Assembly (NCBI GenBank): GCA_029210545.1
Contig: JARGFV010000011.1
Span: 1 to 39,745 of the forward strand
DNA length: 39,745 nucleotides
Source of the DNA: a bacterium
GTDB lineage: Bacteria; BMS3Abin14
Direction of reading: 5' to 3'
Both the position numbers and the translations under genes were made by a program. Each line of letters starts with the position of its first letter. Positions within the stretch are counted from its first letter, which is position 1. The notes under the pieces were generated by a model. That model was not told the origin of the DNA. It saw only the letters and a list, made by a program, of their open reading frames with translations, and did no database searches. Positions 1 to 39,745 of this stretch are shown in pieces.

Positions 1-270
<270 letters not shown>

Positions 271-315
271 GGCCGACAACGGCTTTCGCAGGTTAATATC
301 AGGAGGATCGGCAAG

Positions 316-630
316 GTGATGGACCAGCAGAAGATCAGAATCAAGCTAAAGGCGTATGACTACAGGATCCTGGATACCTCGGTCAATGAGATCGTGGAAA
401 CCGCCAAACGTACCGGCGCCAGGGTCTGCGGACCCATCCCGTTGCCGACAAGACGCAGCATCTACACTGTGCTTCGCGGGCCACACATCGACAAGAAGTC
501 CAGGGAACAGTTCGAGATCCGTATCCACAAGCGCATGCTCGACATCGTTGATCCCACCCCCCAGACCGTCGATGCACTCATGAAGCTGGACCTTTCCGCA
601 GGTGTGGATGTGGAGATTAAACTCTCGTAA
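316..630 (+). CDS. rpsJ: 30S ribosomal protein S10
   Basis: S10 sits in the 30S head and, as NusE, also takes part in transcription antitermination with NusB. The protein is about 103 residues, the normal length. It shows the typical opening [15 protein letters not shown], the central GPIPLPT loop and the closing sequence around [24 protein letters not shown] at 301-306 lies 9 nt before GTG 316 and 12 nt before ATG 319, so either codon may be the start. The next gene, 14 nt downstream, is rplD and not the expected rplC. Confidence 0.96.
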
Positions 631-644
631 GGGGGTAAAGGAAC

Positions 645-1265
645 ATGCCACAGATGGACCTCCTAAATATCAAGAATGAAGTCGTGGGCAAGGTTGAGCT
701 TGCCCCGTGGTGGCAGGAATCCGGCAACCCCTCCCTCATCCACCAGGCCGTTACGGCGGCCAGGGCGGGGGCAAGGAGAGGGACTCACGCCTCCAAGGGC
801 CGCGCTGACGTGTCCGGTGGGGGAAGGAAACCCTTCCGCCAGAAAGGGACGGGCCGCGCACGGCAGGGGACGATCCGCGCACCTCACATGAGGGGCGGGG
901 GTACTGTCTTCGGACCACAGCCCAGGGACTACAGCAAGTCCATAAACAAGAAGATGTCCCGCAAGGCCCTCCAGGGCGCTCTTGCCTACAAAGCGGCCAC
1001 CGATAACCTCGTGGTCCTTGAGGAACTCGTGCTGGAGGCGCCAAAGACAAGGGAGTTTGTCGCGGCCATGGACCGGTTCGACGTGATCAGCGCTCTCGTC
1101 GTGGTTGATCAGATCACCGAAGAGCTCATGAGGGCATCGTCCAACCTCACCTGGATAAAGGTCGTGATTCCTGAAAACGTCAACATCTACGATGTCCTGT
1201 TGTTCGAGAAGTTCATCGTGGCCAGTAAGGCGCTTGAGGCGCTGGAAGGAGCGCTGATCGCATGA
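645..1265 (+). CDS. rplD: 50S ribosomal protein L4
   Basis: L4 binds 23S rRNA, and its extended loop lines the peptide exit tunnel near the constriction. In E. coli it also represses the S10 operon. The protein has 206 residues, a usual length. The N terminus [19 protein letters not shown] is complete and the conserved loop with [21 protein letters not shown] is intact. The start ATG 645 follows a short AAAGGAA site. It stands directly after rpsJ where rplC would be expected, yet its own sequence shows no chimeric end. Its last bases overlap rplW by 4 nt. Confidence 0.95.
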
Positions 1266-1552
1266 GACCCTACGGTCAGGTTATCATCAGGCCCCTTCTG
1301 ACAGAGAAAAACGCTGTCCTGAAGGAGACCCTCAACAAGGTGGCCTTCGAGGTTGCGCCCAACGCCAACAAGATCGAGATCAAGAAGGCTGTGGAAGAGG
1401 CGTTCAAGGTGTCGGTGGATTCGGTCAACATCCTCAATGTCCGCGGCAAGATCAAGCGCCTGGGCAGGAGTTTCGGCAAACGCCGGGACTGGAAGAAGGC
1501 AGTGGTGACCCTGAAAAAGGGCAGCACCATCGAATTCTTCGAGGGGATCTAG
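1262..1552 (+). CDS. rplW: 50S ribosomal protein L23
   Basis: L23 lies at the polypeptide exit and is a docking site for trigger factor and SRP. The 96-residue protein shows the family opening RPLLTEKN, a central VNILNVRGKIKRLGR segment and GRSFGKRRDWKKAVVTL. It starts within an ATGA overlap with rplD, which indicates translational coupling. The stop codon TAG 1550-1552 is shared with the first bases of a palindromic repeat (AGGAGTCTGC), so the repeat begins exactly at the gene end. Confidence 0.95.
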   Translation: MRPYGQVIIRPLLTEKNAVLKETLNKVAFEVAPNANKIEIKKAVEEAFKVSVDSVNILNVRGKIKRLGRSFGKRRDWKKAVVTLKKGSTIEFFEGI

Positions 1553-1583
1553 GAGTCTGCCGAAGAGATGCACGCAGACTCCT
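1551..1583 (+). repeat. REP-like palindrome in the rplW-rplB gap
   Basis: AGGAGTCTGC (1551-1560) pairs with GCAGACTCCT (1574-1583), giving a 10-bp perfect stem with a 13-nt loop that begins CGAAGAGA. It matches the left hairpin of the GGAGCCTGTCGGAGAACC family seen at 8219, 15743, 26900, 36352 and 39618. It widens the rplW-rplB gap to 118 nt inside an otherwise tightly packed operon and could act as an mRNA stem-loop. No U-tract follows, so it is not a typical terminator. Confidence 0.75.
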
Positions 1584-1670
1584 GGGTATAAATATCCATC
1601 AACCCGGAGTCAAATGAGTTCTTGAAAAACAGCGAGAAATGAAAAGGACAGGGCAAGGAGCGATAAGAAT

Positions 1671-2495
1671 ATGGCTATCAGGAAACTGAAACCTACATCG
1701 CCGGGACGGCGGTTCCAGACGATCAACGATTTTGCCGAGGTCACGACCAGCAAGCCCGAAAAGAGCCTCCTCGCACCTCTGAAGAAAACCGGGGGGAGGA
1801 ACAACACCGGGCGGGTCACCGCATGGCAGAGGGGCGGAGGGCACAAGCGCCGATACCGGATCATCGATTTCAAGAGGGACAAGTTCGGTATCCCGGCCAG
1901 GGTCCGCTCCATCGAGTACGATCCGAACCGCAGCGCCTATATCGCTTTGCTAGTTTACGCCGACGGAGAGAAACGCTATATCCTGGCTCCCCAGAACCTG
2001 AACGTGGGGGACGAGGTCATCAGCGATGAGAAGACCGATATCAGGCCCGGAAACGCCATGAAACTGCGTAATACGCCTTTGGGGACCCAGGTCCACAATG
2101 TGGAACTTAAAGAGGGCAAGGGCGGACAGATGGTACGCAGCGCTGGGAATTACGCCCAGCTCATGGCCAAGGAGGGTGATTTCGCGACCTTGCGGCTTCC
2201 CTCGGGAGAGATACGGATGGTACGTCTCGATTGCATGGTCACGGTAGGCCAGCTGGGCAACACCCAGCATGAGATCGTTTCCATTGGTAAAGCCGGCCGT
2301 TCAAGGTGGCTGGGCCGCAGGCCCAACGTGAGGGGCGTTGCCATGAACCCCGTCGACCACCCCATGGGCGGCGGCGAGGGGAAGAGCTCCGGCGGACGGC
2401 ATCCCTGCACACCTTGGGGTAAGCCGACAAAAGGCTACAAGACCAGGAGCAAAAACAAGAATTCTGACCGCTATATCGTGAAGCGGCGGTCCTAG
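1671..2495 (+). CDS. rplB: 50S ribosomal protein L2
   Basis: L2 helps assemble the peptidyl-transferase region and bridges the subunits. The protein has 274 residues, as in most bacteria. It starts [15 protein letters not shown], carries the RNA-binding OB/SH3-type core and has the invariant C-terminal segment [20 protein letters not shown]. That segment contains the histidine known to be important for peptidyl-transferase assembly. ATG 1671 is preceded by CAAGGAG. The unusually wide gap upstream holds a palindromic repeat. Confidence 0.97.
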
Positions 2496-2510
2496 ACCGG
2501 GAGGATTGCG

Positions 2511-2792
2511 TTGGCCAGGTCCATAAAAAAAGGTCCCTTCGTGGACGACCACCTCACCAAGAAGGTGCAGACCATGGAGGAAAGCGGGGAGAAGAGGGTC
2601 GTCAGGACATGGTCGAGAAGGTCCATGATCCTACCCGAGATGGTCGGGTACACTTTCGCCGTCCACAACGGGAAAATCTTTGTGCCGGTCTTCGTCAGCG
2701 AGAACATGGTAGGCCACAGGCTCGGCGAGTTCTCGCCCACGAGGACATACAAGGGTCACACGTCAAAGGCTGACAGGAGAGGCAAGAGGTAA
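2511..2792 (+). CDS. rpsS: 30S ribosomal protein S19
   Basis: S19 pairs with S13 in the 30S head near the A and P sites. The 93-residue product starts [15 protein letters not shown], has the core [20 protein letters not shown] and ends [16 protein letters not shown], all family signatures. The start is TTG at 2511, 15 nt after the rplB stop and preceded by GGGAGGA. This is one of several TTG starts in essential genes here. Confidence 0.95.
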
Positions 2793-2818
2793 GCTTGTCT
2801 TACCAGCGAGGATAAGTC

Positions 2819-3151
2819 ATGGAATCGACTGCAAAAGCCAGATATGTCCGCATTGCCCCGAGAAAACTCAGGCTCGTGATGGACATGGTTAGAGGTAAGC
2901 CGGTGGAAGATGCTCTTCGCACCCTCGGGCTTGTGAGAAAGAGCGCGTCGCCGGTACTCGCAAAGGTGATCAAGTCTGCCCTGGCCAACGCCGGGAACAA
3001 CCACGGTATGAACACGGACAGCCTTTTCATCAAGGAGGCCTATGTCGATGAGGGGCCGACCCTTAAACGGTTCATGCCAAGGGCTATGGGCCGGGCGACT
3101 GCGATCAGGAAAAGGACGAGCCACATCACCGTCGTCCTTTCCGAGAAATAA
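2819..3151 (+). CDS. rplV: 50S ribosomal protein L22
   Basis: L22 contacts all 23S rRNA domains, and its beta-hairpin lines the exit tunnel where macrolides act. The 110-residue product shows [20 protein letters not shown] at the N terminus, then [17 protein letters not shown] and a tunnel hairpin around [20 protein letters not shown]. It lies in a tight series between rpsS and rpsC, and its stop overlaps the AGGAGGAG site used by rpsC. Confidence 0.96.
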
Positions 3152-3161
3152 GGAGGAGATT

Positions 3162-3818
3162 TTGGGCCAGAAAGTCCACCCGAAGGGGTTCCGCCTGGGG
3201 ATCATCAAGGACTGGGATTCCCGCTGGTACGCTGAGAAGGATTACGCCAAGCTGCTCCACGAGGATATCCGTATCCGCGGCTTTATCAAGGAGAGGCTTT
3301 TTAACGCGGGTGTTTCCAGTATCATCATCGAAAGAACGGCCAAGCGGGCCAGGATCAACATCCACGCCGCGCGCCCTGGGATCATCATCGGTAAGAAGGG
3401 CTCCGAAGTGGAAGTGCTTCGCCGCGAGATCCAGAAGATGACCGACAAGGACATCTTCATCAACATCGTCGAGGTGCGCAAGGCCGAGATCGAGGCCCAG
3501 CTCGTGGCTGAGAACATCGCCGGGCAGCTGGAACGGAGGGTCGCTTTCCGCCGTGCCCTCAAACGCAGCGTGTCTTCCGCACTGCGGTTTGGCGCCGAGG
3601 GGATCAAGGTCATGGTGGCCGGCCGTCTTAACGGGGCTGAAATGTCCAGGCGCGAGTGGTACCGGGAGGGGAGGGTTCCCCTGCAGACCCTTCGTGCCGA
3701 CATCGATTACGGCTTCGCAGAGGCCCATACTACCTACGGGATCATCGGCGTGAAGGTCTGGGTCTTCAAGGGTGAAGTGACCGACCAGAGCACCAGCAGG
3801 GATGAAAGCAGGGCCTGA
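3162..3818 (+). CDS. rpsC: 30S ribosomal protein S3
   Basis: S3 forms part of the mRNA entry channel and has helicase activity with S4 and S5. Translation from TTG 3162 gives 218 residues beginning [14 protein letters not shown], the exact family start, with AGGAGGAG 8 nt upstream. A longer frame reaches back into rplV but has no family match there. A type II KH domain with GIIIGKKG is present, followed by the C-terminal [20 protein letters not shown] signature. Confidence 0.95.
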
Positions 3819-3891
3819 CATGGGCCTGGCCAGGATCAGATAAGACCAGTGATGAGGGCGCCCGAGAAGGGGGCCATTGGGAGACAGCGTC

Positions 3892-4308
3892 ATGTTGATG
3901 CCAAAGAAAGTCAAATTCAGGAAGCAGATGAAGGGCCGTATGAGGGGCATGGCCATGCGCGGCAACAAGCTGAGCTTCGGCGATTTCGGTCTTCAGGCCC
4001 TGACCCCTGGATGGATCACCGCGAGGCAGATCGAGTCCGCACGTATCGCCATCACGAGGCACGTCAAGAGGGGCGGTAAGGTCTGGATCCGGATCTTCCC
4101 GCACAAGCCCATCACCAAAAAGCCTGCCGAGACGCGGATGGGTAAGGGTAAAGGCTCCCCAGAGGCCTGGGTAGCCGTGGTCAAGCCCGGCCGGGTCCTT
4201 TATGAGCTCGAGGGCGTGACGGAAACCGTGGCCCGTGAGGCCATGAGGCTCGCTTCCCACAAACTTCCCATCAAGACGAAGATCCTTGCCAGGGAGGATG
4301 TGCGATGA
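3892..4308 (+). CDS. rplP: 50S ribosomal protein L16
   Basis: L16 sits near the A-site tRNA elbow and is needed for late 50S assembly. ATG 3892 gives a 138-residue protein starting [17 protein letters not shown], as in homologues, with GGGAG upstream. Other hallmarks are [43 protein letters not shown] and [14 protein letters not shown] 73-nt gap separates it from rpsC. Its end overlaps rpmC by 4 nt. Confidence 0.96.
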
Positions 4309-4511
4309 AAGCCACTGAACTGAAGGACCTGACTCTGGACGAGCTTCGCCAGAAGGAAAATGACCTTAATTCTGAACTGTTCAACCTTCGTTTCCAGCTC
4401 GCCACCAGCCAGCTGGAAAACCCCATGCGGCTGCCCCTGACACGGAGAGATCTCGCGCGGGTCAAGACTGTTATCGCCGAGAAAGAGCGTGCGGCCGAGA
4501 GGACTGAATGA
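4305..4511 (+). CDS. rpmC: 50S ribosomal protein L29
   Basis: L29 is a small two-helix protein near the tunnel exit beside L23. The 68-residue product opens [20 protein letters not shown]. It has the conserved [20 protein letters not shown] and ends in a helix with [10 protein letters not shown]. It starts in an ATGA overlap with rplP, and its end overlaps rpsQ, indicating coupled translation. Confidence 0.94.
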
Positions 4512-4780
4512 TGCCAGAAGCCATCAGCACAGAACGGAAGATCATTGTCGGAAAAGTGGTGAGCAACCGCATGGAAAAGACAGCCGTGGTCCAGGTACAG
4601 CGGCGCTTTGCCCACCCCGTTTACAAGAAATTCGTGAGCAAGCGGGTCAAATACAAGATCCACGACGAACAAAACGACCTCAAAGTGGGTGACACTGTAC
4701 GGATCGTGGAGACCAGGCCTCTGTCGAAAGACAAGAGGTGGCGTCTCCTTGAGATCCTCGAGCGGGCCCCGCAGGACTGA
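4508..4780 (+). CDS. rpsQ: 30S ribosomal protein S17
   Basis: S17 is an OB-fold protein that binds 16S rRNA early in 30S assembly. The roughly 90-residue product contains [39 protein letters not shown] and [18 protein letters not shown], which are diagnostic. Two ATG codons stand in a row at 4508 and 4511; the second gives MPEAIS. The gene overlaps the end of rpmC by 4 nt if the first is used. Confidence 0.95.
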
Positions 4781-4808
4781 TCGAGCTTCGCCAGAGAGGG
4801 ATTGAGAG

Positions 4809-5177
4809 ATGATCAAGGTTGAGACGGTGCTGGATGTGGCCGACAACAGCGGTGCCAAAAAGGTCCTGTGTTTCAGGATCCTCGGCGGCTCGAAGCGAAA
4901 GTCGGCAAGCGTGGGCGATGTTATCGTGGTTTCCATCAAGGAAGCCGCGCCGGAATCGAAGGTTAAAAAGGGTGACGTCCACCGGGCCGTCATCGTCAGG
5001 ACAAAGAAAGAGGTCCGCAGGGCGGACGGATCCTACATCCGTTTCGACAACAACGCTGCGGTTATCATCAACGAGGCCCGGGAGCCTGTCGGGACCCGTA
5101 TTTTCGGCCCCATCGCCAGGGAGCTGCGCGGGAAGAACTTCATGAAGATTGTTTCCCTCGCACCTGAGGTCCTCTAG
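4809..5177 (+). CDS. rplN: 50S ribosomal protein L14
   Basis: L14 forms intersubunit bridges and is the docking point for the silencing factor RsfS. It has exactly 122 residues, the family norm. It opens [20 protein letters not shown], continues through [20 protein letters not shown] and [20 protein letters not shown], and ends [17 protein letters not shown] precedes ATG 4809. This is the first gene of the classical spc block. Confidence 0.97.
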
Positions 5178-5186
5178 GAGACTGCC

Positions 5187-5507
5187 ATGGCCGGGATCGC
5201 CATCAGAAAAAACGACTTCGTCGTCGTCACGGCGGGTAAGGAAAAAGGGAAAAAAGGCAAGGTCCTGAAAATCCTCAGGGAAAAGGACCGGGTTATCGTC
5301 GAGAAGGTGAACTTTGTCAAGCGACACCAGAAGCCCTCAAGTGCCCAGAAGCAGGGCGGGATCATCGAGCGCGAAGGTTCGCTGCATCTGTCCAACGTCA
5401 TGCTTTTCTGTGAAAAATGCGCAAAGGGTGTCAGGGTCCGCAGGCAGCGCCTCGACGACGGCAAAGTCGTCAGGTTGTGCGCCGGCTGCGGTGAATCCTT
5501 TGATTGA
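5187..5507 (+). CDS. rplX: 50S ribosomal protein L24
   Basis: L24 is an assembly initiator with a KOW motif. The 106-residue product starts MAGIAIRKNDFVVVTAGKEK, then GKVLKILREKDRVIVEKVNF, and carries the IIEREGSLHLSNVML signature. The C-terminal part contains two paired cysteine motifs (CEKC near residue 75 and CAGC near residue 99) that look like a zinc ribbon, seen in some bacterial L24 proteins and absent from others. ATG 5187 is 9 nt after the rplN stop. Confidence 0.94.
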   Translation: MAGIAIRKNDFVVVTAGKEKGKKGKVLKILREKDRVIVEKVNFVKRHQKPSSAQKQGGIIEREGSLHLSNVMLFCEKCAKGVRVRRQRLDDGKVVRLCAGCGESFD

Positions 5508-5523
5508 CCGGGAGTGATTCTCC

Positions 5524-6063
5524 ATGAATGAGATCCAGAGAAAATACAAGGAAGAGATCGTGCCGGCCATGATGAAGACGTTCAGCTACGTCAACATCAT
5601 GGAGGTCCCCAGGGTTGAGAAAGTGGTCCTCAACATGGGGCTCGGAGACGCCCTGGAAAATGCCCGGGTCCTGGACACCTCCATGGAGGAACTTGCCAGG
5701 ATCACCGGCCAGAAGCCCGTTCTCACAAGGGCCAGGAAGTCCATCGCCAACTTCAAACTGCGTGAGGGAAACCCCATAGGATGCCGGGTCACCCTGAGAA
5801 AACAGCGCATGTACGACTTCCTGTACCGCCTTCTCAACATCGCCCTTCCCCGTGTCAGGGACTTCAAGGGGGCCTCTCCCCGCGGGTTCGATGGCCGGGG
5901 CAACTACACCCTGGGTGTCCGCGAGCAGCTCATCTTTCCTGAGATCAACTACGACGATGTCGAGAAGATCAAGGGGATGAATATCACTATTGTCACGTCC
6001 GCCAAGACCGACGAAGAGGCGAAGGAACTCCTCAACCTCTTCGGTGTTCCGTTCAGGAAGTAG
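5524..6063 (+). CDS. rplE: 50S ribosomal protein L5
   Basis: L5 binds 5S rRNA in the central protuberance and contacts P-site tRNA. The 179-residue product shows [46 protein letters not shown] and [20 protein letters not shown], all characteristic. It ends [18 protein letters not shown] lies upstream of ATG 5524, 16 nt after rplX. Confidence 0.97.
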
Positions 6064-6076
6064 GACTGGAGAAGAA

Positions 6077-6262
6077 ATGGCTAAAAAATCCCTTGTCAAC
6101 AAGGCCAAAAGTAAACCCAAATTCGCTGTCCGCGGATACAACAGGTGTCCCCTCTGCGGCCGTTCAAGGGCTTATTTGAGGCGGTTCGCCATGTGCCGCA
6201 TCTGTTTCAGGAACCGCGCCCTTGCCGGAGAAATCCCGGGCGTCGTCAAAGCGAGCTGGTAG
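6077..6262 (+). CDS. rpsN: 30S ribosomal protein S14, zinc-binding type
   Basis: S14 helps assemble the 30S head with S3 and S10. From ATG 6077 the product is 61 residues, the short zinc-binding (type Z) form. CPLC and CRIC motifs flank [12 protein letters not shown], and the end reads [15 protein letters not shown] longer open frame starts inside rplE but the family start is ATG 6077, with GGAGAAG upstream. The cysteine pattern is complete, so no zinc-free paralogue is implied here. Confidence 0.96.
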
Positions 6263-6275
6263 GAGGAAAGCTATC

Positions 6276-6674
6276 ATGTCAATGACCGATCCCATTGCCG
6301 ACATGCTCACCAGGGTCCGCAATGCCCTCATGTCAGGTAAGGAGAAAGTGGACGTTCCAGCGTCCACGGTGAAGGAAGGCATCGCCCGGATCTTGCGGGA
6401 CGAGGGTTATATCATCAATTACAGGGTTATCGAGGATAACAAGCAGGGGATTATCCGCATTACCCTGAAATACGGGGAGGTGGATACGCCCGCCATCGAG
6501 AAACTGCAGAGGATCAGCAAGCCTGGCCGGCGTGTCTACGTGCCCGCAAAGGAGGTCCCCAGGGTCCTCAACGGACTTGGCATCGCCATCCTGTCCACCT
6601 CGAAGGGGATTCTCACCAACCGTGAGTCCAAATTGCAGAACGTGGGCGGAGAGGTCCTCTGTTACATATGGTAA
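6276..6674 (+). CDS. rpsH: 30S ribosomal protein S8
   Basis: S8 binds the central domain of 16S rRNA and in E. coli represses the spc operon by binding its mRNA. ATG 6276 gives 132 residues, starting [20 protein letters not shown], the family start, with AGGAGG at 6261-6266. The C-terminal [12 protein letters not shown] and GGEVLCYIW signatures are present. It lies 13 nt after rpsN. Confidence 0.96.
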
Positions 6675-6729
6675 TACCTTCCCGGGCCGCCAGGTACCGG
6701 TACGGGACAACTTTTCGGAGCGATGAGAC

Positions 6730-7266
6730 ATGTCCAGAATAGGTAAGCAGCCAATACCAGTGCCCGGCGGGGTCGATGTGAAGCTCGACAACAGGACCCT
6801 GACGGTGAAAGGTCCCAGGGGGTTTTTGATCCGCGACCTGCCCCTGGGCGTCGACATCGAGATAGACAGCGGTGAGATCCGGGTTCTTCCACCTTCGAGG
6901 CCCAAAGAGAAGACGGCATTTCAGGGGCTGACACGCAGCCTGATCCACAACATGGTGGTGGGCGTTTCCGAAGGGTACAAGAAGGAACTCGATATGGTCG
7001 GCGTCGGGTATCGAGCCATGGCCAAGGGCAGATCCCTGGAGATCCATGTCGGCTTTTCGCACCCGGTGGATTTCAACCTTCCCGACGGGATCACGGCTGA
7101 CGTCGACAAGAGCAACAGGATCACCGTTGAGGGGATCGACAAGGAAAAAGTAGGCCAGACAGCTGCCGACATCAGGGCCCTCAGGCCCCCCGAACCCTAC
7201 AAGGGCAAGGGCATAATGTACGTCGGGGAGAAGATCCGGCGCAAGGCCGGCAAGACCGGTGTCTAG
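6730..7266 (+). CDS. rplF: 50S ribosomal protein L6
   Basis: L6 binds helix 97 of 23S rRNA near the sarcin-ricin loop. The 178-residue product begins [17 protein letters not shown], has [44 protein letters not shown] and the C-terminal [20 protein letters not shown], the strongest L6 signature. A 55-nt gap separates it from rpsH; GGAGCGATGAGAC provides the upstream site. Confidence 0.97.
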
Positions 7267-7289
7267 AACGGTTTTCGGAGGATAATAAA

Positions 7290-7658
7290 GTGGGCAGGAT
7301 CGAGGACAAAAAAAGGACCCGACAGGCGAGGCGCACAAGGATCAGGGGCAGGCTCCAGGGTACTACGCAAAGACCCAGGCTGTCGGTTTTCAGGAGCGCA
7401 AGGCACATTTACGCCCAGATCGTGGATGACGCTGTCGGGGCGGTATTGGCCAGCGCATCCACCATGGACAACCAGATCCGTGAGACTCTCAAGACCGGGG
7501 GCAACATGGACGCGGCCCGTGAGGTAGGAAAACTCATCGCCCAACGTGCCGCCAGCAAGAAGATCGAGAATGTGGCCTTCGATCGCGGCGGGTTTAAATA
7601 CCATGGCCGTGTCCAGGCACTTGCCGAAGCCGCGAGGGAAGGCGGACTCAAGTTTTGA
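7290..7658 (+). CDS. rplR: 50S ribosomal protein L18
   Basis: L18 carries 5S rRNA with L5 into the central protuberance. The 122-residue product has [49 protein letters not shown] and [19 protein letters not shown], all typical. The start is GTG 7290, preceded by GGAGGA at about 7277. A 34-nt gap leads to rpsE. Confidence 0.96.
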
Positions 7659-7692
7659 CAACCTCGCAATCACACAGGACGATAGGTGCAAA

Positions 7693-8220
7693 ATGGCTAA
7701 AGCGTTAAAAAAACCGCTTCGTGACGTTACGATCGATGATACGGAACTTATTGACAAGGTTGTTTTCATCAACCGTGTAGCCAAGGTGGTCAAGGGCGGG
7801 CGCAGGTTCCGCTTCAGCGCTCTTGTCGTTGTCGGGAACGGCAAGGGCCTGGTCGGGGTTGGGCAGGGTAAGGCCAACGAGGTCCCGGAGGCTATCCGGA
7901 AGGGGATCGAGAGCGCCAAAAGGAGCCTTTTCCGGATAGCGTTGAGCGGCTCCACGATCCACCACCAGGTGATCGGCAGGTGGGGCGCCGCCAAGGTGCT
8001 CCTGAAGCCCGCAAGCGCCGGTACCGGTGTTATCGCCGGCGGGCCGGTGCGCGCTCTCATGGAGGCTGTCGGGGTCAAGGATATCCTGACCAAGTGCCTC
8101 GGAACAAATAACCCCACCAACGTTCTCAAGGCCACCATCCAGGGGCTGCAGTCAGTCAGAAGCCCTGAGGATGTCGCCAGGCTGCGCGGCAAGAAGGTCA
8201 GCGAGATCCTTCACGGCTAG
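7693..8220 (+). CDS. rpsE: 30S ribosomal protein S5
   Basis: S5 contributes to decoding accuracy and to the mRNA entry channel. ATG 7693 gives 175 residues beginning [17 protein letters not shown] longer open frame inside rplR is not supported by the family. The double-stranded RNA-binding fold and [40 protein letters not shown] and [17 protein letters not shown] motifs are clear. The stop TAG 8218-8220 overlaps the first bases of a palindromic repeat, as at rplW. Confidence 0.96.
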
Positions 8221-8378
8221 GAGCCTGTCGGAGAACCCAATACAGGCTCCTGGATAATGGTCGGGTCGGTTCCACATGGTTAAGACAAGTAGCCCAAAAA
8301 AATGAATCAAGGTCTGAAAAAGGACAATGGCTGACACACTTTCCGGCAGCGTGATGAGGTTCCCCGACACGCTGCTGG
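8219..8378 (+). repeat. Two-hairpin REP/MITE-like element between rpsE and rpmD
   Basis: The left hairpin is AGGAGCCTG (8219-8227) with CAGGCTCCT (8243-8251), and its loop is TCGGAGAACCCAATA. The right hairpin is GCAGCGTG (8346-8353) with CACGCTGC (8368-8375). Read on the opposite strand, the right end is AGCAGCGTGTCGGGGAACC. It therefore shares TGTCGGnGAACC with the left end, and the two ends are in inverted orientation. The same two-ended layout occurs at 26899-27108. The element separates rpsE from rpmD by 174 nt, and its right end sits just before the rpmD ribosome binding site. Confidence 0.75.
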
Positions 8379-8394
8379 TTTGGGAGAGAGAAAG

Positions 8395-8583
8395 ATGGCC
8401 AAGATCGATGTGACATTAGTGAAAAGCACCATCGGCCGCCCCGGCAAGCACGGCATCGTCGTGCGCAGCCTGGGGCTGAGAAAACTGAACCAGACGGTTC
8501 GCCACGAAGACAACGCCTGTATCAGGGGGATGGTCAACAAGGTCTCTCACCTGTTGAAGGTCGAAACCGTGGAGGAAGAATAG
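8395..8583 (+). CDS. rpmD: 50S ribosomal protein L30
   Basis: L30 is a small 50S protein near the 5S rRNA. From ATG 8395 the product has 62 residues, beginning [20 protein letters not shown], then [18 protein letters not shown] and [15 protein letters not shown], a full L30 signature. GGGAGAG lies upstream. A repeat element fills the gap to rpsE. It abuts rplO directly: the stop codon is followed at once by the rplO ATG. Confidence 0.94.
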
Positions 8584-9018
8584 ATGCTTAGTAATCTCAA
8601 GCCAGCCAAGGGTTCGACAAGGAAAAACCGCCGAGTCGGGCGTGGTCCCGGCAGCGGTGTCGGGAAAACAAGCGGCCGTGGTCATGGCGGTCAGTGGTCC
8701 CGATCGGGCGGTGGAGTGAAAGCAGGGTTCGAAGGCGGTCAGATGCCGCTTCAAAGGCGCCTGCCGAAGCGCGGTTTTACCAACTTGTTCCGCACCGAGT
8801 ATACCATCGTCAACCTCAGTGACCTGAACAGGGTTGAGGATGTGCAGGTCATCGATCCGGACCTCATGGTCAAGCTCAGGCTTGTCCGGAAGGGGATGCC
8901 GGTCAAGGTCCTCGCGGTTGGGGAACTTACGCGCTCCGTAACCGTCAAGGCTCACAAATTCAGCACGGCTGCCGCGGCCAAGATCGAAATGGCCGGCGGA
9001 AAAGCCGAAACCGTCTGA
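8584..9018 (+). CDS. rplO: 50S ribosomal protein L15
   Basis: L15 is a late assembly protein of the 50S core. The 144-residue product begins with the glycine/arginine-rich extension typical of L15 ([36 protein letters not shown]). It has [17 protein letters not shown] and the C-terminal [20 protein letters not shown]. Its ATG follows immediately on the rpmD stop. Confidence 0.96.
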
Positions 9019-9028
9019 GGGGGCCCAC

Positions 9029-10336
9029 TTGCTTTCCAGCTTTGTCAACATTTTCAAGATTCCGGAATTAAAGCGCCGGATCTTCTTCACCTTCGGGCTG
9101 TTGGCCGTCTACCGTATCGGCGCCCATATCCCCACACCGGGTATTGATGGAATGGCGCTTGCCGAGTTTTTCAAACAGGCTCAGGGAACCCTGCTCGGGT
9201 TTTTTGACATGTTCTCGGGCGGCGCCCTGCTGAGGATGACCATCTTCGCCCTGGGTATCATGCCGTACATCTCGGCGAGCATCATCATCCAGCTCCTCAC
9301 CGTTGTCATCCCTCACCTTGAGCGGCTCGCCAAGGAAGGGGACGCCGGCAGGCGGGTGATCGTCCGGTACACAAGGTACGGCACTGTGGGGCTGGCGGCG
9401 TTCCAGAGTTTTGCCATCTCAGTCGGACTCGAGCAGATGACTAGCCCCGGTGGCGCGCCTATCGTCCCGTTCCCGGGGTGGGGTTTCAGGTTCATGACCG
9501 TCATCAGCCTCACGGCGGGCACAGCGTTCATCATGTGGCTCGGTGAGCAGATCACGGAGCGGGGGATCGGGAACGGGATATCCCTCATCATCTTCGCCGG
9601 TATCGTCGCCAGGATGCCCACGGCAACCGTCCAGACCTTCTCCCTTGTCCGGACCGGTGAGATCTCTGTTTTCCTGATGCTGTTCGTCCTGGTGATCATG
9701 GTCGGGGCCATCGCGTTGATCATTTTCATGGAACGCGGGCAACGCCGGATACCGGTCCAGTACGCCAAACGCGTCGTGGGCCGCAAAATGTACGGAGGGC
9801 AGAGTACGCACCTGCCCCTCAAGGTAAACACTTCCGGGGTCATCCCGCCCATCTTCGCCTCGTCCATCCTGATGTTCCCGGCCACCGTTGCGGGGTTCAT
9901 CAAGAACCCCATCATGGAAGCGGTCGCCAACACCTTCGCCCCGGGGCGCGCGTTGTACACAGTCCTTTACGTGGGCCTGATCATCTTCTTCTGCTATTTT
10001 TACACCGCCATCCAGTTCAATCCAGTGGATGTGGCTGAAAACCTGAAGAAGTACGGCGGGTACATCCCGGGGATCCGACCGGGTCGGAAGACCTCCGAGT
10101 ACATCGACCGGGTGCTGTCCCGGATCACCTTCGGGGGGGCCCTGTACCTTTCAATGGTGTGTGTGCTTCCGGAGGTCCTTTACCGGATCTTTAACGTGCC
10201 CTTCTATTTCGGGGGAACCGGTCTGCTCATCGTTATCGGTGTCGCCCTGGACACGGTCACCCAGGTAGAGACCCACCTGGTGACGAGACATTATGAAGGG
10301 TTCATGAAGAAGGGCAGAATCAAGGGGAGACGATGA
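9029..10336 (+). CDS. secY: Preprotein translocase subunit SecY
   Basis: SecY is the channel of the SecYEG translocon in the inner membrane. The 435-residue product has ten predicted membrane segments. It starts [20 protein letters not shown], then has [12 protein letters not shown], the plug/TM2 region [32 protein letters not shown], and the cytoplasmic loop around [20 protein letters not shown]. It ends [13 protein letters not shown]. The start is TTG 9029, preceded by GAGGGGGCCCAC. It lies at the usual place between rplO and adk. Confidence 0.97.
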
Positions 10337-10980
10337 TGGACTTTATCCTGCTGGGACCTCCTGGCGCAGGCAAGGGCACCCAGGCCAAGCTCATGATCGA
10401 CAAGTGGAAGATCCCGCAGATCTCCACGGGCGATATCCTCCGAGCCGCCGTCCGGGAAGGCACAACTCTCGGTGTCGAGGCCAAGGGCTTCATGGACTCG
10501 GGGGGACTGGTCCCGGACCGTGTCGTCATCGGGATCATCGCCGAAAGGCTCAAGGAGGCCGACGCTTTTAACGGGTTTATCCTGGACGGATTTCCGAGGA
10601 CCATTCCCCAGGCCGAAGCGCTTCAGGAGATCCTGGATGAACTGGGTAGGGAAATCCACCACGTGGTCAGTATCGAAGTCAACGAAGAGGAGCTCGTGTC
10701 CCGTCTGACGGGCCGCCGGATGTGCAAGGGGTGCGGGGAGAGCTTCCATCTCGCCTTCAACCCGCCGGCAGCTGATGGTGTCTGCGACCGCTGCAGTGGT
10801 GAGCTGTACCAGAGGGATGACGATAAGGAAGAGACCATTCGTCAGCGCCTGGCTATTTACACCCGGCAGACGGAACCCCTCATCGCTTATTACGGTGATC
10901 AGGGGAAGGTGAGACACATCGAGGGAACCGGAGGTATCCAGGATATCTTTTCCAGGATTCTCCAGGCCGTAGGCAGTTAA
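10336..10980 (+). CDS. adk: Adenylate kinase with zinc-type LID
   Basis: Adenylate kinase interconverts ATP+AMP and 2 ADP in the cytoplasm. From ATG 10336 it has 214 residues, like the E. coli enzyme. The P-loop GPPGAGKGTQ is near residue 7 and FILDGFPRTIPQAEAL near residue 80. The LID domain carries CKGC and CDRC motifs around residues 130-152, the zinc-binding LID variant. An adjacent ATG at 10333 is possible, but GGGGAGACG fits 10336 better. The gene overlaps the secY stop by one base. Confidence 0.96.
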   Translation: MDFILLGPPGAGKGTQAKLMIDKWKIPQISTGDILRAAVREGTTLGVEAKGFMDSGGLVPDRVVIGIIAERLKEADAFNGFILDGFPRTIPQAEALQEILDELGREIHHVVSIEVNEEELVSRLTGRRMCKGCGESFHLAFNPPAADGVCDRCSGELYQRDDDKEETIRQRLAIYTRQTEPLIAYYGDQGKVRHIEGTGGIQDIFSRILQAVGS

Positions 10981-11020
10981 GAGGCTTTTTCAGGCCTGTT
11001 GAAGGGACCGGACACCTGAG

Positions 11021-11773
11021 ATGATCCACCGCAAGTCTGTCGCCGAGATCGCCGTTATACAGGAGGGCGGCCGGTGTGTAGCAAAGGTCCTTGAAAGAAT
11101 GAGACAGGTGGTGAAACCGGGCATCACCACCATGGATATCGAAAGGGAAGCGGACCGGATATCCCGGGAGCTGGGTATCGTACCGGCGTTCAGGGGTTAT
11201 AACGGGTACCCGGCCTGCATATGCGTTTCGGTCAACGAGGAGGTCGTTCACGGCATCCCTTCTGAGGACAAGATCCTCGCCGAGGGAGATATCGTCGGGC
11301 TCGACTTCGGAGCTCTCCATAAGGGGTTTTACTCCGACGCCGCGGTTACCCTCACGGTGGGGAGAGTGGATGAGGAGACGCAGAGGCTCCTCGACGTGAC
11401 ACGCGAGGCCCTTGACCGTGGGATTGCCCAGGCCCGGCAGGGTAACAGGATCGGCGACATTTCGAGCGCCGTCCAGAATTACGTCGAGGACAACGGTTTT
11501 TCCGTGGTGAAGGTTTTTGTCGGGCACGGTATCGGCCGGAGTCTCCACGAGGAACCGCAGATTCCCAATTACGGCGAGCCCCAGTGGGGGGTCAGGCTCA
11601 AACCGGGGATGACACTGGCCATCGAACCCATGGTCAACGCCGGCACCGACGATGTCAAGGTACTAGCGGACGGATGGACAGCAGTGACCACTGATGGAAA
11701 GCTGTCTGCCCACTTCGAACACACCGTTGCGGTGACCGAAAACGGGCCGCTGATCGTGACCGTGGATAACTAG
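11021..11773 (+). CDS. map: Methionine aminopeptidase, type I
   Basis: This enzyme removes the initiator methionine from nascent proteins. The 250-residue product carries all five metal ligands of the pita-bread fold: D95 and D106 (LDFGALHKGFYSDAAVTL), H169 (VGHGIGRSLHEEPQIPNY), E202 (LAIEPMV) and E233 (AHFEHTVAVTE). The N terminus is the short type Ia form without a zinc-finger extension. It lies 40 nt after adk, in the usual secY-adk-map order. Confidence 0.96.
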   Translation: MIHRKSVAEIAVIQEGGRCVAKVLERMRQVVKPGITTMDIEREADRISRELGIVPAFRGYNGYPACICVSVNEEVVHGIPSEDKILAEGDIVGLDFGALHKGFYSDAAVTLTVGRVDEETQRLLDVTREALDRGIAQARQGNRIGDISSAVQNYVEDNGFSVVKVFVGHGIGRSLHEEPQIPNYGEPQWGVRLKPGMTLAIEPMVNAGTDDVKVLADGWTAVTTDGKLSAHFEHTVAVTENGPLIVTVDN

Positions 11774-11887
11774 ATCGCTTAGCCGGGGATTGTTCGGTGT
11801 TCGGCTGGGAAAAAGCAGCCAAAAGTCAGTAATCGTGGCGGTGCAAAGGTCATCAATGCGTCCCTTGCAACAGGAGATCAAGATTTA

Positions 11888-12106
11888 ATGGCTAAAGAAG
11901 AAGCAATAGAAGTTGAGGGGACGGTTGTTGAACCACTGCCCAACGCCATGTTCAGGGTGGAGTTGGAAAACGGTCACCAGGTGTTGGCGCATATCTCCGG
12001 GAAGATGCGGATGCACTATATCCGCATACTGCCCGGAGACAAGGTTACGGTTGAACTGTCCCCTTATGATCTGACAAGAGGCAGGATCACCTACCGGGCG
12101 AAGTAG
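11888..12106 (+). CDS. infA: Translation initiation factor IF-1
   Basis: IF-1 binds the ribosomal A site during initiation. The product has 72 residues, the standard length, with one S1/OB domain: [62 protein letters not shown] 114-nt gap with no clear feature separates it from map. ACAGGAG precedes ATG 11888. Confidence 0.97.
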
Positions 12107-12135
12107 GCAGTCGCTCTGAACGGAAAGAGGATGTC

Positions 12136-12249
12136 ATGAAAGTTCGACCTTCTGTCAAGAAGATGTGTGACAAGTGCAAGATCGTTCGGCGAAAACGTAT
12201 CGTCCGGGTGCTTTGCGAGAACCCTAAGCATAAGCAGCGGCAGGGCTGA
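12136..12249 (+). CDS. rpmJ: 50S ribosomal protein L36, zinc-type
   Basis: L36 is the smallest 50S protein and stabilises the 23S rRNA near the peptidyl-transferase region. The frame 12136-12249 encodes 37 residues: [20 protein letters not shown], followed by [17 protein letters not shown]. The ligands C11, C14, C27 and H32 show the zinc-binding (C+) type. GAGGATGTC lies before the ATG. It sits at its usual place between infA and rpsM. Confidence 0.96.
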
Positions 12250-12266
12250 TTACAGGAGGTGTTTGC

Positions 12267-12638
12267 GTGGCTCGTATTGCCGGAGTAGATTTACCCAGGA
12301 ACAAGAGGATAGAGGTTGCGCTGACCTATATCTACGGTATCGGCCCTTCCAAGGCCGTCAAGATCGTTCGTGAAGCCGATGTTGATCCCGATGTCAGGGT
12401 CGTGGACCTTGACGAGGGTCAGGTCATCCGCCTCAGGGACATCATCGTGAAAAACCATATGGTTGAAGGCGATCTCCGCCGGGAGATCTCTTTCAGCATC
12501 AAGAGGAAGATGGACCTTGGCTGCTACCAGGGGCTTCGCCACAGGCGGGGACTCCCTGTCCGTGGTCAGAGGACCAAGACAAACGCCCGGTCCAGGAAGG
12601 GACACCGACCGTCCATCGGCGGCCGGAAGAAGAGATAG
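12267..12638 (+). CDS. rpsM: 30S ribosomal protein S13
   Basis: S13 lies in the 30S head and makes intersubunit bridges with L5. The 123-residue product starts [19 protein letters not shown], then [10 protein letters not shown]. The C terminus has [27 protein letters not shown] and a basic tail reaching into the P site. The start is GTG 12267, preceded by an excellent AGGAGGT site, 17 nt after rpmJ. Confidence 0.96.
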
Positions 12639-12658
12639 TCCCAAGCACGGGAGGAGAA

Positions 12659-13048
12659 ATGGCTAAACCGAAAAAAGGTTCGGGCAGGAAAGTCAAGAAG
12701 AACATTCCTGTCGGTGTGGCTCACATCCAGGCCACATTCAACAATACGATCATCACCATTACGGATCCTGTCGGCAATACCCTTTCCTGGTCCAGCGCCG
12801 GGAGCAAGGGGTTCAAGGGGTCACGGAAAAGTACTCCCTTCGCGGCCCAGTTGGCTGCCGAGGACGCGGCCAAGAGGGCCATGGAACATGGTATCCGAAA
12901 GGTGAATGTTTTTGTTAAAGGACCCGGCTCCGGCAGGGAGGCGGCCCTCAGGTCGCTCCAGGCTTCCGGACTCGAGGTTACCATGATCAGGGATGTCACA
13001 CCCATCCCTCACAACGGTTGCCGTCCGCCCAAGAGGCGCAGGGTCTGA
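12659..13048 (+). CDS. rpsK: 30S ribosomal protein S11
   Basis: S11 is on the 30S platform near the mRNA exit. The 129-residue product shows [59 protein letters not shown] and the closing [16 protein letters not shown], which are all diagnostic. GGAGGAGAA precedes ATG 12659, 20 nt after rpsM. Confidence 0.97.
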
Positions 13049-13064
13049 CCTAAGGAGGAATCCA

Positions 13065-13691
13065 TTGGCAAGGTACAAAGAATCAGTTTGCCGTCGCTGC
13101 CGCAGGGAGGGCGCCAAGCTCTTCCTCAAGGGAGACCGGTGTTATTCCGACAAGTGCGCCGTTGAGCGCCGTCCCTACCCTCCCGGGCAGCATGGGACCC
13201 GCCGCGTCAAGCAGTCCGACTACGGCATCCAGCTCAGGGAGAAACAGAAGGCGCGCCGGATCTACGGTGTCATGGAGGGGCAGTTCAGGAATTACTTCAA
13301 GATAGCGGACGGGCAGAAGGGTGTGACAGGTGAGAACCTTATCATCCTGCTCGAGCGGAGGCTGGACAATACCGTTTTCAGGCTGGGTTTCGCCGGGTCC
13401 AGGAACGATGCACGGCAGCTTGTCAGGCACGGACACGTTGCTGTCAACAGTCGCAAGGTCAACATTCCCTCCTATCTTCTCAGGCCCGGCGACGTTATCG
13501 AGATCCGCGAGAAAAGCCGGAAATCGACCCGGGTCCAGGAGGCACTCGTCTCCGCCGAGCGGAAGAGCACGCCCACCTGGCTGGAACTGCAAGCTCCTGA
13601 TTTCCTGGGGAAGTTCAAGAACTATCCCACCCGGGACGAAGTCGCACTCCCGGTGAACGAACAGCTTATCGTGGAGCTTTACTCCAAATAA
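13065..13691 (+). CDS. rpsD: 30S ribosomal protein S4, zinc-type
   Basis: S4 nucleates 30S assembly. From TTG 13065 the product has 208 residues and begins [21 protein letters not shown] longer frame overlaps rpsK without family support. The N-terminal cysteines (CRRC, then C-x5-C in [12 protein letters not shown]) give the zinc-binding form. The S4 RNA-binding domain is seen at [20 protein letters not shown] and [30 protein letters not shown] stands before the start. Confidence 0.96.
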
Positions 13692-13716
13692 GTAACGGGT
13701 CCGTCAAAAGGGGATC

Positions 13717-14745
13717 ATGACCATGATGGAAAAGAACTGGAAAAGTCTGACGCGCCCTAAAAGGCTGGAGTTCGTAGAGGACTCGAAAACAGACACCTTC
13801 CGCCGTTTCACGGCAGAGCCTTTCGAGAGAGGCTTCGGAACGACACTGGGTAACGCACTTCGCAGGGTCCTGCTCTCCTCCCTCCAGGGAGCGGCTGTTA
13901 CAGCCTTCAGGATCGAGGGCGTCCTCCACGAGTTCTCGACTATTCCGGGGGTTTTCGAGGACGTGACGCAGGTGGTTCTGAACCTGAAGGAACTGCGTTT
14001 CAAGGTTCATTCGGGGGCCCACAAGGTGATCTCCATCGATGTGGCGCGCGAAGGCGTAGTCACTGCCGGCGATATCATCACGGACCAGGACGTCGAGATC
14101 CTGAATCCCGAGCTCCCCATCGCCACCCTGGAGAAGGGCGCTCATCTCAAGATGGAGATGGTCGTGGAGGTCAACAAGGGGTTTGTACCTGCCGAGCTCA
14201 ACAAGGATGAAGAACTTTCGGTGGATTTCATAATCGTCGATTCGATCCACTCTCCTATCGTCAAGGTGAACTACTGGGTGGAAAACGCCCGTGTCGGTCG
14301 AACGACCGATTACGACAAACTCATCATGGAGATCACCACTGACGGCAGCATAGCGCCGGATGATGCTCTCGCCATCTCCGCGAAGATCGTCAAGGAGCAC
14401 ATGAACCTCTTCATCAATTTCGAGGAGGACGATGTCCACGATGAGAAAGAGGAAAAGGAATCGGAGCAGGAAAAAAAGAAGCTCTACGAGAAGCTCAACA
14501 AGCACGTCAATGAGCTCGAGCTCTCTGTCCGGTCCATTAACTGTCTGCAGAATGCCAACATCGGGAATATCGGCGAACTGGTCCAGAAGACCGAACCGGA
14601 GATGCTCAGGACCAAGAATTTCGGCCGTAAATCCCTTAATGAGCTCAAGGATATCCTCGAGGAGATGGGCCTTACCTTCGGTATGGACATCCTGGGGTGG
14701 ACCCCCTCCGAGGACGAGCCTGAAGAAACCCAGGAAGCAGTCTGA
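13717..14745 (+). CDS. rpoA: DNA-directed RNA polymerase subunit alpha
   Basis: The alpha dimer scaffolds RNA polymerase assembly, and its C-terminal domain contacts UP elements and activators. The 342-residue product has the N-terminal domain with [20 protein letters not shown] and [20 protein letters not shown]. An acidic, charged linker near residues 235-255 follows. The C-terminal HhH domain has [20 protein letters not shown] and [19 protein letters not shown]. It is followed by an unusual run of hairpins before rplQ. Confidence 0.97.
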
Positions 14746-14752
14746 GAGTAGG

Positions 14753-14811
14753 GGCAAAAGTCCTGGCTGGACTTTTGCCTGTCGGGCAGGAAAAGCGTGG
14801 TTTTCCTGCCC
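14753..14811 (+). repeat. Two perfect hairpins after rpoA
   Basis: GGCAAAAGTCC (14753-14763) pairs with GGACTTTTGCC (14769-14779), an 11-bp stem with a 5-nt loop. Four bases on, GGGCAGGAAAA (14784-14794) pairs with TTTTCCTGCCC (14801-14811), an 11-bp stem with a 6-nt loop. Neither is followed by a U-tract. The first stem is nearly the same as the stem at 14995-15022. Confidence 0.8.
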
Positions 14812-14870
14812 TCGCGGATAGATGGCTTGAATATTGACCATCTCTCCGGGCGCCTCTCCCGGGCGCGGCG

Positions 14871-15037
14871 AAATTTGATGGACTCGCAAAAAGTCCATCA
14901 ACGCGCCCCGCGCGGGGCGCCCAAATCAATGACTAACACCGTAAGTCATTGATTTGTAAGGAAAGGGAAAACGACGCTTTTCCCTTTCCGTGGAGCAAAA
15001 AGTCCCGGATTGGACTTTTTGCGACTCTATCAAATTT
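14871..15037 (+). mobile_element. 167-bp MITE-like element with 26-bp terminal inverted repeats
   Basis: The left end (14871-14896) and right end (15012-15037) are inverted copies with 24 of 26 bases identical; on the right strand they read GGACTTTTTGCGA, then a variable base pair region, then ATCAAATTT. Inside lie more perfect palindromes. TTGATGGACT/AGTCCATCAA is at 14875-14901 and an 18-bp GC-only palindrome at 14903-14920. A 13-bp stem spans 14922-14956, a 12-bp stem 14960-14989 and an 11-bp stem 14995-15022. There is no coding capacity. A partial copy of the right end lies before dnaK (30698-30731). Its class is an inference from structure; no target-site duplication is obvious. Confidence 0.65.
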
Positions 15038-15083
15038 GATCAACCGTCAATTTAATAAGTGATACGGGAAAGGCGGATTCAAG

Positions 15084-15644
15084 ATGCGGCATGGCATATC
15101 AGGGAAAAAGTTCAACAGGACATCGTCACACAGGAAATCCATGTTCAGGAACATGGTCACCTCCCTCCTCCAGCACGAGAGGATCGTCACCACCGAGACC
15201 AAGGCCAAGGAGATCGGAAGGCTGACCGAGAAGATGATCACTCTCGGAAAACGGGAGGATCTTCACGCCAGGAGACAGGCCGTGGCGTATGTCAGAAGCA
15301 ACGAGGTCGTCAAAAAACTTTTCACTGAATATGCCGAGCGTTACAAAAACCGCCAAGGCGGCTATACGAGGGTTATCAAGATGGACCCGCGGGCCGGGGA
15401 CAACGCACCCATGGCCCTGGTGGAGCTGGTGGACAGGCCGATAAAAGAGGCCAAGGAGAAAAGTCCAAAGGTCAAAGGAAAGGCCAAAGCTGCGCCCAAG
15501 GCGAAGGCTGCCGCCAAGGCGAAGGAAGACAAGCCTGCCAAGAAGGCTCCTGCCAGGAAGAAGGACACCGACAAGAAAGCCGCAGCCAAGCCGAAAAAAG
15601 CGCCTGTCAAAAATGTGGCCGTAAAGAAGGACAAAAAGGACTGA
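15084..15644 (+). CDS. rplQ: 50S ribosomal protein L17 with lysine/alanine-rich tail
   Basis: L17 lies near the polypeptide exit on the 50S surface. The first ~118 residues are canonical: [40 protein letters not shown] and [20 protein letters not shown]. The remaining ~65 residues are an extension made almost only of K, A, P and D (for example [18 protein letters not shown]), resembling histone H1-type or nucleoid-protein tails. ATG 15084 is the family start. The gene is separated from rpoA by a 338-nt stretch of palindromes and is followed by a terminator. Confidence 0.95.
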
Positions 15645-15677
15645 GGATCCAGGTCCCTTTCAATGTCGAACTATGTG

Positions 15678-15709
15678 AAAAGCAAGGACCCGGGTCCTTG
15701 CTTTTTTTG
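15678..15709 (+). terminator. Rho-independent terminator of the ribosomal cluster
   Basis: AAGCAAGGACCC (15680-15691) is followed directly by its complement GGGTCCTTGCTT (15692-15703) and a run of seven T. The stem is GC-rich and strong. It closes the long ribosomal operon and lies 5' of the ABC ATPase start, so that gene needs its own promoter or read-through. Confidence 0.88.
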
Positions 15710-15742
15710 TTTCAAATATAGCTCGGACCTGAATGCGGAACT

Positions 15743-15795
15743 AGGAGCCTGTCGGAGAACCTCCCTTTTTCTTAGCAGGGAGGGCACAGGCTCCC
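15743..15795 (+). repeat. REP-like palindrome, compact double-stem form
   Basis: The outer stem is AGGAGCCTGT (from 15743) with ACAGGCTCC (15786-15794). The inner stem is CCTCCCT with AGGGAGG. The copy at 39618-39670 has the same layout. It lies between the rplQ terminator and the ABC ATPase gene, and an upstream frame extension of that gene would read straight through it. Confidence 0.75.
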
Positions 15796-15821
15796 AGCAC
15801 TTAGTACATAGAACTCAAATT

Positions 15822-17567
15822 GTGTCATTCCTCGAGATAAAAAACCTGTTCTACACCTACCCGGGAGGGATCCGGGCGGTGGACGGGCTCGACCTCACCG
15901 CGGAAAAAGGCGAATTCGTGGCCGTTATCGGCCCCAATGCCGCGGGTAAAAGCACCCTTGCCCTCCTCGTGAAAGGGATCCTTCAGCCCGATTCCGGATC
16001 AATAAGCCTGGGGGGGGCGATGGGGGATCCAGGCAGGGTTGACCCTAGGGTGGGACTTCTTTTTTCCAACCCTGAAAACCAGCTTGTTACCTCCATTGTC
16101 GAGGAGGATGTCGCTTTCGGCCTTGAGGTGGCAGCCCTGCCGCCCGCCGAGATCAGGCGGAAGGTGGAGTCTGTCCTTTCCGAGCTCGGTATCGAACACC
16201 TCCGGGACCGCATGCCCCACAAGCTTTCCGGAGGCGAGCAGCAGATGACTGCCCTCGCCGGGGTCATGGTCATGGAACCGGACCTCCTCATCCTGGACGA
16301 GCCCACAGCTTACCTGGACCCCGTCGCGAGGGCAGCCGTGATAAAGGCAGTCACCTCATTGGCGCGAAGGGGGACCGCGGTTATTCTGATCACGCACGAT
16401 ATCGCCCGGGCGGCCGGTGCCGACCGGGTGGTGGTTATGGACGGAGGAAAGGTTGCTCTTGAAGGTGCGCCCGGTGAACTTTTTGCGGCACTGCAACGGG
16501 CTCCAGGTCACGGGATCGAGATCCCGTTCACGATCAGGCTGGCCTCTGAACTGGATCGACTGGGGATCCCGGTACCGGTACCGGCGAACAACTCCTCGCT
16601 GAGCAGGGCCGTCACTCGAGCCATGGAAAGGACCGGTAAGCAGGCCGGACCCGACGGGACAGGTGTGGATCCTGACATCGTGGAGGACAGAGCCGCCCCT
16701 GGGGGACCGTCCGTACTCCGCATGGAGAAGGTCAACTTCAGTTACCGGATCCAGGACCGTGCAGCGTCCACCCTCCATGATATTGAAATCGACGTACCGG
16801 AAGGTTCCATCACCCTCCTCTGCGGTCCTAACGGGTCAGGGAAGAGCACCCTTTTGCAGTTGACAAACGGCCTCATCCACCCCGATGGAGGTCGGGTTCT
16901 TTTCAGGGGAAAAGAACTGGCTTTTCTGAGGCGTTCGAAGGGCGGCATTCCGATGCGTGTAGCACTGCTTTTCCAGAACCCGGAACGGCAGCTTTTCTGC
17001 GAGACCGTTTTCGAGGATGTCGCCTTCGGTCCCCGCAACCTGGGACTCGATCCCGGAGAAGTGGCCCGGCGGGTCACCAGGGCCCTCCGGTGGGTTGGCC
17101 TGGGAGAAGATCTGCTGAAAAGGTCCGTTCACTCCCTTTCCGGCGGTCAGATGAGGAGAGTGGCCATTGCCGGCGTTCTGGCCATGGAAACCGACCTCCT
17201 TGTCCTCGACGAACCCACCGATGGCCTCGATCCATCGGGAGTCCGGGAATTCTTTTCACAGGCCAGGCACTATTGCGAATCTACCGGTACGGCCATCCTC
17301 ATGGCGACCCATGAAATTCCGGAGCAGGTCGCCATGGTGGACTTCCTCTGGTATCTCGACTACGGAAAGGTCCTTTCCTCCGGCACCCCCCTCGAGGTGC
17401 TGACAGGACCACACAGGACCGTTCCTGAAGCCTTCCTTCCTGACCACCTGGCTGTGAGACAGGAACTGGAGCGGAAAAATGTGCCGTTCGGCAGCGATGA
17501 TATGTCTCCGGAGAGGGTGCTGGAGAAGATTCTGGCATTTTTGAGCCCGCCTCGAGATAAAATATAG
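15822..17567 (+). CDS. Fused double ABC ATPase of ECF (CbiO/EcfA1-EcfA2) type
   Basis: Two complete ABC ATPase domains lie in one 581-residue chain. Domain 1 has Walker A GPNAAGKST at about 37-45, Q-loop SNPENQLVTS, signature LSGGEQQ and Walker B LLILDEPT. Domain 2 has Walker A GPNGSGKST at about 335-343, Q-loop FQNPERQLF, signature LSGGQMRR and Walker B LLVLDEPTDGLD. The Q-loop pattern NPENQ/NPERQ is typical of the EcfA ATPases that energise vitamin or metal uptake through EcfT and an S component. No EcfT or S gene is nearby. GTG 15822 is chosen because the frame before it runs through a terminator and a repeat; no good ribosome binding site is visible. Confidence 0.85.
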   Translation: MSFLEIKNLFYTYPGGIRAVDGLDLTAEKGEFVAVIGPNAAGKSTLALLVKGILQPDSGSISLGGAMGDPGRVDPRVGLLFSNPENQLVTSIVEEDVAFGLEVAALPPAEIRRKVESVLSELGIEHLRDRMPHKLSGGEQQMTALAGVMVMEPDLLILDEPTAYLDPVARAAVIKAVTSLARRGTAVILITHDIARAAGADRVVVMDGGKVALEGAPGELFAALQRAPGHGIEIPFTIRLASELDRLGIPVPVPANNSSLSRAVTRAMERTGKQAGPDGTGVDPDIVEDRAAPGGPSVLRMEKVNFSYRIQDRAASTLHDIEIDVPEGSITLLCGPNGSGKSTLLQLTNGLIHPDGGRVLFRGKELAFLRRSKGGIPMRVALLFQNPERQLFCETVFEDVAFGPRNLGLDPGEVARRVTRALRWVGLGEDLLKRSVHSLSGGQMRRVAIAGVLAMETDLLVLDEPTDGLDPSGVREFFSQARHYCESTGTAILMATHEIPEQVAMVDFLWYLDYGKVLSSGTPLEVLTGPHRTVPEAFLPDHLAVRQELERKNVPFGSDDMSPERVLEKILAFLSPPRDKI

Positions 17568-17575
17568 CTCAAAAA

Positions 17576-17602
17576 TAGCAGCTTTCGGCTGGAAGCCGAA
17601 TG
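17576..17602 (+). other. Hairpin after the ABC ATPase gene
   Basis: TTCGGCT and AGCCGAA form a 7-bp stem with the loop GGA within AGCTTTCGGCTGGAAGCCGAATGCT. No T-run follows, so termination is doubtful. The rest of the 188-nt gap before trpB holds no other clear signal. Confidence 0.4.
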
Positions 17603-17755
17603 CTTAACCCGCCGATTTTCTTGAACTTTGCCACCAACCGTGATACCAAGGCAAGATCAACAATTTCTGATTCCATCCGTCTTCGCATTCAGCTGCGACG
17701 CTACAGGGATTCCGCATTCCAGAACCTTTTCATGCATCCTTGAAAGGAGAGGAAG

Positions 17756-19117
17756 ATGATCACAAAGAAGATTCATCTTAGCGAAAGGGAGATCCCCAAG
17801 GCCTGGTACAATGTCCTCCCGGATATGCCCACAGCGCCCGCCCCCCCGCTTAACCCCGGAACCGGACAGCCCATAGGTCCCGAGGACCTCTCCCCGATCT
17901 TCCCCATGGGTCTTATCGAGCAGGAAGTCTCCCAGGAGAGGTGGATCGATATCCCGGAAGAGATCCTGGACATCTACAGGCTGTGGCGGCCCAGCCCTCT
18001 TTACCGCGCCTACCATCTCGAGGAGGTCCTCGGCACCCCGGCCAGGATCTATTACAAGTATGAGGGCGTCAGCCCCGCCGGAAGCCACAAGCCCAACACT
18101 TCCATCCCGCAGGCCTATTACAACATGAAGGAAGGGGTCAAGCGCATCGCCACCGAGACCGGCGCCGGTCAATGGGGAAGCGCCCTTTCCCTGGCCTGCC
18201 AGATGTTCGGTCTCGAGTGTACCATCTACATGGTCAAGGTCAGCTATCATCAAAAACCGTACCGCCGGTCCATGATGCAGGTCTGGGGCGGCGAGGTTAT
18301 TCCCAGCCCTTCAGACAGAACCAACGCGGGGCGCAGTATCCTCGCAAAAGACCCGGACTCGCCCGGCAGCCTCGGAATGGCCATCAGCGAGGCCGTGGAA
18401 GATGCCGCTACCAGGGACGACACCAAGTACTCCCTAGGCAGCGTCCTTAACCACGTCCTCATGCACCAGTCCATCATCGGCCTGGAGGTCAAGGAGCAGC
18501 TCAAGAAGGTCGGGGAAAAGCCCAACGTCCTTATCGGCTGTTGCGGCGGCGGCAGCAATTTCGCGGGTCTGGCCTTCCCCTACATGCCCGAGAAACTGGC
18601 CGGTGAGGACATCCGGATGGTTGCCGTAGAACCCACCTCGTGCCCGACACTGACCAAGGGCGTGTACGCTTACGACTTCGGGGACACTGCCCAGATGACG
18701 CCCCTGATGCTCATGTACACCTTGGGGCACGACTTCGTTCCGCCCGGCATCCACGCTGGCGGCCTGAGGTACCACGCCGATTCCCCCCTGGTCAGCCAGC
18801 TGCACAAGGAGGGGATAGTGGAGGCGGTGGCCTACACCCAGAACCCCGTCTTCGAGGCGGCGCTCCAGTTCGCCCGTGTCGAGGGGATCATCCCCGCCCC
18901 GGAGTCGGCCCACGCGATCAAGGCGGCCTTCGACGAGGCTCTCCGCTGCAAGGAGGAAGGGAAGGAAGAGGTCATCGTTTTCAACCTCAGCGGTCACGGT
19001 CACTTCGACATGGGAGCCTACGATTCGTACCTCGCAGGCGACCTGTTGGATTACACTTACCCCGAAGAAATGATCGCCGAGTCGCTGAAAAAACTTCCAA
19101 AGGTCGAGGGGCGATAA
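17756..19117 (+). CDS. trpB: TrpB2-type tryptophan synthase beta-like protein
   Basis: This is a PLP enzyme of fold type II that joins indole and serine to tryptophan, or a close relative. The 453-residue length and motifs match the TrpB2 branch. The PLP lysine is K112 in [13 protein letters not shown]. The catalytic glutamate lies in [11 protein letters not shown] near residue 134 (TrpB1 has H where this has W). The phosphate-binding loop is [11 protein letters not shown] at about 261-271, and [11 protein letters not shown] is near the C terminus. No trpA is adjacent; accD and folC follow. GGAGAGGAAG precedes ATG 17756. TrpB2 proteins often act without TrpA, so its role may be indole salvage or a serine-linked reaction. 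Confidence 0.9.
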
Positions 19118-19123
19118 CAAGAC

Positions 19124-19975
19124 ATGGTTACCTGGTTCCGCCGCAGGCCGTCCGGCCCGGAAAGATCGGACCGTCGCAAGGTAACGGTCCCCGAAGGGCT
19201 GTGGATCAAGTGCAACAATTGCGGCGAGATCATCTACAGCAAGGAGATCGATCGTAACCTCAAGGTCTGCCCGAAGTGCGAATATCACTTCAGGATAACG
19301 GCCCGGGAGCGAATCAATCTCCTCGTGGACCCGGGAACCTTCGAGGAGTTCGACGCCCAGATCCACAGCGAGGATCCCCTCCAGTTCAAGGATTCCCTGA
19401 AATACCGGGACAGGATCAAGTCGGCGGTCAAGAAAACCTGGCTTGCCGACGCGGTCATCTCCGGCACGTGTACCCTGGACGGGGTCCCCGTTGTCCTCAA
19501 CGTCTTTGACTTTTTCTTCATGGGCGGAAGCATGGGGTCCGTGGTGGGGGAAAAGATCACCCGGGCTATCGAGAAAGCCGTTGAGCTCAGGTGCGGCATC
19601 ATCATAATCTCCTCCTCCGGCGGGGCTCGCATGCAGGAAGGTGCCCTTTCCCTGATGCAGATGGCCAAGACCAGCGCCGCTCTCGCCCGTTTGAGGCGGG
19701 AGCGGCTGCCTTTCATCTCGGTCCTCACCGACCCGACCACGGGTGGTGTAACAGCCAGTTTCGCCATGCTCGGTGACGTCAACCTGGCCGAACCAAAGGC
19801 GCTCATCGGTTTCGCGGGCCCCAGGGTCATTGAGCAGACGATCCGCCAGGAACTGCCCGAGGGGTTCCAGAGGTCGGAGTTCGTTCTCGAGCACGGGATG
19901 ATCGACCGCATTGTCAACCGCAAGGAACTCAAGAAGACCATCGTCACACTCCTGAGGGCTTTCACAGCTCAATGA
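19124..19975 (+). CDS. accD: Acetyl-CoA carboxylase carboxyltransferase subunit beta
   Basis: AccD works with AccA to transfer the carboxyl group from biotin to acetyl-CoA, the first step of fatty acid synthesis. The 283-residue product has an N-terminal four-cysteine zinc ribbon (CNNC near residue 28, CPKC near residue 48). The crotonase-like carboxyltransferase domain follows, with SSSGGARMQEGALSLMQMAK and FAGPRVIEQTIRQELPEGFQ. It lies 6 nt after trpB and overlaps folC by 4 nt (ATGA), indicating one operon. Confidence 0.96.
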   Translation: MVTWFRRRPSGPERSDRRKVTVPEGLWIKCNNCGEIIYSKEIDRNLKVCPKCEYHFRITARERINLLVDPGTFEEFDAQIHSEDPLQFKDSLKYRDRIKSAVKKTWLADAVISGTCTLDGVPVVLNVFDFFFMGGSMGSVVGEKITRAIEKAVELRCGIIIISSSGGARMQEGALSLMQMAKTSAALARLRRERLPFISVLTDPTTGGVTASFAMLGDVNLAEPKALIGFAGPRVIEQTIRQELPEGFQRSEFVLEHGMIDRIVNRKELKKTIVTLLRAFTAQ

Positions 19976-21393
19976 ACCCCGAGCTGGCCCTTTACTACCT
20001 TGCCAGCCTAAACGAGTCCCGGATCAAGCCAGGCCTTGAGAGGATCGACGGTGTCCTGAAGAGCCTGGGTCATCCCCATAGAGAGTATCCCCACATGCTC
20101 GTTGCCGGAACCAACGGCAAGGGATCCGTGGTCGCCATGACCGGTGCCGTGCTTTCGGCTTCCGGGCTTGTAACGGGACGTTTCACATCTCCCCACCTGC
20201 ACGGTTTTGCCGAGAGGATCGTGGTCGGTGAAAGACCGGTCACCCCCGACGAACTGACGGAGCTGGTTTGCGACGTCAGGGACACGGGTGTTGAGCTGAC
20301 CTATTTTGAGTTCGCCACTGCCATGGCCCTGCTCCATTTCGCCCGGAGGAAAGTGGATGTGGCCATCCTGGAGGTCGGTCTCGGCGGACGGTGGGACGCC
20401 ACCAACGTCACCGATCCTTTCCTGTCGGTCATCACGAGCGTGGACCTGGACCACGGAAAATGGCTCGGGTCCACTGTGGAGGAGGTGGCTGCCAACAAGG
20501 CTCCTGTCATGAGAGCCGGAAGGCGGGTGATCGTGGGGCCGGTCGTTCCCGAGGCCCGGGATGTTATCCTCCGGTATGCCGATAAGGCCGGTTCCGATGT
20601 CGTTCTTTTCGGCAGGGATTTTAACGCACGGTGGGAGGCCGGGGGGGAACCTGGTGGTCGGACCTTGCAATTTAACGGCAGGAAATGGAGTATGGGCAAG
20701 GTGACTCCCGGCCTTCCCGGACGGTTCCAGCTGGGTAACGCGGCGTGCGTCCTGGCCGCCGTTGAATCGATGGACGGGTCCGGGTGGTCCCTTGACATGG
20801 ATGACGCGGTCCGGGGTCTGGGTGAAGCGCGCTGGCCTGGCCGTTTCCAGTGGGTACAGGGCAGGCCGCCTGTCCTGGTGGATGGGGCGCACAACCCGGC
20901 GGCTGTCCGGGCCCTGGTCGACTCCCTGGAAGGGATCGAGCCGGCGGTGTGGCTGGTTTCCGCTCTCGCTGACAAGGACCTGGGGGGGATGGCAGCCTGG
21001 ATGGGGCGCCTGGGACGCCGTGTCGTCCTGGTCCCCCTGGATCACCCAAGGGCCGCGGGCGTACGCGAGATGGCCGGACAGTTTCCCGAGGGGTTCGAGG
21101 TACGGTCTGCCGAATCTGTCTCCCACGGGCTGAAGATGGCCAGGGAGTGGGCGGGAGAGTCCGGCACTGTCATCGCGGCAGGTTCGATCGTCCTGGCGGG
21201 GAAAGTGTTGGAAGAGCTGGGGAAACAGGAGCCAGAAGTTGAAGAAGGCATGTGTGGGGATAGTTCTATTGATTGTTTTTCTGGCCCCGCTTATGACGCG
21301 GGCCCAGGACCTGTCCAGGATCGACGTCTCGGCGGGTTCCATGCGAACCCTTGCGGACGGAACCGTTATCGCCGAGGGACAGGTCGTGGTTAA
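19972..21393 (+). CDS. folC: Folylpolyglutamate synthase / dihydrofolate synthase
   Basis: FolC adds glutamate to dihydropteroate and to folates. Mur-ligase motifs are clear: the P-loop GTNGKGSV at about 46-53, TGRFTSPHLHGFAERI, LEVGLGGRWDATNVTDP, the AANKAPVMR segment and VDGAHNPAAVRAL. The frame continues about 50 residues past the usual FolC end and overlaps lptD by 155 nt. That tail (after about residue 425) is an out-of-frame reading of the LptD signal-peptide region and is probably not selected as protein. It starts in an ATGA overlap with accD. Confidence 0.93.
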   Translation: MNPELALYYLASLNESRIKPGLERIDGVLKSLGHPHREYPHMLVAGTNGKGSVVAMTGAVLSASGLVTGRFTSPHLHGFAERIVVGERPVTPDELTELVCDVRDTGVELTYFEFATAMALLHFARRKVDVAILEVGLGGRWDATNVTDPFLSVITSVDLDHGKWLGSTVEEVAANKAPVMRAGRRVIVGPVVPEARDVILRYADKAGSDVVLFGRDFNARWEAGGEPGGRTLQFNGRKWSMGKVTPGLPGRFQLGNAACVLAAVESMDGSGWSLDMDDAVRGLGEARWPGRFQWVQGRPPVLVDGAHNPAAVRALVDSLEGIEPAVWLVSALADKDLGGMAAWMGRLGRRVVLVPLDHPRAAGVREMAGQFPEGFEVRSAESVSHGLKMAREWAGESGTVIAAGSIVLAGKVLEELGKQEPEVEEGMCGDSSIDCFSGPAYDAGPGPVQDRRLGGFHANPCGRNRYRRGTGRG

Positions 21394-23149
21394 TGGCGAG
21401 GGAGTGACGGTCAGGGCCGACTCCATGAGGTACGATCCCGGCTCGGACGTCATGCGCCTGTCGGGAAACGTGGTCATGGAGGAGAGCGGGGGAGGGGGGA
21501 CCTTCACGGGAGACACCCTCGCCCTGAACCTGTCCGACCTGACCGGGGGGATCTCCCGGGGACAGATCATCATCGTCCCGAACGGTTTCAGGGTGCGGGG
21601 CGAGGACATCAAACGTACCGGACCTGAGGAGTACAGCATCCGCAAGGGTGTTTTCACAAGCTGTCCGGGTGACTGCCCCGACTGGTCTTTCACCGCCTCC
21701 GAGATCCTCGTCAGGAAGGAAGGATACCTGGAGGCCAGGCACGCCGCCTTCAGGATACTGGACATTCCCGTGTTCTACACGCCGTACCTCCTGTACCCTG
21801 TGAAAACCGACCGGCAGACCGGGATCCTCTTCCCCGATTTCAGGTTCTCCGACGAGACCGGCTTCGAGTCCTCCTGGCCGGTGTTCATCACCCTGGGGCC
21901 CTACGCCGACGTCACGTTGACCCCCAGGACCTTCAGCCGGGACGCCAACGGCCTTGGTCTCCAGGCGCGCTACCGTCTGGACCTGGGCGGCGGCGGGGAT
22001 CTTTCCGGTTTCGCCATGGGCGGCGGGGATAATGACCGCTGGTACATCGCAGGTGACCATTCCAGCGCCCTGATGCCGGATCTCTGGCTGCGGGCGAGGT
22101 GGTACGATGCCGGCGATCCGGACGCTCCTTCCCTGTTCGGTCAATCGTTCCAGGAACGTTACCCGGGTTCTGTTTTCAGGCACGCTTCCCTGGAGTGGGA
22201 TCCTGGACCGGTCGGGTTTACGGTTCAGACGAGCAGCCTTCTGCCCCTGGCCGTTTTGTCCAGGTCGGGCCCCTCTCCGGACAGGCGTTCGGCAGCCCTG
22301 GACCTGGGACCCGTGGATCTGGGACCTCTCAGGACCGGCATCGGTGTTCGACAGGTCCTGTTCGACGAGGATGGTGAAAGGACCCTGCTGGAACCCGCGG
22401 CGTCCCTGGTTTTCACGGGTCCCGGTCGTCTGGGCGGCGTGATCCATGCCCGGGCCCTGGTATCGGAGGAAGCCGAAGGGACCATCGAGGACAGGTCGCT
22501 CCTCTTCGAGATGACCCAGCGCCTGGCGCTGGAGGCGGCAGGGGAGTGGGGAAAGAGCCGGATCGGGTTCGATCTGACCCTGGCATCGGCCAGGGGGGCA
22601 TCCTTTTCCGGCACCGTCGCCAGGGACGCGGAGGACCGGATCGAAAAGCGGCGGGTGATGTCGGGAAAGGTGACCCATCAACTGACCTCGGAGGGTTTGA
22701 ACTGGGACCTTACCGTCGGGGCGTGGGAGGACACCGAACTGGAACTTGGCCGGACTTACGGTTTCACCAGGTTCTCCGCCTCCGGCTTTTACTTCGAAGC
22801 GTCCCGGAACCGGGACGCCGAGTACGGCCTGATCCTGCCTTCCATGGATGCGCGGACCGCGGCGATCAGGGGCTGGGAGAACCGGGCGGGATACGACTCG
22901 CCCCGGTTCGGCGTCGAGGTCGGGCGGATGTCGGCCGAAGGGTTCACGGAGACGCTGAAGGGCGGCAGCCATGTCATGCTCGGAAAGGTCCGGGTTGAAG
23001 GTCAGGCGCAGTACGACCTGGACACCGGGATCATGGCCGAAGAGAGCCTCACGGTCCAATTGCCGGGGCGGTGCTGGACCATCGGCCTGGGGCGGTCCAG
23101 GAACCCAGACCGCACCGACTGGCGCCTGAAGATGAGTCTGGAATTGTAG
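21239..23149 (+). CDS. lptD: LPS-assembly protein LptD (OstA/Imp family)
   Basis: LptD is the outer-membrane barrel that inserts lipopolysaccharide, with LptE. The 636-residue product has a signal peptide (MKKACVGIVLLIVFLAPLMT, cleavage near RAQ). An OstA-type periplasmic domain follows (VRADSMRYDPGSDVMRLSGN). The conserved TSCPGDCPDWSFTA motif and YTPYLLYPVKTDRQTGILFP mark the start of the barrel. The strands run to the aromatic/hydrophobic C terminus LKMSLEL. It is shorter than the enterobacterial protein, as in many deltaproteobacteria. The start is TTG 21239 with GGAGCCAGAAG upstream, inside folC. Confidence 0.9.
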   Translation: MKKACVGIVLLIVFLAPLMTRAQDLSRIDVSAGSMRTLADGTVIAEGQVVVNGEGVTVRADSMRYDPGSDVMRLSGNVVMEESGGGGTFTGDTLALNLSDLTGGISRGQIIIVPNGFRVRGEDIKRTGPEEYSIRKGVFTSCPGDCPDWSFTASEILVRKEGYLEARHAAFRILDIPVFYTPYLLYPVKTDRQTGILFPDFRFSDETGFESSWPVFITLGPYADVTLTPRTFSRDANGLGLQARYRLDLGGGGDLSGFAMGGGDNDRWYIAGDHSSALMPDLWLRARWYDAGDPDAPSLFGQSFQERYPGSVFRHASLEWDPGPVGFTVQTSSLLPLAVLSRSGPSPDRRSAALDLGPVDLGPLRTGIGVRQVLFDEDGERTLLEPAASLVFTGPGRLGGVIHARALVSEEAEGTIEDRSLLFEMTQRLALEAAGEWGKSRIGFDLTLASARGASFSGTVARDAEDRIEKRRVMSGKVTHQLTSEGLNWDLTVGAWEDTELELGRTYGFTRFSASGFYFEASRNRDAEYGLILPSMDARTAAIRGWENRAGYDSPRFGVEVGRMSAEGFTETLKGGSHVMLGKVRVEGQAQYDLDTGIMAEESLTVQLPGRCWTIGLGRSRNPDRTDWRLKMSLEL

Positions 23150-23183
23150 TTTACAGTTCACAGTTTACGGTTCACAGTGTGAA
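23146..23183 (+). repeat. AGTTTACAGTTCACAG word repeat after lptD
   Basis: Right after the lptD stop the sequence reads TTTACAGTTCACAGTTTACG and then GTTCACAG, reiterated near-copies of the word AGTTCACAGTTTAC. An inverted counterpart (ACTGTAAACCGTAC) lies at about 23218-23231. The same words recur at 35968-36030. Confidence 0.7.
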
Positions 23184-23272
23184 CCCTGGAACATGGGGGC
23201 AACTTTGAGGCTTTTAGACTGTAAACCGTACTCTGAAAACCGGAAACCTGGCCCTCAAGGGCCACCCTTGAC

Positions 23273-23518
23273 ATGACAGCACCACTGTTCTACATTTTAG
23301 CGCCCTTCGGACTGGCCTTTGGCCTCTTCGCGGTATATCTTGTCGTTTCCATCTACCTCAAGGACCCTGCCAGACCCTTCAGGATGTTTATGTCTCCTCC
23401 GATAGATCCTGGGGAGGCGAGTGCAGAGTGCAGTGTGCAGAGTGCTGAGGAATCCCTGGAAGAGGAGAAGAGGGCCCTTCGACAAGGCTCAGGGCAGGGA
23501 AAAGGTGAAGAGGAGTAA
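23273..23518 (+). CDS. Small single-pass membrane protein with repeat-derived tail
   Basis: The 81-residue product is not from a family I recognise. Residues 1-28 form one membrane segment (PLFYILAPFGLAFGLFAVYL) followed by a short basic stretch ending FMSPPIDPGEAS. From about residue 50 the DNA is repeat material: GTGCAGAGTGCAGTGTGCAG encodes AECSVQSAE, and the CTTCGACAAGGCTCAGGGCA phrase encodes RALRQGSGQ. The native C terminus may therefore have been replaced. ATG 23273 has no strong ribosome binding site. It lies between lptD and lepA. Confidence 0.55.
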   Translation: MTAPLFYILAPFGLAFGLFAVYLVVSIYLKDPARPFRMFMSPPIDPGEASAECSVQSAEESLEEEKRALRQGSGQGKGEEE

Positions 23519-23529
23519 ATCAGTCCAAT

Positions 23530-23607
23530 ATCCAATTGTTTCCCCTTGGATTTTGGATTTTGGACCTTGGATCAATCTGGAATTTGAAATCTGGAATTTG
23601 GAATTGT
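23530..23607 (+). repeat. TTGGATTT / GGAATTTG word repeats before lepA
   Basis: The gap before lepA reads CTTGGATTTTGGATTTTGGA, CCTTGGATC, then GGAATTTGAAATCTGGAATT and TGGAATTG. These are degenerate 8-12 bp words reiterated up to the lepA start. A similar TTGGATTTCGGACCTTGGAT stretch lies at 38273-38300 before another gene. Confidence 0.7.
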
Positions 23608-23611
23608 CTTA

Positions 23612-25408
23612 ATGAAGCAATCCCACATCCGCAACTTCTCCATCATCGCCCACATCGACCACGGGAAATCAACCCTGGCCGACCGTCTCCTCGAGGTCAC
23701 CGGTGCCATGAGTCAGCGGGACATGAAAGAACAGGTCCTCGATTCCATGGACATCGAGCGTGAGCGGGGGATCACCATCAAGGCCCAGACCGCCAGGCTC
23801 GACTACATCGCAACCGACGGACAGCGTTATTCCCTGAACCTCATCGACACACCGGGGCACGTGGACTTTTCCTACGAGGTGTCCCGTTCCCTTTCGGCCT
23901 GCGAGGGGGCCCTCCTGGTGGTGGACGCTGTCCAGGGTGTGGAGGCCCAGACCATCGCCAACGCCTACCTGGCGGTGGAGCAGGACCTGGTCCTTGTCCC
24001 CGTGATCAACAAGATCGATCTGCCCAGCGCCGATCCCGAAAGGGTGAAAGGGCAGCTGGTCTCGATCCTCGGCATCGATCCCGAGGATGTCCTAGAGGTC
24101 AGCGCCAAGACCGGTGCCGGTATCAGCGATCTCCTGGAAGCCGTGGTGAAGCTGGTGCCGCCTCCCGTCGGAGATCCCGTCGGGCCTCTGCGGGCCCTCA
24201 TCGTCGACTCGTGGTACGATACCTACGTGGGTGTGGTAGCGCTGGTAAGGATCTTCGACGGGGAGTTGAGATCCCGCACCATGATGAAGCTCATGGCCCA
24301 GGGAGGCACCTACGAGATCGGCGAGATCGGAACCTTCAGGCCGGCTGCCGTAAAGGAAAAACTCCTTCAGACCGGAGATGTCGGCTACATCGTGGCCGGC
24401 ATCAAGGACCTGAAAAAGGTTCAGGTGGGCGACACCGTCACCATGGCTCAAAACCAGGCGTCCAAACCCCTCCCCGGCTTCAAGCGCGTCCGGCCCATGG
24501 TCTACGCCGGGCTGTACCCGGCCGCCAGCGAGGATTTCGCGCAGCTCAGGGAGGCCCTTGAAAAGCTCGTCTTAAACGACGCCTCCCTGACCTTCGAGCC
24601 GGAAACGTCCGAGGCCCTGGGGTTCGGTTTCAGGTGCGGGTTCCTGGGGATGCTGCACATGGAGGTGGTCCAGGAGCGCCTGGAAAGGCATTCCACCCTT
24701 GACCTGGTCACCACGGCCCCGACGGTGGTCTACAAGGTCCTCATGAAGGACGGGTCGTGGATCGAGGTGGACAACCCGGCCCGGCTGCCTGTGTCGGGGG
24801 ATTACGACCAGATCCACGAGCCGTACGTCCGTACCACCATCATGGTCCCGGACACCTACCTCGGCGGGCTTTTGTCCCTTCTCACCGAGCGGCGGGGGCA
24901 GCAGAAGGGGCTCACGTACCTTGAGGACCGCAGGGTCATGCTGGAATACGACATCCCCCTGGCCGAGATCATTTTCGGTTTCTACGACCGGCTAAAGTCA
25001 ACGAGCCGCGGCTACGCCTCCCTGGATTACGACCCCATCGGGTACCGTGTGGGAGACCTCATTAAACTGGACATCAGGGTCAACGGGGAGACGGTGGACG
25101 CCCTTTCCATCATCATCCCCCGGGAGAAAGCCTTCTACCGCGGCAGGGATCTGGCGGAGAAGATGAAGGAGCTCATTCCGCGCCAGATGTTCGAGGTGGT
25201 GATCCAGGCCGCCATCGGCAGCCGGATCATCTCCCGGGAGACGGTCAGGGCGCTCAGGAAGAACGTCCTTGCCAAGTGCTACGGCGGCGATGTCACCCGG
25301 AAGCGGAAGCTGCTTGAAAAACAGAAGGAAGGCAAGAAGAGGATGAAGAGCGTGGGGAGAGTGGAGATACCGCAGGAAGCGTTCATGGCTATCCTTAAAG
25401 TCGACTGA
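23612..25408 (+). CDS. lepA: Elongation factor 4 (LepA) GTPase
   Basis: LepA is a ribosome-associated GTPase that affects initiation and elongation under stress. The 598-residue product is full length. G1 is AHIDHGKST at 13-21, with the G2 region [13 protein letters not shown]3 [16 protein letters not shown] and G4 [13 protein letters not shown]. The LepA-specific C-terminal domain has [23 protein letters not shown] 23612 is the family start but follows repeat sequence with no good Shine-Dalgarno. lepB follows 213 nt downstream, the common lepA-lepB pairing. Confidence 0.96.
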
Positions 25409-25501
25409 GTTCGTGTGTGCGTTAAGCGTGAAGCGTGGAGCGAAAGATCTTACGCTCGTACGCACGTACCCTCTACGCTAATACGTGCCTTGCACTCCCC
25501 T

Positions 25502-25530
25502 TTGGCTTTTCGAGTAAAATCGGATATTCT
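25502..25530 (+). promoter_or_regulatory. Possible sigma-70 promoter for lepB
   Basis: TTGGCT (25502-25507) and TATTCT (25525-25530) are spaced by 17 bp, about 90 nt before lepB. The surroundings are AT-rich relative to the window. This rests on pattern alone. Confidence 0.4.
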
Positions 25531-25571
25531 CATCATCGTTTTTCATATGGAACGAGATATAAGGCGTTTGC

Positions 25572-25610
25572 TAATCACAAATCACTAGTCACTAATCACC
25601 AATAATTATT
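25572..25610 (+). repeat. AATCACT word repeat before lepB
   Basis: TAATCACAAATCACTAGTCA then CTAATCACC: degenerate copies of a 7-10 bp word, ending about 15 nt before the lepB start. It resembles the GATCACT array at 37708-37742. Just upstream (25420-25445) GCGTTAAGCGTGAAGCGTGG is a second reiterated word. Confidence 0.6.
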
Positions 25611-25621
25611 AGGAGCACCCA

Positions 25622-26284
25622 TTGTCCAAAGACAAGACAGCCATGGAAGACACCGTACAGATGGCCCCGGAGGGCGGCATGACCGGGGTCAAGGGGAGGG
25701 CCCGGGAGTATGCCGAGGCCATCGTGCTGGCTCTCATCCTCGCCCTTTTCATCCGGACCTTCGTGGTCCAGGCGTTCAAGATCCCCTCGCCCAGCATGGT
25801 TCCGACCCTCCTGGTGGGTGACCACATCCTGGTCAACAAGTTCCTTTACGGGTGGCGGGTGCCCTTTGGTGACGGGAGGATCTTTTCCCTGCGCGAGCCT
25901 GCGCGCGGGGACGTCATCGTGTTCAAGTACCCCAGGGACCGCAAGATGGATTTCATCAAGAGGTGCATCGCCGTGGAGGGGGAGACGGTGGAGGTGAAGG
26001 AAAAGGAGATCCTCATCGACGGGAAGCCTGTGGACGACCCACACGCCGTTTTCTACGACGACGAGGGATCGTTCCTGAAGGGCCGCGACACCTTCGGACC
26101 GGTCACCGTCCCCGAAGGGAAGATGTTCGTCATGGGGGACAACCGGGACAACTCCAACGACAGCCGGTTCTGGGGGTTCGTGGATGTGAAGGACGTCAAG
26201 GGCAAGGCCATGGTGATCTACTGGTCGTGGAACAAGGCCAAGAGGTGGCCACGCTTCGACCGCATCGGCGACGGCATCGATTGA
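25622..26284 (+). CDS. lepB: Signal peptidase I
   Basis: LepB cleaves Sec and Tat signal peptides on the periplasmic face of the inner membrane. The 220-residue product has one N-terminal membrane segment (about 31-50). The catalytic serine is S58 in IPSPSMVPTL and the general-base lysine is K113 in DFIKRCIAVEGE. Box E, MGDNRDNSNDSRFWG, follows. The start is TTG 25622 with TTAGGAGCACCCA upstream. The first ~25 residues are poorly conserved in type. Confidence 0.95.
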   Translation: MSKDKTAMEDTVQMAPEGGMTGVKGRAREYAEAIVLALILALFIRTFVVQAFKIPSPSMVPTLLVGDHILVNKFLYGWRVPFGDGRIFSLREPARGDVIVFKYPRDRKMDFIKRCIAVEGETVEVKEKEILIDGKPVDDPHAVFYDDEGSFLKGRDTFGPVTVPEGKMFVMGDNRDNSNDSRFWGFVDVKDVKGKAMVIYWSWNKAKRWPRFDRIGDGID

Positions 26285-26311
26285 TGCGGTACGCTAAAGC
26301 ACATCATCTGC

Positions 26312-26402
26312 AATCTCCCTCTCCCCACCGTGGGAGAGGGCCGGGGTGAGGGGGAGATTATTCTTCACCCTCCCCTCGATCCCCTCCCCTCAAGGGAGGG
26401 GA
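26312..26402 (+). repeat. CT-rich palindromic repeat pair downstream of lepB
   Basis: CCCTCTCCC (26317-26325) pairs with GGGAGAGGG (26332-26340), bracketed by AATCTCC and GGAGATT (26312-26359). A second stem CCCCTCCC/GGGAGGGG lies at 26381-26401. This CTCCCTCTCCC-type phrase is a familiar dispersed intergenic repeat in many bacterial genomes. It may also end lepB transcription. Confidence 0.7.
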
Positions 26403-26699
26403 AGAATATGGAAATTGACGTTCGTAGCCTCGGAGTACCTATAAGAGAACGCAGAACACACCCTTCGACGAGGCTCCCACCTTCGCTAAAGCTATGATGG
26501 GCAAGCAGGGCAGGGAACGCAGAACGCAGGAGAAGATCAAAAGCTGATTCGCCGTAAAAGTTCGCGCTGAATTTTGGTCTCACATCTCAAATCCCACCTA
26601 AAAAATATTTTTCTGCGGCCATCTGGTGCGCCAGAGCTTTCAGTTTCTTGCTGTAAGCAGTTGGCTCCAGACTGCTTTCCCCTTACACTGGTTTTATGA

Positions 26700-26742
26700 T
26701 CTCCTCGGAACCCGGAACCCGGAACGCGGAACTCGGAACCGA
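26700..26742 (+). repeat. CGGAACC word array
   Basis: CGGAACCCGGAACCCGGAAC is followed by GCGGAACTCGGAACCG: about five near-copies of the 7-bp word CGGAACC. The array stops about 10 nt before the possible TTG start of the small membrane ORF at 26751. Confidence 0.75.
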
Positions 26743-26750
26743 AAACCAGA

Positions 26751-26954
26751 TTGCCGAAGATCATTGCAATCTGGTTTTTTCTCCAGGTCCTCCTCAACAT
26801 CGTCATTGCCACCTACCTCTTCCTCCACCCGCCTGATGAACCGCCTTCCTGGTTCGATCGCCTGGACCTCACGGTCAATACCGGGATCAACCTGGCCCTA
26901 GGAGCCTGTCGGAGAACCCCATGCAGGCTCCTGGATATAGTTTTTCGGAAATAG
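26751..26954 (+). CDS. Possible small membrane protein, 3' end replaced by a REP element
   Basis: A TTG-initiated frame of 67 codons opens MPKIIAIWFFLQVLLNIVIA, continues TYLFLHPPDEPPSWFDRLDL and reaches NTGINLAL. This looks like a genuine one-span membrane protein. After that the frame reads the REP element (GACRRTPCRLLDI), so the native end seems lost. No family is recognised and no ribosome binding site is clear. It could be the remnant of a longer gene. Confidence 0.35.
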   Translation: MPKIIAIWFFLQVLLNIVIATYLFLHPPDEPPSWFDRLDLTVNTGINLALGACRRTPCRLLDIVFRK

Positions 26955-27108
26955 CATTTAGACCGAAAAGAACAAATATATGGCACATTTGGTAATTCAC
27001 TGGAGTTATTCACCGGTTTAATGCTCCTGCTTTCAAGAAAAGACCCAAAAAAGAGCTTTCCGAAAAACTTACAGCAGCGTGTCAAGAGGTTTTCCGACAC
27101 GCTGCTAG
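26899..27108 (+). repeat. Two-hairpin REP/MITE-like element, best preserved copy
   Basis: The left hairpin is AGGAGCCTG (26900-26908) with CAGGCTCCT (26924-26932). The right hairpin is AGCAGCGTGTC (27073-27083) with GACACGCTGCT (27096-27106), an 11-bp stem. Both outer edges carry CTAG (CCCTAGGAGCC on the left, GCTGCTAGG on the right). The interior is AT-richer and non-coding. The layout matches 8219-8378. A CGAAAAACTTA motif stands before the right hairpin and also before the copy at 39618. Confidence 0.75.
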
Positions 27109-27127
27109 GAACAATTCAGGGATAAAG

Positions 27128-27766
27128 CTATCCCCCGAACAAGCGTTCCCACCAGCCGAGCTTGACCTTCGCCGTCATCTCCAGGCGGGTCAATCCCTCG
27201 TCGATGACCGTCTCCCACGGGTAGTCCCAGGTGGCGGTTTTTCCCTCCACCACCGCCCCGGGGGCCTCAACAATCGAACCGGGTAAGGTCACGGAGAAGG
27301 TGACCCCCCGGTACCCTTCCATGTCCTTGCGGGCGTCCACCTTGTCCTGCTCCGTAGGTGCGCCCTCCCCGGTCTCGTAGAGCATGGTAAACACCTTCAA
27401 CGGACCCACTCGCTCCCAGGTGTAAGACCACATCCCCGTGGACAGGACGCTCACGTCGGAAAAGGAGTAGATCGCCTCCTCGAACACGCGGTAATCCTCC
27501 ACCCAGTTTGCGCATTGAACGACCTCGGCCCCGTGGATCTTCTCAAAGCCCAGTTCGGAGTTAGCGCACTTTGCCCTGGCCCGGCTCTCGACCTTCTCCG
27601 CCGCACCGCTAAAAGTGATCTGCTCGTGCTCGATGAGGGTCTTGATGGTCCCGGAACCGTCCTTTCCCAGGGTGACGTGCTGGGAGTAAGAGTAACAGCC
27701 TGCGAGCAGGCTGAGTGCTAAGAGAAGGGTGCTAAGTGCTAAGTGAGAACGCATCCGCCTTCGCAT
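27128..27766 (-). CDS. Lipoprotein of unknown function
   Basis: The 212-residue product has a lipoprotein signal ending in the lipobox LLAGC near residues 20-24, so it should be lipidated after Lgt and Lsp processing. The mature part begins YSYSQHVTLGKDGSGTIKTL and is beta-rich, with two cysteines in a CANSELGF and VVQCANW context. I do not recognise the family. The signal peptide HLALSTLLLALSLLAG is encoded by a reiterated CTTAGCACT word. Either ATG at 27766 or 27754 may start it; neither has a clear ribosome binding site. It lies downstream of trmJ and pcnB on the same strand. Confidence 0.65.
   Translation of the reverse strand: MRRRMRSHLALSTLLLALSLLAGCYSYSQHVTLGKDGSGTIKTLIEHEQITFSGAAEKVESRARAKCANSELGFEKIHGAEVVQCANWVEDYRVFEEAIYSFSDVSVLSTGMWSYTWERVGPLKVFTMLYETGEGAPTEQDKVDARKDMEGYRGVTFSVTLPGSIVEAPGAVVEGKTATWDYPWETVIDEGLTRLEMTAKVKLGWWERLFGG
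27714..27747 (-). repeat. CTTAGCACT word repeat inside the lipoprotein signal peptide
   Basis: On the + strand the words read TGAGTGCTAAGAGAAGGGTG and then CTAAGTGCTAAGTGAG. On the coding strand CACTTAGCACTTAGCACC encodes the HLALST part of the hydrophobic core. Such TTAGCACT reiterations are of the same kind as the intergenic word arrays elsewhere in the window. Confidence 0.65.
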
Positions 27767-28214
27767 AAAGCTACGGCGGACGTGGAAAACACCCTTCGGC
27801 CAAGCTCAGGGCAGGAAACGTAGAACGCAGAAAAAAACGCATGGGAACTCTTTTAAATGGGCTAAGTATTTCGAACCAGGTACTGGAAGCTAAGATCCCC
27901 TACCAGCGATTTTGTTGCGTCTGTCATTGCGAGTCACGCCGACTTGTCGCGGCGTAGTCACGCCTTTTGCGTGACGAAGACGGATGGCGTGACGAAGCAA
28001 TCCCGGGATCGCTTCACGCAGTTTCCGGTTCGCGATGACAAACGTTTGATTTCAGTTTGCGGCAATCAGCTTACAGCAGAGATCTTTTCACCTTCCACCC
28101 TTCGGCAGGCTTCCGACTTCGCTCTGGCGAGCTACGACGGACAGCCAGGGCCTTCGGCTTTCCACTTTGCACTCGATCTTCTCCTCCTTTCCCCTGCGTC
28201 CCCGCGTCCCCGCG
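27767..28214. other. Non-coding repeat region between lipoprotein gene and trmJ
   Basis: This 448-nt gap holds a CCCTTCGGCCAAGCTCAGGG phrase (27792), a GTCATTGCGAG element whose far end is the inverse CGCGATGACA (27924-28040) and, inside it, alternating CACGCC/GGCGTG palindromes. A CCCTTCGGCAGGCTTCC phrase (28098) and a GTCCCCGCGTCCCCGCGTC array (28197-28218) follow, the last of which supplies the trmJ stop codon. No gene is supported. Confidence 0.7.
27924..28040. repeat. GTCATTGCGAG ... CGCGATGACA dispersed element
   Basis: TGTCATTGCGAG on the left is answered by TTCGCGATGACAAACG on the right, with CGAAGCAATCCCGGGATCGC in the middle, itself a palindrome (AATCCCGGGATcgc). The GTCATTGCGAG...GAAGCAATC layout is a widespread dispersed bacterial repeat. 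Here the left arm is interrupted by CACGCC/GGCGTG palindromes, a variant form. Confidence 0.6.
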
Positions 28215-28979
28215 TCATGATCCGCGGTTACGTAGATGGTATAGAAAACGCCTGCAAATACCTCGTATCATTTTAACTTCTGCACTGTTTGGCTCCGCCC
28301 GGTTCACGAACTCCCTGAGCACCATCATCATGTGATCCGCGTTGTCCTCCCAGAGGAACCCCGTCTCGGTGAGAAGCTCCTGGATATGCCCGTACATCCC
28401 CTGCACATCCTCGAAGGAGGCGGACTCCGGCGCTCCGGCGGCGGCCGGCTCAGGGGATGCGGTGATAAGCAGGGTGTAAAGGGTAAGAGCCACCGCGTGG
28501 GACAGGTTGAAGCTCTCGACTTCGCCTGCCGTGGGAAGGGTGACGGTGGCGTGGCACAGGGTCAGGGCCTCGTTGGAAAGGCCGTGGTCCTCGGGGCCGA
28601 ACAGGATGGCGGCCTTTTCCGTGGCGGCCCGTTGAAGGATGCCGGGGGCCGCCTGGGCCACCTCCTGGAGATCCCGGTACTTGCGGTCACGACTTGTGGT
28701 GCCTACGAGGTACCGGGAGCCTGAGAGGCTGATGGCCTCTTCCAGTGTCGATGTAACGGGAGCGTTTTCAAGGATGGGAACGGCGGCCACGGCAAGCTTT
28801 CGGGCCGCTTCCCAATCGGAGGTCTTGGGTTCGGATATGATAAGGTGCTCGAAACCGAGGTTGGCCATGGCCCGTGCGGTGGCCCCGAGGTTCTCGGGAA
28901 TGCCCGTCCGGTGGAGGATGACGCTGAAGTTACTCTGAAATTTTGGGATGTCCCGGGGGACGCCCGGTTCTTGGGCCAC
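28215..28979 (-). CDS. TrmJ/SpoU-family RNA 2'-O-methyltransferase
   Basis: A SPOUT-fold methyltransferase that probably methylates tRNA or rRNA ribose, using SAM bound in the trefoil knot. The three SpoU motifs are present: NLGATARAMANLGF near the N terminus, ILFGPEDHGLSNEAL, and LPTAGEVESFNLSHAVALTL. The C-terminal helical part, with ELLTETGFLWEDNADHMMMV and the basic CRRFLYHLRNRG, favours TrmJ (Cm32/Um32 in tRNA). GTG 28979 is preferred because GGAGGAGAAGGC precedes it. It gives 254 residues and a 50-nt overlap with pcnB. A longer frame to 29099 lacks family support. Confidence 0.85.
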   Translation of the reverse strand: MAQEPGVPRDIPKFQSNFSVILHRTGIPENLGATARAMANLGFEHLIISEPKTSDWEAARKLAVAAVPILENAPVTSTLEEAISLSGSRYLVGTTSRDRKYRDLQEVAQAAPGILQRAATEKAAILFGPEDHGLSNEALTLCHATVTLPTAGEVESFNLSHAVALTLYTLLITASPEPAAAGAPESASFEDVQGMYGHIQELLTETGFLWEDNADHMMMVLREFVNRAEPNSAEVKMIRGICRRFLYHLRNRGS

Positions 28980-30264
28980 GCCTTCTCCTCCTCCGCGGTT
29001 TGGGCCTTTGCCCCTGCCGGAGCCCCTGTGGTTTCCTGTCCCCGGCGCTTCTGGGGTTATCACTCCTGGGCTTTTCGCCGCGGAGCTCTTCCCACTCACG
29101 GATCAGATCCCGACCCTTGTCGTCCCCTGCCGCGGCGATGGCGAAGAGGGTGAAGGCGTCTTCGAAATAGGCTTTTCTCAGGATGGTGCGGGGTTTGAAC
29201 CGGCCATCTTTCAGGCCGAAGAGGCGAGGCTGGGCGGCGAGGACCTGGCGGGCGAGGTCCTGGACCTTCCGGGGCACCTGGATCCGTTTGCAGGCGGGGG
29301 AGATGGTGTCACGCGCAAGGCCGGCATGGTCTTCGCCGGGGCTGCCCCTGTGGACGAATTCAAACAGGGGATAAAACAGGCAGGACATGATGAGCCACGG
29401 TTCAAGGGTCTGACCGGCCCTGAACCGCTTGTCCATCCTGGACAGAATGGAGGTGTAAGGTTCGATCCCCTCCATGCGGATGTGCTGGTCGATCTGGGGG
29501 AACAGGTGGGAGATCAGGCCGCTGTCCACAAGGCGTTCCATGGCCCGGGCAGCGGTGCCTCTCCCCATCATCCGGACGATCTCCTCGAGGATCCTGGGCA
29601 CGGCCCCTTCCCATATCATCTCCCCTTTGGACCGGATCAGCCGGTCGCTTTCCGGGTCCAGGGAAAAATCGAGAAGGGCCGCGAACCTCACTCCCCGCAG
29701 CATGCGGATGGGATCCTCCAGGAACCGGAGTTTCGGATCGCCGATGCAGCGGACAACCCCTTTCTTCAGGTCCTCGAGCCCCCCCATGTAGTCGATGATC
29801 GAGAAATCGGCGATATTGTAGAACAGGGCATTAACGGTAAAATCCCGCCGGAAGGCATCCTCCCCGGGGGTCCCGAAAGTGTTGTCGGAGGTAATGCGCC
29901 CGTCTTCGGTGCTGAAATCGGAGATGGTCCTGAAGGTGGAAACTTCGATGATCTTCCCGCCCTTGAAGTAGATGTGGGCCAGGCGGAACCGTCGGCCGAT
30001 GAGCCTGCAGTTGGAGAACAGCTTCCTTACCTCGTTGGGATGGGCCGAGGTGCTGATGTCGAAATCCTTGGGCTGGTTTCCGAGGAGAAGGTCCCTGACA
30101 CCGCCCCCCACCAGGTACGCGATGTGTCCCTGCCGGTGGAGACGATAAAGAACTTTGAGGGCATCCGGGTCGATTCGGGAACGGGACAGGCCGTGTTCGG
30201 CGCGTCCGATGACCTTCGGTTCCGGAACAGGTGATAATTTCTCAAAAGGTGTAGACATCGCCAC
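28930..30264 (-). CDS. pcnB: Poly(A) polymerase I (class II CCA-adding-like nucleotidyltransferase)
   Basis: PcnB adds 3' poly(A) tails that promote RNA decay. The 444-residue product carries the class II nucleotidyltransferase head: YLVGGGVRDLLLGNQPKDFD with the catalytic DxD, then RLIGRRFRLAHI and RRDFTVNALFYN, RFLEDPIRMLRGVRFAALLD. The C terminus is strongly basic (KPRRRRRRGPRTGRPPG), as in proteobacterial PcnB. ATG 30264 is the first in frame. A CCA-adding enzyme is the alternative, but the basic tail and length favour PcnB. It overlaps trmJ downstream. Confidence 0.87.
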   Translation of the reverse strand: MAMSTPFEKLSPVPEPKVIGRAEHGLSRSRIDPDALKVLYRLHRQGHIAYLVGGGVRDLLLGNQPKDFDISTSAHPNEVRKLFSNCRLIGRRFRLAHIYFKGGKIIEVSTFRTISDFSTEDGRITSDNTFGTPGEDAFRRDFTVNALFYNIADFSIIDYMGGLEDLKKGVVRCIGDPKLRFLEDPIRMLRGVRFAALLDFSLDPESDRLIRSKGEMIWEGAVPRILEEIVRMMGRGTAARAMERLVDSGLISHLFPQIDQHIRMEGIEPYTSILSRMDKRFRAGQTLEPWLIMSCLFYPLFEFVHRGSPGEDHAGLARDTISPACKRIQVPRKVQDLARQVLAAQPRLFGLKDGRFKPRTILRKAYFEDAFTLFAIAAAGDDKGRDLIREWEELRGEKPRSDNPRSAGDRKPQGLRQGQRPKPRRRRRRGPRTGRPPGHPKISE

Positions 30265-30277
30265 CTTATTAGGGGGA

Positions 30278-30333
30278 ATGAGAAATTATGTCAAGGATGC
30301 CAGATCCCTGGCATCCTTGACATAATTTCTCAT
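30278..30333. repeat. Perfect 26-bp inverted repeat with 4-nt loop
   Basis: The left arm 30278-30303 begins ATGAGAAATTATGTCAAGGA and ends TGCCAG. The loop is ATCC at 30304-30307. The right arm 30308-30333 is the exact complement. It begins 13 nt upstream of the pcnB start. The stem lacks a T-run on either side, so it is either a very strong RNA hairpin in the pcnB leader or a mobile-element remnant. Confidence 0.85.
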
Positions 30334-30642
30334 ATGGAAAAAATCCAGACAGGTCCGGAAGAGTCGGGTAACGTGTTACTGAGGGGGAACCATACCCGAA
30401 ATCCGCCGATTGAACCCCTCCGGTCGGGGTCCCGGCATCGATCAACAGTTCCTGACGCCGCCCGGACCCGTTCTTCGGACCGGGACCGAAAAAACGGCCT
30501 GTCAGGTATCCCGACCGGGGCAGAACAAAACCAATCGCGGGTTTCGGGTCTCCCTCCTCCCTGTATCGCATTGACACCAGCCGGTTCGTGGTTATTTTTC
30601 TCTTCTGAGATAGGAAGCCTTCATTTTAGTACTTAGGGAAAC

Positions 30643-30663
30643 CCCCCGGCTTTGCCGGGGGTA
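30643..30663. repeat. CCCCCGGC/GCCGGGGG palindrome
   Basis: CCCCCGGC (30644-30651), loop TTT, GCCGGGGG (30655-30662). It is bounded by A on the left and T on the right. The form ACCCCCGGCTTTGCCGGGGGT is a common short dispersed palindrome. Confidence 0.7.
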
Positions 30664-30697
30664 CATGACTAATCTTTACGGACAGTTGATGACCTTA

Positions 30698-30731
30698 TGC
30701 AAAAAGCCCGACAGGACTTTTGCGATGCTAT
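30698..30731 (+). repeat. Partial MITE end before dnaK
   Basis: GCAAAAAGCCCGACAGGACT followed by TTTGCGATGCTATCA resembles the right end of the rpoA-rplQ element (GCAAAAAGTCC ... GGACTTTTTGCGA). It is imperfectly palindromic and ends about 24 nt before dnaK. Confidence 0.55.
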
Positions 30732-30755
30732 CAGTAGTCAAGGAGGAAGACGACA

Positions 30756-32657
<1,902 letters not shown>

Positions 32658-32744
32658 ATAATAGACAGGGCGAGGGGGCGACTGAGCGACTAAGCGCCTG
32701 GAGTTTGCACCCAAAATCCGCAGAGCGTGATGAGTGACTGCAAG

Positions 32745-32785
32745 ACGGGCCCGGGGGTGATAAGTGTCCTCCGTGCCCGTTTTTA
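32745..32785 (+). terminator. Rho-independent terminator after dnaK
   Basis: ACGGGC (32745-32750) with GCCCGT (32775-32780) form the base of a stem extended by GGGGG and CCTCC, followed by TTTTT. It lies upstream of the preferred start of the next gene. Confidence 0.8.
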
Positions 32786-32853
32786 TGCTAAAGACAGCCT
32801 GTAGCTGCCAGCCACAGGCAAAAAACGGCACGTTAGCCACCACAGAGGGAACT

Positions 32854-33726
32854 TTGAGATCAGTAACCATAATAAAGGCGTTGTTCACCGGCGGCATCAG
32901 GAAAAGGACCAGTTCCCTGTCAATGATCGTTTTCCTGGCGATGCTGCCAACTGTGGTCTTTGCCGGCGTCAGCGACCGGGAGGTCGCGGTGGGAGATCTC
33001 CTTCCCGCACAGGTCCTGGAGCTGAAAGATGGAAACCGGTTCAACGTGCCCTCCGGGGAAGGGGTAACGGTTGTCCTGTTCTGGGCTACCTGGAGCCCGC
33101 GTTCCGCACCAGCTCTCGAGCTCTGGCATCGTTTCTCGGCCGCCTACCCGGATGAGCCCCTTCGCGTCGTCACAGTGAACTCTGAAAAGGACGGACTCGG
33201 TTCTACGGACCGGGCCGCCATCGACAGCTATGTCGAGGAGAACGGCGTCACCCTTCCCGTACACATCGACGAGGGTCTCGTGCTTTTCAATACCTACGCG
33301 GTCAAGGCCGTCCCCACCGTGTTCTTCCTTGACCGGATCGGTAAAGTTCTTTACAGGTATGCCGGTTTCCCCACCAGTGCGCCCCTGGATCTCCAGGAGG
33401 AACTGGAGATCAGGCTCGGCCTCCGGAAGCGGCAGACGGATCAGGAGGCCGCCTCCCGTGGAAAGCTGGCATACCAGCCGAAAAACAACGGGCTCCTCTA
33501 CTACAATATGGCCGTGCAGCTGAAGAAAAAGGGGTTTCCCATGAAGGCCCGCCAGAGGCTGTTGAAGGCGTTGGAGCGGGACCCCGAATACCTGGATCCG
33601 CTGCTGGCCCTCGAGGAGGATTTTTTCGCCGAGGGCAGGACCCCGGATTCGGAAAAGGCCCTGGGCGTGTTTCTCCTCGATAACGGTTTCACCGAACTTT
33701 CGAAACGGTACAGCGGGGGCAGATGA
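32854..33726 (+). CDS. Secreted thioredoxin-fold/TPR protein lacking the redox cysteines (paralogue 1)
   Basis: A TlpA/ResA-like thioredoxin domain follows a signal peptide (hydrophobic SMIVFLAMLPTVVFAG). The strand-helix motif reads VVLFWATWSPRSAPALEL, where redox-active relatives have WCxxC; both cysteines are serine (S81, S84). The cis-proline is kept (AVPTVFF, P154). The mature protein contains no cysteine. Residues from about 195 form TPR-like helices (KGFPMKARQRLLKALERDPE). TTG 32854 with AGAGGGAAC is preferred; a longer frame from 32764 reads through the terminator. Two close paralogues follow. It is probably periplasmic; its function is unknown and thiol chemistry is excluded. Confidence 0.8.
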   Translation: MRSVTIIKALFTGGIRKRTSSLSMIVFLAMLPTVVFAGVSDREVAVGDLLPAQVLELKDGNRFNVPSGEGVTVVLFWATWSPRSAPALELWHRFSAAYPDEPLRVVTVNSEKDGLGSTDRAAIDSYVEENGVTLPVHIDEGLVLFNTYAVKAVPTVFFLDRIGKVLYRYAGFPTSAPLDLQEELEIRLGLRKRQTDQEAASRGKLAYQPKNNGLLYYNMAVQLKKKGFPMKARQRLLKALERDPEYLDPLLALEEDFFAEGRTPDSEKALGVFLLDNGFTELSKRYSGGR

Positions 33727-33814
33727 CCCCCTGCCCCCCCCGGTCAGCCGATCGTTTTACGCAGCGTGACACGCTTCAGAAAGATCAGCTTTTCCTTCCC
33801 CGGAGGGGAACCAC

Positions 33815-33842
33815 CCAGAACCGGAAACCGGTTTTGGTTTTT
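33815..33842 (+). terminator. Terminator after paralogue 1
   Basis: CCAGAACCGG (33815-33824), loop AAA, CCGGTTTTGG (33828-33837) with one G-U pair, followed by TTTTT. A smaller TTCCCC/GGGGAA stem lies just before it. The following ~70 nt are AT-rich and could hold the promoter of paralogue 2. Confidence 0.75.
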
Positions 33843-33913
33843 CATTTCCTTTAAATGGTGATAAATTCAAATATTGTTTTACTGTGTGAAATTATTCTTT
33901 ACCTGAGAGGTCA

Positions 33914-34864
33914 ATGATGGTGGGTTTCATTCGAAAATCGGCACTGCTGATGACAGTGGTGATCATATCCACGCTGGCAGTCCCGGCCATCGGGCAGCCT
34001 GAAAGGGGCATCGAAGTGGGCCAGGGGATCGGGCCGCGGGAGATGAGGACCATCGAGCGGGAAAAGATCAATGTCCCCGATCCCGAGGGGCTCACCGTGG
34101 TCGTCTTCTGGGCCACCTGGAGCCCGCGGTCCGCGAAAGCGCTGGAGCTCTGGCAGCGTTTTGGCGCCCGGTACGCCGGGCACGGTGTCCGGGTGATCAC
34201 GGTCAACGCCGACAACCAGGATATGGGCCGGGAAGATGAGATCAGGATCCGGGATTACCTCGCTGAGAACAGCCTCTCCCTCCCGGTCATCATGGATGCC
34301 CGGCTCGATCTTTTTAACGAGATCGGGGTCATCGTCCTTCCGACATCCCTGTTTTTCAAGCCGGACGGGACCCTGGACTACAAGTACCCGGGTTTCCCTT
34401 CCAGCGCGGAACTGGATCTCCAGGAGGACCTGGAGAGCAGGCTTGGGATAGCGAAGGAACCCACACAGGAAGAGGCCGCCAGCCGCGGCAAGCTGGCTTA
34501 CCAGCCGAGGAACAACGCGCTTTTGTTCTTCAACATGGGTAAAATGCTCCACCGGAAAGGGTTCCCCGAAAAAGCCAGGGCCAAATATGTCGAGGCTCTG
34601 CAGAAGGATCCCGGGTACGCTGATCCGCTCCGCGCTCTTGAGGGTCTTTTCTTTGCCGAGGGAAGGACGCCCGAAGCCCAAGAGCAGCTCCGGAGCTTCC
34701 TGACGGCAAACGGTCTTGAAGGGGTCATTGAAAAGATCAGCCAGGGGGAGACCGGGCAAAAGGCAGCCGTGGCCGCCACCCCCGGTTCACCGCCGAAGGC
34801 TGAGACTGAAAAAGAGATCAGCCCCATGGAGCGTATGAGGCTGCTGATGGAGAAAGAAAACTGA
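33914..34864 (+). CDS. Secreted thioredoxin-fold/TPR protein lacking cysteines (paralogue 2)
   Basis: The 316-residue product has a signal peptide (SALLMTVVIISTLAVPAIG), then a TlpA-type domain with VVVFWATWSPRSAKALELWQ (S70 and S73 in the place of the redox cysteines). The cis-proline region is IVLPTSLFF. TPR-like helices follow around KGFPEKARAKYVEALQKDP, and a charged tail ends in EKEISPMERMRLLMEKEN. The whole chain has no cysteine. It is nearly identical to paralogue 3 over most of its length. ATG 33914 or the adjacent ATG 33917 may start it; GAGAGG lies upstream. Confidence 0.85.
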   Translation: MMVGFIRKSALLMTVVIISTLAVPAIGQPERGIEVGQGIGPREMRTIEREKINVPDPEGLTVVVFWATWSPRSAKALELWQRFGARYAGHGVRVITVNADNQDMGREDEIRIRDYLAENSLSLPVIMDARLDLFNEIGVIVLPTSLFFKPDGTLDYKYPGFPSSAELDLQEDLESRLGIAKEPTQEEAASRGKLAYQPRNNALLFFNMGKMLHRKGFPEKARAKYVEALQKDPGYADPLRALEGLFFAEGRTPEAQEQLRSFLTANGLEGVIEKISQGETGQKAAVAATPGSPPKAETEKEISPMERMRLLMEKEN

Positions 34865-35022
34865 GGCCTTGCCCCAGTTTTCTGAATATGGAATAGAGAA
34901 GTGGGGAGGTGGAATAGAACCTGCGCATTTCCTCTCCCTTCCCTATTCCTCATTCCCTCTTCCGGATTCTGTTTTTTGAAGCAGTCCCTTTTCCGATCGG
35001 TTAACAGGAGAGGCCAACCAGG

Positions 35023-35967
35023 ATGAATCTTGTGAAAAAGTCAACTCTGTTCATCGCAGTGGTGATCATATCCACGCTGGCAGTCCCGGCCATCGGGCAG
35101 CCTGAAAGAGGCATCGAAGTGGGCCAGGGGATCGGGCCGCGGGAGATGAGGACCATCGAGCGGGAAAAGATCAATGTCCCCGATCCCGAGGGGCTCACCG
35201 TGGTCGTCTTCTGGGCCACCTGGAGCCCGCGGTCCGCGAAAGCGCTGGAGCTCTGGCAGCGCTTTGGCGCCCGGTACGACGGGCATGGTGTCCAGGTGAT
35301 CACGGTCAACGCCGACAACCAGGATATGGGTCCGGAAGATGAGATCAGGATCCGGGATTACCTCGCCGGGAACAGCCTCTCCCTCCCGGTCATCATGGAT
35401 GCCCGGCTCGAGCTGTTTAACGAGATCGGGGTCGTCGTTTTTCCCACCACCATGTTCTTCAAGCCGGACGGGACCCTGGACTACAGGTATCCAGGTTTCC
35501 CTTCCAGCGCGGAACTGGATCTCCAGGAGGAACTGGAGAGCAGGCTTGGGATAGCAAAGGAACCAGCCGAGGAAGGTGATATTGATCGCGGCAAACTGGC
35601 CTACCAGCCGAAAAACAACGCTCTTCTCTTTTACAGCATGGGCAGACGGGTCCATGAGAAAGGGTTCCCCGAAAAAGCCAGGGCCAAATATGTAGAGGCA
35701 CTGCAGAAGGATCCCGAGTACGCTGATCCGCTCCGCGCTCTCGAGGGTCTTTTCTTTGCCGATGGAAGGACGCCCGAAGCCCAAGAGCAGCTCCGGAGCT
35801 TCCTGACGGCAAGCGGTCTTGAAGGGGTCATTGAAAAGATCAGCCAGGGGGAGACCGGGCAAAAGGCAGCCCCGGCGTACACCTCCGATGCGCCGGCGAA
35901 GGCTGAGACTGAAAAAGAGATCAGTCCCATGGAGCGTATGAGGCTGCTGATGGAGGGTAAAGAGTAG
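35023..35967 (+). CDS. Secreted thioredoxin-fold/TPR protein lacking cysteines (paralogue 3)
   Basis: The 314-residue product repeats paralogue 2. A signal peptide (LFIAVVIISTLAVPAIG) precedes WATWSPRSAKALELWQRFGA (S68, S71), cis-proline VVFPTTMFF, the TPR-like region and EKEISPMERMRLLMEGKE. No cysteine occurs. Compared with paralogue 2 the signal-to-residue-110 part and the 220-280 part are almost unchanged, while the part around 165-215 differs clearly. ATG 35023 has AGGAGAGG upstream. The gap before it (34865-35022) holds no gene, only GGAATAG/TATTCC words. Confidence 0.85.
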   Translation: MNLVKKSTLFIAVVIISTLAVPAIGQPERGIEVGQGIGPREMRTIEREKINVPDPEGLTVVVFWATWSPRSAKALELWQRFGARYDGHGVQVITVNADNQDMGPEDEIRIRDYLAGNSLSLPVIMDARLELFNEIGVVVFPTTMFFKPDGTLDYRYPGFPSSAELDLQEELESRLGIAKEPAEEGDIDRGKLAYQPKNNALLFYSMGRRVHEKGFPEKARAKYVEALQKDPEYADPLRALEGLFFADGRTPEAQEQLRSFLTASGLEGVIEKISQGETGQKAAPAYTSDAPAKAETEKEISPMERMRLLMEGKE

Positions 35968-36030
35968 ACAGTTCACAGTTTACTGTAGACAGTTAAGTAC
36001 TGTTCACCGTGAACCGTATACTGTAAACTT
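35968..36030 (+). repeat. AGTTCACAGTTTACTG word repeat with inverted copy
   Basis: CAGTTCACAGTTTACTGTAG and ACAGTTAAGTACTG are followed by TTCACCGTGAACC and TACTGTAAACTT, so direct and inverted copies of the same word face each other. It begins immediately after the stop of paralogue 3 and ends just before the next gene, like the copy after lptD. Confidence 0.7.
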
Positions 36031-36035
36031 CTCCC

Positions 36036-36347
36036 ATGGTTATCGCCGAGATCAGCGTTGTGCCCCTGGGCACGGGAACTCCGAGCCTGAGCCGCTACGT
36101 GGCCGGGTGCGTCGAGGTTCTCCAGGAAACCGGTATCCGATACACCCTTACCCCAATGGGAACCATCCTGGAGGGCACCCTGGAGGAGGTTCTCGAGGTG
36201 GTGAGGCTCCTGCACCGTGTTCCTTTCAACAAGGGTGTCGAGCGGGTGTCGACACGCCTTGTCATCGACGAGCGAAGGGATAAGGATGCCTCTGCGGGCG
36301 ATAAAGTAAGATCTGTCGAGAGCCGTCTGGCCAGTAAAAAGAAATGA
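36036..36347 (+). CDS. MTH1187 family thiamine-binding protein
   Basis: The 103-residue product belongs to the small ferredoxin-like MTH1187/YkoF-type family (UPF0045), some members of which bind thiamine or related pyrimidines as soluble carriers. Signatures are MVIAEISVVPLGTGTPSLSR, YTLTPMGTILEGTLEEVLEV and RVSTRLVIDERRDK. ATG 36036 directly follows repeat sequence, with no strong ribosome binding site. No thiamine gene or riboswitch is adjacent. Family certain, role in this organism inferred. Confidence 0.88.
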   Translation: MVIAEISVVPLGTGTPSLSRYVAGCVEVLQETGIRYTLTPMGTILEGTLEEVLEVVRLLHRVPFNKGVERVSTRLVIDERRDKDASAGDKVRSVESRLASKKK

Positions 36348-36351
36348 TCCC

Positions 36352-36424
36352 GGGAGCCTGTCGGGGCATCCCTGGCATCACGCCATCCGTCTTCACAGCG
36401 TATCGAGGTATTCCGGCACGCTGT
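36352..36424 (+). repeat. Short degenerate REP/MITE copy before the tRNA
   Basis: GGGAGCCTGTCGGGGCATCC keeps the left end, but its hairpin partner is lost. CAGCGT (36396-36401) and ACGCTG (36418-36423) keep a reduced right hairpin. The middle contains CACGCCATCCGTCTTCAC, the inverse of part of the element at 27924. The right edge touches the -35 box of the tRNA promoter. Confidence 0.6.
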
Positions 36425-36425
36425 C

Positions 36426-36454
36426 TTGACTTGCACCTATGACGGTGCTATCAC
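36426..36454 (+). promoter_or_regulatory. Sigma-70 promoter of tRNA-Arg
   Basis: TTGACT (36426-36431) and TATCAC (36449-36454) are separated by exactly 17 bp. The predicted start point near 36461 lies about 37 nt before the mature tRNA. Confidence 0.65.
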
Positions 36455-36497
36455 GTGGTTTCCGTAACACCGGCAGGTGAACAACGGAAACCACGTT

Positions 36498-36574
36498 GCG
36501 CGATTAGCTCAGATGGATAGAGCGTTGCCCTCCGGAGGCAAAGGCCGCAGGTTCGAATCCTGCATCGCGCGCCA
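36498..36574 (+). tRNA. tRNA-Arg, anticodon CCG
   Basis: All stems pair: acceptor GCGCGAT with ATCGCGC, D stem GCTC with GAGC, anticodon stem TTGCC with GGCAA and T stem GCAGG with CCTGC around TTCGAAT. The anticodon loop CTCCGGA gives anticodon CCG, reading CGG (Arg). The discriminator is G and the CCA end is encoded. It reads as a single-gene transcript with its own promoter and terminator. Confidence 0.97.
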
Positions 36575-36576
36575 TG

Positions 36577-36617
36577 CAAAAAAGGAAGCCGTCCTTCATG
36601 GGCGGCTTTCTTTTTTG
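36577..36617 (+). terminator. Terminator of tRNA-Arg
   Basis: AAGCCGTCC and GGGCGGCTT form a stem around TTCAT with one G-U pair. It is flanked by AAAAAAGG on the left and TTTCTTTTTT on the right, so it could work in both directions. Confidence 0.85.
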
Positions 36618-36676
36618 CACTGATATCTGCGATACAGGGTGAGAACCTGATGACCGTAGGTCAAGACATCCTGGCG

Positions 36677-36841
36677 TCAGGCAGCATCAGCGCCGCCGGG
36701 GAACTTGACGGCCGGCACCGATATCGTAGGGACCCGGATCCTCTTGAGGACCTTGTGGGCCACGTCCCCCATGAAGGTGTGTTCCGTCAGCCCCTTGCCG
36801 TGGGTCCCGATGATCAGCATGTCGGCATGGTCAGAAAGCGC
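36677..36841 (-). pseudogene. C-terminal remnant of a universal stress protein (UspA family)
   Basis: On the minus strand the stop at 36677-36679 closes a frame of about 54 residues. It reads ALSDHADMLIIGTHGKGLTE, then HTFMGDVAHKVLKRIRVPTI and SVPAVKFPGG. It carries the G-x2-G-x9-G-D ATP-binding pattern and the terminal VPTISVP strand of UspA proteins. Upstream of 36841 the frame soon meets a stop and homology ends, so about two thirds of the domain is missing. A + strand frame over the same bases shows no family features. Confidence 0.75.
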
Positions 36842-37271
36842 GAAGGTGCACAGAATAGTCGGTTTATCCGATTAATGCGTACCTGAGTGGTGTCACTTAA
36901 AGGCCCGGAAGAGCATTAACCACGGAGGCATCCCTCGACAAGCTCCTTTCGATCACGCCTGTGGCGTGACTAAGGCAGGCAGGGCAGGCGGAGGACACGG
37001 AGAGGGACACAAATCATGGGATAACCTGCTCCGTCATTCCGGGCAGAGCGAGGCGATGACCCGGAATCCAGCAACGCTTGTCTTCGCGAGCTGACACCTG
37101 GGCGAAGCGATCTCGGTTCCTGTAAAGGCGGCGAGAGCGGATTAACAGCAGCTCAGCCATTCTCAGGCTGAACCACCCTTCCCCTCGGCAGGCTCCGTTC
37201 GACTAGGCTCACGCCAAGCGGGACAGGCGGCAAGCTCTGGGCAGGCAGGGTAACACAGGAAACCTTTGAGC

Positions 37272-37325
37272 CCTGAGATCTGAGATTTGAGATCTGAGAT
37301 TCGGGTACTGAGATCTGAGATTCCA
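37272..37325 (+). repeat. TGAGATCTGAGATTTG word array
   Basis: CTGAGATCTGAGATTTGAGA, then TCTGAGATTCGGGTACTGAG and ATCTGAGATTCC. About six near-copies of TGAGATCT or TGAGATTT lie head to tail. Confidence 0.75.
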
Positions 37326-37672
37326 ATCCTGAGTCACGCCGCGGGCGTGATCGAAGGGTGAAAAAATTCCCTCGCTCCCTTGCCCCGGGCTCTCCATCTC
37401 CTGTGGAATCCGTTTGTCTGCTCGGGGGAGGGCATTTTCAAAAAACGAATACCCTCGGCATGCAACTGGCCGTCATCCTCACAGAGCAGCTGGGGGGGGG
37501 AGATCAATAAAGTTTTTCGGCCCACGCGAAGAATGACGCCTGCCGACCTGGCAAAACATGCATCTTTTTAAAGGCACGCCCATTTTAATGCGGTCCCGTG
37601 GACATATCCATCGGCGTTGAAATCGGTGTCGAATCTTGGACTTGCCTTCCATCTTTTGCTATCGTTCTGTCT

Positions 37673-37742
37673 GGTTACTGGTTACTGGTTACTGGTTACT
37701 GGTTACTGATCACTGATCACTGATCACTGATCACTGATTACT
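37673..37742 (+). repeat. Ten-unit heptamer array before the FHA gene
   Basis: Five perfect GGTTACT units (37673-37707), four perfect GATCACT units (37708-37735) and one GATTACT (37736-37742), with no gaps. The array ends 19 nt before ATG 37762, so any change in unit number would move the upstream promoter region. Confidence 0.92.
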
Positions 37743-37761
37743 GAATCGGAGATTCCCCCCT

Positions 37762-38142
37762 ATGGCCAAACTCATCGTCATGTTCAACGAAAAGGTCATC
37801 CGCGAGGTCCACGTGGGCAACGAGCCCGTTAAGGTGGGGCGCGACCCGTCCAACCAGATCAAGCTGGACAACCCGGCGGTGTCCCGGTTCCACGCCGAGA
37901 TCTACCGGCAGGGGTATCCCTTCTTCGTGGAGGACAAGAACAGCACCAACGGGGTGTTCGTCAATGACCTGAAAGTGAGCTGGAAGCAGGGGATCAAGGA
38001 GGGCGACCGGATCACGGTGGGGAAGCACACCCTTTTGTTCAGGGCGGATCCCACCGACTACGGTGAGGGGAAGAACGTGAGCCTCGCGGACATCGACGGG
38101 ACGATCGCCCTGGACTCATCGAAGGCAGGGAAGAAGAGATAA
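37762..38142 (+). CDS. FHA domain protein
   Basis: The 126-residue product is essentially one forkhead-associated domain, which binds phosphothreonine peptides. Key residues are visible: the GR of VKVGRDPSNQIKLDN, the S and H of AVSRFHAEIY, and the NG of KNSTNGVFVNDLKV. A short tail follows with DIDGTIALDSS. There is no membrane segment. No kinase or phosphatase gene is nearby, so its partner is unknown. ATG 37762 follows the heptamer array; GGAGATTCCCCCCT lies upstream. Confidence 0.9.
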   Translation: MAKLIVMFNEKVIREVHVGNEPVKVGRDPSNQIKLDNPAVSRFHAEIYRQGYPFFVEDKNSTNGVFVNDLKVSWKQGIKEGDRITVGKHTLLFRADPTDYGEGKNVSLADIDGTIALDSSKAGKKR

Positions 38143-38325
38143 ACAGAGTCTAGTGTCTAGGATCTGGTGTCTGGAAAAAACCTGGACCTGGACGTAGTCC
38201 GAGTCTGAAGATAATCCATGAGTCTTTCTTCCGGTACCAGGTCTAAGACCATGTCCAGGACTCGAATTTTCCCTTGGATTTCGGACCTTGGATCTTGGAT
38301 TAACTTCGGAATCTGGAGTTGATCG
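38143..38325. repeat. Word-repeat spacer before the small membrane protein
   Basis: GTCTAGTGTCTAGGATCTGG is followed by TGTCTGG near 38150-38175. The word family TTGGATTTCGGACCTTGGAT, then CTTGGATTAACTTCGG, lies at 38273-38305. A faint inverted repeat (ACCTGGACCTGG ... CCAGGTCTAAG ... CCAGGAC) lies between. Confidence 0.55.
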
Positions 38326-38592
38326 TTGCCCGGCAGAGACAATCACAAATCCCTGAAAAAGCTAGCCAAGGCCGAGGCGAAGGCGGCCAAGAAGGGGTCC
38401 GTAACTGCCGGGGTCACCGCTCCTTCGTCCGTCCAGCCTGTGCCCGTGCCAGCCGGCGGCAAAACCCCCGCTGAGCGCTCTGCGGAGGCGGCGGAAAAGC
38501 AGCTGCAGCTTCACCGGTGGAAGGTGATCTTCGGGGCCCTGAGCGTCCTGATTGCCCTGGTATCACTAATTACCCTTTTGCTGAAGGGATAA
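38326..38592 (+). CDS. Small tail-anchored membrane protein, unknown
   Basis: The 88-residue product has a basic, alanine-rich N-terminal half (KSLKKLAKAEAKAAKKG). A proline/alanine linker follows, then a single C-terminal membrane helix (VIFGALSVLIALVSLITLLL) ending KG. No family is recognised. The start is TTG 38326, with CTGGAG upstream. Its position after the FHA gene might be functional, but repeats separate them. Confidence 0.55.
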   Translation: MPGRDNHKSLKKLAKAEAKAAKKGSVTAGVTAPSSVQPVPVPAGGKTPAERSAEAAEKQLQLHRWKVIFGALSVLIALVSLITLLLKG

Positions 38593-38668
38593 TCAGCCAG
38601 TTCAAAGAGCAAAGAGCGAAGCTCGAAGGAAAGCGTCTGCCTTCGTTCTTCGTACTTTGCGCTTCGCG

Positions 38669-39436
38669 CTATCTTTTTACAGCCCCCTGTACCCTCCTGT
38701 TTCTCAAACCTTTAATGATCAGCCAGATTCCCAATCCTGTAACAACAACTGAGAAATACTGGCCCGGCGTGAAACCCAGGTACAGGCGGTCGTCGACACG
38801 AAGGCTGTCGAAGAAGAAGCGGACCGGGGCATAGAGAAGGAAGACCAGGGCGATGTGGAAGGCGCGGAAGGGACGGTAGTTCCGTAGAGTGTAGAGCGTA
38901 ATGGCGATAACTGCAGTCCAGAGGACCTCGTAGAATCCGAGGTTGTGCCGGACCACCCCTGCTCCGTCCGCCATGCCGAGGAAAAAACCGGTCCTGCGTC
39001 CCGGATGATCGAAAGCCGTGGTGCACCCCATGCGAGCCACGACCCAGGCCGGGACGAAGCCGAAGAGCATCGCTTCCAGGTAGGGAAGGGGCGGTATTCC
39101 CTTCCTTTTCAGGTAAAGCCATCCTCCGAAAGTACCCCCGAAAAAACCTCCGTAAGAGGAGATCCCTTTCCATACCATTACGAGAAGAAGGGGGTTTTCC
39201 CTTACCAGGTCATGGTTGTACAGGATGGCCCAGAACAGGTGGGAGATGACGAATCCGATGCCGACGGCCCACAGACCGGCGTCGGCAAGGGTCTGGGTGT
39301 CCAGAGCGGTCCGCTTCGCCCTCCGCAGGGCCAACTGGTAGCCAAGGAGAATGGCCACGGCCACGAAGGCCCCGAAGGGGTGGATCTTCAGGGGGCCGAT
39401 GATCGTGATGGTGGGCAGGGTGAGGTTTGGGAGCAT
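38669..39436 (-). CDS. Divergent prolipoprotein diacylglyceryl transferase (Lgt-like)
   Basis: Lgt moves diacylglycerol from phosphatidylglycerol to the lipobox cysteine in the inner membrane. The 255-residue product has about seven membrane segments and family landmarks: IHPFGAF near the N terminus, ISSYGGFFGGTFGG, VVARMGCTTAFDHPG, RHNLGFYEVLW and VRFFFDSLRVDDRLYLGFTP. The arginine of ARMG and the RH..YE motif are kept. The catalytic histidine region (HGG in E. coli Lgt) reads YGG, the conserved N after RxG is missing, and the RFxxE glutamate is D. It may be a paralogue with another substrate or a variant Lgt. Confidence 0.75.
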   Translation of the reverse strand: MLPNLTLPTITIIGPLKIHPFGAFVAVAILLGYQLALRRAKRTALDTQTLADAGLWAVGIGFVISHLFWAILYNHDLVRENPLLLVMVWKGISSYGGFFGGTFGGWLYLKRKGIPPLPYLEAMLFGFVPAWVVARMGCTTAFDHPGRRTGFFLGMADGAGVVRHNLGFYEVLWTAVIAITLYTLRNYRPFRAFHIALVFLLYAPVRFFFDSLRVDDRLYLGFTPGQYFSVVVTGLGIWLIIKGLRNRRVQGAVKR

Positions 39437-39745
39437 TCCTGTCGACAGTCCTGACTGGTGATGGTCACCGGTTTACCAAATGTTGGCAGGACACGGCGAC
39501 GCGGTGACACGGGGACGCGGAGAGAAGAACTTTTTCTCCGTGTCTCCCCCTCCCCCCATCTCCGTGTCCATATGTTTTCCCGTTTTTCGCTGAATTGCCT
39601 TTCGAAAAACTTAAGCCAGGAGTCTGTCAGAGAACCTCCCTGTTTTTTAACAGGGAGGGCACAGACTCCTAGCCCGGACTATTCACGAGGTTCTTTTCCG
39701 TTCCGGCGGCGTTGCTGAGTCGTTCGCTTGTGCGGAATACTAAAG
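39437..39745. other. Right-edge spacer with word repeats
   Basis: This region holds GACACGGCGACGCGGTGACA and CGGGGACGCGGAG (39483-39523), answered by inverse TCCGTGTCTCCCCC and CCGTGTCC (39537-39570). A REP palindrome (39618-39670) follows. The last 75 nt show nothing recognisable. No gene is supported. Confidence 0.65.
39618..39670 (+). repeat. REP-like palindrome, compact double-stem form
   Basis: The outer stem is AGGAGTCTGT with ACAGACTCCT (39661-39670), perfect over 10 bp. The inner stem is CCTCCCTG with CAGGGAGG. It is the same layout as the copy at 15743-15795, with compensating C-to-T and G-to-A changes in the stem. CGAAAAACTTA stands just upstream and CTAG at the right edge. Confidence 0.8.

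Follow-up and report, generated by a model that had tools for sequence, protein, structure and literature searches.

What could three tandem, exported thioredoxin-fold proteins do if they lack the cysteines on which the redox members of this fold depend? The question is raised by a bacterial contig of 39,745 nucleotides (the window, i.e., the whole stretch of DNA that was analysed), in which three such genes lie between dnaK and a gene for a thiamine-binding-family protein. The first-pass annotation had described them as secreted thioredoxin-fold/TPR proteins without cysteine, and both their coordinates and the motif FWATWSPRS in each were right; its view of the cluster as a binding or scaffold system fits what is described here. 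The linkage to dnaK, the existence of sister groups (B and C) encoded in cytochrome clusters and a conserved C-terminal tail go beyond it. The reading preferred here, to which we give about an even chance, is that the window genes belong to an ancient family of secreted, ResA-derived TPR proteins, in which they represent the dnaK-linked branch (A), and that their products would act as a non-redox periplasmic adaptor or holdase binding unfolded polypeptide. The features concerned are the following:

30756..32657, + strand: dnaK, upstream and on the same strand, sole strong HSP70 match in the genome and conserved neighbour
32854..33726, + strand: copy 1 (A1-type paralogue), with putative signal peptide, cysteine-less thioredoxin domain and TPRs, and without the C-terminal tail motif
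33091..33105, + strand: WSPRS in place of WCxxC, copy 1
33914..34864, + strand: copy 2 (A2-type), with putative signal peptide, cysteine-less thioredoxin domain, TPRs and C-terminal tail motif
34118..34132, + strand: WSPRS in place of WCxxC, copy 2
34826..34849, + strand: tail motif MERMRLLM, copy 2
35023..35967, + strand: copy 3 (A2-type), recent duplicate of copy 2
35023..35097, + strand: putative signal peptide of copy 3 (MNLVKKSTLFIAVVIISTLAVPAIG, then Q), by inspection and hydropathy
35140..35547, + strand: ResA-like thioredoxin-fold domain of copy 3 (residues 40-175), cis-Pro141 kept
35221..35235, + strand: WSPRS in place of WCxxC, copy 3, with Ala74 at the position of the ResA catalytic Glu
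35608..35838, + strand: two TPR repeats and cap, copy 3 (residues 196-272)
35929..35952, + strand: tail motif MERMRLLM, copy 3
36036..36347, + strand: thiamine-binding-family protein gene (PF01910), downstream, conserved neighbour

The signal peptides of all A proteins were called by inspection and hydropathy, and copy 1 probably starts at the TTG at 32854, directly 3' of GAGGG. Copies 2 and 3 are recent duplicates (86% identity in protein and 90% in DNA, dS 0.20), so that, within the window, only the comparison of copy 1 with copies 2 and 3 is an independent one. The identity of the two duplicates is patchy in 30-codon blocks (33914-34861 against 35023-35964), from 100% in codons 30-60 to 68% in codons 180-210, a pattern that suggests a recent duplication, perhaps accompanied by gene conversion.

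As to the fold, the best Pfam matches of copies 1, 2 and 3 are to AhpC-TSA/Redoxin (E 1.6e-8, 6.1e-9 and 3.1e-9, respectively), with the TPRs below threshold, and phmmer and profile searches of the PDB matched StoA, ResA and consensus TPR proteins. An AlphaFold2 model of copy 3, made from an eight-sequence alignment, predicts a ResA-like thioredoxin fold (pLDDT ~90) followed by two helical hairpins (85-90), in agreement with the earlier proposals of a thioredoxin fold and of a TPR-like C-terminal half, of which two repeats were found; with an overall pTM of 0.52, the model does not fix how the domains are placed relative to each other. Its best PDB fold matches are ResA/StoA/DsbE-like, with a TM-score on the target of ~0.8. 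None of the NCBIfam thioredoxin/redoxin cut-offs is reached by the window proteins, which score 48.2-50.7 bits for ResA (cut-off 170) and at most 63.3 bits for StoA (cut-off 210).

The departure from these known relatives is concentrated in the active site. All three copies read FWATWSPRS (W at 33091, 34118 and 35221), and in an alignment to ResA/StoA, S68 and S71 correspond to the two catalytic cysteines and A74 to the catalytic Glu. The ResA-type Glu, which follows the second Cys by three residues, is absent in A, where Ala74 is invariant, whereas the B proteins of the window's phylum retain it; the cis-Pro is kept, followed by Thr, in all three window copies. With both thiols gone, and in A also the Glu, the sequence rules out thiol-disulfide exchange at this site. 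Recoding to cysteine or selenocysteine was considered and rejected, since there is no in-frame stop and the codons are plain AGC/TCC. None of the three window chains contains a cysteine. At the window's rate (0.67% Cys) the chance of this is ~12-15% for each protein, and one cysteine-free protein by itself is thus not rare; across 15 A-type proteins, however, there are 2 Cys in 4,704 residues, against ~31 expected at that rate, and none in the thioredoxin domain. Some B and C chains have isolated cysteines elsewhere (0-4), and the complete lack of cysteine is accordingly a property of A, the property of the family as a whole being the lack of CXXC. For thiol chemistry, the window's genome has retained several ordinary WCxxC redoxins.

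Are these proteins, then, the remains of redoxins on their way out? The comparison covered 12 genomes of the window's small phylum (the window's own and 11 others, all in one family, one of them matching CP070682.1), eight of which have A-type genes, in one to three copies each (n=15). The motif is WSPRS in 12 of the 15, WSSRS in one and WNPRS in two, with R70 and S71 invariant. A1 (copy 1) and A2 (copies 2 and 3) separate as paralogues in the tree, and both types occur in five genomes. In a tree of the thioredoxin domain, with the four motif columns removed, group C left out and no root inferred, 33 A and B proteins, drawn from four phylum-level groups, fall on one side of a branch and 15 redoxins (14 with CXXC, one with CPAS) on the other (bootstrap 98, SH-aLRT 92); with group C included, the split still amounts to one change. 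No WCxxC or CXXC version was found among the A, B or C relatives, set against a small sample of redoxins. That the CXXC-less state is ancient and goes back to an apparently single loss common to A and B, with C also devoid of the motif, is well supported, as are the family and its history in general. The first-pass annotation had likewise called the replacement ancient and maintained, from the identity of SPRS in the three copies. This argument loses force, given that copies 2 and 3 are recent duplicates, and it is the relatives elsewhere that carry the case: the A-type and most B-type proteins have S-P-R-S or close variants, none has WCxxC, and dN/dS in close pairs is 0.10-0.22, which indicates purifying selection, yet with faster evolution than in dnaK or ResC. 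Redoxin copies that are decaying or were inactivated recently, and that persist by chance, might be expected to evolve faster than dnaK, to include recent duplicates such as copies 2 and 3 and to be lost now and then, as A seems to have been in one species (G007, see below). This explanation is nonetheless very improbable, being contradicted by the low dN/dS, by the intact reading frames of the 15 A genes and by a motif kept across phylum-level groups after one ancient loss; decay or recent loss is rejected on account of the supported ancient branch and the purifying selection.

The surroundings of the A genes are also conserved. In seven of the eight A genomes (G000, G001, G002, G003, G006, G008 and G011) they follow immediately after dnaK and, in most of these, precede the PF01910 thiamine-binding gene; the first-pass annotation had left the conservation of the gene neighbours to be checked. 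In G003, 122 bases separate dnaK from the first A gene and the two A genes have 4 bases in common, in an operon-like manner; the HSP70 search gave one strong match per genome. The exception is G004, on a gapped scaffold, with an actin-like gene upstream: this gene (L062 6434-7486; MreB/actin-like, 350 aa, PF06723, Alp7A-like C-terminus) occupies the place of dnaK, at a distance of two genes upstream from the A pair. In G007, a remnant that joins an A1-type signal peptide to a tail of A2 type, whose motif is interrupted by an in-frame stop (G007:C359, L144, 1030-1421), sits between dnaK and the thiamine-binding gene; unless it reflects an assembly collapse, it represents the deletion or loss of A in one species, in which case A would be dispensable.

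Does this neighbourhood point to a partnership with DnaK? DnaK is a cytoplasmic protein and the A proteins are apparently exported, and the link may therefore be merely transcriptional or positional. Control of the window dnaK by a CIRCE-type heat-shock element was rejected, since no CIRCE site was found upstream of it at up to 3 mismatches. The known protein that comes to mind is CnoX (YbbN), a thioredoxin-TPR holdase that passes clients to DnaK and GroEL and whose SXXC domain, in E. coli, is not an oxidoreductase (PMC8129009, PMC6282202). Like the window proteins, CnoX has its thioredoxin domain at the N-terminus and its TPR domain at the C-terminus; unlike them, it is cytoplasmic and has one or more cysteines for mixed disulfides, whereas the window proteins are putatively exported, cysteine-free and of ResA descent. 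CnoX (PDB 3QOU) was not among the best 60 of 146 PDB profile matches, which were led by StoA/ResA and consensus TPRs. An envelope holdase of the CnoX type with no specificity for cytochromes, with A belonging to the dnaK heat-shock regulon, would account for the shared layout and for the synteny in seven of eight genomes, but it is unlikely in view of the missing CIRCE in the window, the different compartments of DnaK and the A proteins and the cytochrome linkage of the sister groups B and C. Judged by its sequences, the family is neither CnoX (it is exported, cysteine-free and descended from ResA) nor ResA (it has no active site).

It is in these sister groups that a cytochrome context becomes visible. 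A second locus, found in eight of the 12 genomes of the phylum (with the C gene partly masked in G006), encodes group B, with WS[QEG][RKH]S and TPRs, and group C, with FVKxxQDRS and more TPRs; CXXC is absent from both. A model of a group C protein was confident for the TPRs and not for the thioredoxin half. The order in the locus is a 13-heme cytochrome, C, a 5-heme cytochrome and B, followed by either a polyferredoxin or a sensor kinase. Similar arrangements were found in a group of two genomes to which one public record gives the label Rokubacteriota (G310; WSPRS; ResB/ResC present), in another small phylum-level group (G015 and G317; WSDNS) and in a member of the Planctomycetota (G014; WSKAS), where the pair lies upstream of an NrfD-containing cluster; among 294 genomes of the latter phylum, of which the best six candidates per genome were scored, only this relative was found, which is a lower bound. 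Plasmid records yielded ordinary TlpA/StoA only. The genomic link of B and C to cytochromes is plain: adjacent multiheme genes are present at 12 of 12 B/C loci, across all four phylum-level groups (nine loci have the 5-heme gene between C and B, and at eight the 13-heme gene adjoins C), while the A loci have none (0 of 9). ResB (PF05140) and ResC (PF01578) were confirmed at three B/C loci and named by likeness at one more, and lie just upstream of B/C in G001, G002 and G008 (Pfam-confirmed in G001 and G008). G013 and G310 have six additional copies of B-like type, reading WSPRS or WSPKS; out of five that were scanned, one is beside multiheme genes and two are beside NrfD. Near the B/C pair, at L076 4983-7274 and L074 1968-4265, there are cytochrome ORFs of very large size in which CXXCH occurs 26 times, and the sensor kinase adjoining B/C in G015 (L135 9109-10629) and G317 (L143 10648-12168) has a single CXXCH, as if heme-binding.

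A further trait is shared by A and B. In the window's phylum a variable linker leads, in both, to a terminal [PA]ME[RK]M[RKQ]LLM or a close variant of it, and a degenerate DNA pattern for this tail has 16 sites in the 12 genomes, all within A or B genes or their fragments, against 0 for the reversed control. It is missing from copy 1 and from both WNPRS relatives, and is predicted in copy 3, at low confidence, as a short helix (AlphaFold2). A candidate separate gene with MERMRLLM at G006:C1:1387725 was rejected as an A gene fragment at a scaffold gap. Stand-alone C-terminal parts of group B with the tail motif were seen beside a polyferredoxin-type gene in G006 (L136 7893-8219) and G007 (L137 619-954), the former possibly a scaffold artefact.

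How could a redoxin without thiols serve in such clusters? Apocytochromes are the substrates of ResA in System II, and the ligand of the CcmI/NrfG TPRs is apocytochrome or the NrfA C-terminal helix (PMC12285233). The window proteins share with ResA/StoA/TlpA (PF00578/PF08534), their best matches in sequence and fold, the secreted ResA-type thioredoxin fold, the cis-Pro and the FWATW context, and differ in having Ser for both Cys, Ala for Glu (in A), added TPRs and the conserved tail. CcmI/NrfG offer an analogy for B and C as periplasmic TPRs in cytochrome c maturation, but they have no thioredoxin domain and belong to System I rather than the ResBC-type System II. Taken together with the CnoX holdase of the same layout, these precedents lead to the mechanism that we infer. 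The thioredoxin groove (Ser/Ser and cis-Pro) and the TPRs would bind extended polypeptide, with no mixed disulfides formed. B and C, combining ResA-like docking with TPR binding as in CcmI/NrfG, would hold apocytochromes c and present them to the ResB/ResC ligation machinery, and the conserved C-terminal helix would dock to a common partner. A would be a generalised relative with broader clients, co-expressed with dnaK. In its most specific form, which is possible but tentative, this would be a non-redox system for multiheme-cytochrome assembly, with B and C as substrate-presenting subunits of a ResBC-type maturation and A as a derived, generalised envelope chaperone docking via MERMRLLM. The strict gene order with the 13-heme and 5-heme cytochromes and the polyferredoxin, the B-like copies adjoining NrfD in G013 and G310, and the common use of TPRs to scaffold complexes could also be explained, with no chaperone role at all, if B and C were fixed accessory subunits scaffolding a multiheme/NrfD respiratory complex and A scaffolded another envelope complex. 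This is rather doubtful, since several clusters contain the ResB/ResC assembly genes, the ancestor was of ResA type, i.e., a cytochrome-maturation protein, and A has no cytochrome neighbours.

The papers searched contained no description of a cysteine-less redoxin-TPR family in multiheme clusters, and the automatic annotation of these genes as disulfide reductases would be wrong. For the adaptor or holdase reading preferred here, the biological interest lies in a conserved exported family in which the redox fold of ResA/TlpA has become a non-redox module and is joined to TPRs. Should the link to cytochromes be causal, its members would be candidates for the factors that prevent long CXXCH-rich chains from folding and leave them accessible to heme, a step of multiheme-cytochrome assembly that is poorly understood.
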